This document shows, in pieces, positions 1 through 58,313 of a stretch of DNA of 58,313 nucleotides (its first letter is position 1; each line of letters starts with the position of its first letter). The DNA comes from a virus, in the IMG/VR virus record IMGVR_UViG_3300029893_000008, positions 1-58,313 of that record; one strand, given 5' to 3'. The notes beneath the pieces are model-generated. The model ran no database searches and had not been told where the DNA came from. It was given only the letters and a program-made list of their open reading frames with translations. The position numbers were made by a program, and so were the translations under genes.

Positions 1-884
1 CTTCTGATTATGTTGCATGGGCAAGAGGGGGATTAAGTACATGGGGAGATTTAAGATTACAAAATACTTCTTCTATAACTACTGGAATAAGTAATACAAC
101 TAGAATCTACTCTGATGCAAATAATAATGCAGTATTTAGAAGGTCTAATGGTGCTATTTCTGACATGACAGGTCAGGTAGGATGGTTGCTTCCCTTTGGA
201 TTTAGTAGATTACAAAGTTTATGGACTTTTCAAGAAGGTTTTGCTGATGGAAATAATCAATCTGCACTTGATTTAAGTCAAAACCGTGTTCACATGACTG
301 CTTTAAATCAAACTTGGGTTAACAAACCCATTGAACCTACTGGCGGTTTGAGAAGTATATTCTATTTAAATGGGACTAATGCCTATTTTTATAGAACATC
401 TGACAGAGGATTGAATACCAATAACTGGATTATGTTCGGGGGCTGGTTTCATTTAAATAGCGTTACAAGAAATCATGGTTTTGTCAGGAATGGAAGTACG
501 ATTGTCGGATGGAATATTTTGTATTATAAACCTGCTTGGAACGGTTATGTTGAGTTAGGAGTTGACAATGGTTCTACTCTAACGGTAGCAGTACAGAGAG
601 AATTGACAACTACTGGATGGCATTTTATAGGAATGAGATATTGGTGGATGGCTACAAATAACTTTGCTATTCAATTGTTTTTAGATGGGGCATATTATAA
701 TACATCTATAACCAGTATTAATCAGATGAGAACAGCAACGGGAAACTTTGAAATTGGTAGGGCTGGTAGTGCTGGTGCATATTATTTACAAGGAATGGTA
801 GCCACTGCGTTTTTATGCGGGAGTGGTCATGGGAACGAATTATATGATTATTACAACAACACAAAAGTTTATTTTGGAAGATAA
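1..884 (+). CDS. LamG-like tail fibre/appendage protein, 5' end outside window
   Basis: The reading frame is open from base 3 to the TAA at 882-884, so this is the C-terminal 293 residues of a longer protein. The internal ATG at 165 is not a credible start because the frame continues upstream without a stop. The visible part has the alternating aromatic/Gly beta-strand pattern of a concanavalin A/LamG jelly roll (blocks such as LQSLWTFQEGFADG, WIMFGGWFHL, GWHFIGMRYWWM, LFLDGAYYNTS and a final FEIGRAGSAGAYYLQG). Such domains bind glycans on phage fibres or decorate virions. It lies at the upstream end of the tail module. The fold call is by pattern only; a capsid decoration protein is an alternative. 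Confidence 0.6.
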   Translation, partial: SDYVAWARGGLSTWGDLRLQNTSSITTGISNTTRIYSDANNNAVFRRSNGAISDMTGQVGWLLPFGFSRLQSLWTFQEGFADGNNQSALDLSQNRVHMTALNQTWVNKPIEPTGGLRSIFYLNGTNAYFYRTSDRGLNTNNWIMFGGWFHLNSVTRNHGFVRNGSTIVGWNILYYKPAWNGYVELGVDNGSTLTVAVQRELTTTGWHFIGMRYWWMATNNFAIQLFLDGAYYNTSITSINQMRTATGNFEIGRAGSAGAYYLQGMVATAFLCGSGHGNELYDYYNNTKVYFGR

Positions 885-908
885 GATTATAATTTTTTTG
901 GAGAGAAA

Positions 909-1244
909 ATGAAAATAAAATACAGTCAAGTTTTTTCAATGTTAAAACACAATGAAAAAATAAAAAAAATAAATTTAAAAATGGTAGATTTATTGAAATT
1001 AAAAAACTTATATCTTGATTTAGAAAAAAAAATAAATTCTTTTAATCAAATAAAAGATGAAGTTATCGCTAAATATAACTTAAATGATGAAAACGAATTA
1101 AAAAAAGCCAATGCCGAATTACAGGAATCTCTTAATTTAGAGATAGAAGTAGATTATGAACCGATTGAAATAAATCAGGATAGTAATGATTTTAATCTTG
1201 AATTTTTAATAGATACTGAATGGATGTGGAAAATAAAGGAATAA
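909..1244 (+). CDS. small coiled-coil, acidic phage protein (DUF1617-like layout)
   Basis: 111 residues, with GGAG just upstream of the ATG. Residues 10-60 are Lys/Glu/Leu-rich helix typical of a coiled coil; the C-terminus is acidic and ends in a short hydrophobic stretch (FNLEFLIDTEW). This layout (basic helical N-terminus, then an EVDYEPIEI-type strand, then an L-x-LID ending) is seen in small phage proteins of the DUF1617 type, but I cannot prove membership. It lies between a fibre-like gene and a tail-terminator-like gene, so a virion or assembly role is the inference. Confidence 0.55.
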   Translation: MKIKYSQVFSMLKHNEKIKKINLKMVDLLKLKNLYLDLEKKINSFNQIKDEVIAKYNLNDENELKKANAELQESLNLEIEVDYEPIEINQDSNDFNLEFLIDTEWMWKIKE

Positions 1245-1247
1245 ATT

Positions 1248-2201
1248 ATGAATGCAATAGGTATTAGAGTATCCGAAAAAGATTTTAATAATTTGGAGAA
1301 ATTTAAAGATTTTGATTTTATAGAAATAAAACTTGCTAATTTCTCTTCCACGAGAGATTTCTTTTCAGATTTAATCAATCCAAAAATTTTTGCAGATATG
1401 GTAGATAAAGCATATAATATGGGATTATTGGTAGGTGTTAGCCTTCCCTTGCCCGTATCAAAGTTTTTAGAAAATCAATATACCATGTATGATGTCACCA
1501 AACTTGCTGGTGTAAATCATCCAATATTTAAAGTTATGTTGAATAATTTTCGATATAAAGCACTTGGTTTTGTAAATTTTATATTTAGTGATTCAAGTGT
1601 AAGTCAATTGGCTACGGATACATGGACTAGTTTTGTTATTGAAGATATTTATAAAAGAACAATTCAATTGATTAGAGAAAAGTATTTTAATCCTTTTGTG
1701 TTGGGTATAAGCACTTATGAAAGTTTTGTAAAAAAATTTCCTTCTATGATTAATTTCTTAAATAATCGTGGAGATATGATGGTGTCTTATTCTAATACAC
1801 AAGGTACATTGACTTCCTTAAAAGATGTTTTTGAAATTGCTAAAAATACAAATTTTAAAGATAATCCTTTGTGGAGTGATAAGAGAACAAGGCTTACAAT
1901 GAAGCACTTTGCTTTATATCAACCCGAATCTAATATGGAAAAATATGTAGTTATGATGTATAATGGCACAATTGAACAAATGGTTGCTGATACGGGTGCA
2001 ATATACAAAGGTGAAAAAGATGTTGTTATTCCTAACCCACCTGAAAATCCACCCCCGCCACAACCCCAAAAACCAGAATTACCAAAACCCGATAATAGAT
2101 TAGATGTAATTCTTCAAAAACTTGAAGATTTAGATTTGAGAACAAAAGAAATTGAAAAGATATTAAAATATCATTTTAGGGAGTATAATGACAACATATA
2201 A
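1248..2201 (+). CDS. protein with decayed GH25-like barrel, Pro-rich linker and C-terminal coiled coil
   Basis: 317 residues. The N-terminal ~255 residues follow the strand/helix rhythm of a GH25-type barrel (FDFIEIKLANF, then a helix, then GLLVGVSLPLPVS; later FVLGISTYESF and DMMVSYSN), comparable with FAFIKASQR / GLLRGAYHF in the endolysin at 18259-19185. I see no LDxE catalytic motif. A proline-rich linker (about residues 263-283) leads to a short helical segment rich in Leu/Lys/Glu suited to trimerisation. Its last 14 bases overlap the next gene. A structural or glycan-binding derivative of a hydrolase is inferred; it may instead be unrelated. Confidence 0.5.
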   Translation: MNAIGIRVSEKDFNNLEKFKDFDFIEIKLANFSSTRDFFSDLINPKIFADMVDKAYNMGLLVGVSLPLPVSKFLENQYTMYDVTKLAGVNHPIFKVMLNNFRYKALGFVNFIFSDSSVSQLATDTWTSFVIEDIYKRTIQLIREKYFNPFVLGISTYESFVKKFPSMINFLNNRGDMMVSYSNTQGTLTSLKDVFEIAKNTNFKDNPLWSDKRTRLTMKHFALYQPESNMEKYVVMMYNGTIEQMVADTGAIYKGEKDVVIPNPPENPPPPQPQKPELPKPDNRLDVILQKLEDLDLRTKEIEKILKYHFREYNDNI

Positions 2202-2733
2202 TACTTTCAAGGAATTTTCTAATATTCCCTATTCTGTTGTTTCTTATCTTTTAGATAATTCAGAGGATGTTTGGAGATTATTGAAATATGATACCCCCGA
2301 TGCTTGGGATAAGAATAAATATCCTAATCTTTCTAAAATAGAAAAAGGTAAGATGATTTATGATGGTGTGATGAAGCAAGAAGATGCTAGGGTATTTATG
2401 ACAACAGGAATGAGTGATGGTTGGGTAGAAATGACTACCCAATTACGAATTTCTATTGTGGAGATGATTCCCTCTAATACAGTTTATGGTAATATATCTA
2501 TTGGTGTAGAAATACTTCCTCATTTTCAAGTAAATCAATTATCAAATTATAGACAAAGAGATAATATGATTGCCGAAGAAATTATAAGAGTTCTTAATGG
2601 GGCAGAGATAACAGAAGGGTTGGGTAGAATATACTTTGATTTTTCTAAAAATCCAAGATGCAAAATGACAGTAATAGGGAGTAATCCTTTTATTGGGAAA
2701 GGACTTATTTTCTGCAACTGGATTTCAGGATAA
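2188..2733 (+). CDS. putative tail terminator / head-tail joining protein
   Basis: 181 residues, starting inside the end of the preceding gene. The N-terminus (LLKYDTPDAWDKNKYPNLS) followed by a central beta region (RISIVEMIPSNTVYGNISIGVEI) and a helix (YRQRDNMIAEEIIRVLNGAEI) resembles siphophage proteins that close the tail tube or join it to the head. Its place two genes before the major tail protein is where such a gene usually lies. No catalytic motif is seen. Family assignment is by layout and position, so it is moderate at best. Confidence 0.45.
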   Translation: MTTYNTFKEFSNIPYSVVSYLLDNSEDVWRLLKYDTPDAWDKNKYPNLSKIEKGKMIYDGVMKQEDARVFMTTGMSDGWVEMTTQLRISIVEMIPSNTVYGNISIGVEILPHFQVNQLSNYRQRDNMIAEEIIRVLNGAEITEGLGRIYFDFSKNPRCKMTVIGSNPFIGKGLIFCNWISG

Positions 2734-2736
2734 TAA

Positions 2737-3516
2737 ATGAACATTTTAGATAAAATTTATAAGAAAGAAAATGACATTTTTGGTTATCCACAAATTTATA
2801 AAGAAATAAAATTTTATCCTTTAAAAATATCTGATATAGAAATGATAGATGTTTTTTATGGTGTTTTTCAATATCCCAAAAACATTATATCAGATAAAGA
2901 AGTTCTTAAAATGTCTTATCTGAAATATTTACTTTTAGTAATTCGTTATGGAATAAGGGATAGTATTGAAAGTGATTTAAAAAAACTTTTATGTCATATT
3001 TTGAAAACAAAAAAAGTTTCCTTTGATTATATTCAAGATGAAAATAAAAATTTATCAATTAATATTAAAATCAACGATATAGAATTAAGTGAATATGATT
3101 TTGATATAATGAGGGAAATTATATTGTTACAAAATGGATTAAGTGTTGAATATATTGAGTCTTTTAATCCAGAATTAGAAAAGATATTAGTAGAAGCAAA
3201 TAAAAAATATGAAGATATAACATTAGAGGATGAAATTTTTACATTAGTTTGTTTGACAAAATTATCCATAGAAGAAATATCTAAATTGACTTTATATCAA
3301 TTTAAAAAACTTCTTCAAAGAGCAATGCTTGTATTTGAATACAATCAAATAAAGCCACTAGAAATTAGTGGACAAATAAAATCTGAAAGTGGAAAAGAGA
3401 TTATCAAGCATTACTTATCAAATATAAAATTATCGGGTAGGTATGAAAATATTTTGATACCGAAAGATAGTTTTGTTAGTGAACAAAAAGATTTGTTTAA
3501 TTTTAATAAAGAATAA
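2737..3516 (+). CDS. hypothetical phage structural-module protein
   Basis: 259 residues, starting 3 bases after the preceding stop, so translationally coupled. The protein is mostly helical, Lys/Glu/Ile-rich and without Cys clusters, membrane segments or nucleotide-binding motifs. It sits between the probable tail terminator and the major tail protein, where neck or tail-completion factors and chaperones occur. I do not recognise the family. Confidence 0.6.
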   Translation: MNILDKIYKKENDIFGYPQIYKEIKFYPLKISDIEMIDVFYGVFQYPKNIISDKEVLKMSYLKYLLLVIRYGIRDSIESDLKKLLCHILKTKKVSFDYIQDENKNLSINIKINDIELSEYDFDIMREIILLQNGLSVEYIESFNPELEKILVEANKKYEDITLEDEIFTLVCLTKLSIEEISKLTLYQFKKLLQRAMLVFEYNQIKPLEISGQIKSESGKEIIKHYLSNIKLSGRYENILIPKDSFVSEQKDLFNFNKE

Positions 3517-3529
3517 GGAGTTTATAAAA

Positions 3530-4558
3530 ATGGCAAATGAATTTTTAGTTAGTGTGGCAAATGCTGTTTTGCTTAATCCGAATACAAATGAGGCTATTGC
3601 AGTAGGTAAAACAAATATCACTTCTTCAATTACTCTTTCGATGCAGAAAACAGAGGTTAGGGGTGGGATTAATAATCCATTGCTTTATACTTATTTTCAC
3701 GACAGATTAGCAGAGTTTAATATTGAAGAAGCCACTTTTAGTCGGACTGTATTGGCTTTGAATGCTGGTACTTCAATTCTCAATAAGACTATTCAGATTG
3801 TTGAAACCGAGAGAGTTAGTTTGACTTCTAATGTGGGTACTCTTTCTAGAAGTGCGGTTGGTGATGTTACTGTATTTCTCGATAATGGTACTTCCCAATT
3901 GGTTACCCCCGTTTCTGGTAGTGTAATTACTGTTTCTGGTGGTGGCAATCAGGCTGTTACTGCTGTCTATACCTATAATGGAAATGCTGATGAAGTAATG
4001 GTTGAGGCGACTACTCCGCCCGCTAATGTCAGACTTATCTTGACAGCAGAGGTGAGAGATAGTAACAACATTGTTGTTTCTTATTTGCAGATTGATGTAC
4101 CTTCATATCAGATTGCTGGTAACTATACTCTGAATTTGAGTGCTAATGGGGTGTCTACTCAATCGTTGAGTGGTGTTGCTTTGGTCAGCAAGGATGCACA
4201 GACGGGTAAAGATTATTATTTCAAGGCTTCTTGGATTCCTGCAACTACTACCAGTATTCCTGTTAGTGCTATTGCTGGTATTCCCAGTGTCTTGACTTTC
4301 AGTCATGCATTAAGACCTCAATCACAGCAGATTAATGTACTCGGTATTCGTGGTGGTGTTTATGCTAATGCAAATATTACCAATCTTTCTACTTTTGTAA
4401 AAACTAGTGGTTGTACTACAATAACAGTTAATGGTAGTGGTGTTGTAACTAGTTCTTCTGCCGTAAATCAGGGTGATACCGCATTGATTACGATTACTTA
4501 CTATACTCCTGCTACTGGTTCTCTGACAGACACTGTTAATGTTATTGTTGGTGCATAA
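3530..4558 (+). CDS. major tail (tube) protein with C-terminal Ig-like domain
   Basis: 342 residues from the ATG at 3530, preceded by AAGGAG at 3515-3520; an upstream in-frame ATG at 3473 lies inside the previous gene and lacks such a site. The protein is Ser/Thr/Val/Gly-rich beta structure throughout. Its last ~85 residues (LTFSHALRPQSQQINVLGIRG ... TALITITYY ... TDTVNVIV) look like a bacterial Ig-like (Big2-type) domain, a common decoration of tail tube subunits. The gene has visibly higher GC and more regular codons than its neighbours, as expected for the most abundant tail protein. Location before the tape measure block supports the call. Confidence 0.75.
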   Translation: MANEFLVSVANAVLLNPNTNEAIAVGKTNITSSITLSMQKTEVRGGINNPLLYTYFHDRLAEFNIEEATFSRTVLALNAGTSILNKTIQIVETERVSLTSNVGTLSRSAVGDVTVFLDNGTSQLVTPVSGSVITVSGGGNQAVTAVYTYNGNADEVMVEATTPPANVRLILTAEVRDSNNIVVSYLQIDVPSYQIAGNYTLNLSANGVSTQSLSGVALVSKDAQTGKDYYFKASWIPATTTSIPVSAIAGIPSVLTFSHALRPQSQQINVLGIRGGVYANANITNLSTFVKTSGCTTITVNGSGVVTSSSAVNQGDTALITITYYTPATGSLTDTVNVIVGA

Positions 4559-4577
4559 TTTTTTTTTGTTAGGGGAA

Positions 4578-4603
4578 GGGGGTACTATAATAATAGTACC
4601 CCC
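4578..4603 (+). other. 11-bp perfect hairpin after the major tail protein gene
   Basis: GGGGGTACTAT (4578-4588) pairs with ATAGTACCCCC (4593-4603) around a 4-base loop. The T-run lies upstream (4559-4567) rather than downstream, so this is not a standard intrinsic terminator for + strand transcription. A role as 3'-end stabiliser of the tail-protein mRNA or partial attenuator before the next gene is inference. Confidence 0.6.
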
Positions 4604-4634
4604 CCAGAGTAAAGCCGTGTAGAAAGGAGTCTTA

Positions 4635-5084
4635 ATGGAGCAAACTACATTGGATATTTTACAAAAAAAGGTAAATAACCTTGAAGAAAGGTTAGATAAG
4701 ATGGACATAAAAATAAATGAATTAGATAAAAAACAGTCCATAAATGGTTTTGTCCTAGCAAGACTTGAAGAAGCATTCAATAAAAATACTCTGGTTATGG
4801 ATAATCTTGTAAAAACGATGAATGATTTCCAAATGGCTTTTTTTAAAATAGAAACACAAGTTAATAATATATCTGAAAGTACCAGAAAAACAGAAACAGA
4901 TGTAAAAGATTTAAAGGGAAACATACAAAATATTAATGAATCAGTTAAGATTAATGTGGTTGAAATTCTTATGGGGGTATTAAAATCTAAATTTTTCTGG
5001 ATTTTATCTATTGTTTTGATGATATTATATTATTTGCTTGGTTTTATAAAAAATGAATTAATCCTTAAGATGATAGGTCAATAA
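4635..5084 (+). CDS. XhlA-like coiled-coil protein with C-terminal membrane anchor
   Basis: 149 residues with AAAGGAG before the ATG. Residues 5-110 are heptad-patterned coiled coil (LEERLDKMDIKINELDKK). A single hydrophobic segment near the C-terminus (FFWILSIVLMILYYLLGF) follows, with a short tail after it. This is the architecture of XhlA-type haemolysin/holin accessory proteins, though longer than the usual ~80-90 residues. It may act in lysis, or be a tail-associated membrane protein, since it lies before the tape measure gene. Confidence 0.55.
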   Translation: MEQTTLDILQKKVNNLEERLDKMDIKINELDKKQSINGFVLARLEEAFNKNTLVMDNLVKTMNDFQMAFFKIETQVNNISESTRKTETDVKDLKGNIQNINESVKINVVEILMGVLKSKFFWILSIVLMILYYLLGFIKNELILKMIGQ

Positions 5085-5085
5085 A

Positions 5086-5652
5086 ATGGAAAAGAAAAAG
5101 ATAGAATTAAAATTAGTTAATCCTATAACTTTGCATGTTGGAGAAATTTCCTTTAAGATTCAGCCTTATTTTACATTTGAGCAAGAAATCAAAATTATTA
5201 ATGTTTATCTTTCAACATTTTTTGATAATGAAGATGAAATATATAGAAAATACTTGCTTGCTGAAAAGGCTATGATACTTGCAATTATAGATGAGATTAC
5301 TGATATAGATATTGAATCAGAAGATTTTGATTTAGACCTGTTTATTGCTAATGGATTCTGGAATAAGATACTGGAAGTAATTGGGGAAAAGTATAAAAAA
5401 TTATTAGATGATATAAAAAATATTGTTCAAATTATTAATTTTGAAAAAAAATTACAATTATCTATTTCATCTAATCTAAATGCTGTTTTTGCAAACATAA
5501 ATAAAATTTTAGAGAAATTATCACAATTAGATGAAGATAAACTTGAAAAATTACTAATAGAATTTAATAGCAGTATTCGTGAATTAAATGAAAAATATCC
5601 ATTTAATGATATGAAAAAAACCAGAAATAAAAAAATGCTAAAAGATGAGTAA
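5086..5652 (+). CDS. possible tail assembly chaperone
   Basis: 188 residues, start 1 base after the preceding stop. It begins with a beta segment (IELKLVNPITLHVGEISFKI) followed by helices, then a long charged helix. Small proteins of this build between the major tail protein and tape measure often act as chaperones for the tape measure. No slippery -1 frameshift site joining it to the next frame is evident. The role rests mainly on position. Confidence 0.4.
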   Translation: MEKKKIELKLVNPITLHVGEISFKIQPYFTFEQEIKIINVYLSTFFDNEDEIYRKYLLAEKAMILAIIDEITDIDIESEDFDLDLFIANGFWNKILEVIGEKYKKLLDDIKNIVQIINFEKKLQLSISSNLNAVFANINKILEKLSQLDEDKLEKLLIEFNSSIRELNEKYPFNDMKKTRNKKMLKDE

Positions 5653-5654
5653 AT

Positions 5655-5849
5655 ATGAAAAAGGAAAAAATCATTAAGCGACTGAATCGTGTTTGTCCTG
5701 ATTGCAAGTCTAAAAATTATTATTTAATTGAAATTTCAGAAGAAAAAGATGGTATTGTTTTTTCTAACAAATATCATAAGTGTATGGATTGTTATTACAA
5801 AGAAACCATAAAAGATAAAAGAAAAAACAAGATAGATAGAGAGGAATAA
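5655..5849 (+). CDS. small zinc-ribbon protein
   Basis: 64 residues. Two CxxC knuckles (CPDC at residues 14-17 and CMDC near residues 43-46) are spaced as in a zinc ribbon, with a basic C-terminus. Start is 2 bases after the upstream stop, consistent with coupling rather than its own ribosome site. Function unknown; nucleic-acid or protein binding is the usual role of such folds. Confidence 0.6.
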   Translation: MKKEKIIKRLNRVCPDCKSKNYYLIEISEEKDGIVFSNKYHKCMDCYYKETIKDKRKNKIDREE

Positions 5850-5851
5850 TT

Positions 5852-6331
5852 ATGATAGATAATGAAAGCACATTAATCTCTATGCTTATGGCAGATTTAA
5901 AAGGTTCTTTAATGGATACAATGAAAGATGTAAAAGATTTACATGAAAAAAATGTAGAAATTAATATTTATGCAAACTATACTCCTGTTGTTTATGAACG
6001 ACAAGGTGAGAATGGTGGTTTATTGGGTTCTTTTAAAATAGAACAAGTTAGTAACGATTTGTTAAGCAATGAATTAATGTTGTTTTCATATCCTTATTTT
6101 ATGAATCACGACCCAGATGCTTTTATTCATGGAAGTTATTATTGGGTTTTAAGAGATATTAGAGAATTACTAGAAGAAATTATTTTGGAAGGAAAACAAG
6201 GTAATATGTTTCCAAGAAGAGAATGGGGTAATTATTATGAGGAAACAGTTTCTCAATTGGATTCTGGTAGATTTGAGAAATATATCGAAAAGTATTTTAG
6301 AAAAAGAAAACTTAAATTCAAAAAAGAATAA
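5852..6331 (+). CDS. hypothetical tail-module protein
   Basis: 159 residues with AGAGGAA before the ATG. Contains the motif YTPVVYERQGENGGLLGSF, a pattern I associate with uncharacterised siphophage structural-module proteins, then an aromatic stretch (SYPYFMNHDPDAF) and a basic C-terminus. No enzyme motif is visible. It lies between a zinc-ribbon gene and the holin; I do not assign a function. Confidence 0.55.
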   Translation: MIDNESTLISMLMADLKGSLMDTMKDVKDLHEKNVEINIYANYTPVVYERQGENGGLLGSFKIEQVSNDLLSNELMLFSYPYFMNHDPDAFIHGSYYWVLRDIRELLEEIILEGKQGNMFPRREWGNYYEETVSQLDSGRFEKYIEKYFRKRKLKFKKE

Positions 6332-6341
6332 GGAGTAGAAA

Positions 6342-6707
6342 ATGGATTTAGAATTTTGGAGTGCCTTTGCACAAAGATTTTTAGAAATTGTATTACCCCC
6401 GTTGGTAGCCTTGATTGCTGGCTATATTGTTCAGCAGATTCGCTTACTTGAAGCAAAGATAAAAAATGAAAGACCTGATTTAGCCTACATTATCTCCTTC
6501 CTTGCTGATTCGGCTGTTAAATCGGCTGAACAGGCTAACCTTGCGGGTTATATTACTGATAAAAGGCAGTATGCGTTTGATTATATAAAACTTCAACTTG
6601 AAAAACAGGGTATCAAAATTGACCCAGAGATTATCTATAAAGAGATTGAAAGAGCAGTATTTGATAATCTTACTAAAGAAAAAATGAGAATTAAAGAAGA
6701 AGAATAA
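6342..6707 (+). CDS. holin, LLH (phage_holin_6) type
   Basis: 121 residues with AAGGAG at the correct distance. One N-terminal membrane segment (FLEIVLPPLVALIAGYIVQQ) is followed by an amphipathic region with the features of LLH-family holins (LADSAVKSAEQANLAGYI...KRQYAFDYIKLQLEKQGI). It would form lesions in the cytoplasmic membrane to release the endolysin. It lies about 11.5 kb upstream of the lysin gene rather than beside it. A terminator follows directly. Confidence 0.75.
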   Translation: MDLEFWSAFAQRFLEIVLPPLVALIAGYIVQQIRLLEAKIKNERPDLAYIISFLADSAVKSAEQANLAGYITDKRQYAFDYIKLQLEKQGIKIDPEIIYKEIERAVFDNLTKEKMRIKEEE

Positions 6708-6712
6708 AAGAT

Positions 6713-6749
6713 AAAAGGGATTGTTATAAAAAACAATCCCTTTTTTTTT
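6713..6749 (+). terminator. intrinsic terminator after the holin gene
   Basis: GGGATTGTT (6717-6725) pairs with AACAATCCC (6732-6740), extended by A/T pairs, and is followed by nine T residues. It separates the holin from the RuvC-like gene; no promoter is visible in the 18 bases before the next start, so downstream genes probably depend on read-through or an internal promoter. Confidence 0.85.
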
Positions 6750-6767
6750 GTCATTTAAGGAAATACT

Positions 6768-7223
6768 ATGAAGATAATAGGAATAGACCTATCTTTAAGT
6801 AATACAGGAATATCATATTTTGAAAATAAAAAATTATGTGATGTATTTTCAATTGATACAAAGAAAATAAAAAAAGACCAATTTTGCAGAATGTTTTACC
6901 TGACCGATAAAATAAAGAATTATATTTTTGAGAAAAATCCAGATATAATTGTTTTTGAATCGGGATTTTATAGATATAATACTTCAACAGAAGTGCTATA
7001 TCGTTTACAGGGAATGCTTTTTTATAATATAAAAGAATATAATTTTATTTTTTATAGTCCTTCTACCATAAAAAAAATTATTACGGGAAAAGGTAATTCC
7101 AAAAAAGAAGAAGTTTATCGGATTATAAAAAATAAATTTCCAGAAATAGAAATAAACAATTTAGATGAAAGTGATGCGATAGCAATTGGATTAACATTTA
7201 TTAAGGACAGGGATATAAAATGA
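6768..7223 (+). CDS. RuvC-like Holliday junction endonuclease
   Basis: 151 residues, with AAGGAAA before the ATG. Signature acidic residues of the RuvC/RNase H fold are present: Asp7 in IGIDLSLSNTG, Glu64 in IIVFESGF, and Asp133/Asp136 in NLDESDAIAIGL. The length matches phage RuvC proteins. It would resolve branched DNA before packaging or during recombination. Its 3' end overlaps the start of the recombinase gene by 4 bases, so the two are likely made together. Confidence 0.85.
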   Translation: MKIIGIDLSLSNTGISYFENKKLCDVFSIDTKKIKKDQFCRMFYLTDKIKNYIFEKNPDIIVFESGFYRYNTSTEVLYRLQGMLFYNIKEYNFIFYSPSTIKKIITGKGNSKKEEVYRIIKNKFPEIEINNLDESDAIAIGLTFIKDRDIK

Positions 7224-8227
7224 GAAATGTTTATAATGAAATGTTTGATAAGGAAATTTGGGAAAAAGTAAATGAAAAAAATAAATCTATTATGAATGAT
7301 TACTTACTTGAATTAAAGCAAAGAAAAAAATCTAATGGTACTATAACCCAATATAAAGCAGATATAAGGGCTTTTTTATGTTATTTATATAAATATGAAA
7401 ACAATATTTATGTTTTAGATGTAAATAAAAAACAATTAAGAGATTTTTCTTTGTTTCTTACTTATAATAATAATGTTTCAAATTCTAGGCATAATCGCTT
7501 TATTTCGGTTGTAAGGTCATTATTATATTTTGCAGAAGAAAATCAAGAAGATTATGGAAATTTTGAAGCAAATGTGGCTAGAAGATTGAAGAGTTTGGAT
7601 TCAAAAGAAAAAAGGCGTGAAATACATTTCCTGAAAGATGAAGATATTTCATATATTATGAAAAAATTGGAAGAAAGAGGGGAATATCAAGAAAGTGCAT
7701 TTTTAGCAATGCTTTATGATAGTGCTGGTAGAAGAAATGAAGTATTACAAGTGAGAAAAGATTCATTTTCATTTGAAAGAAATAATACAAATAAAGTGGT
7801 TGGTAAAAGAAAAAAAGTTTTTTCATTACTTTATTTTGACAGAACAAAAGATGCAGTTAAAAAATGGTTAATTGCCAGAGGAAAGGATGATGTAGATTCT
7901 TTGTGGGCAGTTCCTATACCCCAAACAAGATTTAAAAGACCAGCGAGAGAACATGATGTTTATAGATGGTTTTTAAAAATGAAAGAAATATTAAAAGAAA
8001 GAGATGGAGAATTTACAAATTTTAATGTTCATTCTATTCGACATTCCGCTTTGCAAAATTATTCAGATGGTAGCCATTATGTTTGTAAAAAATTAGGTAT
8101 TTCTGGATTTCCTATTGAAAAATTAAAATTACTTGCAAATCATTCTGATTTAACAACTACCAGCAATTATCTGAAAGATAATTCCATTAATGAAATAGAG
8201 GGGATGTTTGGAATAAAAATTGAATAA
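7220..8227 (+). CDS. tyrosine recombinase (integrase-like)
   Basis: 335 residues. The N-terminal SAM-like core-binding domain (about 20-120) precedes a catalytic domain with Arg171 (SAGRRNEV), a basic beta-turn region (GKRKK, 195-199), His271 and Arg274 (HSIRH), His308 (LANHSD) and nucleophile Tyr317 (TSNYLK). All catalytic residues are present. It lies in the tail module between a RuvC-like gene and the tape measure, an unusual place for an integrase; SPbeta-type phages also keep a second recombinase (YomM) among such genes. It may resolve genome multimers or act in integration. Confidence 0.85.
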   Translation: MRNVYNEMFDKEIWEKVNEKNKSIMNDYLLELKQRKKSNGTITQYKADIRAFLCYLYKYENNIYVLDVNKKQLRDFSLFLTYNNNVSNSRHNRFISVVRSLLYFAEENQEDYGNFEANVARRLKSLDSKEKRREIHFLKDEDISYIMKKLEERGEYQESAFLAMLYDSAGRRNEVLQVRKDSFSFERNNTNKVVGKRKKVFSLLYFDRTKDAVKKWLIARGKDDVDSLWAVPIPQTRFKRPAREHDVYRWFLKMKEILKERDGEFTNFNVHSIRHSALQNYSDGSHYVCKKLGISGFPIEKLKLLANHSDLTTTSNYLKDNSINEIEGMFGIKIE

Positions 8228-8255
8228 ATTTATATAAAAAAGAGAGGATAAATAT

Positions 8256-11200
8256 ATGGCTACTACAAATAAGTATACTATCCTTGCAAAAGTGCAATTA
8301 GATATATCGGATGTAAATAAGCAATTAGACAAAATAAGAAAGGTTGTTAAACCTGTTAAATTACCAATAAAATTTGACCAAGAAGAGATTGATAGACAGG
8401 TTCAGTTATTTGAAAATTCTCTCCGAAAATTAAAGGCAACCAAAGCCCCCGCATTTGAAAACTTTGATGTTATAAAGCAGGCAAAGATTTATGAAGAAGC
8501 AATTCAAAGTTTTGGAAAGGGTGAAATTTCTGCCAAACAAGTCAGGTTAGAATTAGATAATTTAAGAACGAAAATAACAGAAGTTACTTCTGAAATGAAA
8601 CTAATGGATAGAGAAGGTGAGAGTTTTATTAGCCTTTTAGATAATGCTATTAAAAAAGTAGCAATTTGGGCTTTAGGTACAACTGCTATTTATGGTACGT
8701 TAAGACAATTAAGAGAAGGTTCAGAATATGTAAGAGAATTGAATAAGGTTCTTACAGATACACAAATTGTTACTGGTTTTTCCGAGCAAAAAGTTAATGC
8801 TTTAGGTGAGGGTTATAATAGATTGGCAAAGCAATTGGGTGCAACCACATTAGAGGTTGCACAGGGGGCTTTGGAATGGCAAAGACAAGGTAAATCCGTA
8901 GAAGATACCACTGCACTTATTCAAAATTCAATGGTAATGTCCAAGTTGGCTAACATGAGTTCAGCAGAGGCTACCGAATATCTTACTTCTATTATGAATG
9001 GTTTTGGAATGTCCGTAAAAGAAGTTACTGTTTCAATAGATAAAATGGTAGCAGTAGATAATGAAAGTGCTACGAGTGTATCTGAATTAGCCCTTGCATT
9101 ACAGCGTTCATCCAGCAGTGCTAGGCAGGCAAAAGTAGAATTTGATGAATTGGTTTCTTATATTGCTACGGTATCATCGGTTACCAGAAGAAGTGCCGAA
9201 ACAGTTGGTGAAGCATTCAAAACCATTTTCGCTAGGTATCAGGACATTCAAAAAGGTGGTTTAGATGAATTTGGAATGGGTATTAATAATGTTGAAAAAG
9301 CCCTGAAATCCGTTGGAATAGAGATTATGAATGCCGATAGAACATCATTTAGACCCTTTGGTGAAGTACTTGATGAATTAGGTAAAAAATGGGATAAAAT
9401 AGGTGAAGTTCAAAGAGCAAGCATATTAAAGGCTATGGCTGGTGTTAGACAGCAGAATACATTATTGTCCCTTTTGCAAAATTATAATATGGCATTAGGC
9501 TTTCAAGAAACCATGCTTGACAGTGCAGGATTGGCTATGGAAAGATATGGTATCTATATGGATAGTATAGAAGCAAAAGCCAATAAATTTAGAGCATCTT
9601 GGGAAAGTTTGATGTCAAGTTTTATCAGTAGTGATTTTACAAAAAATTTACTCGATATAGGTTCTGTTATTCTGGGAATTGTCGAAAATGTTGGAGTTTT
9701 AAATATTGCTTTTGTGGCTTTGTCGGCAGTAATTGGTAGTAAAATGATTGTTACTATTCCAATATTAACTTCTGCCATAGATGCCCTAGTTGTTTCTATG
9801 GGAGTTGCTACTGCCACTGCTACGGCTTTAAGTACTGCTATTACTGGTGGACTGGTTGGGATTGCCATTATTGGTGCAGTAATGGCATTTAAAGAATTAA
9901 ACAAGAGTGTTGTGGATACTTATCAGGCATTTGAGAAATCAAAAGCAGTATTTGATGAAAATCAAAACGAATTAAAGAATCTTGCTGATGAGTATGAATA
10001 TTTAGCAAATAAAAAAGATAAAAATATTTATACAATTACCAGACTTTTAGATATTCAGACTATTTTAAATACAAAGTATGGTGCTTTAAAAAACGGTATA
10101 GATATATATTCCGATGCAATTAACAATAATACAGATGCCATTGCTAAAAATGTTGAATGGATTAAAAAACAGCAAGAAGTTCAAGCAGAGCAGTTTATTA
10201 TGAAAAATAAATTTGCTTATGAAGAAGCAAAAGCATTTTTGGAGCAGAAAAGAACATTGGGTACTACAACCTATGGAGATATATCTACTGTTTTTGAGGG
10301 TGCAAAAGAGCAACTTGCTTATTATGATGAGTTAATTATTAAAGGTAAAGATGAATTTGGTATTATTAGAGCGCAAAGAGATGCTTTGGCTGAAAAGATA
10401 GTGGCTTCTGAAAATCTTGTGATTGAATATGAACAAATGTTAAATATTCAAAAAGCAATCAATGAAATGGATGTAGCAGGGGCTAATGGTATGATAGATT
10501 TAGTAGATGAAACTGCTGAATCTGTTTATGGATTAAAGAATGAGTTTTCTGATTTGCAAGAAATTATTGCAGGGAGATTAGGGGAAGTAATTCAAAGTTA
10601 TTCAGACCAGCAAGCAGAGTTACAAGCCAAAGCAGAGGAATTAAGGGCTAGAATAGCAGAGGCTATGACTTTCCCAAGTACACTAGAACAACAAAGGGAA
10701 GTTCAAAATTTAACTTATCAATTAGAAGAAACAAATTGGGCTATACAGGAAAACGCAAGGCAATATGATATTGCTACAAAGCAAATTTTATTTAATATGA
10801 TGCTACAGAGGATAGGTCAGATGGAATTAACTGGCGAAATGCAAACCGCCGCTTATCAGATGGCATATCAACTTGCAAGTGCATGGGGGTTAGTAGATGT
10901 AGCCACCTTGCAGGCATTAACTAAAATAAACTATGCTTTGGGTGAATTTGCAAATGGAAATATCCAATTGGCAAAACGAGAGTTAGAGAATTTGAGTGCT
11001 TGGGTTGCTTCTGTGGCTGGTGATTATTATATTCGCTTTAATATTGAATACAATGAAGTTTCTGGAAGGTCGGGGAGAGAAGGCGGTATGATGGGAGATT
11101 TAGGTGCTTCCCCCTATGCGATGCAGAGCAAACCCCTTCCAAAGCCCTCACCACCAAAACCAATAGGTGGTTACTATCCTAAAGGTTTTAGTTCTGGTGG

Positions 11201-12269
11201 TGGTGGTGGTGCTAAAAAAGAGGAAACTTATTCAGCAAAAGACCTTTATAATGATGTTATTCAATTAATCAGACAACAAAAAAAAGAAGAAAAAGAATTA
11301 TATCAGCAGGAAATAAAAACTATTGATGATAGAATAAAAGGCTTAAAAGACCAGTTATCTACTTATAAAGAAATAGTTAGTCAAAGAAAAGAAATGCTCG
11401 ATACTCAAAAGGAAGAATTAGAGTATCAGGAAAGAATCCAAGAGAAAAATAAAGATATTTCCAAGATACAAAATGAAATTACCTTACTTGATTTAGATAA
11501 TAGTGAAGAAGCCAAAGCAAAGAAATTAAAACTACTAGAAGATTTAGATAAGGCACAGAAAGATTTAGAGAAAGCCCAGAGAGATAGAAGTTATAAACTT
11601 CAAAAAGAAGCACTTGATAGAGAATATCAATTATATGAAGAACGAATAAATTCACAGATAGAAAGTGCTGAAAGTGAAAAAAATCTCTGGAAAGAAAAGA
11701 TGGATGCAATTGATGAATTTTTGAATAAATCTGGTTTAGTAGCACAAGAAGCATTGAGAAGGGTTGCCGAAAAAGCACCTTCTCTATATCAGGAATTATT
11801 AAATTGGAATAAATTATACGGTACTGGAATTGACCAAGATGTAACAAATGCTTGGAATGAAGCGTATAAAGCATTGCAAAAATATGGAAATCTCCTGAAA
11901 GCCATTTATGGTAAAGATTATGCCATTGGTGGAGTACCCGAGTTTCATCATTCGGGGGTTTTATCAGGTCAGGTAGGTGGAGTAACTACCCCCAGTGGAG
12001 AAGTTTTAGCAAAACTTATTAAGGGTGAAATGGTACTCAACGAATTAGACATGAAACGTATTATTGGAAAAGTTTATACATCTCAATATACAAATAATGT
12101 CAGTAATATGCCTACTATTCAGGTAGATAAACTAATCAATGTTGAGGGTAATGTTGATAAAAATGTAATTGGAGATTTGAAGCGATTTTCTAATGAAATT
12201 GTCAGTCAAATTACAAAAACATTATCTCAAAGGGGATATATTAGAAATGGAAGAATGTATCCTTTATAG
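8256..12269 (+). CDS. tail tape measure protein
   Basis: 1337 residues, the longest gene in the window. The N-terminal third carries a TP901-type tape-measure region (ALGEGYNRLAKQLG..TTLEV, then SSEYLTS-like helices), a hydrophobic segment at about 465-550 (ILGIVENVGVLNIAFVALSA onward), and long coiled-coil stretches toward 1010-1170 after a Gly-rich linker (SSGGGGGAKK). Such proteins set tail length and help form the channel in the host membrane. By the usual relation of length to residues this suggests a tail near 200 nm, an inference. The gene ends inside a perfect hairpin. Confidence 0.9.
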   Translation: MATTNKYTILAKVQLDISDVNKQLDKIRKVVKPVKLPIKFDQEEIDRQVQLFENSLRKLKATKAPAFENFDVIKQAKIYEEAIQSFGKGEISAKQVRLELDNLRTKITEVTSEMKLMDREGESFISLLDNAIKKVAIWALGTTAIYGTLRQLREGSEYVRELNKVLTDTQIVTGFSEQKVNALGEGYNRLAKQLGATTLEVAQGALEWQRQGKSVEDTTALIQNSMVMSKLANMSSAEATEYLTSIMNGFGMSVKEVTVSIDKMVAVDNESATSVSELALALQRSSSSARQAKVEFDELVSYIATVSSVTRRSAETVGEAFKTIFARYQDIQKGGLDEFGMGINNVEKALKSVGIEIMNADRTSFRPFGEVLDELGKKWDKIGEVQRASILKAMAGVRQQNTLLSLLQNYNMALGFQETMLDSAGLAMERYGIYMDSIEAKANKFRASWESLMSSFISSDFTKNLLDIGSVILGIVENVGVLNIAFVALSAVIGSKMIVTIPILTSAIDALVVSMGVATATATALSTAITGGLVGIAIIGAVMAFKELNKSVVDTYQAFEKSKAVFDENQNELKNLADEYEYLANKKDKNIYTITRLLDIQTILNTKYGALKNGIDIYSDAINNNTDAIAKNVEWIKKQQEVQAEQFIMKNKFAYEEAKAFLEQKRTLGTTTYGDISTVFEGAKEQLAYYDELIIKGKDEFGIIRAQRDALAEKIVASENLVIEYEQMLNIQKAINEMDVAGANGMIDLVDETAESVYGLKNEFSDLQEIIAGRLGEVIQSYSDQQAELQAKAEELRARIAEAMTFPSTLEQQREVQNLTYQLEETNWAIQENARQYDIATKQILFNMMLQRIGQMELTGEMQTAAYQMAYQLASAWGLVDVATLQALTKINYALGEFANGNIQLAKRELENLSAWVASVAGDYYIRFNIEYNEVSGRSGREGGMMGDLGASPYAMQSKPLPKPSPPKPIGGYYPKGFSSGGGGGAKKEETYSAKDLYNDVIQLIRQQKKEEKELYQQEIKTIDDRIKGLKDQLSTYKEIVSQRKEMLDTQKEELEYQERIQEKNKDISKIQNEITLLDLDNSEEAKAKKLKLLEDLDKAQKDLEKAQRDRSYKLQKEALDREYQLYEERINSQIESAESEKNLWKEKMDAIDEFLNKSGLVAQEALRRVAEKAPSLYQELLNWNKLYGTGIDQDVTNAWNEAYKALQKYGNLLKAIYGKDYAIGGVPEFHHSGVLSGQVGGVTTPSGEVLAKLIKGEMVLNELDMKRIIGKVYTSQYTNNVSNMPTIQVDKLINVEGNVDKNVIGDLKRFSNEIVSQITKTLSQRGYIRNGRMYPL

Positions 12270-12282
12270 GATACATTCTTCC
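12249..12282 (+). other. perfect 14-bp hairpin spanning the tape measure stop codon
   Basis: GGAAGAATGTATCC (12249-12262) pairs exactly with GGATACATTCTTCC (12269-12282) around TTTATA. The TAG stop (12267-12269) lies in the loop/closing pair. There is no following T-run, so it is unlikely to be an intrinsic terminator; an RNase processing or mRNA-stability element between the tape measure and Dit cistrons is more likely. Confidence 0.75.
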
Positions 12283-12301
12283 TTAATATATGGAGGTTAA
12301 T

Positions 12302-13096
12302 ATGGGATTTTATTCAAGAAGTTTTACTTATGGTGGACAACCTTCCGAATTATATGGATTAGAAATTGCTTCTACAAATACTGGTATGATTTCAGGAAAT
12401 GGCAGTGGGAATGTGAGCATATTAGAGAGTTATATTTACAGAAAGCCAAAACCTTATTTTTATGGTGTAACTTTTGATTCAAAATTAAGTTTTGATGTTT
12501 CTTTTTTTTCTAAAAATGAAATATCAGCAGAGGATGCAAGTGGTATTCAAAACTGGTTATTTGGAAGTAATGTATATCGAAAGTTAGTTATAACACAGGG
12601 AGATATGTCCAGCATTTATTTTAATTGTATTTTTACTAACCCCACAATACTAAAAGCGGGTAATTTATTGTACGGTTTTAGTGCCACTGCTATTTGCGAT
12701 AGTCAATTTGCTTGGACTTATCCTCAAACTATTTTATATACTTTTTCTGGTTCTTATGTAGATTCTACTACTGATTTTTATAATGATTCTCATTATCAGG
12801 GATACTTATATCCTCAAATAACAATCAATATGAATGGTGTTACAAATGGTTTAGCGAGAATTATAAATGTTTCAGACAATAATCGTATCTTTCAGTTTAC
12901 AGATTTAAATCCTTATGAAAACATTATTGTTGATAATGAGTTAGGAATTATTACTTCAAACAGTGGTTTTAAAAGATTAAAAAATTTCAATAAAAACTTT
13001 TTAAGACTTATTCCGATGGGAAATCGTTTGATTTTTCAGGGAAACATTACTTCTATATCCATGAGTTATCAGTTTGCTAGAAGATTAGGTGGTTAA
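12302..13096 (+). CDS. distal tail protein (Dit)
   Basis: 264 residues from the ATG at 12302, which has GGAGG 6-7 bases upstream; the ATG at 12290 lacks one. Residues 1-130 match the N-terminal ring-forming half of siphophage Dit proteins (GLEIASTNTG ... FSKNEISAEDASGIQNWLFG ... FTNPTILKAGNLLYGF), and a beta-rich C-terminal domain follows. It sits directly after the tape measure gene, the normal location. It would form the hub joining the tail tube to the baseplate. Confidence 0.8.
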   Translation: MGFYSRSFTYGGQPSELYGLEIASTNTGMISGNGSGNVSILESYIYRKPKPYFYGVTFDSKLSFDVSFFSKNEISAEDASGIQNWLFGSNVYRKLVITQGDMSSIYFNCIFTNPTILKAGNLLYGFSATAICDSQFAWTYPQTILYTFSGSYVDSTTDFYNDSHYQGYLYPQITINMNGVTNGLARIINVSDNNRIFQFTDLNPYENIIVDNELGIITSNSGFKRLKNFNKNFLRLIPMGNRLIFQGNITSISMSYQFARRLGG

Positions 13097-13098
13097 TT

Positions 13099-15219
13099 AT
13101 GGGAGTTTTTCAATTTGATTATTTCAATTATCAAGAAAGACCTTCTTTCACTTTATGTAATCCTAATCAAGATGAATTATATTCTATTAATATGATTTAT
13201 GATACTAAATTATCTTTGAGATGGAATGCCCAAAGTGAATTTAGTTTTAAAATACCAAAATTTATAGATAATCAATATATAGAAGCATTCGATTATGTTG
13301 AGAGTAAAAGATTGGTAAAAATAGAAAACTTGGGATATTTTATTATCGTAGAAGTAGAAGATGAATTTGATGGAAGTGTCCCAATTAAAAGTGTTACTTG
13401 TTACAGTTATGAAACAGAATTGATTAATAAAAAGATAATTTTATTGAGTGGAACATTTAGACTGTTTAATCCAGAGAATCCTAGTGATTCTGATACCATA
13501 GTGGGAAAGATACTGCGTGATAATCCCACTTGGGGGGTCGGAGTGGTAGATGAAGATTTGTATAATATATACAGAAGTTTTGATATTTCTGATAATAATT
13601 ATTATAATTTTATAACTACCGATGCTTCCCGTGCTTATGATTGTATATTTTATTTTGATATAATGAATAAGAAAATATCGGCAATTTCTTCTCAAAAACA
13701 GATTACAGAAACAGATATATTTTTATCTTTTGAAAATCTCATTAAGAGTAAATCATCTGTTCAAGTTAGCGAGGAAATTACAACTTGTATGTATTGTTAC
13801 GGTGGGGGTGATTTAGATATTCGTGGTGTTAATCCTTTGGGTACAAATGCAATTTATAATTTTACATATTATAAGAATACAAATTGGATGAGTCCCAATT
13901 TAATTTCTTTAATAGATGCTTGGGAAGCAAAAGTAAATTCTTATATTCCTGTATATAGTGTTCATGTAACTAATTTAAATATAAAGCAAAATGAATTACT
14001 CGTATTGAAGGCAGAATTAGAAGAATATCTTGCAAACAAAACAGCGTTAGAGCAAGTAAGGGCAGTTAGATTACAGCAGGGATTAGACACCACTGATGTT
14101 GATGCACAGATTCTATCTATAACAAATACAATTAATAATCAAAATAATCTTATAGCAGTAAAAGAGGGTGAAATTAATAATTTATTAAGTATTATTGTTA
14201 CAATAAATAATGATTTATCTATTGATAATCCTATTAATTTCCCAAGTGCATATCGTTTAGAATTAAGTAATTTTATCTTTGAAAATACTTATAAAAACGA
14301 AAACATTATTGTAACAGATATAATGACACCACAAGAGATAGAACAGCAAGGGAAAGAATTGTATAATGATTCAGTAAAGATGCTTGCTAAATTATCTGTA
14401 CCTAGATATGAAATTACAATAAATGCGGTCAACTTTTTAGCATTAAAAGAATATCAATCTTTTATTGACCAATTAGAATTGGGTGGACAACTAACAATAG
14501 ATAGCGGTGAGGGATATTTTATTGATGCTACATTATTAGAGTATTCTTTTAGTTATGAAAACCCTGATGATTTTGAATTAATTATTAGTAACAAACAAAG
14601 AATAGATAATTCTAGTTTTGTTTTAACTGACTTTTTAGGTCAGAGTATAAAAAACGATTCAAATATTTCTTTTAATTCTGAAAAGTGGGGAGATTGGTTT
14701 GACACAAAACCGATGGTTATTGGTAGGGTAGTAACAACTGGAAGTAAAATAGACTATGGTTTGATTGCTAATAATTTAGCAGGGAGAATAACCGCTTCTG
14801 ACAAATTGATTATTAGAAATATAAATACAAATACAGGTGAAGAGAATTTTTACCTAGATAATACGGGTTTAACCTTAAGAAATCCAATTATATACGCTGG
14901 TAGTCAGGTTGGTAGAGATTTAGATTTAGTTTTGGTAGGTGGTGGTTATCTATTTTTTAGAAACGGTATTTTTATCGGGGGTGCTGGTATTCAGCAAGGT
15001 CAAAGCATTACAACCCTGTTAGATATAAGTGGTTTTACTGGAAATCAATATGTTCTATCTGGTTCTTCTATGTTAATGGGTTCATTGAGGGTTTATATCA
15101 ATGGAATTACACAAGTACCTAATTTTACCTATGAGCAAGTTTCACCGAATGTAATTAATTTTTATGATACATTAGATGCAGAGGATAAAATTTTGCTTGA
15201 ATTTGTAAATCTTTCGTAA
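13099..15219 (+). CDS. tail-associated (Tal-like) baseplate hub protein
   Basis: 706 residues, starting 2 bases after Dit. The N-terminal ~400 residues have the hub-domain features of Tal/gp27-like proteins (YDTKLSLRWNAQSEFSFKIPKF, then FIIVEVEDEFDG.., later LANKTALEQVRAVRLQQ coiled coil). The C-terminal part is beta-rich and ends in a small module (LRVYINGITQVPNFTYEQ) typical of surface-exposed phage proteins. No peptidase motif is evident. Role: tail-tip closure and host contact. Confidence 0.75.
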   Translation: MGVFQFDYFNYQERPSFTLCNPNQDELYSINMIYDTKLSLRWNAQSEFSFKIPKFIDNQYIEAFDYVESKRLVKIENLGYFIIVEVEDEFDGSVPIKSVTCYSYETELINKKIILLSGTFRLFNPENPSDSDTIVGKILRDNPTWGVGVVDEDLYNIYRSFDISDNNYYNFITTDASRAYDCIFYFDIMNKKISAISSQKQITETDIFLSFENLIKSKSSVQVSEEITTCMYCYGGGDLDIRGVNPLGTNAIYNFTYYKNTNWMSPNLISLIDAWEAKVNSYIPVYSVHVTNLNIKQNELLVLKAELEEYLANKTALEQVRAVRLQQGLDTTDVDAQILSITNTINNQNNLIAVKEGEINNLLSIIVTINNDLSIDNPINFPSAYRLELSNFIFENTYKNENIIVTDIMTPQEIEQQGKELYNDSVKMLAKLSVPRYEITINAVNFLALKEYQSFIDQLELGGQLTIDSGEGYFIDATLLEYSFSYENPDDFELIISNKQRIDNSSFVLTDFLGQSIKNDSNISFNSEKWGDWFDTKPMVIGRVVTTGSKIDYGLIANNLAGRITASDKLIIRNINTNTGEENFYLDNTGLTLRNPIIYAGSQVGRDLDLVLVGGGYLFFRNGIFIGGAGIQQGQSITTLLDISGFTGNQYVLSGSSMLMGSLRVYINGITQVPNFTYEQVSPNVINFYDTLDAEDKILLEFVNLS

Positions 15220-15230
15220 TGGAGTTTAAA

Positions 15231-15572
15231 ATGGGATATATAACTTTTGAAACAGTTAATAGTTTAAAAGAAATATTTTTTATAGGTGGTACAACCTATA
15301 CACTTAAATTTATATGTTTGGATTCTAATAATAATCCTATCAACTTATCTAGTGCTACTTGTTATTGGGGATTATCTCCTTATGGTACAGATTTTCCTTT
15401 GATAACAAAAACTGGAAGCATTGTAAATACAAATACTTTTGAAGTTTATTTATCAAATACAGATACAAAGAATTTATCTGGAAAATATACTCATCAACCT
15501 AAAATTGTTTTTCCGAATAATGTTGTCGTTATTCCAGCACAGGGAATTATTACAATTGTAAAAGGAATATAA
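15231..15572 (+). CDS. small baseplate protein with BppU-N-like beta sandwich
   Basis: 113 residues from the ATG at 15231, chosen because GGAG lies 6 bases upstream; another in-frame ATG at 15219 overlaps the preceding stop. The pattern (FIGGTTYTLKFICLDSNNN ... NLSSATCYWGL ... VYLSNTDTKNLSGKYTHQ) is that of short Ig-like phage baseplate domains. It probably links upper baseplate or fibre components. Confidence 0.6.
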   Translation: MGYITFETVNSLKEIFFIGGTTYTLKFICLDSNNNPINLSSATCYWGLSPYGTDFPLITKTGSIVNTNTFEVYLSNTDTKNLSGKYTHQPKIVFPNNVVVIPAQGIITIVKGI

Positions 15573-15573
15573 T

Positions 15574-15807
15574 ATGAATAGTTTAGTAGTAGAAAAAAAT
15601 ATATATATTTATAATAATGTACCAATTATTAGAACAGGAAGTATTATTTTTTATGACCCTTTACTAATGTCAACCTTATATAATCAAACCTTATCTTCTT
15701 TATATGTTTATTCTGGAAGTTTACCACCAGCAATTAGCGGTAGTGATTTAAATCCATATATCAATGCTTCTTCTTTTCTTGTAGTATTTAAGGATACGCA
15801 ACCATGA
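15574..15807 (+). CDS. small tail-tip protein, unknown function
   Basis: 77 residues with AAGGAATATA before the ATG. It is rich in Ser/Tyr/Leu/Ile and short beta-prone segments, with no Cys pairs or enzyme motif. Its stop overlaps the next ATG by 4 bases, so it belongs to the same translation unit as the flanking tail-tip genes. Confidence 0.6.
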   Translation: MNSLVVEKNIYIYNNVPIIRTGSIIFYDPLLMSTLYNQTLSSLYVYSGSLPPAISGSDLNPYINASSFLVVFKDTQP

Positions 15808-16673
15808 CAACGATTAACCCTCTTCAATTTACTCAACAATTATATAATTTAAATTTATTTAATTATGATATAAATCGTGATGGAGATATAAGTTTCTCAA
15901 GTTATCGTGATTTATTGGCAGGTACTTTAACAAGTGCCATGCTAGATATTGATAATTTTGATTTCAATGTCTTTCTAGGATTAGCGGATATTCTTTCTTA
16001 TTTTAATACTTATAAAAATACATTTAATAGTTTATTAAATAGCATTGGTGGTTCTATTTCTGTTAATGGTAGCATGGTTAACCTTATGATGGATAGGTTT
16101 GTCCCGATTGCTACTCAATCTGGTTCAGTAACTAACTATGATTTTCAGAGTATTCCTAATACTTATAAACATTTATTTGTTGTTGGGCTGGTGGGAAAGC
16201 AAAATACATCTGCTTCACCTGTAGATATGAAAGTAGCCATGAATGGTGTTACAAGTGGTAGTAATTATTATAGTGCAAGATATGATATGGCATACAGTAC
16301 TGTATCTCCATTTTATATTGAAAATCTTTCTGGTAGTTATACTGACAGGATGACCGTTGGAGATATACCTTATGCTATGGATATTCAAGCAAATGTAAGA
16401 AGAAATGGTTTTCCCGTCTTTATTTTTATTCCCAATTACAGGGACACAATTACTTTAAGTGGTAGACCCGTTATGAGTTTTACTGGTGGTATAACATACC
16501 AAACAAGTGCTTCTCCGCTTAATCCACCAGAATTTAGGATTGTTTTGTGTGGTGGTACTTGGATGAGTACAACGGCTATAAACAGTTTGACTTTTACTAA
16601 TTATATTAGGAATACGGGTACAACAGTTACATTTAGTGAAAATTCAAAATTAACTTTATATGGAATCAAGTGA
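15804..16673 (+). CDS. tail-tip/receptor-binding protein 1 with EF-hand-like loop
   Basis: 289 residues. The N-terminus carries DINRDGDISF (residues 22-31), matching the start of an EF-hand/dockerin-type calcium loop. The remainder holds a beta-rich domain shared with the next two proteins: an entry strand (YDFQSIPNTYKHLFVVG), a central IFIPNYRDT motif and an ending in xLYGIK. It is probably one of three related host-binding tail proteins; calcium could stabilise its attachment to the baseplate. Confidence 0.65.
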   Translation: MTTINPLQFTQQLYNLNLFNYDINRDGDISFSSYRDLLAGTLTSAMLDIDNFDFNVFLGLADILSYFNTYKNTFNSLLNSIGGSISVNGSMVNLMMDRFVPIATQSGSVTNYDFQSIPNTYKHLFVVGLVGKQNTSASPVDMKVAMNGVTSGSNYYSARYDMAYSTVSPFYIENLSGSYTDRMTVGDIPYAMDIQANVRRNGFPVFIFIPNYRDTITLSGRPVMSFTGGITYQTSASPLNPPEFRIVLCGGTWMSTTAINSLTFTNYIRNTGTTVTFSENSKLTLYGIK

Positions 16674-16681
16674 GGTGAATC

Positions 16682-17467
16682 ATGCCTACAAATACACCTA
16701 ATTTAGGATTAAAAGTATATAATTTAACTTCCGATTCATCTCTAAATTTTTCTACATTAATAAATGATATAACTGGTTCTTTAAGTGGAAATACTGTGAA
16801 AATTAGTCAATGGAGTCAAAGCATTACGGGTTCTATACAGAATTTAGCAAACAATATAACGGGTTCTTTAAATACAATTAATAATTCTATAAATGTTTTA
16901 TCCGCTTCTATCTTAAATCAAGCAAGTGCTTTGGCTTCATTAAATTTAGATATTTCATTACTGTATGATTTTGTAGCAAGCGGTTGTCAGACAATTGATT
17001 TTCAAGTACCCCAAACATATAATCATTTGTTGATTTTGGGAATGGCTAAATGCGGTGCAGGTGTATCGAGTCTTGAAAATACAAATGTAGATGTTGGTCT
17101 TGATTTTAATGGTGATGCAAGTGTTCAAAACTATGTTTCAGTCCAATTTCAAAGACAATTAGTAACATTTTTTACACCCTATACAAGGGGTGAGGTTTTG
17201 GTTGGAAGTGTAGCAGGTAATCAATACAATACCGATAATTATACCCCCATCTTTGCAATAGTACCTAATTACAGGTCTAATACACCTAAAAGTGGTTTTG
17301 GGTTTAATTTCTTCTTTACACCATCTACCTATAGAGTTAGTATTCAGGGTGGTACATGGCGAAACAATAGTCCTATTACTAGGATTAGAATGTTTGGATT
17401 GGGTTATGGTTCTCAAAGAATCGGATTTATTAATAATAGCAGAATAAGTTTTTATGGATTGAAATGA
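16682..17467 (+). CDS. tail-tip/receptor-binding protein 2 (paralogue)
   Basis: 261 residues with GAGGTG before the ATG. The N-terminus MPTNTPNLGLKVYNL is nearly the same as that of the next protein (MPTNTPRLGLKLYDL), followed by a Ser/Gly/Asn-rich coiled stretch with repeated ITGS steps. The C-terminal domain begins FQVPQTYNHLLILG, contains a VPNYRSN motif and ends xSFYGLK, as in the flanking paralogues. A trimeric adsorption protein is inferred. Confidence 0.65.
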   Translation: MPTNTPNLGLKVYNLTSDSSLNFSTLINDITGSLSGNTVKISQWSQSITGSIQNLANNITGSLNTINNSINVLSASILNQASALASLNLDISLLYDFVASGCQTIDFQVPQTYNHLLILGMAKCGAGVSSLENTNVDVGLDFNGDASVQNYVSVQFQRQLVTFFTPYTRGEVLVGSVAGNQYNTDNYTPIFAIVPNYRSNTPKSGFGFNFFFTPSTYRVSIQGGTWRNNSPITRIRMFGLGYGSQRIGFINNSRISFYGLK

Positions 17468-17475
17468 GGTGAGAT

Positions 17476-18243
17476 ATGCCCACAAATACACCAAGACTCG
17501 GATTAAAGTTATATGATTTAATTGCTGATTCCAATCAGTTATTTTCTACATTTGTAAGTGATATTGCTGGTTCTAGTAATAGTAATATGACTAAAATAGA
17601 TACATGGTCTAATTGGGTTAGTGGTTCAATTTCAAATTTACAAAGTGCCATTTCTGGTTCTATATCTTCCATTAATAATACACTTAATGGATATTACAAC
17701 AATGCTAGTTCTATTTCTGGTAGCATGAATACTATAAGAAATAGATTCAGCACAATTACTACTTTTAGTGGTTCTGGAATTTTTGATTTTAATGTACCCC
17801 AAACATACAATAATTTATTAATTATAGGTAGTGCAAAGTCAATAAATAGGCAGGCGTCAGCAGTAAGTATAACCACTGAATTTAATTTAGATAATAACAG
17901 TGCAAATTATATTAGCGTTGACTGGTTAAGATGGTATCCTTCCACTAATTGGTTTCTAGTTTATAATAATTTTGGTGCTATAGATACTGCAATGATGAGT
18001 TCAAGTCTTTATGCCGATGAATATCCCGTTCCTTTTATGATTTATATTCCCAATTATAGGGATACTAATTCTTATAAGACTGCAATCGGTATGACAACTT
18101 TCTATGCAAGAAATTCTTTAATGATGCACATTAGTTCTGGTACATGGAATAACACAAGTGCTGTTACTAGAATAAGAATGGGTACTAACAGTTCTGGTAC
18201 TTTTGCAAATGGCACATCAATATCGGTATATGGTTTAGGATGA
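17476..18243 (+). CDS. tail-tip/receptor-binding protein 3 (paralogue)
   Basis: 255 residues with GAGGTGAG before the ATG. Shares the N-terminal anchor MPTNTPRLGLKLYDL and the C-terminal domain (FNVPQTYNNLLIIG, YIPNYRDT, ending SVYGLG) with the preceding gene, while the middle differs. Tandem copies that keep the anchor and fold but vary in surface loops suggest alternate receptor specificities. Confidence 0.65.
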   Translation: MPTNTPRLGLKLYDLIADSNQLFSTFVSDIAGSSNSNMTKIDTWSNWVSGSISNLQSAISGSISSINNTLNGYYNNASSISGSMNTIRNRFSTITTFSGSGIFDFNVPQTYNNLLIIGSAKSINRQASAVSITTEFNLDNNSANYISVDWLRWYPSTNWFLVYNNFGAIDTAMMSSSLYADEYPVPFMIYIPNYRDTNSYKTAIGMTTFYARNSLMMHISSGTWNNTSAVTRIRMGTNSSGTFANGTSISVYGLG

Positions 18244-18258
18244 TAAGGAGTGAATATA

Positions 18259-19185
18259 ATGAGTTATGTATTAGGTATAGATGTATCTCTTTGGCAAGAC
18301 AATATAAGTACACCACAAAAAATGAATTTTAATAAAAGTTATGAAGAAGGTGTGAGATTTGCTTTTATCAAGGCTTCCCAAAGAGATTTTATGGATAGGG
18401 ATTTTATTTATAATTGGGATAGTGCAAAAAGAGCAGGGCTTTTGAGGGGTGCATATCATTTTCTGACATGGGATAGAAGCCCTAAAACACAGGCAAAAAT
18501 TTTCTGGTCATTACTAAAAGAAGATTCGGGGGAATTACCAGCAGTTCTTGATTTTGAATATTGGGGTACTGTACCCAGTAATGCACACAATTTTGCAGTT
18601 GAATTTTATAGAGAATTTAAATCTTTAACTGATAAAAAATTAATCATTTATACTGGTGCTTATTTTTGGAGTAAATATGCTCCATCAAATAGTCCATTAT
18701 ACGAAACAGATTTGTGGATTGCTTCTTATACAAGTCAAGAAATTATGGAAAGAAATATCAAAAATCTTACAAAATGGAAAACATGGACTTTTTGGCAATT
18801 TACTGACAGGCTTGACGGTATAAAATTTGGTGCTGAAAGTAAGCAATTAGATGGAAATTACTTTAATGGCTCATTAGAAGATTTATATAAATACGCTGGA
18901 ATAACTATTCAAAAACCAGAAGAAAATCAAGAACAAACTTCTGGTAGTTCAATTGAAACACCAGAGCAAAGTATTCAAACAAATATATCTCTCAAGGTTT
19001 TAAAACCTGTTTATGCAAGAGAAATTCCTTATGGAAAAATTGTAAAAACACGACAAATAAATGAAATCATAAAACTTGTAGATATATATATTGAAAACGA
19101 AAAAAGGGTTTGGATAAAGGGGGATGATAATCTCTGGTCAGCACTTATATATGATAATTCTTTATTCTTTGATAAATTAAATTAA
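18259..19185 (+). CDS. GH25 lysozyme endolysin
   Basis: 308 residues from the ATG at 18259, which has AAGGAG 8 bases upstream; the in-frame GTG at 18250 overlaps that site. The GH25 muramidase domain (residues ~1-205) shows GIDVSLWQD, GLLRGAYHFLTW, the catalytic VLDFEYWG block, LIIYTGAYFW and WTFWQFTDR. A C-terminal SH3-like wall-binding domain (about 240-308; VLKPVYAREIPYGK ... VWIKGDDNLW) follows a Gln/Glu/Ser linker. It cleaves host peptidoglycan at the end of infection. It is the last gene of the + strand block. Confidence 0.9.
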   Translation: MSYVLGIDVSLWQDNISTPQKMNFNKSYEEGVRFAFIKASQRDFMDRDFIYNWDSAKRAGLLRGAYHFLTWDRSPKTQAKIFWSLLKEDSGELPAVLDFEYWGTVPSNAHNFAVEFYREFKSLTDKKLIIYTGAYFWSKYAPSNSPLYETDLWIASYTSQEIMERNIKNLTKWKTWTFWQFTDRLDGIKFGAESKQLDGNYFNGSLEDLYKYAGITIQKPEENQEQTSGSSIETPEQSIQTNISLKVLKPVYAREIPYGKIVKTRQINEIIKLVDIYIENEKRVWIKGDDNLWSALIYDNSLFFDKLN

Positions 19186-19188
19186 TTT

Positions 19189-19230
19189 AAAAATAGGGTA
19201 GATTTATAAAAAGTCTACCCTATTTTTTTT
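19189..19230 (+). terminator. bidirectional terminator between convergent blocks
   Basis: AAATAGGGTAGA (19191-19202) pairs with TCTACCCTATTT (19214-19225). T-rich runs lie on both sides when read from either strand, so it can end the endolysin transcript (+) and the early-region transcript (-). Confidence 0.85.
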
Positions 19231-19239
19231 ACTATTTTT

Positions 19240-19311
19240 TTATTTTTTTTCCATTATTACTTTTGCCAATACAGCAATTGCTTTTGCTACATCACTCTGG
19301 TCATTTTTTAA
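19240..19311 (-). pseudogene. severed 3' end of the gene interrupted by the IS element
   Basis: On the minus strand, 23 codons followed by TAA (19240-19242) encode LKNDQSDVAKAIAVLAK plus IMEKK-type residues. There is no start codon or ribosome site; the fragment makes sense only as the end of the gene at 21001-21372. Joining 21001 directly to 19311 keeps the frame. Confidence 0.7.
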
Positions 19312-19333
19312 CCTAATCAGCGGCAGAAGTCGT

Positions 19334-19349
19334 CCACTTCTATAAGTGG
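19334..19349 (+). repeat. left-end subterminal palindrome of the IS element
   Basis: CCACTT-CTAT-AAGTGG forms a 6-bp hairpin with a CTAT loop, the type of structure TnpA of this family recognises on single-stranded DNA. The right end has a matching hairpin with the same CTAT loop. Confidence 0.75.
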
Positions 19350-19363
19350 GTGATGAATGCTAT

Positions 19364-19391
19364 TTGACAACTTCTTCCTTTATGGTATAAT
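19364..19391 (+). promoter_or_regulatory. promoter of tnpA-tnpB
   Basis: TTGACA (19364-19369), 16-base spacer, TATAAT (19386-19391). It lies inside the element, 31 bases before the tnpA start codon, and both boxes are full sigma-70/A consensus. Confidence 0.8.
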
Positions 19392-19422
19392 CAGTAATAG
19401 AGAAAGGAGTTGAGAAATATAA

Positions 19423-19824
19423 ATGGAATTAGACAATAATAATCATTCAGTGTTCTTGTTGTATTATCATCTTGTTTTGGTAATTAAATATAGAAGAAAA
19501 GTAATAGATAATAATATATCCAATAGATTGAAAGAAATTTTTGAGAAAGTACAAGGTAATTATAATATAACATTACAAGAATGGAATCATGATAAAGACC
19601 ATATTCATATATTATTCAAAGCACATCCTAACACAGAAATGTCTAAGTTTATAAACGCTTATAAAAGTGCTTCATCAAGGCTTATAAAAAAAGAATTTCC
19701 TGAAATCAAGCAACAACTTTGGAAAGAATATTTTTGGTCAAGAAGTTATTGCTTGCTAACAACTGGTGGTGTATCAATTGAAGTAATCAAAAAATATATA
19801 GAAAGTCAAGGAAAGGAGGTGTAA
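19423..19824 (+). CDS. tnpA: IS200-type Y1 (HUH) transposase
   Basis: 133 residues with AAAGGAG upstream. The HUH motif His60-Ile-His62 and the nucleophile Tyr125 (in VIKKYIES) are present, so the enzyme looks intact. Dimers cut and rejoin single-stranded element ends using the subterminal hairpins. It is followed after 2 bases by tnpB in the same operon. Confidence 0.92.
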
Positions 19825-19826
19825 TC

Positions 19827-20897
19827 TTGTTAAAAGCCTATAAATATAGAATATATCCAACAAAAGAACAACAAGAATATTTTGCTAAAGTATTTGGTTG
19901 TGTAAGATTTATATACAACAAAATGCTTAATGATAAAATAGAACATTACAAACAAACAGAAAAAATGCTAAAGAATACACCTGCACAATACAAAAAAGAA
20001 TATTCGTTTCTAAAGGAAGTAGATAGCCTTGCTCTTGCTAATGCACAACTTAACTTAGAAAAGGCATATAAAAACTTTTTTAGAGATAAAAAGGTAGGTT
20101 TCCCAAAGTTCAAGAAAAAAAGAGGGTATCAATCCTATACAACAAATAACCAAAATGGCACAGTAGCACTTATAGATGGGTATCTTAAAATACCAAAGCT
20201 AAAGGCTATGATAAAAGTAAAACAACATAGATTATTTGAAGGTAAAATAAAATCAGTAACAATATCAAAAACGCCTACGGATAAATATTATGCTTCTATA
20301 CTTGTAGAAATTGAAATAGAAAAACTACCTAATGTAGATAAAAAAGTAGGAATAGATTTAGGCTTAAAGGATTTTTTAGTTCTATCGGATGGAACGAAGA
20401 TAGAAAATCCTAAATGGTTAAGACGAACTGAAAAGAAGATAAAAAAGGTACAAAGGGATTTATCAAGGAAACAAAAGTATAGCAAAAACTATGAAAAAAC
20501 AAGGTTACACCTTGCAAAACTACATGAAAAAATAATGAATCAAAGAAAAGATTTTCTACACAAATTATCCTCTAAAATTATAAACGAAAACCAAGTTATA
20601 GTTTTAGAGGACTTGAAGGTAAAGAATATGCAACAAAATAGACATTTAGCAAAAGCAATAAGCGAAGTATCTTGGGCAGAGTTTAGAAGGATGTTAGAAT
20701 ACAAAGTAAATTGGTATGGGAGAGAAATAATAATAGCCCCACAGTCTTATGCTTCAAGTCAAATATGCAGTGAATGTGGATATAAAAATCCTGATGTAAA
20801 GAATTTAGCACTAAGGGAATGGATATGTCCAAATTGCGGTGCTATACATGATAGAGATATAAATGCAAGTAAGAACTTGCTAAAGTTAGCCATGTAA
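19827..20897 (+). CDS. tnpB: TnpB RNA-guided nuclease
   Basis: 356 residues, starting TTG with AAAGGAGGTG upstream. RuvC residues are complete: Asp177 (GIDLGLKD), Glu261 (VLEDLKV) and Asp344 (HDRDINAS). The zinc-finger cysteines CSEC (314-317) and CPNC (334-337) are intact. TnpB uses the omega-RNA from the element's right end to cut DNA next to the TAM and thereby retains the element at its site. The length is slightly shorter than the typical ~400, within the range of compact TnpBs. Confidence 0.92.
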
Positions 20898-21000
20898 TTG
20901 GTAAAACTGGGGAAGGAACAGCCCTTAGAGCGTGGGTAAACTTGCTCCGATAGGAGTATTGACCACGAAGCCCACACCTCTATAGGTGGGGGTAGTTCAC
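20898..21000 (+). ncRNA. omega-RNA (reRNA) scaffold region at the IS right end
   Basis: The ~100 bases between the tnpB stop and the element end are non-coding, relatively GC-rich and full of short inverted segments, ending in the right-end hairpin (CACCT-CTAT-AGGTG, 20975-20988). In this family the omega-RNA covers the 3' part of tnpB and this region, and its guide is the DNA just beyond the element, here starting at 21001. The exact 5' end cannot be read from sequence. Confidence 0.65.
20971..20991 (+). repeat. right-end subterminal palindrome of the IS element
   Basis: CACCT (20975-20979), loop CTAT, AGGTG (20984-20988), extended by CCC/GGG pairs with one bulged A. It has the same loop as the left-end hairpin. 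Confidence 0.7.
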
Positions 21001-21372
21001 TAAAACCTGTATTGCTTTTTTATTATCTAAAAGAGGAAAACATTTTTCTTGATGCTGAACAATTTTCTCAAATATATATTTGCATGAAGTTTCTAATTTT
21101 CTCCTGTTATCTTCCGAATATTTAGAAATAACATCATTCATATAATCACTTATTACATATCCGCAGTGGGGACATTTATACATTAGAAGATAATTAACAT
21201 TTACAATTAATCTCAATTTATAAATATTTGTTTCCCCATCTGGTAAATTTACCTTCAAATCAAAATAACCATTTTTATTTTCAATATCGAGTGAATCTAA
21301 AAATTTTTTTGATTTATCAGAATATTCATTATCAAAAGAATCTTCAAAATAATCATAATCTATTTCAAACAT
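20980..21372 (-). pseudogene. phage gene truncated by the IS element (5' part)
   Basis: The ATG at 21372 has AAGGA at a good distance, and the frame runs through 124 phage codons to 21001. It then enters the transposon, adding only VNYPHL before a TAG at 20980. The phage-encoded part has an acidic N-terminus (MFEIDYDYFEDSFDNEY), a beta region and one zinc knuckle (CPHCGYVI, C-x2-C). With the fragment at 19240-19311 the original protein would have 147 residues. The start overlaps the preceding small zinc-ribbon gene, so both probably belong to one early operon. Function unknown. Confidence 0.75.
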
Positions 21373-21373
21373 C

Positions 21374-21550
21374 TCAATTTCCTTTTGGTAATATTTCAAG
21401 AGGTTTTCCACAAAACGGACAATATTTAAATTCATCTAAGTCACATAAAATATCATCTTCTTCTACTTTTTTACCACAAGAAGTATCATAGTAAATATAA
21501 AAATAATCTGTATCTTCTTTTGTTTTCCACATACACTTCTTATTACTCAT
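21374..21550 (-). CDS. 58-residue zinc-ribbon-type small protein
   Basis: AAAGGAG sits 7-8 bases before the ATG at 21550. The protein has Cys6, Cys25 and Cys36 and a C-terminal CPFCGKPLE knuckle. Its TGA is one base before the ATG of the next (IS-interrupted) gene, indicating coupling. It is preceded by a strong promoter, so it is probably the first gene of this short early transcript. No function is recognised. Confidence 0.75.
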   Translation of the reverse strand: MSNKKCMWKTKEDTDYFYIYYDTSCGKKVEEDDILCDLDEFKYCPFCGKPLEILPKGN

Positions 21551-21590
21551 GTTATTTACTCCTTTCGAGTATAAGATGACTTATATATAT

Positions 21591-21618
21591 ATTATAACCA
21601 TATTATAAAAAAAGTCAA
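21591..21618 (-). promoter_or_regulatory. promoter embedded in a terminator
   Basis: On the minus strand TTGACT (21618-21613), 16-base spacer, TATAAT (21596-21591). The -35 box is part of the descending arm of the dUTPase terminator, so one operon ends where the next begins. Confidence 0.75.
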
Positions 21619-21641
21619 GAGGTTTACTCTTGACTTTTTTT
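21607..21641 (-). terminator. terminator after the dUTPase gene
   Basis: A 15-bp stem (21607-21621 with 21627-21641; core GTCAAGAG/CTCTTGAC) has a 5-base loop and ends in seven T on the minus strand. The arms begin and end in A/T runs, so it could work in both directions. Confidence 0.85.
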
Positions 21642-21644
21642 ATA

Positions 21645-22073
21645 CTAAATTCCAGTACTTCCGAAACCACCCCTATTTTTATTTTGTAAAAATTCTACTT
21701 CTTGAAATTCTACTTCTGGTTGTTTTTCAATAATTCTAAATTGACAAATACGGCTATTTTTTGGAATGCTGACATCTCGTGTAGCGAGGACGGGAAAGTA
21801 CCATTGGTCATCATCTCCCTTGTAGGATTCATCAATAATGCCAATACTATTAACTTGAATTAATCCATATTTTTTAAATGTACTACTTCTAGGTGCTACA
21901 TGGGCTTCATATCCTTCTGGTAATTCCATTGCTACACCAAGTGGTATCAATAGAAATTCACCAGCATTCATCTCAATATCTTCCGAAACAAATAAATCAA
22001 TCCAATCACCTTTATCTATTTTCTCCAATTTATTTGTATCTTTTTTAAAATACTTTATTATTATTTTTATCAT
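21645..22073 (-). CDS. dut: dUTP diphosphatase
   Basis: 142 residues with AAGGAAGG upstream. All five trimeric dUTPase motifs are visible: [32 protein letters not shown] and the C-terminal RGGFGSTG. It hydrolyses dUTP to dUMP, keeping uracil out of DNA and feeding ThyX (gene at 33564-34235). It follows the ribonucleotide reductase gene by 22 bases, so the two are likely one dNTP operon. Confidence 0.93.
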
Positions 22074-22095
22074 AATATTCCTTCCTTATTATATC

Positions 22096-24849
22096 TTAAA
22101 GTCCACAAACACCTTCTACACATTCTTCATTGCCTTCAAATACTACACCCTGTCTAGAAAGGGCAAATTTGAAATCTACTTGGGTTAAGGGTTGTCCACC
22201 CCTAGCCCCGTCTGGATATGTAGTAATTCCTCTTAAATTGGGAAGATATTTATATAATATTTCCCCAAATTTACGAAAATCATCGTTTCCAAAAAGTCCA
22301 TAAGCAGGTAAGTTAATTGTTGAAGAAATTGCATTATCTACATATCTCTGCACAAATGCTTGAAATCTTATTCTTCTTTCAACATCAATTGATAAATCAT
22401 AAGAATCTTCTATTTTATCAATGTTATAACCCTCTCTATAAAGTCTTTCTGCCACGAAATCTGCTACATATTGTTTTTTCCATCCATCAGGAGTAAGGTA
22501 TCTTCTCTGGTAAGCAAGAGAAAAAATCGGTTCTATTCCACCCGTAGTTTGTCCACCAACAATACTAATTGTACCGTTTGGGGCAATTGCACGCTTTTTT
22601 ATAGGTGTAGCAAAGTTAAGAATATCTGCCCATTTTTTAGCACTTTCATCAGAAACATCTTTCCAAACCTGAAGATATTGTGCAAGTTCATCGTTTTCTT
22701 CATATCTGTAACCGTGTTTGATAAGCCATTCGTGTAATCCCATTAAGCCAAGTCCTGTCCTTCTATTTTTTTCTTTGACTTCTTTAACTTTTTCATAAGG
22801 GACATCACTGTATTCTGTACCAACAATCAGAAATAATTGTGCAAGTTCTGTTACCAGTTTCATTTCTTCCAAACTTTCAATTCTTCCCATGTTGATACTA
22901 CCCAGACAGCATACATCAGAATCATCCTCTGATACAATTTCTGTACAGGCATTCCTTAATGATTCGTTCTTATTTTCATAATCAACACTAAATGCTGGTT
23001 CACCAGTTTTAGTCATCCTCTCTATAACTTTCCAGTATACATTTTGGGCTTTCTGATGAAGGGGATGATTTTCGTTTTCATACGCATTAAAAAATTCTTT
23101 ATCTAAAATGACGGATATATTAGTCATATCCATTGTAGCAGGGAAATCAAAATCTTTTTCTTTTAGTTTTCTTACTTCTGGAATCCAGTTTTTCATTGTA
23201 ATAAAGTTTTCTATATCACCATGATTCCATGCTAAACCAGCCCATATTGCCGAATTATGGACAACAAAACCGTTTGTAATAAATTCTTCCCCCTCTACTT
23301 CTAAATCCCATGTTTCTGCATTTCTTCCTTCTTCAATAGATAAAACGGAAACAGGTAAAATTTCTAATTCTCTTTTTTGTATCTTTTCTATATATTCTGT
23401 ACTATATTCAAAATTTTTATTTTTAAAATAAATTTTTGGTATGTTTGATTTTTCTATAAGACTAAATGGAAAAGTATAGAAAGATTTCATTTTTAAACGA
23501 GGGCGTCTATATTTTAAAGAATTTTTAAATATGAGTTTTTCTGCTTTTAATAATTGCTTTTGATTATTTATTTTGATTTCATATACATCTTCTAAACCCC
23601 TGTTTGTTTTTCTACTTTTTAATACAGTAGATATACCCAATGAAGAAAGAATATTTTGGACTTGAAGAATAAAGTTTATTTCATTAGCCCTTGCTAAAAG
23701 GATAGGTATGAAAAAATGACCAACAGCATCAAAAATCCCCGCAACAAAATTTGAACGAATGGAAATGCTTCCTCTTAATATAAATTCTGGAATAATTATA
23801 TTTTCCCCTTGCTTAAATTGACTTAAAAATTCTACTAAAATTGAGGAGTAAATTTCTATATCTGAATAATCTTCATAATTATTTATTGTATAATTTGCTT
23901 TAAATTTATCAATTATATTAATTATACTTTCTTTTATATCGGGAAAATTATTTGAATATGATATTACAATTTTTTCTTTATTATTTTTGTTTGCATTGAA
24001 ATATTTTCCATTTTCAAAAAAATATCCCAAAAGCCATGCCATATCATTATCTATCTTTATATTTCTACCCTTAATGATAATTTTAATTTCGTTTTCTTTA
24101 AATTCTGAAATATTTTGAAAGAAAACCAATTTATCTTTTTCTTTTAATTCATCTGCTCTTTTGAAAATATATTTGTCAATAGCATTAAAAACTGCTACCC
24201 TATGGTTTGGAGTACATTCTAAAAAACCCATTTCAGTATTTATATTGATAGTTTTTTGAATGCCTTGATTCAATTTTCCAGTAACTCTTTTATAACCCGC
24301 TACTGTTTTTACTTTTGTACCAATTTCAACTTCTTCAATGGGTATTAGTCCTAATTCAGTATCTACAAGTGTACCCTTTGGTAAGCAACGCCTTTTTCCA
24401 CCAGCCATCACCCCCCTACCAACTTCATTTACCGCTTTCATAAGAGGTAATGCTCCCGCCGAATGTCCCCCACTCCTTTTTAAAGGACTTCCTTCTGGTC
24501 TTAATTGACTATAATCAATACCTATGCCACCACCACTCATTAAGGCAAGAGTCGTTTTTCTCAATAAATCCCCCCATCCTTCTCTGGTATCCTCTGCACG
24601 CAAAAGGAAACAATTATTTACCTGATGATATTCTCTACCAGCCTGTGCTAAAAATCTTCCACCAGCAATAAACTTTCTTTCCCTCATAATTCTTTTTAAT
24701 TCATCTGTTGTTTCTTTTTTGTTTGAGAAATCAACCACAGAGAAAACATTATCCACTACTCTCGCAACAATATCATTCCATGTTTCCAGCGTACCATCCG
24801 CCTTTTTCCACGAGTATCTCAATTCCATAATACTATCACTAAAACTCAT
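22096..24849 (-). CDS. nrdJ: class II (adenosylcobalamin-type) ribonucleotide reductase with intein
   Basis: 917 residues from the ATG at 24849 (GAGGAGA upstream); an in-frame TTG further up is less likely. The extein has the radical-enzyme blocks VNNCFLL, NACTEI (NxCxE) and the PNGTISIVGGQTTGGIEP block, and ends in a CVEGVCGL redox tail, consistent with a B12-dependent reductase; no class I radical-subunit (NrdB-type) gene is seen in the window. A 378-residue intein interrupts it after GGKRR; splicing would give an enzyme of about 539 residues. It reduces ribonucleotides to deoxynucleotides for phage replication. A hairpin just upstream may attenuate it. Confidence 0.9.
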   Translation of the reverse strand: MSFSDSIMELRYSWKKADGTLETWNDIVARVVDNVFSVVDFSNKKETTDELKRIMRERKFIAGGRFLAQAGREYHQVNNCFLLRAEDTREGWGDLLRKTTLALMSGGGIGIDYSQLRPEGSPLKRSGGHSAGALPLMKAVNEVGRGVMAGGKRRCLPKGTLVDTELGLIPIEEVEIGTKVKTVAGYKRVTGKLNQGIQKTININTEMGFLECTPNHRVAVFNAIDKYIFKRADELKEKDKLVFFQNISEFKENEIKIIIKGRNIKIDNDMAWLLGYFFENGKYFNANKNNKEKIVISYSNNFPDIKESIINIIDKFKANYTINNYEDYSDIEIYSSILVEFLSQFKQGENIIIPEFILRGSISIRSNFVAGIFDAVGHFFIPILLARANEINFILQVQNILSSLGISTVLKSRKTNRGLEDVYEIKINNQKQLLKAEKLIFKNSLKYRRPRLKMKSFYTFPFSLIEKSNIPKIYFKNKNFEYSTEYIEKIQKRELEILPVSVLSIEEGRNAETWDLEVEGEEFITNGFVVHNSAIWAGLAWNHGDIENFITMKNWIPEVRKLKEKDFDFPATMDMTNISVILDKEFFNAYENENHPLHQKAQNVYWKVIERMTKTGEPAFSVDYENKNESLRNACTEIVSEDDSDVCCLGSINMGRIESLEEMKLVTELAQLFLIVGTEYSDVPYEKVKEVKEKNRRTGLGLMGLHEWLIKHGYRYEENDELAQYLQVWKDVSDESAKKWADILNFATPIKKRAIAPNGTISIVGGQTTGGIEPIFSLAYQRRYLTPDGWKKQYVADFVAERLYREGYNIDKIEDSYDLSIDVERRIRFQAFVQRYVDNAISSTINLPAYGLFGNDDFRKFGEILYKYLPNLRGITTYPDGARGGQPLTQVDFKFALSRQGVVFEGNEECVEGVCGL
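23254..24387 (-). mobile_element. intein in the ribonucleotide reductase, degenerate LAGLIDADG endonuclease
   Basis: Begins CLPKGTLVDTELGLIPIEEV (Cys1), has the block B motif TPNHRVAV, and ends ITNGFVVHN with Ser as the +1 residue, so all splicing residues are present. Between the splicing blocks are two LAGLIDADG-like helices, LLGYFFENG and FVAGIFDAVG. The first has Glu-Asn in place of the usual Asp position and the second has Ala-Val where Asp is expected, so homing activity is doubtful. The insertion lies next to the conserved GGKRR segment of the enzyme, a favoured intein site. Confidence 0.85.
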
Positions 24850-24880
24850 ATTATTTCTCCTCTCCAAAATGATATATAAA

Positions 24881-24904
24881 ACTCAATTCAACATTCTGAA
24901 TTGA
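24881..24904 (-). terminator. possible attenuator before the ribonucleotide reductase
   Basis: On the minus strand CTCAATTCA pairs with TGAATTGAG (9 bp, 6-base loop), followed by TTTTATATA, about 27 bases before the reductase start. Weak T-run, so partial termination or mRNA processing is likely. Confidence 0.55.
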
Positions 24905-24925
24905 GAATATTTTTTTATTAATTTT

Positions 24926-25135
24926 TTAATGCCAATTATCTAAAAGATTGTCCCAAATAATTTTTGCCCTGATTGGTCTTGGGTCTAAATTGCTATTCAT
25001 TTCTAAAATCATTCTTGCTATAAATGGGGGTAAACTATAAGATTCACGATGATTTTCATAAATCAAAATAAGTGTAACTCTTTTTCCTTCTGGATTACTC
25101 GTAAATTGATTTTTATTACCAATAATATTTTCCAT
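24926..25135 (-). CDS. hypothetical 69-residue protein
   Basis: ATG at 25135 with a GAAAGGAT site upstream and a strong promoter just before it. The protein is mixed charged with a SYSLPPFIARMILEMN segment and a Pro-Arg-Pro-Ile turn. It precedes the reductase gene, so a role in nucleotide metabolism or its regulation is possible, but nothing in the sequence identifies one. Confidence 0.65.
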   Translation of the reverse strand: MENIIGNKNQFTSNPEGKRVTLILIYENHRESYSLPPFIARMILEMNSNLDPRPIRAKIIWDNLLDNWH

Positions 25136-25162
25136 TTTAAATCCTTTCGAGGATAATTTTTA

Positions 25163-25190
25163 ATTATAATATTATTTAAAACTTTGTCAA
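25163..25190 (-). promoter_or_regulatory. promoter of the reductase/dUTPase operon
   Basis: TTGACA (25190-25185), 16-base spacer, TATAAT (25168-25163) on the minus strand, both full consensus, 28 bases before the ATG of the 69-residue gene. Confidence 0.85.
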
Positions 25191-25201
25191 GTTATTTTAT
25201 G

Positions 25202-25765
25202 TTAATTTTTTGTTAATAAGAATTTACTAATATAATTAAAATATAAATCGTACAAAAATTCTTTCAATATCAAATTATTATTTTTATGATTATAATAATA
25301 AATATCAAAATTATAATTATCTAGTTCTGTTTCAGAAGAATGAGATTTTAATTCAGAATCCAGTAAAGTACTTTGACCATCTATTCTTAAAGTAATAATT
25401 GGAATATTTTTATCTTTCCAGAAATTAATTTCATTATAAAATCTGCAATCTGTTACAATTGCCATATCAAAAAAATTATCGAGGGCTTTTATAGTTCTAT
25501 AAACATGCTTTACCCAATAATTTTTATATTTTTTTCTAATAACATCTGTACCAATGTGTTGAAGTAATTTTCTCCCTTCTAAATTCTTTTGACCATCCCA
25601 ATTAAAATATTTTAAAAGATAGAATTTTAATAAGTCTGCATAAGCAATTTTTAGTATTTTTATTTCTGGATTAACATTTTTGGAATATTCAATAATTTTA
25701 TCAGATATAAAATCTTTTCCAACCCCTGCTTTTCCAGATATAAGTAATACAAGTTTTATGGTCAT
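25202..25765 (-). CDS. deoxynucleoside monophosphate kinase
   Basis: 187 residues from the ATG at 25765, which has GGAG 6 bases upstream. The P-loop GKAGVGKD is at residues ~10-17, followed by the phage dNMP kinase blocks HIGTDVIRKKY (template/lid region) and IVTDCRFYNE (Walker B region). It phosphorylates dNMPs to dNDPs with ATP. Together with the reductase, dUTPase and ThyX it completes the local dNTP supply. It follows the replication genes in the same direction. Confidence 0.85.
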   Translation of the reverse strand: MTIKLVLLISGKAGVGKDFISDKIIEYSKNVNPEIKILKIAYADLLKFYLLKYFNWDGQKNLEGRKLLQHIGTDVIRKKYKNYWVKHVYRTIKALDNFFDMAIVTDCRFYNEINFWKDKNIPIITLRIDGQSTLLDSELKSHSSETELDNYNFDIYYYNHKNNNLILKEFLYDLYFNYISKFLLTKN

Positions 25766-25766
25766 A

Positions 25767-25958
25767 TTATTCTCCAAGCCTTGTTACTTTCATGTGAATA
25801 TTATAATTATTACTATTTTCTTGAACGATTATACTATTTTTGACTTCTTTCCTTGCTTTTTTTGCTTCTTCCCATGTTAGATTAGTCATAATAATTCTAT
25901 ATTGAATAGTATTATTTTCTGAATTTAGTACTTTTTGAACAAGTTTATAAGTTTTCAT
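25767..25958 (-). CDS. hypothetical 63-residue protein
   Basis: Start taken at 25958 because AAGGAAGG lies just upstream; a longer frame reaching back to 26006 would overlap the previous gene without a site. The protein has a strand-helix-strand pattern (YRIIMTNLTWEEAKKARKEV) and resembles small phage proteins of unknown role. Its stop abuts the dNMP kinase start. Confidence 0.65.
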   Translation of the reverse strand: MKTYKLVQKVLNSENNTIQYRIIMTNLTWEEAKKARKEVKNSIIVQENSNNYNIHMKVTRLGE

Positions 25959-25972
25959 TTTATCCTTCCTTA

Positions 25973-26137
25973 TCAGTTCGGAGAAATAATAATAGTTAAA
26001 ATACACGGATTATCTATCCTGACAGTTCTTTCCATTATGCCCTTATGAGTATAATTAACAAATATATCTTGCCTTTCAATTCTTATAAGGTAATTTTCAA
26101 TATATTTATTTTCAAAAAAGGATTTTCTTCTTTTCAT
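25973..26137 (-). CDS. 54-residue basic small protein
   Basis: The ATG overlaps the stop of the DNA polymerase gene (ATGA), implying translational coupling. The protein starts MKRRKSFF and ends in a hydrophobic ILTIIISPN. It is too short for domain assignment. Coupling to the polymerase suggests a replication accessory role, but this is inference. Confidence 0.6.
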   Translation of the reverse strand: MKRRKSFFENKYIENYLIRIERQDIFVNYTHKGIMERTVRIDNPCILTIIISPN

Positions 26138-28803
26138 TCATTATCTCCTATATATCTATCAAATGAATTTTCTATTCTTTCATAATTAGAAAGCCACCAC
26201 TCATCTTGCTCTGTTTCAATATATTGATTATTTTTATATACATAAGCCTTTCTTTTTTCAAAGTTTTTTGCAAAAATTATATCGCCATTAACCAATGGTT
26301 GTGATTCAAATAATTTTTTATTAACTTTTACAGTAATTCTTTTTCCATTATTTAGAGAATATAAATCAATTCGTGGAGTATATCTTAAATCAACATTTTC
26401 GACAATAGTTATTCTTTTATCTAATTCTTCAAATAATGTATAAACCATTCCTAAATTTTCTTTTTGAAAAATTATATTTTGAAAAATAGGTATTCTGGTG
26501 TCTTTTGTATATTTTTCAAAATTAATTAATTCTTTATATCTTTTTATTCTAGTTTCTTCTTTGTGATTTTTAGAATATTTAAATTTTCCTTCTGTAAATT
26601 CTTTGAAAATTTTATGAAGTTTTCCATTTTTTCCAAATGTTTTAAAAAAGTCAAGATAAATCAAAATTTCTAATTGCTTATTTGTGATTTTTAATTCTGA
26701 TAAATCTATTAATAAATCTAAAAAACTATTGTATTTTTTGGTATATAATTTATATAATTCCTTTGCTACCTGTGGTGTAATAAATTTTATTCCAGCCAAT
26801 CCCATATATATTACACTTTCATTTTTATCATAAGAATAGAAATATTTAGATTTACCAAACTCTATATTTTTAATTTTTAAATTTTTTAAATTTTCAGGTA
26901 TTGTCGAATATTCATTATCTTCATCTTCATTCTTTTCCTCTAATAATTTCTCTTTCTGTATAGCAATTTCATCTTCTATTTCTTTTATTTCCCTAATATA
27001 CTTTTCGGCTTCTTCCACATAAAAGTCATAATTTACATCATATTCCTCAAATGGAATATTTTTGTCGTAATCGTTCAAAATTCTTACATAATTTGAAACA
27101 TAAACACCTATTTGATTTCCGTTTTCTCTATTTATTTTAACTAATTTCCCACCAGCATTAGAGATATAACACCTGTTTGTTTTTTGAAGAGGTATGTCAT
27201 TGCCTTCTTCTGTTCTATACACAAAATCAAATTTATCACCAGCCTTTTGAGAAAAACAAAAATTAAGTATATCTCTTTCCTTTTTAATAGTATCTATTAC
27301 AGGAATGTCTTTCATGTAATAGAAAAATAGTGCATCAGAAACCACTGGAAAACTGTATGCTTTATTGATTTCAATATCTGTCATAAATCTACCTTTTTCT
27401 TTTACTTCACCATCTACCTTTAATGTAATATAATTGTTGACATCTGTTCTAACATATAACTTATATTCCGTAAATTCTAGGGATAATTTAGTCTTGCTTT
27501 CCCATTCTTTACATATTCGATAATAATCATCTATCTTATCCTTATTAACATAAGAAACAATGCCATCGGTATTTGCTGAAATAACTGGTATTTCGTTCAG
27601 ATGTAATTCTTCAATTAGCATTAGTAAAAATAATTGACCATTTACAGTAACCTTAATTAATCCTTTTGGGTCGTAAAGATAAAATAATTCACTTCCCATT
27701 TTTCCAAATATAGAATTAATGGAAATTTTTAAAGCATCTGCTTTTAGTTTATCTTTTTCTTTTTTTGCTTTCACTCTTTCTTCTGTCATCTTCCTTAAAA
27801 TATCTAAAAATGTTTCTGAAAGATGAGAAGGATAGACCTTTTCATTCAATATAATATTAGGATAATAACTTGTAACATCTGCATCAATGATTTTATAGTT
27901 TTCAGATGAAACAAACTTTGCTGGATTATCTTCTGAATGTAATCCACCTATGCCCAATTCATAAGTAATTCCAGCAAAAGTTATTTTTTCTTTATATTTG
28001 TATTTATTTTCTTTTACTAATATTGTTTCTCTTAATTTTAATAAAAGATTATTTAATTTTTCTGTTTTGAATTTTACTTTATCGCTAATACATTCTGAAA
28101 GCCAAAAAAAATTTACATCCTTGTTTGTTTTTTTATGGATGTTAAAATCTGGCTCTTGTTTTTTATAGTAATCTTCCAATATAACATTTCCAATTTTGCT
28201 ATCACTTGCATTCAATAAATCCACGTTAAATAATTCTGATAGTTTTATCCTTAATTCAATTTGTGGATATAATTTTTTATACAATTCCCTTGTAATTAAA
28301 ACATCATTAATATTATATTGAATAATTGTTTCTATTTCTTCCTTTTTAATAGGCTTATCATAGGGTAATGGAAGGTCTTGAATCTTGTGCCATTTTAGAG
28401 AAACAGATACAGCCTTAAGTGAAATTCCTAATTTATCAAATGCTGGAATTTTCATTAAATCAATATCTTTCCATACAAGTTTTCTGTTAGGACTAAAAAG
28501 AACATTTCTGTTACCTGATATAATATTTTGAGAAAAATTATAAATATGTAAATTAATATCTTTGCTTTTGTTATATGTTATAACTTCATATAAAATTTCT
28601 CTATCATAAAAAAGATTATTATACCCAATAAGATAATTTACTTTATTTTCTATAAAATCTATCAATTCATCTCTTTGGTCTATACCATATTGCCAAGATA
28701 TAGAGAATGTATAAATCTCATTTTCATCTTCAATGTTAATAAAAGTAAAGCATAAGAAATTTTTAAATACTTCTACATCATAGCAATAATCTTTTTTATC
28801 CAT
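26134..28803 (-). CDS. family B DNA polymerase with 3'-5' exonuclease
   Basis: 889 residues. Exonuclease motifs: Asp9-x-Glu11 (YDVEVF), Asn62/Asp67 (NNLFYD) and Tyr163-x3-Asp167 (YNIND). Polymerase motifs: A DVTSYYPNI (309-317), B with Lys359 to NSIFG (363-367), and C at 411-414. Motif C reads NTDG instead of the DTDS common in this family; the central Asp413 is kept. A long charged insertion (EDEIAIQKEKLLEEKNEDED region, about 620-650) follows the palm. This is the replicative polymerase of the phage. It overlaps the Cas4-like nuclease gene by 8 bases. Confidence 0.92.
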   Translation of the reverse strand: MDKKDYCYDVEVFKNFLCFTFINIEDENEIYTFSISWQYGIDQRDELIDFIENKVNYLIGYNNLFYDREILYEVITYNKSKDINLHIYNFSQNIISGNRNVLFSPNRKLVWKDIDLMKIPAFDKLGISLKAVSVSLKWHKIQDLPLPYDKPIKKEEIETIIQYNINDVLITRELYKKLYPQIELRIKLSELFNVDLLNASDSKIGNVILEDYYKKQEPDFNIHKKTNKDVNFFWLSECISDKVKFKTEKLNNLLLKLRETILVKENKYKYKEKITFAGITYELGIGGLHSEDNPAKFVSSENYKIIDADVTSYYPNIILNEKVYPSHLSETFLDILRKMTEERVKAKKEKDKLKADALKISINSIFGKMGSELFYLYDPKGLIKVTVNGQLFLLMLIEELHLNEIPVISANTDGIVSYVNKDKIDDYYRICKEWESKTKLSLEFTEYKLYVRTDVNNYITLKVDGEVKEKGRFMTDIEINKAYSFPVVSDALFFYYMKDIPVIDTIKKERDILNFCFSQKAGDKFDFVYRTEEGNDIPLQKTNRCYISNAGGKLVKINRENGNQIGVYVSNYVRILNDYDKNIPFEEYDVNYDFYVEEAEKYIREIKEIEDEIAIQKEKLLEEKNEDEDNEYSTIPENLKNLKIKNIEFGKSKYFYSYDKNESVIYMGLAGIKFITPQVAKELYKLYTKKYNSFLDLLIDLSELKITNKQLEILIYLDFFKTFGKNGKLHKIFKEFTEGKFKYSKNHKEETRIKRYKELINFEKYTKDTRIPIFQNIIFQKENLGMVYTLFEELDKRITIVENVDLRYTPRIDLYSLNNGKRITVKVNKKLFESQPLVNGDIIFAKNFEKRKAYVYKNNQYIETEQDEWWLSNYERIENSFDRYIGDNE

Positions 28804-29602
28804 TTTCTACCTTATCTTTTATAGGTTTCTTGTATTGACAACTATTTCTTACTGAACATAAATAATTACAATAAAATTCGTTCTCATTATTATATTCAAT
28901 ATTTTCAAGAGAATAAATTTTCTTAATAATCTTTTCGTATTCTTCTAAAACATTAAGTGTGTATTTTTCATCATATTCAAAGGTTATTTTCTGATTACTC
29001 CTGATAAACCAAAGCATACCCTTTTGAATTTCTATATTTAGAAATTTCTTAATAAAATATATATAAATAGATAATTGTTCTTTGTATGATTTTAATTTAT
29101 CTTCATCTAGTTTTTTATTTTTATAAATTTCAGAAGTTTTAAAATCAATAATAATTGTTTCACCAGTTTCTTTATTTCTAAAAACTAGGTCTGGTTTAAT
29201 GGTAATTTTATAATCCTTTATAGTACCTTTTATAAATTCTTCCGAATTAATAATTTCATAATGGTCTTTGTCAAAATCAAAATTATCAAAAAATTTTAAT
29301 CCAGAATTGTAATAAGAATTTAAGATATTATATAAGGGTGGTGGGTCATAATTTATATTATTAAAAAAATTATTTTTATAATAAGATGACATTTCCCATA
29401 CATCTAATTCCCCTTTAAAATAGGCTTCAACTATTGAATGAATAAAATTTCCATAATCAGAAAAAAAATTTCCATCTCTCTTTACTCTCTTGTCATACAT
29501 TAAATAAAAAGAGTATGGGCAATGTTTATATGTATTAATACTGCTAAATGAAAATAAAAATTCTGATAAATCTAATTTTATTTTTAAATTTGTTTTACTC
29601 AT
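28796..29602 (-). CDS. PD-(D/E)XK nuclease, RecB/Cas4-like with likely Fe-S cluster
   Basis: 268 residues with AAAGGAATTG upstream. Motifs: SSINTYKHCPYSFYL (N-terminal Cys), GNFIHSIVEAYF (His), KPDLVFRN, and IIDFKTS (Asp, Lys), then QLSIYIYF. A final YCNYLCSVRNSC gives three more Cys, so four ligands for a 4Fe-4S cluster as in Cas4/AddB-type nucleases. Probably processes DNA ends in replication or recombination. First gene after a promoter, leading the polymerase. Confidence 0.88.
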   Translation of the reverse strand: MSKTNLKIKLDLSEFLFSFSSINTYKHCPYSFYLMYDKRVKRDGNFFSDYGNFIHSIVEAYFKGELDVWEMSSYYKNNFFNNINYDPPPLYNILNSYYNSGLKFFDNFDFDKDHYEIINSEEFIKGTIKDYKITIKPDLVFRNKETGETIIIDFKTSEIYKNKKLDEDKLKSYKEQLSIYIYFIKKFLNIEIQKGMLWFIRSNQKITFEYDEKYTLNVLEEYEKIIKKIYSLENIEYNNENEFYCNYLCSVRNSCQYKKPIKDKVENG

Positions 29603-29631
29603 AAATCAATTCCTTTCAATAAAGATAATCT

Positions 29632-29660
29632 ATTATACCATAAATTTCACAAAAAATCAA
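29632..29660 (-). promoter_or_regulatory. promoter of the nuclease-polymerase operon
   Basis: TTGATT (29660-29655), 17-base spacer, TATAAT (29637-29632), ending about 30 bases before the nuclease start. Confidence 0.75.
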
Positions 29661-29693
29661 GTACATAAATCTTGTTATTTTTCATAATTAATC

Positions 29694-31013
29694 CTAATCT
29701 TCATCATCTAGTGGATTTTCATCATCAATAAATTTTACACTTTCACCAATAAATTTTACATTAACATATCCCAATGCACCACTTCTATTTTTAACACAAT
29801 AAATTCTGCTACTTTTGATAACAGCATCTTCTTTTTTATGCCGAATAATTAAAATCAAATCGGTTGCTTTTTCTCCTGCTTGTGATAAATCAGAGGGTTT
29901 TGGTTCTCTTTCATTGTGTTCTATAGACCTGTTCAATTGATGTGCTACAACTATTGGTATTCCAAATTCCCTTGCCAAACCCTTTAATTGGTAGGTTAAT
30001 TTGTCTACTCTGATGTATTCATTTTCATTTTCTTTCGATGAGATTAATTGCTCTAACTGGTCAATGAAAATTATTTTAGCACCCATTTCAACCATTTTTC
30101 TTATCTTTCCCCTCAAAGTGGGAATAGTAAGAGAAGGGCTATCATCAAAGAAAATACCAAGTCCTCTAATTGTTTCAATTGCTTTTTTGTATTGTTCTTT
30201 TTCTCTATCAAAAATTTTACCCAATCTAATACGCAAAGTAGGAATACCAGAGAAAAAACTAATTATCCTTTGAGTATATTCCTTTTTTCCCATTTCAAGA
30301 GAAAATATTCCTACTTTTTTACTCCATAACGGATTTGTAGCAATATTCATCGCAAAGGTTAACAACAATGCACTCTTACCTTCCCCTTGCCTTCCAGCAA
30401 CAATAACTAATTGCTCATTAAAAAACCCACCAATTAACTTGTCTAATTCTGTTAATCCTGTTTCTAAATATTCTCGATTTCCTTTTTTTGCCTTTTCAAT
30501 TTCCTGAATCGTTTCTTCAAGTATATCTGTTACAGGTGTGATACTATTATTTCTGGTTTCCGATAATATACTAATATCGTTTAATTCTTTATCAATATAT
30601 TCAATAATTTCTTTTGTAGTAGAATTATTAATTCTTTCTTTTATTCTATTTGATAAATAATAGATTTTTCTTTTTGTAGAATTATCTTTTATTATCTTTA
30701 TATAAGTTTCATAATTTTCTAATTCTGCTTCCTTATTAATAATATATTCTATACCGTGTTCTGTTTCGGATATTTCAGTATTGTAGATATTTAATATTTC
30801 CCCACTCCTTTCTAATTCATCTAAAACGGTAATTTTATCAATTCCTTTACCTTCCGTATATAAAGAAAAGTATACTGAAAATAATGTACTATAAGGTTTC
30901 CAATAAAAATCTTCTTCTGAAACTTGGTCAGATATATAATTCATTAAATCAGGATACTTTATAATTAATGATAATAGACTCTCTTCAATCTCTGGCGAAA
31001 AATTCAATGTCAT
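29694..31013 (-). CDS. DnaB-like replicative helicase
   Basis: 439 residues. N-terminal DnaB domain (EESLLSLIIKYPDLMNYI, then YSTLFSVYFSLYTEG) and RecA-like motor with Walker A GRQGEGKS, Walker B region KIIFIDQLEQL, IVVAHQLNRSIE and the arginine finger region KNRSGALG. It unwinds duplex DNA at the replication fork. Its ATG overlaps the primase stop, so helicase and primase are translated together. No DnaC-type loader gene is obvious nearby. Confidence 0.92.
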   Translation of the reverse strand: MTLNFSPEIEESLLSLIIKYPDLMNYISDQVSEEDFYWKPYSTLFSVYFSLYTEGKGIDKITVLDELERSGEILNIYNTEISETEHGIEYIINKEAELENYETYIKIIKDNSTKRKIYYLSNRIKERINNSTTKEIIEYIDKELNDISILSETRNNSITPVTDILEETIQEIEKAKKGNREYLETGLTELDKLIGGFFNEQLVIVAGRQGEGKSALLLTFAMNIATNPLWSKKVGIFSLEMGKKEYTQRIISFFSGIPTLRIRLGKIFDREKEQYKKAIETIRGLGIFFDDSPSLTIPTLRGKIRKMVEMGAKIIFIDQLEQLISSKENENEYIRVDKLTYQLKGLAREFGIPIVVAHQLNRSIEHNEREPKPSDLSQAGEKATDLILIIRHKKEDAVIKSSRIYCVKNRSGALGYVNVKFIGESVKFIDDENPLDDED

Positions 31014-31858
31014 TTATGCTCGCTCCTTTCATTTGCTAAAAAGAAAATTGTACCTAAACTGATTTCTTCTGGATTAAATGTTTTCCATTTTTCTTCACAA
31101 ACACCAGATTGATATTTTATAGAATTTTTACTCCATTCATCCCATAATTTTAAACCTTTATCCCCCAAAGAATAGAGTGCCATACCTATTGTAATCCAAT
31201 CCTGATAATTATCAGATAAATGCTTAATTCTGTCAAGTGAATTTATAATTTTTGGTAAATTTTCTTTTATATTTAAAAATCTTTGGTTCTCTTTTTTCTT
31301 TTGATAATTTTTTAAAGAATTTAATTTTATTAATTCTTCCTCTGTTATTTCTCTTGGAATTTTATCCCACTTTGTCAATGCAAGATAATATTTTTTAGAA
31401 TTTCCATCGTAAATATATGAGGGTGGAGCAATAATATATCCACCTGTACCTCGTGTATCTATTCCCAATCTTGTATTTGTTGTTGTTCTTGTACTTCTTG
31501 TAGAAGAAAAGACAATATGCCATCCCCCACTCGGTGTTCTACTTTCTAAAGCACCCTCTTTATCTATGCCAAGTTTCATAAAATTTCTAATACCATCTCG
31601 ATTATTTTTTATATCAATATCTATTACAAATAAATTTGATTTACCACAAGCAATTCCTATACATGCTTCTGGAAATCTCTTCCAAAAATTAATTATTTCC
31701 CTCTCATTAATTGTACTATTTTTAAATCCACCTTCAATATATGGGGATTTTACTTTAAAAACTTTATCCCCATATATTATTTCTTTTTCCCTACATGGAA
31801 AAACATAAAAACCCATGCTTGCATATTCTAGTGCTTTTTCGAGTAAATTATTTTTCAT
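31010..31858 (-). CDS. primase-polymerase (AEP family) with PriCT domain
   Basis: 282 residues with AAAGGAGATT upstream. Residues 1-175 are the bifunctional primase/polymerase domain: VIDIDIKN (catalytic acidic pair), TPSGGWHIVF, GIDTRGTGGYIIAPPS. Residues ~205-282 match a primase C-terminal (PriCT-2) domain (YQDWITIGMALYSLG ... WDEWSKNS). It makes primers for the family B polymerase. A terminator-like hairpin lies between the upstream SSB gene and this start. Confidence 0.88.
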   Translation of the reverse strand: MKNNLLEKALEYASMGFYVFPCREKEIIYGDKVFKVKSPYIEGGFKNSTINEREIINFWKRFPEACIGIACGKSNLFVIDIDIKNNRDGIRNFMKLGIDKEGALESRTPSGGWHIVFSSTRSTRTTTNTRLGIDTRGTGGYIIAPPSYIYDGNSKKYYLALTKWDKIPREITEEELIKLNSLKNYQKKKENQRFLNIKENLPKIINSLDRIKHLSDNYQDWITIGMALYSLGDKGLKLWDEWSKNSIKYQSGVCEEKWKTFNPEEISLGTIFFLANERSEHK

Positions 31859-31871
31859 AGAAATCTCCTTT

Positions 31872-31904
31872 AAAAAGAGGGAAGTATTTTTGCTACTTCC
31901 CTCT
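31872..31904 (-). terminator. terminator/attenuator between SSB and primase genes
   Basis: On the minus strand AGAGGGAAGTA (31904-31894) pairs with TACTTCCCTCT (31886-31876), 11 bp with a 7-base loop, followed by five T. The next ribosome site begins within a few bases, so part of transcription must read through unless another promoter is used. Confidence 0.8.
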
Positions 31905-31929
31905 CTCTGCTCTAATTTACTTTTTTATA

Positions 31930-32310
31930 CTAGAAAGGAATTTCATTATCTAATTCAAAGTTATCATCACTAGCCTTTTCAACTCTTTTAGTTTTTACTT
32001 TTTCATCTGAAAGTTCAAAGTTGAAAACTGTCAAAGTCGGAAATTTAGGATATAGTGTTTCACCATCTTGTTGATAAGGTTCTTTTTTCATTGTAGCACC
32101 AGAAATTTTAATTCTGGTTTTTTCTGGAATGCCCAATTCTTTAAGTTTTTCATAGGCACTTCCAACAAAATTAGCATACCACGAGGAATTTACATATTTT
32201 TCAGTTTTTTTATCTTTTCTACTACTGCTAATCTTTACGACAGCATAGTTACCCTTGTCTTCTTGTATTCCCCAAAATGTTACAAATTGTTCAGCAATAT
32301 TAAGACTCAT
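31930..32310 (-). CDS. ssb: single-stranded DNA-binding protein
   Basis: 126 residues. An OB-fold-like beta pattern is followed by a disordered acidic tail ending DNFELDNEIPF, the typical SSB tip that recruits partner proteins. Sequence similarity to bacterial SSB in the core is weak, as for many phage SSBs. It lies in the replication cluster between the Sak4-like ATPase and primase genes. Confidence 0.75.
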   Translation of the reverse strand: MSLNIAEQFVTFWGIQEDKGNYAVVKISSSRKDKKTEKYVNSSWYANFVGSAYEKLKELGIPEKTRIKISGATMKKEPYQQDGETLYPKFPTLTVFNFELSDEKVKTKRVEKASDDNFELDNEIPF

Positions 32311-32314
32311 TTTT

Positions 32315-32554
32315 TTATCCTTTTCTAAACTTTTCTAAAAACTTCACTAATTCTTTACTTTTTTGTGATATTTTGGAAATTCTTTCATCATACCATTGCT
32401 CTTTTGTATATTTTTCGGGTATAAAATTCAAACTTGCCAAAAATAGAATTTCATTAATTTTAGGATATATTTCTTCCACAACACACTTCCCGCAGATAAC
32501 TTCCCCGTGATGAATATACTGTGAACACCTTTTGCATTCTGGTAAAGATGACAT
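32315..32554 (-). CDS. small zinc-finger protein in replication cluster
   Basis: 79 residues. CKRC at residues 7-10 and CGKC near 21-24 form a four-Cys zinc knuckle, followed by a helical tail. It lies between the Sak4-like ATPase and SSB, with its ATG overlapping the preceding stop. A DNA-binding accessory role is plausible but not shown. Confidence 0.6.
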   Translation of the reverse strand: MSSLPECKRCSQYIHHGEVICGKCVVEEIYPKINEILFLASLNFIPEKYTKEQWYDERISKISQKSKELVKFLEKFRKG

Positions 32555-33573
32555 TATTCCTCTACTTCTTCATCTTGACTATCTAAATCATTAACCATTT
32601 CAATAATCTTCAACAGTGTTTCTTTGTCTTTAATAGAATTTGTATTACCGTTTGGCACAAAACTCTTAACAATTTTCATCACTTCTGGATTTTTACTTCC
32701 ACCATGCTCTTTACAAACCTGAATAACAATTTCTTTCAATTGTTCAATTTCCTCTTCTTCTTTATTCTCTTCTTCAAAGATGTTTTCTTCCTTTTGAGAA
32801 ATAGATTTTCTTACCTCTTTTGATGTATCAATAGAATTTACTACCTTATCAAAAATGGTGAATGTAGGATTTTCTATTTTCTTGTTCTTTTCCAAGCCAT
32901 CTGCACGGGATTTTTGAACAATAATCCAGCGTTTATTGACTTTATCATCATAAACCATTCTCAAAATAAAATCAACGGCATATTTCGTATTCTTTTCAGC
33001 ATCAAAGGTATATTCACCAGTTTTAACAATACTTCCATCGGGTTTTGTTTCAGAAATTTCTTTTTCCCTTGCAACCAAAATAACATTTTGAGGAAGATTT
33101 TTTAGAGAAAGCATCAAATCTTTATAAACCCGCTTCATATCAGCCCAATCTTTTTGATTAAAACTCTCTAAATCTAAATCATTGATTGGATTTTTCTTAT
33201 ATTCACTAGATTTTTTAGATTTAATAATGTCCTTATATTCTGCTCTTTGGGATTGAATATTATCCCAAATATCTGAAATGGGGTCAATTACAAATGTTTC
33301 ATACTTTTTTCGACCTTCCTGACTTTCCAGATATTCAATTGCTTTCATTAATTCTTTAATAGATGAAGTTTTCAATCCCTCATCATCTACCCAATAGTCA
33401 AAATCAAAACCCTTACGACCCTCAAAAAAGTCTGTACCACTTTCGGCATCAAATACCAAAATTTTAGAGGGGGTAGATGTCAGAGCAAAATGAGTCTTCC
33501 CCACCCCTGCATCTCCAAAAAGTAAAATTTTTAATTTTTTATTATTTCTTTCTTGTGATGATTTTACTCCCAT
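32554..33573 (-). CDS. Sak4-like RecA-fold ATPase (recombinase)
   Basis: 339 residues with AAAGGAAG upstream. Walker A GDAGVGKTHF (about 18-27), Walker B-like KYETFVIDPISDIWDN, and a later VILVAREKE strand fit the single-domain RecA-like phage proteins annotated Sak4/AAA_24. The C-terminal third is acidic and Glu/Lys-rich. It likely promotes strand annealing or exchange together with the adjacent SSB, as known for Sak4 proteins. Confidence 0.75.
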   Translation of the reverse strand: MGVKSSQERNNKKLKILLFGDAGVGKTHFALTSTPSKILVFDAESGTDFFEGRKGFDFDYWVDDEGLKTSSIKELMKAIEYLESQEGRKKYETFVIDPISDIWDNIQSQRAEYKDIIKSKKSSEYKKNPINDLDLESFNQKDWADMKRVYKDLMLSLKNLPQNVILVAREKEISETKPDGSIVKTGEYTFDAEKNTKYAVDFILRMVYDDKVNKRWIIVQKSRADGLEKNKKIENPTFTIFDKVVNSIDTSKEVRKSISQKEENIFEEENKEEEEIEQLKEIVIQVCKEHGGSKNPEVMKIVKSFVPNGNTNSIKDKETLLKIIEMVNDLDSQDEEVEE

Positions 33574-34235
33574 TTTATTGTTCTTCCTTTCGTATATAAA
33601 AATTTTGATTCCATTTTATTTTGCCATGCGTTATAGCACAAAGGCACTTTTTCTTTAATGATTGCACTGATTTTATTAGAAATTACTCTTATTTCATATT
33701 GAGAATCCTCTGCTAATCTTAATTCTAAAAAATCAAATATGTTTCTTAACTTTCCAGTAAATATAAATTTTGTATATGTAGAAACAGGTAATATAAACCT
33801 TGCCAATTCCCTTGCTATATTAGATTCAATCATTTCATAATATAATGAATATATTTCATCATATAATAATTTTATCTTACCTAAAAAATCATCTTTATCA
33901 TCTTCAAGAAAAGAATCACTTCCTTGCTTATTTATCTTGCTTTGTAGTCTTAATTTTTCTGGTAAATAAAATCTAATATCTTCACTGGTATATCTTCTAC
34001 TAATTTCAGAATAACTAAATGTTCTGTGCCTCATAAATTGCCTTGCAATTGCAATGGGACATTCTACCATTATTGTAAACACAACATGCTCAAATGGACT
34101 CATGTGGTCATGTTCCATTAAATATTTGATTAACTTTTCTGGATTTCTGTTATCATCAAATTTGTTAAAAGAAACCCTTGCACAGTTTACTACTCTTAAA
34201 TCATCTCCCATACAATCAATCAATTTGACATCCAT
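33564..34235 (-). CDS. thyX: flavin-dependent thymidylate synthase
   Basis: 223 residues from the ATG at 34235, which has GGGAG 5 bases upstream; the ATG at 34250 lacks this. The ThyX signature is clear: RHRTFSYSEISRRY within IARQFMRHRTFSY, plus HDHMSPFEHVVFTI. It makes dTMP from dUMP using FAD and methylene-tetrahydrofolate. It belongs functionally with the dUTPase, kinase and reductase genes. Confidence 0.95.
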   Translation of the reverse strand: MDVKLIDCMGDDLRVVNCARVSFNKFDDNRNPEKLIKYLMEHDHMSPFEHVVFTIMVECPIAIARQFMRHRTFSYSEISRRYTSEDIRFYLPEKLRLQSKINKQGSDSFLEDDKDDFLGKIKLLYDEIYSLYYEMIESNIARELARFILPVSTYTKFIFTGKLRNIFDFLELRLAEDSQYEIRVISNKISAIIKEKVPLCYNAWQNKMESKFLYTKGRTIKWE

Positions 34236-34279
34236 GTTATCTCCCTTCATAGTAAAATAAAAATCACATCAACATATAG

Positions 34280-34308
34280 ATTATAGTATATAATGTCTTA
34301 TTTGTCAA
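34280..34308 (-). promoter_or_regulatory. promoter of thyX
   Basis: TTGACA (34308-34303), 17-base spacer, TATAAT (34285-34280). The -35 box lies within the last codons of the upstream glycosyltransferase gene. Confidence 0.85.
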
Positions 34309-34924
34309 GGGGTAATTTCAAATGACTTTTATATCTATCTATCATCCATGATTCATACTCTACATCCCTTTTTTCTATATCCGAATAAGAGGGTCTTTGA
34401 ACGGCTATCATTTCTGGAATGGAAATAAAAGCGTTAATTGTAGGAATAATGCTTGTATAAATTAAATCAAGCGGAGTAGCATAATATCTCGGTATTTCCA
34501 ATAACAGCCTCGATATAAAGTTTTTGTTAACCATATACGCATGGGTGGACTGTGCATGAGATAGTTTTCCAAGATGTTTAGTTACAGGTGTTATTGTATT
34601 ACAAATATTTCCCCCAAGATAAAACATATCCCATTCAACTTCCTCTAAATCTTTTAATGCTAATTCAAAATTTTCTCTTGCATTAGGTAAAAATTTAACA
34701 TCATCTTCAAAAATTAATACATGCTTATTTTCTTTCTCATTACTGGAAATTCCCAAAATGTTCAAATGAGAGAAAGCACAGCCTATAACACCATTTTCGG
34801 TTTTGATAGCGGGATAAATCATTAAATTTTTGATAATCCCAAAATTTTGCAATTCATCTATTGATTTACTTAACCTATCTCCCCGTTCTGGTAAATTTAC
34901 TAAAAAAGCATTATATTCAATCAT
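34298..34924 (-). CDS. glycosyltransferase family 25-like
   Basis: 208 residues. GT25 features: N-terminal NLPERGDRLSKS, GCAFSHLNILG, LIFEDDVKFLPNA (acidic DxD-like metal motif), then a Tyr/His-containing STHAYMVNK segment. Such enzymes transfer hexoses to lipopolysaccharide or other acceptors. It is the last gene of a glycan island (34298-40078) read on the minus strand; the genes overlap by a few bases, indicating one operon. Confidence 0.8.
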   Translation of the reverse strand: MIEYNAFLVNLPERGDRLSKSIDELQNFGIIKNLMIYPAIKTENGVIGCAFSHLNILGISSNEKENKHVLIFEDDVKFLPNARENFELALKDLEEVEWDMFYLGGNICNTITPVTKHLGKLSHAQSTHAYMVNKNFISRLLLEIPRYYATPLDLIYTSIIPTINAFISIPEMIAVQRPSYSDIEKRDVEYESWMIDRYKSHLKLPLDK

Positions 34925-35817
34925 TTCAATATCCCTTCTATAAATTTTTCTTGGTTATAATATAAATATTCAGGATGAGATTCTGGTGTAATTTCTACTA
35001 ATTGAAATTTTGAGGGTCTGCCAAAAATATCAAAACCTTCATAAATTCCCTTTGTCAAACTATGTTGTAAATTATAAATAATACTTTCTTTATTTAACGA
35101 TTGCTCTCCCCATGACTTTATTTTTTTAATAATATTATCTAATCCGCCCATATATGTAAAATGCCAGCCAGCATTATACAGATTTCTTCTCTTATAATCT
35201 CCATTTTTATATGTTCGATAATAAGTATATGAATGCTTTTCAAAATTTTTATATTTTGTAACGATATTTCCAAACCATCTTTCACTTAATTTTTTTAAGT
35301 TATAATAATACCAATAATTATCATGCTCTAAATGGTATACAACATCATCATCTATTTCTTTTTTCAAATTTTCTATAACTGTTTTTCTAGGAATTTCATC
35401 ACAATCTCCAACAATAATTATATCATTATCTTTAAAAAAGAAATTATTACAAATTAAATATTCTTTTTCAAATGTATCTCTAAAATAAGAATTTACATTT
35501 TTATCAAACCAGTCAGATTTATCTATATTATTTTTTATTTTAAAAAGAATAGAATTATAATTTTCTTCACAATAATTTGAAAAATCGTTATAAGATAAAA
35601 AATTGTAATCGGATGGAATTTCTACATGAATAATTTTTGAGAAATATTTTGAAAATCTCTTGTAATTTTCTTTAAAATATAGTGGTTTTGGAAGTCCAGA
35701 ATGTGTTATAGAAGATTCTTGAATTATAAAAGCATCAACTGTATTCCATAATTCATTCAGTTTTATTTCCAGAATATCCAATTCATTGAAAAATAAAAAA
35801 TTGCAAAATGTTCTCAT
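34921..35817 (-). CDS. glycosyltransferase family 17-like
   Basis: 298 residues. Signature blocks of GT17: FLFFNELDILEIKLNEL near the start, FIIQESSITHSG, the metal-binding IIIVGDCDEIPRK, and the closing GWHFTYMGGLDNI. GT17 enzymes add GlcNAc-type sugars. Stop overlaps the next gene by 4 bases. The acceptor is unknown. Confidence 0.82.
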   Translation of the reverse strand: MRTFCNFLFFNELDILEIKLNELWNTVDAFIIQESSITHSGLPKPLYFKENYKRFSKYFSKIIHVEIPSDYNFLSYNDFSNYCEENYNSILFKIKNNIDKSDWFDKNVNSYFRDTFEKEYLICNNFFFKDNDIIIVGDCDEIPRKTVIENLKKEIDDDVVYHLEHDNYWYYYNLKKLSERWFGNIVTKYKNFEKHSYTYYRTYKNGDYKRRNLYNAGWHFTYMGGLDNIIKKIKSWGEQSLNKESIIYNLQHSLTKGIYEGFDIFGRPSKFQLVEITPESHPEYLYYNQEKFIEGILK

Positions 35818-36710
35818 AAAATTTTTTCTTCCCCATTTTCAGAATATGAAAAAAGTTTTCCTTCTCTATTCATAAAATTAAAACCCCATTTTGAAAATGT
35901 CCAAATATCACTAGAAGCCCAATAACCGTTACTTACATTGTATCTAGCCCAGTATTTAGGTGCAATAATAAAGGGATTATTCGGATTGGTAACGGATGGG
36001 ATAATTGCAAAAGATGAATTTGATAAAATAAGATTTTTAGCATGATTGATAATATAATAATCGAGTCCTATTGTAAAGTGATAAACATTCATTTTTGGTA
36101 AAATTTGACGGGCATAGTCTACATCATCTGTTACCACAGCAAAATAAACTTTTGGATTTTTATCAATCATAATTTCAATTGATTTTTTCCAGTAATCAAC
36201 ATCTAAAATCAAATTAGGAATATATACATATTCACCCCCCCTCACATTGATTACGCAAAGATTTTCATCTTCTAAATTAATCTTATGATATTCTAAAACT
36301 TTATTATAATTTTCTACATTTTCTTTTTTTATCTGATTCCACTCTTTAAGATGATTTATGTCAAAATATCTTGCATCTTGACCGCAGGAAAATACATAAA
36401 TAGTGTTATCTTTCGGACTTTCAAATACATCATTTTGAAAAGGATGATAATCATAATAATCACCATTGACATAATTTGAAATTTTCTTTTCTCTCCACAT
36501 ATAAAAGTTTTTTGTTTCCCCGTAATTTATATCAACAGGATACCCGTAATCTAAATTTAAGAAATCAGATTGTAATTTTCCGCCATAATAATCAAAAAAA
36601 TATCTCTTTGTAAAACCAAATTCTAAATTTGCCCTATGTGCTATTTCTCTAATTAAATTATATTGTATAAGTCCATTTCCTAAATTTCCTGTAAAATAAG
36701 TGGTTATCAT
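35814..36710 (-). CDS. GT11/fucosyltransferase-like glycosyltransferase
   Basis: 298 residues. The N-terminal GNLGNGLIQYNLI loop, CVINVRGGEYVYIPNL, FAVVTDDVDYARQILP and the AKNLILSNSSFAIIPS block resemble the GDP-sugar binding GT-B fold of GT11-type enzymes. The usual HxRRxD motif reads NVRGGEY here, so the activity could differ. Lies in the middle of the glycan island. Confidence 0.65.
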   Translation of the reverse strand: MITTYFTGNLGNGLIQYNLIREIAHRANLEFGFTKRYFFDYYGGKLQSDFLNLDYGYPVDINYGETKNFYMWREKKISNYVNGDYYDYHPFQNDVFESPKDNTIYVFSCGQDARYFDINHLKEWNQIKKENVENYNKVLEYHKINLEDENLCVINVRGGEYVYIPNLILDVDYWKKSIEIMIDKNPKVYFAVVTDDVDYARQILPKMNVYHFTIGLDYYIINHAKNLILSNSSFAIIPSVTNPNNPFIIAPKYWARYNVSNGYWASSDIWTFSKWGFNFMNREGKLFSYSENGEEKIL

Positions 36711-36715
36711 AAGTA

Positions 36716-37390
36716 TTATCCTTTTCTATCTGTACAAATTTTTATATTCAAATTACTAGGATACAAATTTCTATGAAATCCAAAAGTTTTTATACCTATA
36801 TTTTCTGGTACAGGTGTTTCAAAAGAAAAGTTTTTTGCTATTTCTACTGGTGCATAATTTATTCCTTCCTTTAAAAATGTGCTTCTATGATAACAACAAA
36901 TGTTTCCATCTTCATTATAATAACCCATTTCTTCTTTTAATTCAAGTCCCAATTTTTTAGGTAATTGCATCAATTTTCTACTTCTTAAACTAAATCCGCC
37001 ATTCCCTACCCTAACTACTTCCCCGTTATCTGCAATATATGAACCTTCTCTAATTTCCCATAATGCACCAATATAATCGTAATTTAACCATTCATCTGTC
37101 CATAATTGAGGATTAATCACAAAACCATGATATTGTACCAATAGTGCATGGCTTGTATCAATATAATCCCCCAAATCAAAAAAACAAAATCTATTAAAAT
37201 CCATAATATCATTAATTGGATTTATTTTTACAATCTCAATTGGCTTGGGGGGAAGTACTTCTTTATCTGTTAAAAATAAAACTTTTTTAAATCTTAATTT
37301 ATCTGTTGATACAATTAAAGCATTAATAGTTTTTTCTATTTCAATAGAAGATATAGCCACAAGTGTAACATCATTTAATATTTTATCCAT
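36716..37390 (-). CDS. DUF5672-type putative glycosyltransferase
   Basis: 224 residues. The succession LLVQYHGFVINPQLWTDEWLNYDYIGALW, then VGNGGFSLRSRKLM, then a C-terminal FGFHRN block matches the DUF5672 family, thought to be GT-A type transferases. The NGGFSLRS motif is the most diagnostic. Overlaps the GT2 gene upstream by 8 bases. Confidence 0.75.
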   Translation of the reverse strand: MDKILNDVTLVAISSIEIEKTINALIVSTDKLRFKKVLFLTDKEVLPPKPIEIVKINPINDIMDFNRFCFFDLGDYIDTSHALLVQYHGFVINPQLWTDEWLNYDYIGALWEIREGSYIADNGEVVRVGNGGFSLRSRKLMQLPKKLGLELKEEMGYYNEDGNICCYHRSTFLKEGINYAPVEIAKNFSFETPVPENIGIKTFGFHRNLYPSNLNIKICTDRKG

Positions 37391-38108
37391 TACGATACTT
37401 CCTATATATATAATTTAAATCATTACCAATAATTTCTGCTGTCATTTGACTTGTACTGCTTTCTTCCCCATTAATATAATTTTTCATTGTTATTTCATTA
37501 GATAAATAAGGTTGACCATATCTTTCCACGAGTCTATGATACCATTCACAATCATAGTAGTATTTCAGATTATTATCAAATAGAGGAATTTTATACATAT
37601 TCCTAATTGTAACGCAAGATGGTGTACCAATTGTATTTACAATAACTATATCTTGATTATAAGATGGGTAGTGAAAATCTCTAAACTGTTCAACTTTATT
37701 ATCTAATATATGTGCGTAAGCAAAAGCATACCAAAAATAATTTTTATTATCTAATATAATTTTTTCAATTATATTTAAAGAATTATTATCAAATAATGTA
37801 TCATCTTGACAAAGTAATTTAATATATTCACCTTTTGCATTAAGTAATAAATTGTTAAAATTATTTCCAGCACCCTTATCATTTTCATTCTTTATATATC
37901 GAATATTAATTCTATCTTTCCAACTTTTATAAACCTTATAAATTATATCATCATCTGAATCATCACTAACTAGAATTTCGTAATATTTATCAGAATAATA
38001 CTGCTCATAAATGCTTCTAATTGCTCTTTCAAGATAAAAATGACCTTTTCCACGCATAGAATAAGCAGGGATACCTATTGTAAAAAATAAATTATATTTA
38101 CCAGTCAA
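37383..38108 (-). CDS. glycosyltransferase family 2
   Basis: 241 residues starting at a TTG (38108) with AAAGGA 8 bases upstream; an ATG further in would cut off the conserved FFTIGIPAYS strand. GT-A motifs: EILVSDDSDDD, GAGNNFNNLL, GEYIKLLCQDDTLF (DxD equivalent QDD). It transfers a nucleotide-sugar glycosyl unit. Part of the glycan operon. Confidence 0.85.
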   Translation of the reverse strand: MTGKYNLFFTIGIPAYSMRGKGHFYLERAIRSIYEQYYSDKYYEILVSDDSDDDIIYKVYKSWKDRINIRYIKNENDKGAGNNFNNLLLNAKGEYIKLLCQDDTLFDNNSLNIIEKIILDNKNYFWYAFAYAHILDNKVEQFRDFHYPSYNQDIVIVNTIGTPSCVTIRNMYKIPLFDNNLKYYYDCEWYHRLVERYGQPYLSNEITMKNYINGEESSTSQMTAEIIGNDLNYIYRKYRNG

Positions 38109-38805
38109 TACTTAATTCCTTTCTTAACTTATCTAAATTCATTGTAATATTTGATGGCATACTTTCATGGATTAAAAAAAACTCTTCATAAGATTCTGGA
38201 TTTGTTCTTTTAGCCAATTCATACATGCTTTTTGTTCTTGTACCCACATTATAAACACCTTTTGCATTTTTTTTGACCAACCATATAATTAAAGTCGCTA
38301 TCTTATCAACATAATCAAAATTACCAACCATTTGAAAAACCTTTTTATAAGGAAAAGGCTTTTTCTTAAAAGAAGTCCTTATAATAAGATTTTTTTCAAA
38401 TAATTGACAATAGGCATCTGATAATAATTTTGTATAACTGTACCAGTTATTAGCATGGACGGGTACATCTGTTTCTTTTGCATTTATTTTAGAATTTGCG
38501 TACAAGTAATCCGTGCTAATTTGAACAAGTTTAATATTTTTAGAATTACACCAATTTGCCAGATGAATTACAAATACATAATTTGTATCCCAATGCAAAA
38601 TTTTTCCCTCTTCTGTCATATTATAGGTGCTTGTATATGCAATTGCATTTAAAATTACATCAGGATTTTCTTTTTCTAAAAATGGAATAAGTGTTTTAAA
38701 ATCTCTTGCTTCTATTCCATCTTTTTTTCTAGAAATATAATTCCATTTAGTTTGTCTTATAATTTCATTTCCCAATAAACCATCACCCAATACTAATATA
38801 TTCAT
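38098..38805 (-). CDS. RmlD-like sugar nucleotide reductase (extended SDR)
   Basis: 235 residues, slightly shorter than typical RmlD (~290). NAD(P)-binding motif VLGDGLLGNEI, then PDVILNAIAYT, VQISTDYLYA (Ser/Asp active site) and YSYTK (Tyr-x3-Lys). It would reduce a 4-keto-6-deoxy sugar nucleotide. It overlaps the aminotransferase-like gene upstream by 23 bases, suggesting their products act in the same pathway. Confidence 0.82.
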   Translation of the reverse strand: MNILVLGDGLLGNEIIRQTKWNYISRKKDGIEARDFKTLIPFLEKENPDVILNAIAYTSTYNMTEEGKILHWDTNYVFVIHLANWCNSKNIKLVQISTDYLYANSKINAKETDVPVHANNWYSYTKLLSDAYCQLFEKNLIIRTSFKKKPFPYKKVFQMVGNFDYVDKIATLIIWLVKKNAKGVYNVGTRTKSMYELAKRTNPESYEEFFLIHESMPSNITMNLDKLRKELSIDW

Positions 38806-40078
38806 CTAGCACCTCACTAATATATTCAAAAGTATCATTATTATAATGCGGGGAAGCACCAATAAAAAATACAAGGTCTAATACTTTATTTGCTTCTGGA
38901 TAATCTAAATAATTCCCATATTCTCTATATGCAGGATGAAGTAATATATTTCCAGCAAAATAGTTTCGTGTTTGTATTTTTTTACTTTCCAAAAAAGAAA
39001 CAAGTTTTCTTTTTTCTGACGGACTTTCACAAATAAATGGTGTTCCAAACCATGATACAAAAGATTTACCTAATACTTTTGGACTTTTTATATTCTTTAT
39101 TTTTTCTGTAAATATTTTTGTAATTGTGTTCTTACTATTTATTCTTCTTGAATGAATCTCTTCACCTTTTTTTATTTGCTCTAACCCGATAGCACCCTGT
39201 AAATCTAATGGTTTTAAATTGTAACCAATATTTGTAAAATAATATTTATGGTCTATTGTTTCAGAATAATAAGGCTTTAAATAAGGATAAAATCTGTTTT
39301 GACAAGTTCCATTAGGAAGCAGATTTGCACTTCCAACACAATAACAGTCCCTACCCCACCATGCCATACTTCTAGCAATATCTATGATTTCTTTATTATT
39401 AGATGTAATAGCACCGCCCTCTGCCGTGCAGAAGTGGTGTGCTGGATAGAAAGAATAACTACTTGCAATAGATAGTTCTGGAAGAAATTTATTATCCCAT
39501 TTGCTACCCAATGAATCACAACAATCTGTTAATAATAAAAGATTATATTTTTTGCAAATTTCATCTAATTTATCGTAGTCTGGTGGATTTCCCAATACGG
39601 GTGAAACAAATATAATTTTTGTTTTATCTGTTATTTTTTCTTCTATTTTTTCAATATTAAAATTTAATGTATCAAATTCTATATCTATAAAAACTGGTTT
39701 GAGATTATTTAATATAACTGCTGAATAGGTTGTAGGAAAACCCACTGCTGACAAGATTACTTCTGAATTGTCTGCTATCTGATAATATTTTTTTACACTA
39801 GCAATCAATAATAAATTTGCACTGCTACCGCTATTAACCATAACAGCATATTTTTGATTATTGATTTTTGAAAATTCCCTTTCAAAAGCGTGAACTTTTT
39901 CCCCGCTCGAAATCCATTTGCCATTTAGTAAAGAATTAATAGCCGAAAGAATTTCCTTTTCATCCCAAAAGGGAGATGAGTATAAAACAGCATCTCCCTT
40001 TTTATAAGAATTTTTTATATAAGGTATATTTATATTTAAATTTTCTTTTATTATTTCTAGCAATTCTAAATTATTCAT
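38783..40078 (-). CDS. RfbH/E1-type CDP-4-keto-6-deoxyhexose 3-dehydrase (PMP + Fe-S)
   Basis: 431 residues, DegT/AHBA fold. The usual PLP-binding Lys is replaced by His214 in SFYPAHHFCTAEGG, the hallmark of dehydrases of the RfbH (E1) type. Four cysteines fit the E1 [2Fe-2S] pattern: Cys187, then 57 residues to Cys245, Cys247, and Cys259. The last spacing is 11 residues instead of the 7 known for E1. These enzymes remove the C3 hydroxyl on the way to 3,6-dideoxy sugars. The partner reductase (E3) is not seen here and might come from the host. Confidence 0.85.
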   Translation of the reverse strand: MNNLELLEIIKENLNINIPYIKNSYKKGDAVLYSSPFWDEKEILSAINSLLNGKWISSGEKVHAFEREFSKINNQKYAVMVNSGSSANLLLIASVKKYYQIADNSEVILSAVGFPTTYSAVILNNLKPVFIDIEFDTLNFNIEKIEEKITDKTKIIFVSPVLGNPPDYDKLDEICKKYNLLLLTDCCDSLGSKWDNKFLPELSIASSYSFYPAHHFCTAEGGAITSNNKEIIDIARSMAWWGRDCYCVGSANLLPNGTCQNRFYPYLKPYYSETIDHKYYFTNIGYNLKPLDLQGAIGLEQIKKGEEIHSRRINSKNTITKIFTEKIKNIKSPKVLGKSFVSWFGTPFICESPSEKRKLVSFLESKKIQTRNYFAGNILLHPAYREYGNYLDYPEANKVLDLVFFIGASPHYNNDTFEYISEVLDEYISIG

Positions 40079-40241
40079 CTTTTTCTTTTTTTACCCGCTC
40101 TCTCTGCATATCTAGGTTATGTAAATCTTTTAACATTTCGTTGTGCTTTTCTGGATTGGGGGTAACTTCTAACATTGTTTCAATAATTCCAATAATGGCA
40201 TCTAATAAGTTTAATTTGTGTTCTTTTGTTTTTTTAGTCAT
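40071..40241 (-). CDS. 56-residue charged small protein
   Basis: AGAGGA sits just before the ATG at 40241. A mostly helical, Lys/Glu-rich protein (LLDAIIGIIETMLEV core). Its end overlaps the start of the dehydrase gene by 8 bases, so it opens the glycan operon. Function unknown. Confidence 0.7.
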   Translation of the reverse strand: MTKKTKEHKLNLLDAIIGIIETMLEVTPNPEKHNEMLKDLHNLDMQRERVKKEKDE

Positions 40242-40275
40242 TTTGTCCTCTCTTATAGGAAATAAAATTGTTATT

Positions 40276-40578
40276 TTATTCTTCTTTTATGACAGGTATT
40301 TTTGAAATTTCTTTTTCTACTATCTTTATTTTAGTAATACCGTTTTCTGTTTTATATGTAACTTTCTCAATATTCGGGCAATAATAATCTTGAAGTATAA
40401 ATATTAATTTATCATTTTCTTTATCAAAAACTTGTATTGTTATGTAGTCTTGCCTTTGTTTTACTTTTACATCTATTTCTTTTATACCAGCAGTAACTAT
40501 TTCAAATGTATTATCTTCTATGAAATTTTCCTCAAAATATTTAGGAAAGTAGTATAAGAAACTTCTCATATATTTCAT
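40276..40578 (-). CDS. hypothetical 100-residue protein
   Basis: AAAGGAG before the ATG at 40578; strong promoter upstream. The protein has an all-beta C-terminal two-thirds (VKVKQRQDYITIQVF ... ITKIKIVEKEIS) and no recognisable catalytic motif. First gene of the transcript leading into the glycan island. Confidence 0.65.
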   Translation of the reverse strand: MKYMRSFLYYFPKYFEENFIEDNTFEIVTAGIKEIDVKVKQRQDYITIQVFDKENDKLIFILQDYYCPNIEKVTYKTENGITKIKIVEKEISKIPVIKEE

Positions 40579-40612
40579 AAAACTCCTTTCCCCTATAAGA
40601 GAGGACTTTATT

Positions 40613-40641
40613 ATTATAACAATAAATTACTATTTTGTCAA
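40613..40641 (-). promoter_or_regulatory. promoter leading into the glycan island
   Basis: TTGACA (40641-40636), 17-base spacer, TATAAT (40618-40613), 35 bases before the ATG at 40578. Confidence 0.87.
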
Positions 40642-40644
40642 GTA

Positions 40645-40731
40645 TTAATTGTCATCCAACTTTGTAATTTTAATTTTAGTACCACGAAAGATAAAAATTA
40701 ACAATTCAATAAGGGACATAAATTTAAACAT
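40645..40731 (-). CDS. 28-residue hydrophobic microprotein
   Basis: AAAGGAGTG at optimal distance before the ATG at 40731. The N-terminal half is hydrophobic (FMSLIELLIFIF), the C-terminal half basic then acidic. Ends next to the promoter at 40641. Its small size makes it tentative, but the ribosome site is better than many in the window. It would be co-transcribed with the upstream tRNA. Confidence 0.45.
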   Translation of the reverse strand: MFKFMSLIELLIFIFRGTKIKITKLDDN

Positions 40732-40774
40732 TTTAATCACTCCTTTTATTTTTTTTTATTTTCTCTGGGTTTTG

Positions 40775-40846
40775 TCCCCCCAGCAAGATTCGAACTTGCA
40801 CCTAAAGATTAGAAGTCTTTTGTTCTATCCCTTGAACTATGGGGGG
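40775..40846 (-). tRNA. tRNA-Arg (UCU)
   Basis: A complete 72-base cloverleaf on the minus strand: acceptor CCCCCCA/TGGGGGG, D-stem GTTC/GAAC, anticodon stem AAAGA/TCTTT with loop CTTCTAA (anticodon TCT), T-arm GCAAG-TTCGAAT-CTTGC. The 3' CCA is not encoded. It reads AGA, a frequent Arg codon in this AT-rich genome. Confidence 0.95.
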
Positions 40847-40854
40847 TTTATAGA

Positions 40855-41103
40855 TTACACAGAGAAATGTTTTTTATACTGTTCCCACAAAAACTTCCGA
40901 TGTTCTCTTGGTAGATTTTTAATTGCTCTACTAAAGGCAATCTTTCTACCAATTTTCTTTTGTGGATTATCAAAGTTTTTGTTACAAAAAGCATAGCCTT
41001 CTAAAATTTTATCTTTCCAATAAACTTTGCATTCTGTAATTAATGGAAAATTTTTCACATATCCATATCGAAACTTGATAAAAAGAGTAGGGTCATCGTA
41101 CAT
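40855..41103 (-). CDS. hypothetical 82-residue basic protein
   Basis: AAGGAA upstream of the ATG. Basic and aromatic, with an RKIAFSRAIKNLPREHRKFLW helix-like C-terminus. Ends 8 bases before the tRNA-Arg gene, so the tRNA is probably processed from the same transcript. Function unknown. Confidence 0.65.
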   Translation of the reverse strand: MYDDPTLFIKFRYGYVKNFPLITECKVYWKDKILEGYAFCNKNFDNPQKKIGRKIAFSRAIKNLPREHRKFLWEQYKKHFSV

Positions 41104-41122
41104 TTTAAAATTCCTTTCTTTG

Positions 41123-41323
41123 TTATTTGTTTTTGTTTGAATTATATTCTGCCGAAATAACTATTACTGTTAACAAATTAGCAAATCCCAAAAAATAAAT
41201 TAATATTTTTTCTATTAAACTTTTAAAATACAACTCCCCAAAAATAAAACTAAAAAATAATATAAATAGAGTAATTAGCCACTTATAAACTAAATCTACT
41301 TTATCAATTCTTTTTTCTTTCAT
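41123..41323 (-). CDS. small two-span membrane protein A
   Basis: 66 residues with AAAGGAG. Two hydrophobic segments (WLITLFILFFSFIFG and ILIYFLGFANLLTVIVI) and a Lys-rich C-terminus. Related in layout and in the FANxx core to the protein at 41400-41600, so the two look like tandem duplicates. Function unknown; superinfection or membrane modulation is possible. Confidence 0.65.
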   Translation of the reverse strand: MKEKRIDKVDLVYKWLITLFILFFSFIFGELYFKSLIEKILIYFLGFANLLTVIVISAEYNSNKNK

Positions 41324-41359
41324 TACAACTCCTTTGGTTATGCATTTATTTCTATCTAC

Positions 41360-41387
41360 ATTATATCAAAGATTTATAAATTGTCAA
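41360..41387 (-). promoter_or_regulatory. promoter before small membrane protein A
   Basis: TTGACA (41387-41382), 16-base spacer, TATAAT (41365-41360), 37 bases before the ATG at 41323. Confidence 0.83.
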
Positions 41388-41399
41388 GTACCAATTTTA

Positions 41400-41600
41400 C
41401 TATTCTCTTTTTGCGTGGAGATAATCAATAAATAATATAATCAACAAAAAGAAATTAGCAAAGGAAATAAACCACATTATATACCTCAATCCAATTTCAT
41501 AAATAAAAAATCCAGAAATAAGAGTCAATAAAAATATAAGGAAAACAATAATTCCGATAAAAATCAAATCTTTTTTACTTGCAGGTTCATACATTTCCAT
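41400..41600 (-). CDS. small two-span membrane protein B
   Basis: 66 residues, same length as protein A, with GAAGGAG before the ATG. Two hydrophobic segments (LIFIGIIVFLIFLLTLI and WFISFANFFLLIILFI) and a basic tail. The SFAN/GFAN core and spacing suggest common origin with A. Confidence 0.65.
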   Translation of the reverse strand: MEMYEPASKKDLIFIGIIVFLIFLLTLISGFFIYEIGLRYIMWFISFANFFLLIILFIDYLHAKRE

Positions 41601-41913
41601 TTTGATACTCCTTCATTTTTTCTATTAATAGTTTATTTAATTTCAAATTGTATTTTTTACATACACAAGTTATTTTATCACCTTTATATCCTCTAATACA
41701 AAGGTTTTTTATGTTAGCAATTTCAGAGAGAGGATTATCATAGTAATCATCTGGAAAAGATAAATAATTAAAATCTTTATATTTTTCATTAAAATCTGTT
41801 ATTTTTATAAAATATTCAATAAATTTACTTAAAATAAATTTTTCATTTCCAATTTCTAATAAATTCAATCCCTCATAATCTACATAAACAAGTGCTAAAA
41901 CAGTTCTTTTCAT
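41587..41913 (-). CDS. hypothetical 108-residue protein
   Basis: AGGAATAAT upstream. Contains a VLALVYVDYEGLNLLEI strand region and a later CIRGYKGDKITCVCKKY segment with three Cys. Overlaps the membrane protein B start by 14 bases. I do not recognise it. Confidence 0.6.
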   Translation of the reverse strand: MKRTVLALVYVDYEGLNLLEIGNEKFILSKFIEYFIKITDFNEKYKDFNYLSFPDDYYDNPLSEIANIKNLCIRGYKGDKITCVCKKYNLKLNKLLIEKMKEYQNGNV

Positions 41914-41919
41914 TTTTTA

Positions 41920-42306
41920 TTATTCCTGTTTTTTTATTAATTTATTAATTTCTTTTATAGTATGAAGTATATTTTTGATATAATATATATTGGGATTATC
42001 TACATAAGAAAAAATTTCATCTTCACTTATAGAAATACCATTCTTTTTTATTTTTTCGGGTAACTTATCAATAATTTCTTTTGGGTTTATTCCCCTAAAC
42101 TTTACTCGCATAAAAGTTTCTCCAAAGTCTGTTATCTTAATTTTACCATTTTCATCCAGCACATATAAATCCACATAATCATTATCAATATGTAATTTTT
42201 GTGTATGAATAATTAAAATATCGTTTTCAACACTAGAAGAATTTTCTTCTATGTAGTTTAAAATTTCTTTGTTGTCTATTTTGTTTAGCACTGTTAAATC
42301 CCCCAT
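41920..42306 (-). CDS. DUF1828-like protein
   Basis: 128 residues as drawn; a GTG five codons in (42291) with GGGGGAT upstream is an alternative start. The order of a DNDYVDLYVLDENGKIKITDFGET strand pair followed by a helix/turn (MRVKFRGINPKEIIDKLPEK) resembles DUF1828, whose role is unclear. It lies in a cluster of uncharacterised small early genes. Confidence 0.5.
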   Translation of the reverse strand: MGDLTVLNKIDNKEILNYIEENSSSVENDILIIHTQKLHIDNDYVDLYVLDENGKIKITDFGETFMRVKFRGINPKEIIDKLPEKIKKNGISISEDEIFSYVDNPNIYYIKNILHTIKEINKLIKKQE

Positions 42307-42884
42307 ATATTAAAAATTAATTCTTTTGATAAATCTATTTTTTCTCCGTTGTAAAAAATTTCTATTTTTGTGTTATGTATAAAATCGGTATAAGTAATAT
42401 TACCAAACTCTGTCTTAACATATCGGTATCCCATTCTTATATTACTTATAATAGAATCTAAAATAAAATTATACTTTTCTAAAACAGATTTTAAATCTCC
42501 AAGTTTTAAAACTATATTTTTATATACTAAAAAATACAAACTAACATTTCTTAAAAAACTATATTTCTCAAAAACTGTATTTATTTCAGAAATACATTCC
42601 TTCCTCATCGTATATAATTCATTATAAAAAATATCATTTGAATAAAATTTTTTGTCTATGTCCTTATACCAAGAAGCAGTAAAATTTTCCCATTTAAAAT
42701 TATATAATTGTTCAGGGTCATCTTCTCTATATGATACTACTGTAAAAACTTTACCCCTAAAAGCACTTCCTGTATCCTGAAAAGGACAACGATAATTATC
42801 TTTAATAAGATACCTCATAGTATTTTTTAGGGAGATTTGTATTTCTTTTAGAACATTATAAATATCTTCTTTTTCTGCTGTCAT
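42294..42884 (-). CDS. hypothetical 196-residue protein
   Basis: AAAGGTG before the ATG. Mixed alpha/beta with many aromatic residues; Cys at CPFQDTGSAF and at TMRKECISE. No motif is recognised. Overlaps the next gene by 13 bases. Confidence 0.6.
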   Translation of the reverse strand: MTAEKEDIYNVLKEIQISLKNTMRYLIKDNYRCPFQDTGSAFRGKVFTVVSYREDDPEQLYNFKWENFTASWYKDIDKKFYSNDIFYNELYTMRKECISEINTVFEKYSFLRNVSLYFLVYKNIVLKLGDLKSVLEKYNFILDSIISNIRMGYRYVKTEFGNITYTDFIHNTKIEIFYNGEKIDLSKELIFNIWGI

Positions 42885-42898
42885 AATAACACCTTTTA

Positions 42899-43138
42899 TT
42901 ATTCGGGGGATTCTATATATGACCAGTAGTCAGGTTCAAAAGAAATTTCAAAATCTTCTGAATCTGCTTCCCATACTGGAATTGTAACCAATTCATTATT
43001 TTTTTTGCAGGTAATTAATTTACTAATTCTTCCTGTAATATAATAAAAAGTATCATCTTCCAATTTTATTGCACATAAAACTATCTCATCAATAATTGGT
43101 AATTTTCGATTTTCACCTTTACATTTTACCCATTTCAT
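42899..43138 (-). CDS. DUF551-like small protein
   Basis: 79 residues with AAGGAT. Begins MKWVKCKGENRKLPIIDEIV and ends in a Trp/Glu/Pro segment (FEPDYWSYIESPE), which matches the W..LP..D...V...HW...P layout of DUF551 phage proteins. Function unknown. Confidence 0.55.
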   Translation of the reverse strand: MKWVKCKGENRKLPIIDEIVLCAIKLEDDTFYYITGRISKLITCKKNNELVTIPVWEADSEDFEISFEPDYWSYIESPE

Positions 43139-43183
43139 TTTATTCTATCCTTTATAATATTATATCTAATATATCTTCAAAAG

Positions 43184-43489
43184 TTAATATGTATTTTTAT
43201 ATTTTTTTCTTTTAGATTTTTTCCACCACATTTTAGGTTTATGGGGTGGAATTGTATGAATATATAAATCTGCATCATCTGACATTTGTATAGATGACCA
43301 AACCCTTCTTTTACAAATAGGACAGGTCATTTTTATTCTCTTTATTAAAGAGGGTCTTATTCCAGCAAAAGCCTGTGTATAATTTAATAACCGTCCCATC
43401 TTATAATTTTTTTGATAATTTAATATATAGTTAAAAGGTATTTCCCTATATGTCTTATCTGTACCGTAACATAAATGCTCTTTTTTCAT
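43184..43489 (-). CDS. zinc-knuckle protein, basic C-terminus
   Basis: 101 residues; CPICKRRVW gives one CxxC pair, with His residues downstream (YIHTIPPHKP) that could complete a zinc site. Ends in a Lys/Arg-rich tail. Starts 3 bases after the stop of the methyltransferase's restored frame. Unknown function. Confidence 0.55.
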   Translation of the reverse strand: MKKEHLCYGTDKTYREIPFNYILNYQKNYKMGRLLNYTQAFAGIRPSLIKRIKMTCPICKRRVWSSIQMSDDADLYIHTIPPHKPKMWWKKSKRKKYKNTY

Positions 43490-43492
43490 ATA

Positions 43493-43983
43493 TTATACCT
43501 CTTCTGGATTTACTCTAATAATTTTTACATCTCCCTTGTATCCTTTTTCCCATATATACCATCCGAATAACCATCCTAATTTTGTTTCTTTCCATTGTAT
43601 AGGTCTTGTAATAACATAAATTGTTTTAAATTTTCAGAAGTTCTTGTTTCAACTTCATTACCAATATTTTTTATATACCACAACAGGGCTAATTTATCTT
43701 TTACAATACTTAACAAGTGTTTTTTTACAGATTGTTGGTGAGTAAAAGGTGGATTAGTAATTATATTGTCATATTTTTCCTTTATGTCAAATAAATCTAT
43801 AACTTTTCCATAACCATAATTATATTTATCAGAAGAAAATACTTTCATGTGTTCTTTTTTCAATACTTCACTAATTGCACCATCACCACAGCAGGGTTCT
43901 AAAACACTTCCGAAAAAATTTTCTCTTTTAAGTAGTATTCTTGTAACATATTCTGGTGTTCTTACAAAATCATTTTTAACCAT
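43493..43983 (-). pseudogene. adenine methyltransferase gene with a -1 frameshift
   Basis: The present frame (43576-43983, 135 residues) has motif I EPCCGDGAISEVL and the catalytic NPPF, then stops after an unrelated NGKKQN ending. From about base 43619 the neighbouring frame stays open to TAA at 43493-43495 and reads RPIQWKETKLGWLFGWYIW then EKGYKGD, the normal C-terminus of this phage methyltransferase type. Adding one base in the AATTTATG tract near 43617 would restore about 163-164 residues. Either a real mutation, a sequencing error, or less likely programmed slippage. Confidence 0.75.
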
Positions 43984-43984
43984 G

Positions 43985-44164
43985 CTATTTTCCTTTATTT
44001 ACTTTATATAATTCATCTTCACATAGATATTGAACAGAAACAAAAAAACCCAATAAAATATACAAAAATAATGGAATATTCAAATTAATGAAAACATCTA
44101 AAACAAAAATAAATAAAAATACAAAAATTAAATAAATTGATTTTAATTTTCTAATTAAATTCAT
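43985..44164 (-). CDS. 59-residue two-span membrane protein
   Basis: The ATG overlaps the upstream stop (ATGA). Hydrophobic segments IYLIFVFLFIFVLDVFI and LFLYILLGFFVSV, with an acidic/basic tail. It lies between two methyltransferase genes. Function unknown. Confidence 0.6.
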   Translation of the reverse strand: MNLIRKLKSIYLIFVFLFIFVLDVFINLNIPLFLYILLGFFVSVQYLCEDELYKVNKGK

Positions 44165-44721
44165 TCTACCCTACCTTTTGTATTTATATCTACAAAAATT
44201 TCCTGTTTATTTTCTGGTATTTTGAAATATCGTGTCAACCAATAACTATGAAAATAACTTGTTGTACCCTCTCTTCTGTTTGGTGTTATAAAATTTATTC
44301 TTTTCTTTGGGGTAATTCTTGCTATGCCATCCATTTCTAAAACATTAATCAACCATTGACTATAATCAGCCGATATTAGAAAGGCAAAAGGCACATTATA
44401 TTCTAATGCTTTATAGACAAATTCCTTTTTTAGTGAATAGGGTGGATTAGTAATAATTACGAAATCTTTAATTTCAAAATCAATAGTTTCTTTGAGAAAA
44501 TCTATCTTATTTATATAATGTGAAATATCAGATTCAAAAACCTTAAAGCCATAATCAACTAAAACCTTACTTATATGCCCTTCCCCAGAAGAACACTCCC
44601 AGATAAAGTTACAACTTGGAATATAGGGAATTAAAATCTCCGTTGCATAATAAGGTGTTTTAAAATTATCCCTCGCTGTATATTGTTTTGGTTGAGAAAG
44701 TCGTGGTTTTTTAGATTTCAT
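44161..44721 (-). CDS. DNA adenine methyltransferase-like protein
   Basis: 186 residues with AAAGGGAAT. SAM-binding WECSSGEGHISKVL and catalytic NPPYSLKKEFV are in the order of gamma/alpha-type N6-adenine methylases. It is short and has no separate target domain. No restriction enzyme gene adjoins, so it may protect phage DNA from host restriction. Confidence 0.78.
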   Translation of the reverse strand: MKSKKPRLSQPKQYTARDNFKTPYYATEILIPYIPSCNFIWECSSGEGHISKVLVDYGFKVFESDISHYINKIDFLKETIDFEIKDFVIITNPPYSLKKEFVYKALEYNVPFAFLISADYSQWLINVLEMDGIARITPKKRINFITPNRREGTTSYFHSYWLTRYFKIPENKQEIFVDINTKGRVE

Positions 44722-44734
44722 TATATTCCCTTTT

Positions 44735-45049
44735 TTAAAACTTTCCTTCTGTTAACTTGATTCTTTTGATAATTTTTTTAACAGCCTTTTCTAAACTATT
44801 TGAATCATGTATAAGATACTTTTCGCTAGTATCATATTTATAATAAGCATACAATTTATCAGTACTTCTATCTATATAAAATTTAATATTATTATAAGAG
44901 ATAGTCCCATTCTCAAATTCAAAATCCGATACATCTATTCCTAGTTTAAAAAATCTGTCAAGTAATTCTTTATATTCTTGCTTAAACTCTTCTTCTACTT
45001 TTTGACTCATTTGAAATATAAAATATTTTCCATCAATTAATTCAGCCAC
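44735..45049 (-). CDS. hypothetical ~104-residue protein
   Basis: The frame is open from 45112, but its first 21 codons overlap the preceding gene; a GTG at 45049 with AGGAG about 10 bases upstream is the better start. A helical, Lys/Glu/Tyr-rich protein (KVEEEFKQEYKELLDRFF). No motif recognised. Start uncertain. Confidence 0.5.
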   Translation of the reverse strand: MAELIDGKYFIFQMSQKVEEEFKQEYKELLDRFFKLGIDVSDFEFENGTISYNNIKFYIDRSTDKLYAYYKYDTSEKYLIHDSNSLEKAVKKIIKRIKLTEGKF

Positions 45050-45062
45050 CTTTTTTATTCTC

Positions 45063-45878
45063 CTATTTTGTATTATTAATTTTTTCATCATAATTATCCA
45101 AACCAGATACAATACCAGTCCCAGAACATCTAGGACATGGTAAATAAGTAAAATATTCTTCTATAACTTTCTTCTTTTCTTCCAAGAAAGAATTTACTTT
45201 TTCAGCCAAATCAAATATGTCATTTCCTTCTATGGTTGGAATTTTAATTTCTAAAGAAGCCTGATTTCTGTTGTTTGAATAAATAGTTATAACATTACTT
45301 CTCTCATTAACAAATAAATTTTTAATATTTTTTTTATATAATAAATAAATATAATTTTTAAAATCACTTAATATACTGGTAGGGATAAGCCTACATCTAT
45401 TATAATATTCTAAACCAGCAGGGATATTTTTGGGGGTAGCCAAAATCTCATAATCAAAAAATATGTTTTCTGGATAGGGTTTATATTCCCCAATAAAAAC
45501 AAAATCAATTTCTTCTTTTGACCTTATTTCTTCTGTTTCAATTTTCATATTATAACTTTGAACTATTAAATTATTTTCCTCACAAAATTTAATCAAATCT
45601 TCTTTTGATAAAAATTCTTTTGGAAAATATGGATAAGAATTTTCTTTTAATTTATAGGCAATATTCTTTAATATCTCTTTTATTTGATAAATTTCTTTGG
45701 GTAGATTTCTAGTAATGATTGGTCTTTTAAAGAAATAAGTAGAATTTATATAAAGAAAATATTCTTCATTGTTTTCATCTACAATAACAAAATTACCACT
45801 TTTTAATTCTGAAAACCAAGAATAATATTGTCCCTCAAAAAATATAGTATATAAAGTACTATTATTCATTTTTTTCAT
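45063..45878 (-). CDS. hypothetical protein with C-terminal CxxCxGxG knuckle
   Basis: 271 residues. No enzyme motif in the body; the C-terminus holds CPRCSGTGIV, half of a DnaJ-type zinc finger. It starts inside the end of the RNA ligase gene (overlap 17 bases), so coupling suggests a related role, for example RNA binding. Two ATGs lie close together at the start; which one is used is unclear. Confidence 0.55.
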   Translation of the reverse strand: MKKMNNSTLYTIFFEGQYYSWFSELKSGNFVIVDENNEEYFLYINSTYFFKRPIITRNLPKEIYQIKEILKNIAYKLKENSYPYFPKEFLSKEDLIKFCEENNLIVQSYNMKIETEEIRSKEEIDFVFIGEYKPYPENIFFDYEILATPKNIPAGLEYYNRCRLIPTSILSDFKNYIYLLYKKNIKNLFVNERSNVITIYSNNRNQASLEIKIPTIEGNDIFDLAEKVNSFLEEKKKVIEEYFTYLPCPRCSGTGIVSGLDNYDEKINNTK

Positions 45879-46749
45879 AATCCTTATTTAGATATTCTTT
45901 ATACCATTCTGGAATACCTTTTGTAATTCCTTTATGTATTTTACCCCAAAAGTATTTAAAAAGCAAGTCCTTAATTGTTTCATTTTCCTCATTATAAACA
46001 TCTCTTGAAACTTCTTGCAATAACAGGGGAATATCTTTTGGTGTAAATGTTAACAAACCCAATTCTCTCAAGTGTTGAACAGCCTTTTCCCATCTTGCTT
46101 CTGTTCTAAATTGTTCTGCAATAATATTAACAACCTCTTTCTCTCCGCTTGCCCATTCTGTTTTGTGGACTTCTATAAATTCATCTCTAACCAGTTTTCC
46201 CATTGCTATATCGTTTGCTTGTGTAACTATATTGTAATTTTTTATAACAATGCCCTCTATTTGTCCACCCAAGATAGATTCTCCATCAAGGAATTTTCTC
46301 AATTCATCTATGCTATTTACTTCACCTTCAAAATAGAGGGGAACAGTTTCAAAATCTAATCGCTCAAATTCCATCTTTTTATCTATTGGAGATAAAAAAG
46401 TCCTATCTTCTAATTCAATGTCAAACCCAATAAAATTATGTTTTGGTGTTCTCTGATATTGCAATACATTATGTTTATTATTTGAAAGCACTTCCCCTCG
46501 ATATGTCCAATTTTCATTTAATTTATCTTTAATAGTAAGTATATAATCTATCGCTTTCCTAAATAACTTATCTCCCCCGTAAGCAGGGACAATAGCACCC
46601 CTACTCTTAAATATAATCTCATCTCCCGATTTTTTAAATGAAAACTGACTTCCATCTATTTTTTCTTCTACTATAATTTTTCCCTTTAACAAATCTTTCA
46701 TTAGAAAGTGGTCATATCGTACTACTTTTGGGTAACTTTTTATTTCCAT
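45862..46749 (-). CDS. RNA ligase, T4 Rnl2-like
   Basis: 295 residues with GGAG upstream. Nucleotidyltransferase motifs in order: I EEKIDGSQ (Lys30), Ia/II FKSRGAIV, III YRGEVLSN, IIIa NFIGFDIE, IV EGIVIK and V-like AMGKLVRDEF. It seals nicks in RNA or RNA-containing duplexes by adenylation. Phages use such ligases to repair tRNAs cleaved by host anticodon nucleases; this genome carries two tRNAs and a Ro60-like protein. Confidence 0.88.
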   Translation of the reverse strand: MEIKSYPKVVRYDHFLMKDLLKGKIIVEEKIDGSQFSFKKSGDEIIFKSRGAIVPAYGGDKLFRKAIDYILTIKDKLNENWTYRGEVLSNNKHNVLQYQRTPKHNFIGFDIELEDRTFLSPIDKKMEFERLDFETVPLYFEGEVNSIDELRKFLDGESILGGQIEGIVIKNYNIVTQANDIAMGKLVRDEFIEVHKTEWASGEKEVVNIIAEQFRTEARWEKAVQHLRELGLLTFTPKDIPLLLQEVSRDVYNEENETIKDLLFKYFWGKIHKGITKGIPEWYKEYLNKDYEKNE

Positions 46750-46768
46750 TTATAATACTCCAATCTAA

Positions 46769-47221
46769 TTACCTTCCTTCATTTAATTTTAACAAAAAAG
46801 TATTAAAAGACTTAAAAACTTCTTCTGTAATTTCTATATCTTCATCTGAAAATATGTCTAATATAAACCCTCTGCTTCCTGTATTAATAAATAAACAAAA
46901 ATATTTATCTTCTATTTTTCTCAACAAAATCCCATAAGTATCTTTTGAAATTTTACCCTGTAATAAAAAAATGAAATGCTTGCTTTTTACTATCTTTTTT
47001 CCTATTAAATAGTTTTCTAAATTTTTGTGTTTTTTTACTTCTTTTTCTAATAGATAATTAAGATAGTGTGGTAAAAGAATATTTTTTATATGCTCCAAAT
47101 CTTTTTTAAAATATTTTATAAGATACTCATTATAACCATGCTTTAAATAAAAATTATATCCAATGTCTTTTTTCTTTGGGATTGGGTAATATTTTTTTAT
47201 AAATTCATCCAATGTTATCAT
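46769..47221 (-). CDS. hypothetical ~150-residue basic protein
   Basis: Start taken at 47221 because GGGAG lies 6 bases upstream (the longer frame reaches back into the methyltransferase gene). Lys/Tyr-rich, with FCLFINTGSRGFILDIFSDED near the C-terminus. No family recognised. Confidence 0.6.
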   Translation of the reverse strand: MITLDEFIKKYYPIPKKKDIGYNFYLKHGYNEYLIKYFKKDLEHIKNILLPHYLNYLLEKEVKKHKNLENYLIGKKIVKSKHFIFLLQGKISKDTYGILLRKIEDKYFCLFINTGSRGFILDIFSDEDIEITEEVFKSFNTFLLKLNEGR

Positions 47222-47222
47222 T

Positions 47223-48563
47223 TTAATCTCCCAAAATTTTGATAGTTTCTTTTCCAAATATATCTACTACTTTAATTGCAATTATACCACATTTTTCTTT
47301 TGGAAATCCCTTATTTGAAACGATGGATAATACTTTTTTCTTTTTATCTGAAAAAATAATATCATCATAAGTAAAAAATTCACCATTATAATTGTAATCT
47401 ATTCCCCAAAATTCTATATATTCAAAGGGGTTTTCTTCAAAATAACTCTTAATATAATCTATATCTTTTTTAGAAACATTTTCATTAATCTTTGGAATAA
47501 ATTTATCTATTTTTATAAAAACTAAATTATCTTTTGCTTCTATACTACATTCCAAATAATGATTTTCTAAAATAGTGTCTAATAAATCTTCATTAATATA
47601 TGTATCTATATTTGTAGTATATTGATACATTCTCTTTCTTGTAACTTTAAAAGATGATATACTAGAATCACTTCCAATCCATCTTCTTTTTAATTTCTGT
47701 GCAACGGCTAAAGTTGTACCACTCCCACAAAATAAATCAGCAACAATCATGCTGGGCGTGCTACACGCCTGAACAATTTTTTCAATTAACTCATAAGGTT
47801 TTTCAGTATCGTACAGTCTCTCAGTCATTGAGTTGAATTTTATGTCCCATACATCGCTAGGCACCTTACCTTTCGGCATCTCTTTGCCGACCTGATAGCC
47901 TTTTGTGTATCGCCATTTGGTCATTCCACTTTCATAAGGTATCAAAATTTCATCTGCAAAAAAGTGATGTGATTTTGACATCGAATACCAAAAAATCGTA
48001 TCGTGTTTTCGAGCGAAACGTTCCTTTCCTCTAGCGCCTTGGTCATATGACCAAATAATCTCATTTTGAAAGTTATCTTTCCCAAAGATTTCATCCATCA
48101 GCATCTTGACATAATGCCCGATATGCCAATCCAAATGGACAAAAATACTGTCTATTTCTTTCAATAACTTGTGCATTAAGAATAATCTTTCATACATAAA
48201 TTGTAAATATTCATCAACTTTAAACTTATCAATATAAGAATTTACTGAAACAACTTTATCTCCCATCTTTATCTTTTCATAGAATTTATTACCAGTATTA
48301 TAAGGGGGGTCTATATATATCAAATCAATATTATCAACATACTTTTTTAAATTAATCAAAACATCTCTATTCTCTGAAAAAAATAGAAAATTCAAATTTG
48401 AATCATTATCTTTTTTTCTTAAAATTTCATGTTTTTTTAATTTATTATTAGGTGAAAAGTCAAAATTTGTCTTATTTCCATAAATATCATATTTACCTTT
48501 CCAAACTAATTCACATTCTCTATTATATAAAGGATGAGGATTATCTCTATCATAAACATTCAT
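47223..48563 (-). CDS. site-specific DNA methyltransferase (beta class, Mod-like)
   Basis: 446 residues from the ATG at 48563 (AAAGGGTG upstream). Catalytic motif IV IDPPYNTG precedes motif I LFCGSGTT, the beta-class order typical of type III Mod and related N6-adenine methylases. A further domain follows motif I. The central part (roughly 47750-48180 in the window) is much richer in GC than both ends. No restriction subunit is adjacent. Confidence 0.85.
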   Translation of the reverse strand: MNVYDRDNPHPLYNRECELVWKGKYDIYGNKTNFDFSPNNKLKKHEILRKKDNDSNLNFLFFSENRDVLINLKKYVDNIDLIYIDPPYNTGNKFYEKIKMGDKVVSVNSYIDKFKVDEYLQFMYERLFLMHKLLKEIDSIFVHLDWHIGHYVKMLMDEIFGKDNFQNEIIWSYDQGARGKERFARKHDTIFWYSMSKSHHFFADEILIPYESGMTKWRYTKGYQVGKEMPKGKVPSDVWDIKFNSMTERLYDTEKPYELIEKIVQACSTPSMIVADLFCGSGTTLAVAQKLKRRWIGSDSSISSFKVTRKRMYQYTTNIDTYINEDLLDTILENHYLECSIEAKDNLVFIKIDKFIPKINENVSKKDIDYIKSYFEENPFEYIEFWGIDYNYNGEFFTYDDIIFSDKKKKVLSIVSNKGFPKEKCGIIAIKVVDIFGKETIKILGD

Positions 48564-48568
48564 AAAAA

Positions 48569-48841
48569 TCACCCTTTATAATCTTCCTTCAAGAAAGAAT
48601 AAAGTTTCTTTAAATCTTCTTTCGTGAAAATCATATCCCAAAATACATATTCTTTTCCAAATAAAATAGCCCAAATCAATTTAATCTTATCCTTTAATAA
48701 ATTATAAAAAATTTTTTGTTGATATGAAGAATCTAAATAATGAGATAAATAATATAATTTTGCAGGAGTATCTCTTTCTAATTTCAAAAGAGAACATCCA
48801 CAAGAACAAGATAATAAAATAGTATTTTTATCTTCTCCCAT
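48569..48841 (-). CDS. hypothetical 90-residue protein
   Basis: Contains CSCGCS near the N-terminus and hydrophobic/aromatic helices. Its stop lies just before the methyltransferase start. A metal-binding or membrane-associated protein is possible; I do not recognise a family. Confidence 0.55.
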   Translation of the reverse strand: MGEDKNTILLSCSCGCSLLKLERDTPAKLYYLSHYLDSSYQQKIFYNLLKDKIKLIWAILFGKEYVFWDMIFTKEDLKKLYSFLKEDYKG

Positions 48842-48853
48842 TTTATAATTTCC

Positions 48854-49042
48854 TTATTCTAAATTAGTCAATTCAATCAAAAAATTTCTTAATTCTGTAA
48901 TCAATTTTACAATTGTGTTTGCATCCAAATCCATTAAGGTTTCCTTACCTTCTTTATCTGTGAACCAGATACCAGAAGTCATTCTATCTATTCTGATTTT
49001 AATATTGCAATCTTCACTTTTACAAGAACATTTGACTGTCAT
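48854..49042 (-). CDS. 62-residue Cys-rich N-terminus protein
   Basis: Begins MTVKCSCKSEDCNIKI (three Cys) followed by FTDKEGKETLMDLDANTIVK and a C-terminal helix. Starts 2 bases after the preceding methyltransferase. Small regulator or accessory protein; role unknown. Confidence 0.6.
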   Translation of the reverse strand: MTVKCSCKSEDCNIKIRIDRMTSGIWFTDKEGKETLMDLDANTIVKLITELRNFLIELTNLE

Positions 49043-49044
49043 TT

Positions 49045-49836
49045 TTAATCTCCATTATTGATTCTTTTCTGTGCCAATTCAAAATAATTCTGATTTATTT
49101 CAAATCCTATAAATTTTCTATTTAATAGTTTTGCAACTTTAACTGTAGTACCACTTCCTAGAAATGGGTCTAAAACTACATCATTTACATTACTCCAAGA
49201 TAAAATATGCTTTTCAACTAATTCTTCTGGAAATATGGCTGGGTGCTTATATGCAATTTTATCTTTTGTACTGCGCATATATCCAGTATTTATCCTCCAA
49301 ACATTATCTAAAATCCTGTATTCTTTTCCTTTTTCATATTTGAAAATAGAAGTATTTCCATTTTTCTTTCTATATGTACTGATTTCATTATTTTTTTTCT
49401 TCCATACAGTTTTTTGTCTTAGCAAATTTACTGTTCTGGGTTTTCCTTTACTTAAAACAAACATATACTCAAATTGCTGATAATACCTATTTCTAGGTGG
49501 AAAAGGATAAGAATTTTTATAATAAATCATTGTATCATGAACATTAAAACCTATTTCTTTAAAAAAAATACACTGTTTAAAAGAAGTCAAACTTTCAGAA
49601 CCATTTTTATCATAAGAATCACTAACTACCCAAACTAAAACACTACCCCTTTTTAATATTCTAAAAATTTCTTTTGCTATTTCTTCAAAATTAAAAGAAT
49701 AAAAACCATCATAATCTCTTAATCCGTCATAAGGGGGACTGGTTAAAACCATATCAATAGACTCATCATCTATTAACTTCATCCCTTCCAAACAATCCAT
49801 ATTATAAATCTTATTTATTTCTAATTTATTCATCAT
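49045..49836 (-). CDS. DNA methyltransferase, beta class (SPPY motif)
   Basis: 263 residues. Catalytic motif TSPPYDGLRDYDG precedes VLDPFLGSGTT. SPPY is typical of N4-cytosine methylases, but some N6-adenine enzymes also have it, so the base modified is not certain. NKIYNMDCLEGMKLI near the start is the usual opening. No cognate endonuclease is adjacent. Confidence 0.85.
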   Translation of the reverse strand: MMNKLEINKIYNMDCLEGMKLIDDESIDMVLTSPPYDGLRDYDGFYSFNFEEIAKEIFRILKRGSVLVWVVSDSYDKNGSESLTSFKQCIFFKEIGFNVHDTMIYYKNSYPFPPRNRYYQQFEYMFVLSKGKPRTVNLLRQKTVWKKKNNEISTYRKKNGNTSIFKYEKGKEYRILDNVWRINTGYMRSTKDKIAYKHPAIFPEELVEKHILSWSNVNDVVLDPFLGSGTTVKVAKLLNRKFIGFEINQNYFELAQKRINNGD

Positions 49837-49844
49837 TTTACCAC

Positions 49845-50330
49845 TTAAATATTTTTCTTAATATCCTTAATACTTACTTTAATTTCTTTATTACATACAG
49901 GGCAGTGAATTGATTCATTATAATTAGAAAATTTATTAATAATTTTTTGAAACCGCTCTTCTTCTGTAACATAAACAATTTCTCCACCCTTCTTACAAAG
50001 AACACCAATATTATCTAGCATATAAATAAAAAAATATAATTGCTCTTTCATATTAGGATTTTCTTCTATAAAAGCAAATACATTTTCATCTTTTTCTCTG
50101 TAAAAATCATTGTGTTCTTCTTCTAAATGAAAGTCTAACAAATGAATCAACTTATTTTTACACCTATATTTACAATAAGATTCATAAATCCTTTCAAAAG
50201 ATTCTTCTACTTTATCATCTAATACTAAATCTAATATACTTAAAGTTTCTACATCATCTGTAAAAATAGCATAAATTTTATCTTCTTGTGTGTTTTCAAA
50301 ATCTTCAAAATCAAAATTTATTTCTTCCAT
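49845..50330 (-). CDS. hypothetical acidic protein with zinc knuckle
   Basis: About 161 residues from the ATG at 50330 (an alternative ATG at 50345 overlaps the upstream gene). Acidic N-terminus (EEINFDFEDFENTQED), scattered Cys and His (HLLDFHLEEEH), and CPVCNKEIKVS near the end. Could be a metal-binding regulator. Family not recognised. Confidence 0.55.
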   Translation of the reverse strand: MEEINFDFEDFENTQEDKIYAIFTDDVETLSILDLVLDDKVEESFERIYESYCKYRCKNKLIHLLDFHLEEEHNDFYREKDENVFAFIEENPNMKEQLYFFIYMLDNIGVLCKKGGEIVYVTEEERFQKIINKFSNYNESIHCPVCNKEIKVSIKDIKKNI

Positions 50331-50331
50331 T

Positions 50332-51111
50332 TTATATAATCCCATACCATTCTATATAATCCCAATCTACAAATCTCTTTCTCATTACATTGATAGCATC
50401 TTCATTTGAATCAATCAAAATAAATTTATATTTTGTTGTACCACCTAAATCTAAACATGCCTGACCAGTAGTACCACTTCCAGCGAAGGCATCTAAAACT
50501 ACATCACCTTCTGGACAGGAAACCTTAATAATCCGTTTAATTATTTCAACTGGCTTTTGAGTAGGATAATTTACCCTTTCTTTTCCAGTAGTGTGAACAA
50601 TTGTATTCCACCAAACATCTGTATAAGTTTTACCACGCTCTCTTTTTTCTGGTGTAACTAAATTGGGTGCTAGATAAGGTAAACGCTCAACATTTTCATA
50701 ATTAAAATAATATTTTTTATTATTTTTTACATAGAACAAAATATTATCATGTTTTGCTGACCATTTCTTTTTACTCCTGCCCCCATAATCATACGCCCAA
50801 ATAATTTCATTCATAAAATTTTCAATTCCAAAAATTTCATCTATCATCACTTTGCAATAATGCACATATCTGTAATCAATGTGAAAATAGAAAGAACCTG
50901 TATCTTTTAAAATTCTATATAATTCTTCTACTCTTGCTCTCAAAAAATCAAGATATAAATCCAAACTTTGAAACTTATCCTTATAAGAATTTCCATGAAT
51001 TGATTGAATTTTACCTGTATTAAATGGGGGGTCTATATAAATTAAGTCAACAGATTCACTTTTTAGTGTTTTTAAAATGGAAAGATTTTCTCCAAAATAA
51101 ATATAATTCAT
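50332..51111 (-). CDS. DNA adenine methyltransferase, beta class
   Basis: 259 residues from the ATG at 51111 (GGAG upstream). Motif IV IDPPFNTG and motif I LDAFAGSGTT, with the conserved NEIIWAYDYGGRSK and HDNILFY blocks shared with the enzyme at 47223-48563. It is shorter than that paralogue, lacking its C-terminal extension. Third beta-class orphan methylase in the window. Confidence 0.87.
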   Translation of the reverse strand: MNYIYFGENLSILKTLKSESVDLIYIDPPFNTGKIQSIHGNSYKDKFQSLDLYLDFLRARVEELYRILKDTGSFYFHIDYRYVHYCKVMIDEIFGIENFMNEIIWAYDYGGRSKKKWSAKHDNILFYVKNNKKYYFNYENVERLPYLAPNLVTPEKRERGKTYTDVWWNTIVHTTGKERVNYPTQKPVEIIKRIIKVSCPEGDVVLDAFAGSGTTGQACLDLGGTTKYKFILIDSNEDAINVMRKRFVDWDYIEWYGII

Positions 51112-51305
51112 TCTCTTCTTCTCCATACTGCCCTTTTAATTGAACCATCATCCCGATATTCTACATCGTGCCACTTCTTTTTATTATAACTTATATCTAA
51201 ATTAGAAGTAAGAAATCCCATAATCAAAATAAGAAATAAGAAAAAAGAAACTCCACATCCTAAAATTGTAACTGTATCAAATAAAAATTGAGAAAAAGAA
51301 TACAT
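51108..51305 (-). CDS. 65-residue single-span membrane protein
   Basis: AAAGGAG before the ATG. One hydrophobic segment (ILGCGVSFFLFLILIMGFL) followed by a charged tail with Lys/Arg clusters. First gene after the promoter at 51348-51376, leading the methyltransferase cluster. Unknown function. Confidence 0.65.
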   Translation of the reverse strand: MYSFSQFLFDTVTILGCGVSFFLFLILIMGFLTSNLDISYNKKKWHDVEYRDDGSIKRAVWRRRE

Positions 51306-51347
51306 TTTAAATCTCCTTTTTTAGATTATAAAATAACTTACAATTAG

Positions 51348-51376
51348 ATTATATCATAATTTTTATTGAATGTCAA
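51348..51376 (-). promoter_or_regulatory. promoter of the methyltransferase cluster
   Basis: TTGACA (51376-51371), 17-base spacer, TATAAT (51353-51348). Lies directly behind the terminator of the Ro60-like gene. Confidence 0.87.
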
Positions 51377-51380
51377 TAGA

Positions 51381-51413
51381 AAAAAGGTAGTTATTTTAGG
51401 TAACTACCTTTTT
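51381..51413 (-). terminator. terminator of the Ro60-like gene
   Basis: On the minus strand a perfect 13-bp stem (core AAGGTAGTTA/TAACTACCTT) with a 7-base loop ends in a T-run. Only 4 bases separate it from the next -35 box. Confidence 0.9.
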
Positions 51414-51448
51414 CGTATAATTTTAACTGCACTTATTAATATGTACAG

Positions 51449-52921
51449 TTAATTTTTTACAAAAATGTCTTTATATCGTTCAGAATTGATAATATTTTTT
51501 ACAATAATTTCTGGTGTATATGTTTCCTGATTGAGAAAGCATTTTACAACCATTGGATTATATCCAGAAATTATAGCAACACCTTCTTCCTGTGCTGTTA
51601 CAGGGACATTTTTATAAGAATTTACATTCCACCAAATAACATTGGGTTTTGTATAACCATACTCTTCAAAACTATTAAGAACATATTGGACAGAATTATT
51701 ATTATTATTATCATAGTACGAGTCAAATTGCATATCGGATATAATTAAAAGTGTTTTTGGTATTTCAGAATCAGGAATTTTGTTATGAACTGCATGACGC
51801 AACATCAATTGCAATGTTTTTGCAATATTGGTATTGTATCCCCAATTAGAAGAAATAACTTTATACAATTTCTCAAACAAGTCTAAATTTTCATCAAGAA
51901 CGACAAATTCAGGGTTTCCACTAAATGTAACAAAAATAGAATTAAATTTACCCTTATTTCTTTCTGCAAAATAAATAGAAAGTCCTACTGAAACAGATAA
52001 AGGTACTAGTTTAGGAAAATACATTGAACCAGAAACATCACATATAGTTAATATACTATATTCTTTTCCTTCAAAAGCATCTCTTAAGTTTTCCCATTGT
52101 GCTTTTAGTGCTTGATTTCCTAAATCATTTTTAAATTCATCTTTCAATAAATAATCTTTATTCCAGCGTTCAATTTTTTGCAAGATAGACAGGATAATTT
52201 CATTAGGGTAAATTGCTTTTGTATTAATTTTTACAATACCCTTTGAAACATTCTCTAAAAACTTGCTAAAAAATTCACTAGCATTTTTAGAAAATGCACT
52301 ACGATATTTTTTCATAGCCAAAGAGGGTACATGAGAAAAATTAATTTCATTCCATTGTTTTTTGCACATCTGCTGTTCTACAACAACAGGTGTTTTGGAT
52401 AAAATTAACTTTCGATATTGTTTTGGAGAAACTTTTAAAAACTTTATAATTTTTAAAAAGGCTTTGTGATTTTTCTTCTTTTCTCTTGGAAGCCATTTCA
52501 AGCATAAGCCATTCCCAGAATCAATACCGTCTTTGATAACTTGCAGGGCTACTTCTTCTAACGGGGTGTTAAATAAGGAATATAAATCATCCCATCTCCC
52601 AAATTCAGGAATAAATTTTACCAGATGAGAAATTTTTTGAGGATATTTCTGTGAAATATAATTAATTAAGAATCGAAAGACATTTCTTCTACCAGCACCT
52701 TCTAAAATATCACGAACATAGAATAAAAGTTTAATTGTATCATTTTCATTAAAAGTCCAAGACTTTTCAAAAAAATTAATTAATCTTTCTCTATCGCTAT
52801 CTGTATATAACTCTGCTAATGGTGCAAAGTAAAACAAATCTACCAGAGGATTATTAGTAGAAGCGTTTGTAATATCTCCATTTTCAGTTAATGCAAAATT
52901 ATTAAAAGTATTTTTGAACAT
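51449..52921 (-). CDS. Ro60-like protein (DUF2828 type: helical repeats + vWA)
   Basis: 490 residues with AAGGAT before the ATG. Residues 20-280 are helical repeats with DUF2828/TROVE-type blocks (LLFYVRDILEGAGRRN, FIPEFGRWDDL, LKWLPREKK, VEQQMCKKQW, VPSLAMKKYRSAF). Residues ~287-490 form a vWA domain with a complete MIDAS: Asp295-x-Ser297-x-Ser299 (DVSGS), Thr364 and Asp396. Ro60 proteins of this build hold misfolded RNAs and Y RNAs in a ring. This gene stands alone between promoter (53097-53125) and terminator (51381-51413), behind a leader with two paired RNA hairpins. Confidence 0.85.
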   Translation of the reverse strand: MFKNTFNNFALTENGDITNASTNNPLVDLFYFAPLAELYTDSDRERLINFFEKSWTFNENDTIKLLFYVRDILEGAGRRNVFRFLINYISQKYPQKISHLVKFIPEFGRWDDLYSLFNTPLEEVALQVIKDGIDSGNGLCLKWLPREKKKNHKAFLKIIKFLKVSPKQYRKLILSKTPVVVEQQMCKKQWNEINFSHVPSLAMKKYRSAFSKNASEFFSKFLENVSKGIVKINTKAIYPNEIILSILQKIERWNKDYLLKDEFKNDLGNQALKAQWENLRDAFEGKEYSILTICDVSGSMYFPKLVPLSVSVGLSIYFAERNKGKFNSIFVTFSGNPEFVVLDENLDLFEKLYKVISSNWGYNTNIAKTLQLMLRHAVHNKIPDSEIPKTLLIISDMQFDSYYDNNNNNSVQYVLNSFEEYGYTKPNVIWWNVNSYKNVPVTAQEEGVAIISGYNPMVVKCFLNQETYTPEIIVKNIINSERYKDIFVKN

Positions 52922-52947
52922 TTTTTTTATCCTTTTTAAAAATATTC

Positions 52948-53016
52948 AGGCTTCCTTAATAAAAATTAGATTATATCATCTAAATCCTATTTTTTATTTT
53001 TTGCTGTTGGAAGCCT
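52948..53016 (-). ncRNA. leader hairpin B (candidate structured RNA)
   Basis: AGGCTTCC (53016-53009) pairs with GGAAGCCT (52955-52948), 8 bp closing a 53-base interior. The interior starts AACAGCAAAA and contains TGATATAA within a local 6-bp hairpin (TTAGAT/ATCTAA). It shares layout and loop motifs with hairpin A, while the stem differs by three compensated pairs. Lies between hairpin A and the Ro60-like start codon. Confidence 0.6.
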
Positions 53017-53025
53017 TTTTTGAAC

Positions 53026-53087
53026 AGGTTACTATATTTATATCATTTTCAAAATAAATATTAGTAAAATTTTGCTGTAAGTAACCT
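53026..53087 (-). ncRNA. leader hairpin A (candidate structured RNA)
   Basis: AGGTTACT (53087-53080) pairs with AGTAACCT (53033-53026), 8 bp closing a 46-base interior that begins TACAGCAAAA and contains TGATATAA. It begins about 3 bases after the predicted transcription start, so the transcript opens with this structure. A competing small hairpin (GTAAG-GTTA-CTTAC) overlaps its 5' arm. Confidence 0.6.
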
Positions 53088-53096
53088 TACATTTCT

Positions 53097-53125
53097 ATTA
53101 TAGTATTATTTTTTACATTTGTCAA
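53097..53125 (-). promoter_or_regulatory. promoter of the Ro60-like transcript
   Basis: TTGACA (53125-53120), 17-base spacer, TATAAT (53102-53097). The predicted start near 53090 gives a ~170-base leader, far longer than the 25-40 bases of other promoters here. Confidence 0.87.
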
Positions 53126-53164
53126 GTCCTTTCTGTTAGAATTATATTAGAAATTTATTAGAAA

Positions 53165-54484
53165 TTACGGATTCCAGCCATTCATTTGTGCAAGCATAAC
53201 CCAAAAGGCTTTGGCTATTCTAATTTTACCAGCACTGACACTTCCCAAATGTCCACCATCTACTTCTGTTGTATAGTGCGGACAAATGGCAGGAATGCTC
53301 AAACCGTCATCGGGATAATTTTCGCTTCTAGTCCCAAAAGTGTAAGGTACTCCATCCCTGTTATCGTAGCAAGGATTACCTTGTGGGTCATGGCTTAAAA
53401 TATCAGCAACATCAAATAAAACTTTATTGTTTTGAATTGCATATTCCCTCATTTGATTATTGAACTGTTCACTAATGGGTGTACCAATTCCTCTTGACAA
53501 AGAAGTAGTCCAATAAATTACTTTTTTATTGGGGTTATTAGATTCCCACTGTTCTAATTGATTAATATTTTGGAAATAATTCATAATCCAATTGTTACTA
53601 CCATCAACTTGTAAATAAGAAACTTGAAAAGATACAATGTCATATTGACCTTTTATCTCTTCTATCCTATTCAGAAAACAACCAAACATCTGATTAATGC
53701 TGTTTGTGCAATTTACACCTATATTATCCCAATACTGATAGGTTACATTATTTGAGGGATAAAAACCATTCCAATATAAAATAGCAGGGTCAACAGAGTA
53801 AGAGGGGACGCCCGTGTGATTCCACCTTTTACAATGATTTAAGGCATTATTATAAGGTACATTCATACAGTTAATTCCCTCATAAATATTACCACCCACA
53901 GATTGGTCAACAAAATAAAATCTAGTCTGAAAAGCAAGATTTAAATATTGTTGTGGAATTTGTTCAAACAAATCCACCGAATTATGATTAATAATAATTG
54001 GTAAATTTTGAGGTGGTGGGTTAGTAGGCGTAGAAATGGTGGGGGTAGATGTAAATTGAGGAAGTGGGGTTTCTGTTACCGTACTTATTGGTAAAAGTGT
54101 TTGGGTTACTGTTACGGTAAATGTTGGGGTGTTTGTAATTGTAGGGCTTAATGTTTGGGTTTGGGTTGGACTAGGTATTTCTGTTATATATGGAATGGTT
54201 TCTGTTACCATGCTTGTAGGCGTTATTTCACCATCACCATAAGCAAAACATTGTACTTTCCAAACAGTTTCATTATTGCTGTTATATGAATAAAATGATT
54301 GAACTATGTTACCATCACAAATCATTTCCCAATTAGCACTATTTTCAAGAGTAGAGGTTACGGGTGGGGGATAGGGATATTGGGCGTGAACATTGTAATT
54401 TGAACCTTTATCTAAATTACCAAAAGCAATTAATAAAAATAATGGAATAAAAAAACAAAAAATAAAAAATAGTATTTTTTTCAA
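53165..54484 (-). CDS. secreted SGNH-like hydrolase with Thr/Pro linker
   Basis: 439 residues starting at TTG (54484) with AAAGGAG upstream. A signal peptide (KKILFFIFCFFIPLFLLIAF) leads to a small domain, then a long Thr/Pro/Ser linker (about 88-160; TPTFTVTVTQT etc.), then a domain with FVDQSVGGNIYEG near its start and a DGGHLGSVSAGK ending that gives the Asp-x-x-His pair of SGNH/GDSL esterases. The N-terminal Ser block is atypical. Such linkers are common in secreted Chloroflexota and some Gram-positive proteins. GC is higher than neighbours; a host-derived lysogenic-conversion gene is likely. Confidence 0.7.
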   Translation of the reverse strand: MKKILFFIFCFFIPLFLLIAFGNLDKGSNYNVHAQYPYPPPVTSTLENSANWEMICDGNIVQSFYSYNSNNETVWKVQCFAYGDGEITPTSMVTETIPYITEIPSPTQTQTLSPTITNTPTFTVTVTQTLLPISTVTETPLPQFTSTPTISTPTNPPPQNLPIIINHNSVDLFEQIPQQYLNLAFQTRFYFVDQSVGGNIYEGINCMNVPYNNALNHCKRWNHTGVPSYSVDPAILYWNGFYPSNNVTYQYWDNIGVNCTNSINQMFGCFLNRIEEIKGQYDIVSFQVSYLQVDGSNNWIMNYFQNINQLEQWESNNPNKKVIYWTTSLSRGIGTPISEQFNNQMREYAIQNNKVLFDVADILSHDPQGNPCYDNRDGVPYTFGTRSENYPDDGLSIPAICPHYTTEVDGGHLGSVSAGKIRIAKAFWVMLAQMNGWNP

Positions 54485-54509
54485 GATAAAATTCTCCTTT
54501 AAATAAGAT

Positions 54510-54527
54510 ATAGGGGAAACCCCCTAT
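54510..54527 (+). terminator. hairpin at the 5' end of the SGNH gene, terminator-like on the + strand
   Basis: ATAGGGG (54510-54516) pairs with CCCCTAT (54521-54527) and is followed by seven T on the + strand. No + strand gene precedes it, so it may block antisense transcription; read on the minus strand it is a 5'-leader hairpin before the TTG start. A TTGACA (54557-54552) lies upstream on the minus strand but without a good -10 at 17 bases. Confidence 0.55.
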
Positions 54528-54753
54528 TTTTTTACCAGAAAAAAGATGTTTTGTCAAGCATTAAAAAAATATTTAACTTTTTATTAAATTTTCTATAACA
54601 AACCAGATACAAAACAAAATAAAAAACAAAAATAAATCTTTTTCCAATAAAATATAAATAAAAACTTGCTTATTATATACAAAAAAGGACAATACAAATT
54701 ACGATTAAAAAAATAATAAAAATAGTAAGTATTTTTTATCTATATTAACCATT

Positions 54754-54966
54754 TTATACATCTAAAAGCATTTTATTAATTTTTAAAATTTCACTATAAC
54801 TTTGAATAAAATCGTAAGTATTTCCCTTTCCGTTACACCTGATACATTTGACTTCTTTTTGATTAAAGATTTTACTATTTGAACGGTAGGCAGTGTTTTT
54901 GATTTTTCCCTTTCCATTACAAATAGGACAAGCATATTTGACTATGAAAAAATAATTATTTTTCAT
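54754..54966 (-). CDS. 70-residue protein with two CxxCxGxG knuckles
   Basis: Two DnaJ-type half-fingers, CPICNGKGKI and CIRCNGKGNT, can together bind one zinc. GGGG lies before the ATG, which sits inside the end of the FmdB-like gene (overlap 11 bases). A small RNA/protein-binding zinc protein; function unknown. About 270 AT-rich bases without a confident gene follow it. Confidence 0.7.
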   Translation of the reverse strand: MKNNYFFIVKYACPICNGKGKIKNTAYRSNSKIFNQKEVKCIRCNGKGNTYDFIQSYSEILKINKMLLDV

Positions 54967-55141
54967 CTTGAACCCCTTTTGTAAATCCTTTTGCTTTATA
55001 ATGAACAGATACAGGAAAATATTTTTTTAATACATCGGCACTGTTACAACAAGGACAAATTATATTCTTTTGTTCATTTATTTTTAATATTAAAGAAAAT
55101 TCTTTTTTACATTGATTGCATTTGAAAACATATTCAGGCAT
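54956..55141 (-). CDS. FmdB-type zinc-ribbon protein
   Basis: 61 residues with AAAGGAC upstream. MPEYVFKCNQCKKEFSL and CPCCNSADVLKKYF match the FmdB/Zn_ribbon_8 family (two CxxC pairs). These small proteins are thought to be regulators. It lies directly downstream of tRNA-Ile. Confidence 0.85.
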   Translation of the reverse strand: MPEYVFKCNQCKKEFSLILKINEQKNIICPCCNSADVLKKYFPVSVHYKAKGFTKGVQDEK

Positions 55142-55172
55142 ATAAAAAGTCCTTTCTGTTATTAATATAGAG

Positions 55173-55245
55173 TGGGAGTGGTGGGAGTCGAACCCACAAC
55201 TAACGCCTTATAAGAGCGGTACTCTAACCATTGAGTTACACCCCC
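55173..55245 (-). tRNA. tRNA-Ile (UAU)
   Basis: 73-base cloverleaf on the minus strand: acceptor GGGGGTG/CACTCCC (one G-T pair), D-stem ACTC/GAGT, anticodon loop CTTATAA (anticodon TAT), T-arm GTGGG-TTCGACT-CCCAC. The anticodon stem has only four pairs, with C-T at its top. CCA is not encoded. It would read AUA, abundant in this genome but rare in many hosts. Confidence 0.88.
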
Positions 55246-55255
55246 AATTTTCATT

Positions 55256-55375
55256 TTAATTCTTATCCCGCAGGTCTTTGTCCATTGCTGTACCGACAAC
55301 GGCAATCAAAATAAGAGGAATGCTGACCAAAAGAAGCATTGCATTTTCAGAGAGGACATTCAAAAAGTTTTCCAT
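55256..55375 (-). CDS. 39-residue single-span membrane microprotein
   Basis: ATG at 55375 with AAGGAG upstream (within the end of the preceding gene). Sequence: short polar N-terminus, a hydrophobic span (LLLVSIPLILIAVVGTA) and a charged DKDLRDK tail. GC is higher than the flanks. It ends 11 bases before the 5' end of tRNA-Ile. Function unknown. Confidence 0.65.
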   Translation of the reverse strand: MENFLNVLSENAMLLLVSIPLILIAVVGTAMDKDLRDKN

Positions 55376-55377
55376 TT

Positions 55378-55575
55378 TTAAATTCTCCTTATGTTTTTAT
55401 TTATTTCTTCTGATATAAAAATGATTAATTTTTTTCTGCTGTCAAAGTAAACTTTTTCTGGTTTAGAATTATATTTTTTTTCATAAAATTTTATCGCTTC
55501 ATCTAAATTATCTCCATAATAAAGTAAAAATTCATTTTCTTCAAAGTAAGGATAGTTTATTTCTTGTATTTCCAC
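55378..55575 (-). CDS. hypothetical 65-residue protein, GTG start
   Basis: Starts at GTG (55575) with GAGGT inside the end of the integrase gene. A small alpha/beta protein (FLLYYGDNLDEAIKFYEKKY; then VYFDSRKKLIIFISEEI). Strong coupling to the integrase suggests co-expression. Possibly a small regulator or excision partner, not shown. Confidence 0.6.
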   Translation of the reverse strand: MEIQEINYPYFEENEFLLYYGDNLDEAIKFYEKKYNSKPEKVYFDSRKKLIIFISEEINKNIRRI

Positions 55576-56394
55576 TTATACCTCAAAAGCATTTGCTAAC
55601 AATTCATCACGAATTTGAGCATATCGCATTGTTGTATTAATGTTACTGTGTCCCATTGCTTTTTGAATAACATTAATGTTAATTTCAGCCGACAATAACC
55701 GAGTAGCAAAAGTCCTTCTTAATGTATGTGGGGTAACATGATTGCTGTCCACATTTGCTTTATTACATAAAGATTTAATTTTTAATCGGATTGCTTCTGT
55801 GGTATATTTTCCCCTCTGTGGGGAAAAGAAAAGATATTCTGATACAGGTTTACGAATTTTAATATAATCTAAAAATTTTTCATAAGTACTTTTATTCATA
55901 AAAACATATCTTTCCTTGTTGCCTTTACCACGAATTTTAATTTTATTACCTTCAATATCGCTTATCTTAATATTAACCAATTCATCTCTTCTCAAACCAG
56001 CAAAAGTTAATAAAGAGAAAATCAAAATATCTTCTTTATTCTTTTTATTGACTTCTAAAATCTTTTCAATTTCTTCTTCTGACAAAACTTTAAAAATCTT
56101 TTTTGCTTCTTTGAGTGGTTTAATTTGAGAGAAAGGGTTTTCTGAAACAAGATTATTTTCAAGTAAAAATTGAAAACAAGAAGATAAATATCTGCAATAA
56201 GAATTAACCGATGAATGAGATAAAGTATCAGATAAAACAGATTGAAAATGATAAGCATCTTTTAAGGAAAAATTGTTAACATCTTTATTATTGGCATTAC
56301 AATATTCCCCAAAGATTTCTAATGCTTTTTTGTAAGAACGATAAGTGTTAAGACTTTTTGTTTTTTGTGTATATTCCAGAAATTGATTGAACAT
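55576..56394 (-). CDS. tyrosine recombinase, XerC/D-like integrase
   Basis: 272 residues with AAGGAG upstream. N-terminal core-binding domain (1-95) and catalytic domain with Arg135 (GLRRDEL), a Lys in GKGNKER (157-162), His223 and Arg226 (HTLRR), His249 (GHSN) and Tyr258 (MRYAQI). All catalytic residues are present. The compact size resembles Xer proteins. It is the better candidate for the phage integrase; no attP could be identified here. Its promoter carries a palindrome. Confidence 0.9.
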   Translation of the reverse strand: MFNQFLEYTQKTKSLNTYRSYKKALEIFGEYCNANNKDVNNFSLKDAYHFQSVLSDTLSHSSVNSYCRYLSSCFQFLLENNLVSENPFSQIKPLKEAKKIFKVLSEEEIEKILEVNKKNKEDILIFSLLTFAGLRRDELVNIKISDIEGNKIKIRGKGNKERYVFMNKSTYEKFLDYIKIRKPVSEYLFFSPQRGKYTTEAIRLKIKSLCNKANVDSNHVTPHTLRRTFATRLLSAEININVIQKAMGHSNINTTMRYAQIRDELLANAFEV

Positions 56395-56408
56395 TTTTAT
56401 CTCCTTGA

Positions 56409-56450
56409 TTGTGATATATCTATATTATCACAAAAAATAAAAAATGTCAA
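56409..56450 (-). promoter_or_regulatory. integrase promoter with operator palindrome
   Basis: TTGACA (56450-56445), 17-base spacer, TAATAT (56427-56422). A perfect 8-bp inverted repeat TTGTGATA (56409-56416) / TATCACAA (56426-56433), 9-base spacer, overlaps the -10 box, the placement expected of a repressor site. Confidence 0.75.
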
Positions 56451-56453
56451 TAC

Positions 56454-56567
56454 CTAATTTCGATATTTATCAATGATTTTTGAATTTTTTAAGGAATCTT
56501 TATAAACATCTTCTGATGTCCTGATACCAAATAAAAACTTGATTAATCTAATAATCATGTTAATCAT
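56454..56567 (-). CDS. 37-residue small protein
   Basis: ATG at 56567 with AAAGGAT upstream, overlapping the end of the preceding microprotein gene. Hydrophobic N-terminus (MINMIIRLIKFLFGIR) and a basic/acidic tail. Its stop lies beside the integrase -35 box. Unknown function. Confidence 0.5.
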   Translation of the reverse strand: MINMIIRLIKFLFGIRTSEDVYKDSLKNSKIIDKYRN

Positions 56568-56679
56568 CTAAATTATCCTTTACTTTTTTATAAATATAAA
56601 CCAACCCAACCATTGTACCTAATAAAATAAAAAATGTTAATAATGATTCAAGACAATTAGTCAATAAATAAATCTGCAT
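56560..56679 (-). CDS. 39-residue membrane microprotein
   Basis: ATG at 56679 inside the end of the glycosyltransferase gene, with AAAGGAT upstream. A single hydrophobic span (LLTFFILLGTMVGLVYIY) and a charged tail. It probably inserts in the membrane; function unknown. Confidence 0.5.
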   Translation of the reverse strand: MQIYLLTNCLESLLTFFILLGTMVGLVYIYKKVKDNLDD

Positions 56680-57778
56680 TATTATATCCTTTTCTTCCCT
56701 CTGTTTTAATAATTTTTTCATAAGTATCTACTATACTTTGTGCTTGTTTATAAATATCCACAGAATCTTTATCGAAATTATCAAGTATACTTTGGACTTT
56801 TTCATCATAAGTATCTAAAATTTCAGATAATGTATCATACCAACTGTTCATGTTAGAACCAACAGGAATACCACCCTTATTTTTTATATCCTTATAAGGG
56901 GGTAAATTTGTATAAGCAAAAGGTTTTCCTGTTAAAAGATATTCAATTACCTTTATGTCTGACCTGTACTTATCATACTCTCCTGAAAGGGGGGCAATTC
57001 CAATATCAAAGGTATTGGCAAGCATTGTACCCCATTCTTCATTTTTTACATAATTTTTGAACATTTTTTGTTCAAAAGGCAATTTATCATAAACCCGTTT
57101 ATCCCCGACTATACAAACCTTAACATTATCTCTTTCTTTTACTATCTTTTCCAGTGCTGGAATTACAGATGAATTTACAAAAGATTCATAATGAGATAAA
57201 GAACCACCCCAGCCAATAATAAATTCTTTTTTATTTTTTGGTCTTTTTATATATGGATAATTTTTCGTTTCAAAATAATTTCTTACATAATAAAAGGGTG
57301 TACCAGTTATTCCCTGATAATAATCACCCAAATAAAAACTAGGCAGAGTCATTGCATGAGATATAGATATACCACGCCTAAACTGTTCAAATGGGTGAGG
57401 ATAAATATATTTATCAACCAGTTTATCATTTTCATTTAGTTTAATTTTACCCTCATTCCAAAAGGTATATGAGGGATTTGTGGGGGTAATAGCATGGTAA
57501 GCATCATCGAAATTTGTTACAATGATTTTACCTTGCATATAAAGATTTATCATCTTATAAAGTACATCACCAAAAAAATTTCGTTCAATAACAATTATAT
57601 CGGCATCATTTACGGCTAAATCAACATCATTACCACCCTTAACAAATAAATCTATCGGCATCATAGATACCTTATGCTTTTCTGGTAATTTAGATATTCC
57701 GTAAGCAGGTAAAATAATACGATAAATGCTGGTGTTCAATTCATGGGGCTTATCTGCAAAAATAAAACAAATATTCAT
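56657..57778 (-). CDS. GT-B glycosyltransferase (family 1/4-like)
   Basis: 373 residues with GAGGAG upstream. The C-terminal Rossmann half has IIGWGGSLSHYESF and IGIAPLSGEYDKYRSDIKVIEYLLTGKP, the donor-binding and E-x7-E-like region of GT4/GT1 transferases. The N-terminal half (FIFADKPHELNTSIYRIILP) would bind the acceptor. It stands apart from the glycan island and may modify a separate target, such as phage DNA, virion proteins or the cell wall. Confidence 0.8.
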   Translation of the reverse strand: MNICFIFADKPHELNTSIYRIILPAYGISKLPEKHKVSMMPIDLFVKGGNDVDLAVNDADIIVIERNFFGDVLYKMINLYMQGKIIVTNFDDAYHAITPTNPSYTFWNEGKIKLNENDKLVDKYIYPHPFEQFRRGISISHAMTLPSFYLGDYYQGITGTPFYYVRNYFETKNYPYIKRPKNKKEFIIGWGGSLSHYESFVNSSVIPALEKIVKERDNVKVCIVGDKRVYDKLPFEQKMFKNYVKNEEWGTMLANTFDIGIAPLSGEYDKYRSDIKVIEYLLTGKPFAYTNLPPYKDIKNKGGIPVGSNMNSWYDTLSEILDTYDEKVQSILDNFDKDSVDIYKQAQSIVDTYEKIIKTEGRKGYNNADLFID

Positions 57779-58080
57779 TAATTCTCCTCATTTTTAATCC
57801 AATATACAGAAGTTTCTTTTATAATAGCAGGTAATTTAGAATTACTGCTTCCGTCCCAATTATAATATGAAGTACTCCCCGAATCTTTTTTCATCTGAAT
57901 TACTAAATTATTTTCACGAACATAATCATATAACAAACAAGATTCCTTTTCTGTTATTTTAAATTTTTCAGCAGGGGATTTAATATAAACAATAGTAGGA
58001 TGATTCATCATGTTGATAGGGGGAATAGATACAAGATAATCAATATATTCATTCAAAATAGATAAAAGTTTCTTTTTCAT
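57778..58080 (-). CDS. hypothetical 100-residue protein, probably leaderless
   Basis: The ATG lies only 6 bases after a TATAAT box, so the predicted transcript begins at or near the A of ATG and no ribosome site is possible. Residues 25-60 contain MNHPTIVYIKSPAEKFKITE and a helix; no family recognised. Its stop overlaps the glycosyltransferase start. Confidence 0.6.
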   Translation of the reverse strand: MKKKLLSILNEYIDYLVSIPPINMMNHPTIVYIKSPAEKFKITEKESCLLYDYVRENNLVIQMKKDSGSTSYYNWDGSSNSKLPAIIKETSVYWIKNEEN

Positions 58081-58086
58081 ACATTG

Positions 58087-58115
58087 ATTATATTACAGTT
58101 AAAACAATTTGTCAA
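58087..58115 (-). promoter_or_regulatory. promoter for a leaderless transcript
   Basis: TTGACA (58115-58110), 17-base spacer, TATAAT (58092-58087). The next base pairs give CAATGT and then the ATG at 58080. Confidence 0.83.
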
Positions 58116-58118
58116 GTA

Positions 58119-58232
58119 CTAAAAATGATAATCATCTATTTGATTTTCATCTGTATTTGATAACTTTTCAATTATTTTACTAATTGATAAAATTATAAAT
58201 AGTACTAGAAAAATAATAACTATTGTAATCAT
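58119..58232 (-). CDS. 37-residue membrane microprotein
   Basis: ATG at 58232 with a TAGGAA site upstream. Hydrophobic N-terminal span (MITIVIIFLVLFIILSI) followed by an acidic tail. Its TAG is 3 bases from the -35 box of the next promoter. Unknown function. Confidence 0.55.
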   Translation of the reverse strand: MITIVIIFLVLFIILSISKIIEKLSNTDENQIDDYHF

Positions 58233-58243
58233 TTTTATTTTTC

Positions 58244-58313
58244 CTATCTAAAAGACTTTATTAATTTATAACCAGTATTGTTCATATATTTAAAAATTTG
58301 TTCTGCTTTGGTA
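58244..58313 (-). CDS. 3' end of a gene running off the window
   Basis: The minus-strand frame is open from the edge to TAG (58244-58246), giving 22 residues that end KYMNNTGYKLIKSFR. No start is visible. Too little is present to identify it. Confidence 0.45.
   Translation of the reverse strand, partial: TKAEQIFKYMNNTGYKLIKSFR

What the first reader, a model, noticed from the sequence alone, without database searches (positions are those of the whole stretch)
52948..53102. Twin leader hairpins with compensatory base changes before a Ro60-like gene
The ~170-base leader holds two units of the same plan: stem AGGTTACT/AGTAACCT (53087-53026) and stem AGGCTTCC/GGAAGCCT (53016-52948). The two stems differ at 3 of 8 positions, and every difference is compensated on the other arm. 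Both loops open with [T/A]ACAGCAAAA and both contain TGATATAA. Such within-genome covariation is hard to obtain by chance and indicates selection for RNA structure. The first unit begins at the predicted transcription start. In bacteria, Ro60 (Rsr) genes are accompanied by Y RNAs, so these may be phage RNA partners of the encoded Ro60-like protein, or an autoregulatory leader.
Basis: partly seen in the sequence, partly recalled or inferred. Interest (0 to 1): 0.87.

Follow-up and report, generated by a model that had tools for sequence, protein, structure and literature searches.

The report
Small RNAs paired with phage Ro60-like genes
Two short hairpin RNAs encoded just before a Ro60-like gene in this phage belong to a widespread, apparently undescribed RNA family that sits beside that type of gene in many phages and bacteria, and it closely resembles an abundant RNA class reported as unique to social amoebas.

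Summary
The hairpins are real and at the stated coordinates. They are two members of an RNA family found here beside DUF2828/DUF7788 genes, whose protein is predicted to have the Ro60 fold.

The plan is fixed: an 8-bp terminal helix, one nucleotide, ACAGCAA, a variable loop, the 3' arm, then G. A covariance model built from 30 units gives 218 hits (E<=0.05) in 160 DUF2828 loci, all on the gene's strand, in 111 loci. In whole virus records 33 of 46 hits lie within 2 kb of the gene. Among 299 Bacillota genomes, all four DUF2828 carriers have units upstream of the gene; four genomes with a canonical Ro60 (TROVE) gene have none. The shared TGATATAA is incidental.

About a quarter of the longer relatives carry a tRNA T-arm, as Y RNAs do; the window's two do not. 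The terminal helix differs from that of YrlA. The best Rfam match is Dictyostelium Class I RNA (28.8 bits, below the 41.5 cut-off), reported as unique to dictyostelids.

Best reading: processed, trans-acting Y-RNA-like partners of the Ro60-like protein. Binding and expression are untested here. The main prior paper on bacterial Y RNAs could not be read.

The parts
53097..53125 (-). Promoter TTGACA-17-TATAAT; predicted start at about 53090
   Evidence: 12 of 12 consensus match; -35 and position kept in L098; over all units 7 promoters end 4-14 nt before a unit against 0.7 expected
53026..53087 (-). Unit 1: 5' arm AGGTTACT 53087-53080, linker 53079, ACAGCAA 53078-53072, 3' arm AGTAACCT 53033-53026, followed by GU
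   Evidence: Sequence; covariance model R1 50.5 bits, E 4.5e-10 (this unit is in the training set); Dicty_Class_I_RNA 28.8 bits, E 3.6e-4
52948..53016 (-). Unit 2: 5' arm AGGCTTCC 53016-53009, linker 53008, ACAGCAA 53007-53001, 3' arm GGAAGCCT 52955-52948, followed by G; inner hairpin in the loop
   Evidence: Sequence; fold z -4.7; R1 45.1 bits, E 1e-8 (in the training set)
51449..52921 (-). DUF2828/DUF7788 gene, 490 aa; predicted Ro60-like fold with a vWA domain carrying a DxSxS motif
   Evidence: Pfam, PHROG RNA-binding protein E 1.5e-110, AlphaFold2 pLDDT 89.5, Foldseek ranks 1-11 all Ro60/TROVE
51381..51413 (.). Terminator-like hairpin after the gene (15 pairs)
   Evidence: Consensus scan, reported on the + strand; sequence

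Best explanation
The two units are small structured RNAs (about 60-70 nt) made from their own strong promoter in the same transcript as the downstream Ro60-like gene, and probably cut out of it. The conserved element, an 8-bp terminal helix plus single-stranded ACAGCAA at a fixed distance, is the docking site for the DUF2828 protein, as the basal stem of a Y RNA is for Ro60. The loop is an exchangeable module: in many relatives it is a tRNA mimic, here it is a short AU-rich hairpin, so these two would act as simple caps or gates on the protein ring. Shown here: the RNA element, its conservation and covariation, its association with this gene class, and the predicted fold. Inferred: binding, processing, and the role in phage RNA metabolism.
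For: (1) The scan for the motif found it beside DUF2828 in phages of unrelated hosts. (2) Fixed-register control: a perfect 8-bp stem before ACAGCAAA in 64 of 179 occurrences on the gene strand, 0 of 30 on the other; 2.5% for 167 permuted 8-mers; ACAGCAAT 54 of 156, ACAGCAAC 25 of 86. (3) R1: 218 hits, all on the gene strand, 111 of 160 loci. (4) Whole virus records: 46 hits E<0.01, 26 within 500 nt, 33 within 2 kb, 44 within 12 kb of DUF2828. (5) 299 Bacillota genomes: R1 hits in 3, all among the 4 DUF2828 carriers; the fourth scores with filters off; 0 of 4 TROVE carriers. (6) Compensated changes between orthologous units. (7) T-arm in 31 of 257 loops against 0.2 in shuffles; YrlA model matches nested inside units in L013 and L014. 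(8) Ro60 fold. (9) 70 of 114 loci carry 2-6 copies.
Against: No binding or expression data for this phage. In Listeria phage cka15 the most abundant RNA (26236-26727) is not one of these units; the units lie in an unannotated gap at 25287-25554 whose transcription the paper does not state explicitly. There is no intrinsic terminator after either unit, so release needs processing. KVP40 has DUF2828 but no detected unit, and about 30% of the loci have none at this threshold. The window's units lack the tRNA-like module found in well-studied bacterial Y RNAs.
Confidence: 0.75

Rival explanations
1. Cis-acting autoregulatory leader: the protein binds the hairpins in its own mRNA and represses translation or stabilises the message.
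For: In the window both units lie between promoter and start codon, unit 2 ending 26 nt before the ATG. Of 232 units with known gene position, 121 end within 300 nt upstream of the gene.
Against: 23 of 232 units lie downstream of the gene, 27 more than 1 kb upstream, and some lie 3-11 kb away in tRNA-rich regions. Inserted tRNA-like bodies are not needed for a leader. The two roles are compatible.
Confidence: 0.15
2. tRNA decoy or tRNA-repair accessory: the RNAs distract host anticodon nucleases, with the phage RNA ligase and tRNAs as partners.
For: Many relatives carry tRNA-like bodies. The window encodes an RNA ligase and two tRNAs. A decoy role for YrlA was proposed in PMC7790460.
Against: The window's units have no tRNA-like part.
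Confidence: 0.06
3. DNA-level feature: tandem promoters or repeats whose hairpins are incidental.
For: TGATATAA resembles an extended -10 and is over-represented in the window.
Against: TGATATAA is not conserved in L098; the stems covary and the strand bias is total.
Confidence: 0.02

Closest known systems
Bacterial Y RNA / YrlA (Rfam RF02553), partner of Rsr (Ro60, TROVE domain)
   Same: Encoded beside a Ro60-fold protein; 5' and 3' ends joined by a basal stem; many relatives carry a tRNA-like body, in some in the order T-arm, acceptor-like arm, D-arm as in YrlA.
   Different: The basal element is an 8-bp helix plus ACAGCAA, absent from the RF02553 consensus. The partner is DUF2828/DUF7788 rather than Pfam TROVE. 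The window's units have no tRNA-like body and do not match RF02553.
Dictyostelium Class I RNA (Rfam RF01414)
   Same: About 60 nt; terminal stem with compensatory changes; conserved CUUACAGCAA beside the 5' arm; start AAG and end CUGU as described in PMC7919456; variable A-rich loop. Full-length alignment to unit 1 at 28.8 bits.
   Different: Below the Rfam cut-off of 41.5. A eukaryotic family with its own promoter element; known partner Rnp1A is an RRM protein. Reported as found only in dictyostelids.
Putative Y RNAs of Listeria phage CKA15 (PMC12282133)
   Same: Highly transcribed non-coding RNAs within 2 kb upstream of a DUF2828 gene were proposed to be Y RNAs.
   Different: That paper describes no motif; its most abundant RNA (26236-26727) contains no unit. 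The units found here lie at about 25287-25554, next to the gene.
Phage TROVE Ro60 (Thermus phage phiLo, PDB 9l5y)
   Same: Same overall fold by Foldseek (E 1.9e-7).
   Different: TROVE family; only a weak sequence match to the DUF2828 profile (E 0.066).

Membership tests
Bacterial Y RNA / YrlA (RF02553) | Encoded next to a Ro60-type protein | tested here: met
   Predicted fold: Foldseek ranks 1-11 are Ro60/TROVE. By sequence the gene is DUF2828/DUF7788, not Pfam TROVE.
Bacterial Y RNA / YrlA (RF02553) | Stem joining 5' and 3' ends | tested here: met
Bacterial Y RNA / YrlA (RF02553) | Match to the YrlA model with its Ro-binding stem | tested here: not met
   No match in the window. In relatives, sub-cut-off matches of 34-48 bits come from the tRNA-like body.
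Bacterial Y RNA / YrlA (RF02553) | tRNA-like domain | tested here: not met
   Absent from the window's units; a T-arm is present in 28 of 114 units of 75 nt or more in relatives.
Bacterial Y RNA / YrlA (RF02553) | Binds the Ro60 protein | not testable with these tools
   Needs a binding assay.
Dictyostelium Class I RNA (RF01414) | Short terminal stem kept by compensatory changes | tested here: met
Dictyostelium Class I RNA (RF01414) | Conserved 11-nt motif next to the 5' arm | tested here: met
   CUUACAGCAA aligned in unit 1; unit 2 has CCAACAGCAA.
Dictyostelium Class I RNA (RF01414) | Score above the family cut-off (41.5 bits) | tested here: not met
   28.8 bits for unit 1; best in relatives 32.5.
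Dictyostelium Class I RNA (RF01414) | DUSE promoter element and dictyostelid genome | tested here: not met
   Phage record with a sigma-70-type promoter.
Dictyostelium Class I RNA (RF01414) | Associates with Rnp1A (CIBP) | not testable with these tools
   Host protein of Dictyostelium (PMC7919456).

The most novel reading that the evidence does not exclude
Dictyostelium Class I RNAs and the DUF2828-associated RNAs of phages and bacteria are one RNA family, so Class I RNAs would be Y-RNA-like partners of a Ro60-fold DUF2828/DUF7788 protein rather than an invention of social amoebas.
Probability: 0.4. Interest if true: 0.95.

Novelty: new variant of a known kind. Interest (0 to 1): 0.86.

Why it matters
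It gives a common phage gene of unknown function (681 records in the phage collection carry a relative) a likely RNA partner with a precise, mutable recognition element, which makes its biochemistry testable. It suggests that the Ro60 world has two protein branches (TROVE and DUF2828), each with its own RNA basal element but sharing tRNA-mimic bodies. If the match to Class I RNA reflects ancestry, an abundant developmental RNA class without known relatives gains an explanation and a candidate partner.

Tried and rejected
The search for related loci with the single window protein found nothing; an alignment of 13 homologues worked. TGATATAA as part of the element: rejected. The most abundant RNA of Listeria phage cka15 as a family member: no unit in 26236-26727. 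The Dictyostelium-like 14-mer CTTACAGCAATTAA alone as a probe of IMG/VR: not diagnostic; 6 of 120 stretches had stem plus G against 1 of 120 for a reversed control, and DUF2828 was present in 2 against 0. BLASTN with the leader found no real relatives. Three units that MAFFT misaligned were dropped before model building. The pair counts come from units chosen for good pairing, so I rely for the structure. A planned second test in Pseudomonadota was not possible. Chen et al. 2014 and two reviews on bacterial Y RNAs are not in the library, nor is the YrlA structure paper.

Full report
What is there. The leader of the DUF2828/DUF7788 gene (51449-52921, minus strand) contains two hairpins at the stated coordinates, behind a perfect sigma-70-type promoter. 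The stems differ at three of eight positions, all compensated. Unit 2 folds much better than shuffles (z -4.7), unit 1 moderately (z -2.3). No other pair like it exists in the window.

The closest relative. Contig BPGB01000006.1 (L098), filed in a MAG named Woesearchaeota, carries a DUF2828 protein 80% identical to the window's and the same neighbouring genes. Its leader has both units. The loops differ, but both copies of ACAGCAA are kept, and unit 1 shows a compensated change (TTACT/AGTAA to TTGCT/AGCAA).

A family beside DUF2828. A scan for NACAGCAAA found hairpins of the same plan beside DUF2828 genes in Campylobacter, Bacillus, Listeria, Staphylococcus, Enterococcus and Escherichia phages; Campylobacter phage F370 has two units directly before the gene, as here. 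Loci around 160 further DUF2828 genes were then collected. At the fixed register (helix at -9 to -2, one nucleotide, then the motif), a perfect 8-bp stem precedes ACAGCAAA in 64 of 179 cases on the gene strand and 0 of 30 on the other; permuted 8-mers give 2.5%. ACAGCAAT and ACAGCAAC behave like ACAGCAAA, so the core is ACAGCAA. In 257 units the base after the 3' arm is G in 96%; the search gave a small preference to G as a tie-break, too weak to produce this figure.

Covariance model. R1 was built from 30 units. Over the 160 loci it gives 218 matches at E<=0.05, every one on the gene strand, in 43 of 80 viral and 68 of 80 genome loci; part of the training set comes from these loci. In 21 whole virus records 26 of 46 matches (E<0.01) lie within 500 nt of DUF2828, 33 within 2 kb and 44 within 12 kb. 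Of the eleven named phages outside the training set, ten have matches; KVP40 has none. In the window only the two units score.

Test in unselected genomes. Of 299 Bacillota genomes, four carry DUF2828. R1 matched three genomes, all of them carriers. In two of these, not used for training, the match ends about 105 nt before the first DUF2828 match, and the fourth carrier has a match with filters off. Four other genomes carry a TROVE Ro60 gene; none has a unit within 6 kb, and one has a YrlA-like RNA. Numbers are small, but the basal element appears to go with the protein branch.

Covariation free of selection. Twelve regions directly downstream of DUF2828 in related viral contigs were aligned without pairing information. 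Ten keep 7 of 7 Watson-Crick pairs, with double changes at four of the seven pairs; the other two have no unit.

Modular loops. In 28 of 114 units of at least 75 nt the loop holds a tRNA T-arm (31 of all 257; 0.2 expected from shuffles). Some hold a near-complete tRNA body in place of a loop (L169, L112, L148). Others hold the T-arm, acceptor-like arm and D-arm order of YrlA inside the ACAGCAA-type stem (L013, L014). The YrlA basal stem itself is not conserved there.

The protein. The AlphaFold2 model (pLDDT 89.5) matches Ro60/TROVE structures at ranks 1 to 11 (E 2e-8 to 8e-7, TM up to 0.61). Sequence search alone is weak (best E 0.043). Predicted structures of giant-virus DUF2828/DUF7788 proteins also match.

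Dictyostelium Class I RNA. RF01414 is the only Rfam family matching unit 1 (28.8 bits, E 3.6e-4 for an 81-base search; cut-off 41.5), aligned over its full length, including CUUACAGCAA and the final CUG. It also matched both units of L098 and two of Aeromonas phage LAh_9, at or within 3 nt of R1 units. In a search of 23 records with RF01414, 14 of the 19 matches with E<=0.05 overlap R1 units, including the first seven. Published features of Class I RNAs (start AAG, end CUGU, short stem kept by compensatory change, motif beside the 5' arm, about 60 nt, variable middle) fit, and the authors found none outside dictyostelids (PMC7919456). Similarity is well supported; common ancestry is not shown. 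Whether dictyostelids encode a DUF2828 protein could not be checked.

How it most likely works. Co-transcribed and processed small RNAs dock on the Ro60-like ring through helix plus ACAGCAA; the loop decides what else is brought in or kept out. Positions downstream of the gene and in tRNA clusters, together with multiple copies per locus, argue for action in trans. Autoregulation may exist as well. Binding, processing and function remain inferences.

Novelty. Bacterial Y RNAs and phage Y RNAs are known as a kind (PMC8394870, PMC12282133; the latter cites Chen et al. 2014 for mycobacteriophages). No open-access paper found here describes the ACAGCAA element or a DUF2828-specific RNA. Chen et al. 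2014 could not be read, so prior description cannot be excluded.

Noticed in passing
45862-46749 (-): RNA ligase gene (PF09414, E 2.7e-17), a possible partner of the Ro60-like protein in RNA repair.
   Followed up: no
19827-20897 (+): IS605 OrfB / TnpB-like gene inside the phage.
   Followed up: no
47223-51126 (-): Three DNA methyltransferase-like genes directly downstream of the Ro60-like gene; two confirmed as N6/N4 methylases by Pfam, the third judged from its sequence.
   Followed up: no
7220-8227 (+) and 55576-56394 (-): Two tyrosine recombinase (integrase) genes in one phage record.
   Followed up: no
51348-51413: Strong terminator-like hairpin followed at once by a perfect extended -10 promoter before the next gene.
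   Followed up: no
53165-54484 (-): Protein with a hydrophobic N-terminus and a Thr/Pro-rich linker, next to the leader; the relative L098 has a homologue with a diverged linker and a second Thr/Pro-rich protein gene before its leader.
   Followed up: no
L098: A contig of a MAG labelled Woesearchaeota is a close relative of this phage; it may be a mis-binned virus.
   Followed up: no
L182 3237-3728 (cka15 26236-26727): The most abundant RNA of Listeria phage cka15 lies in the same tRNA cluster but contains no unit; a different, unexplained RNA.
   Followed up: partly
IMG/VR record of L047 (G004), 56535-58322: Units about 45 kb away from the DUF2828 gene in the same virus.
   Followed up: no
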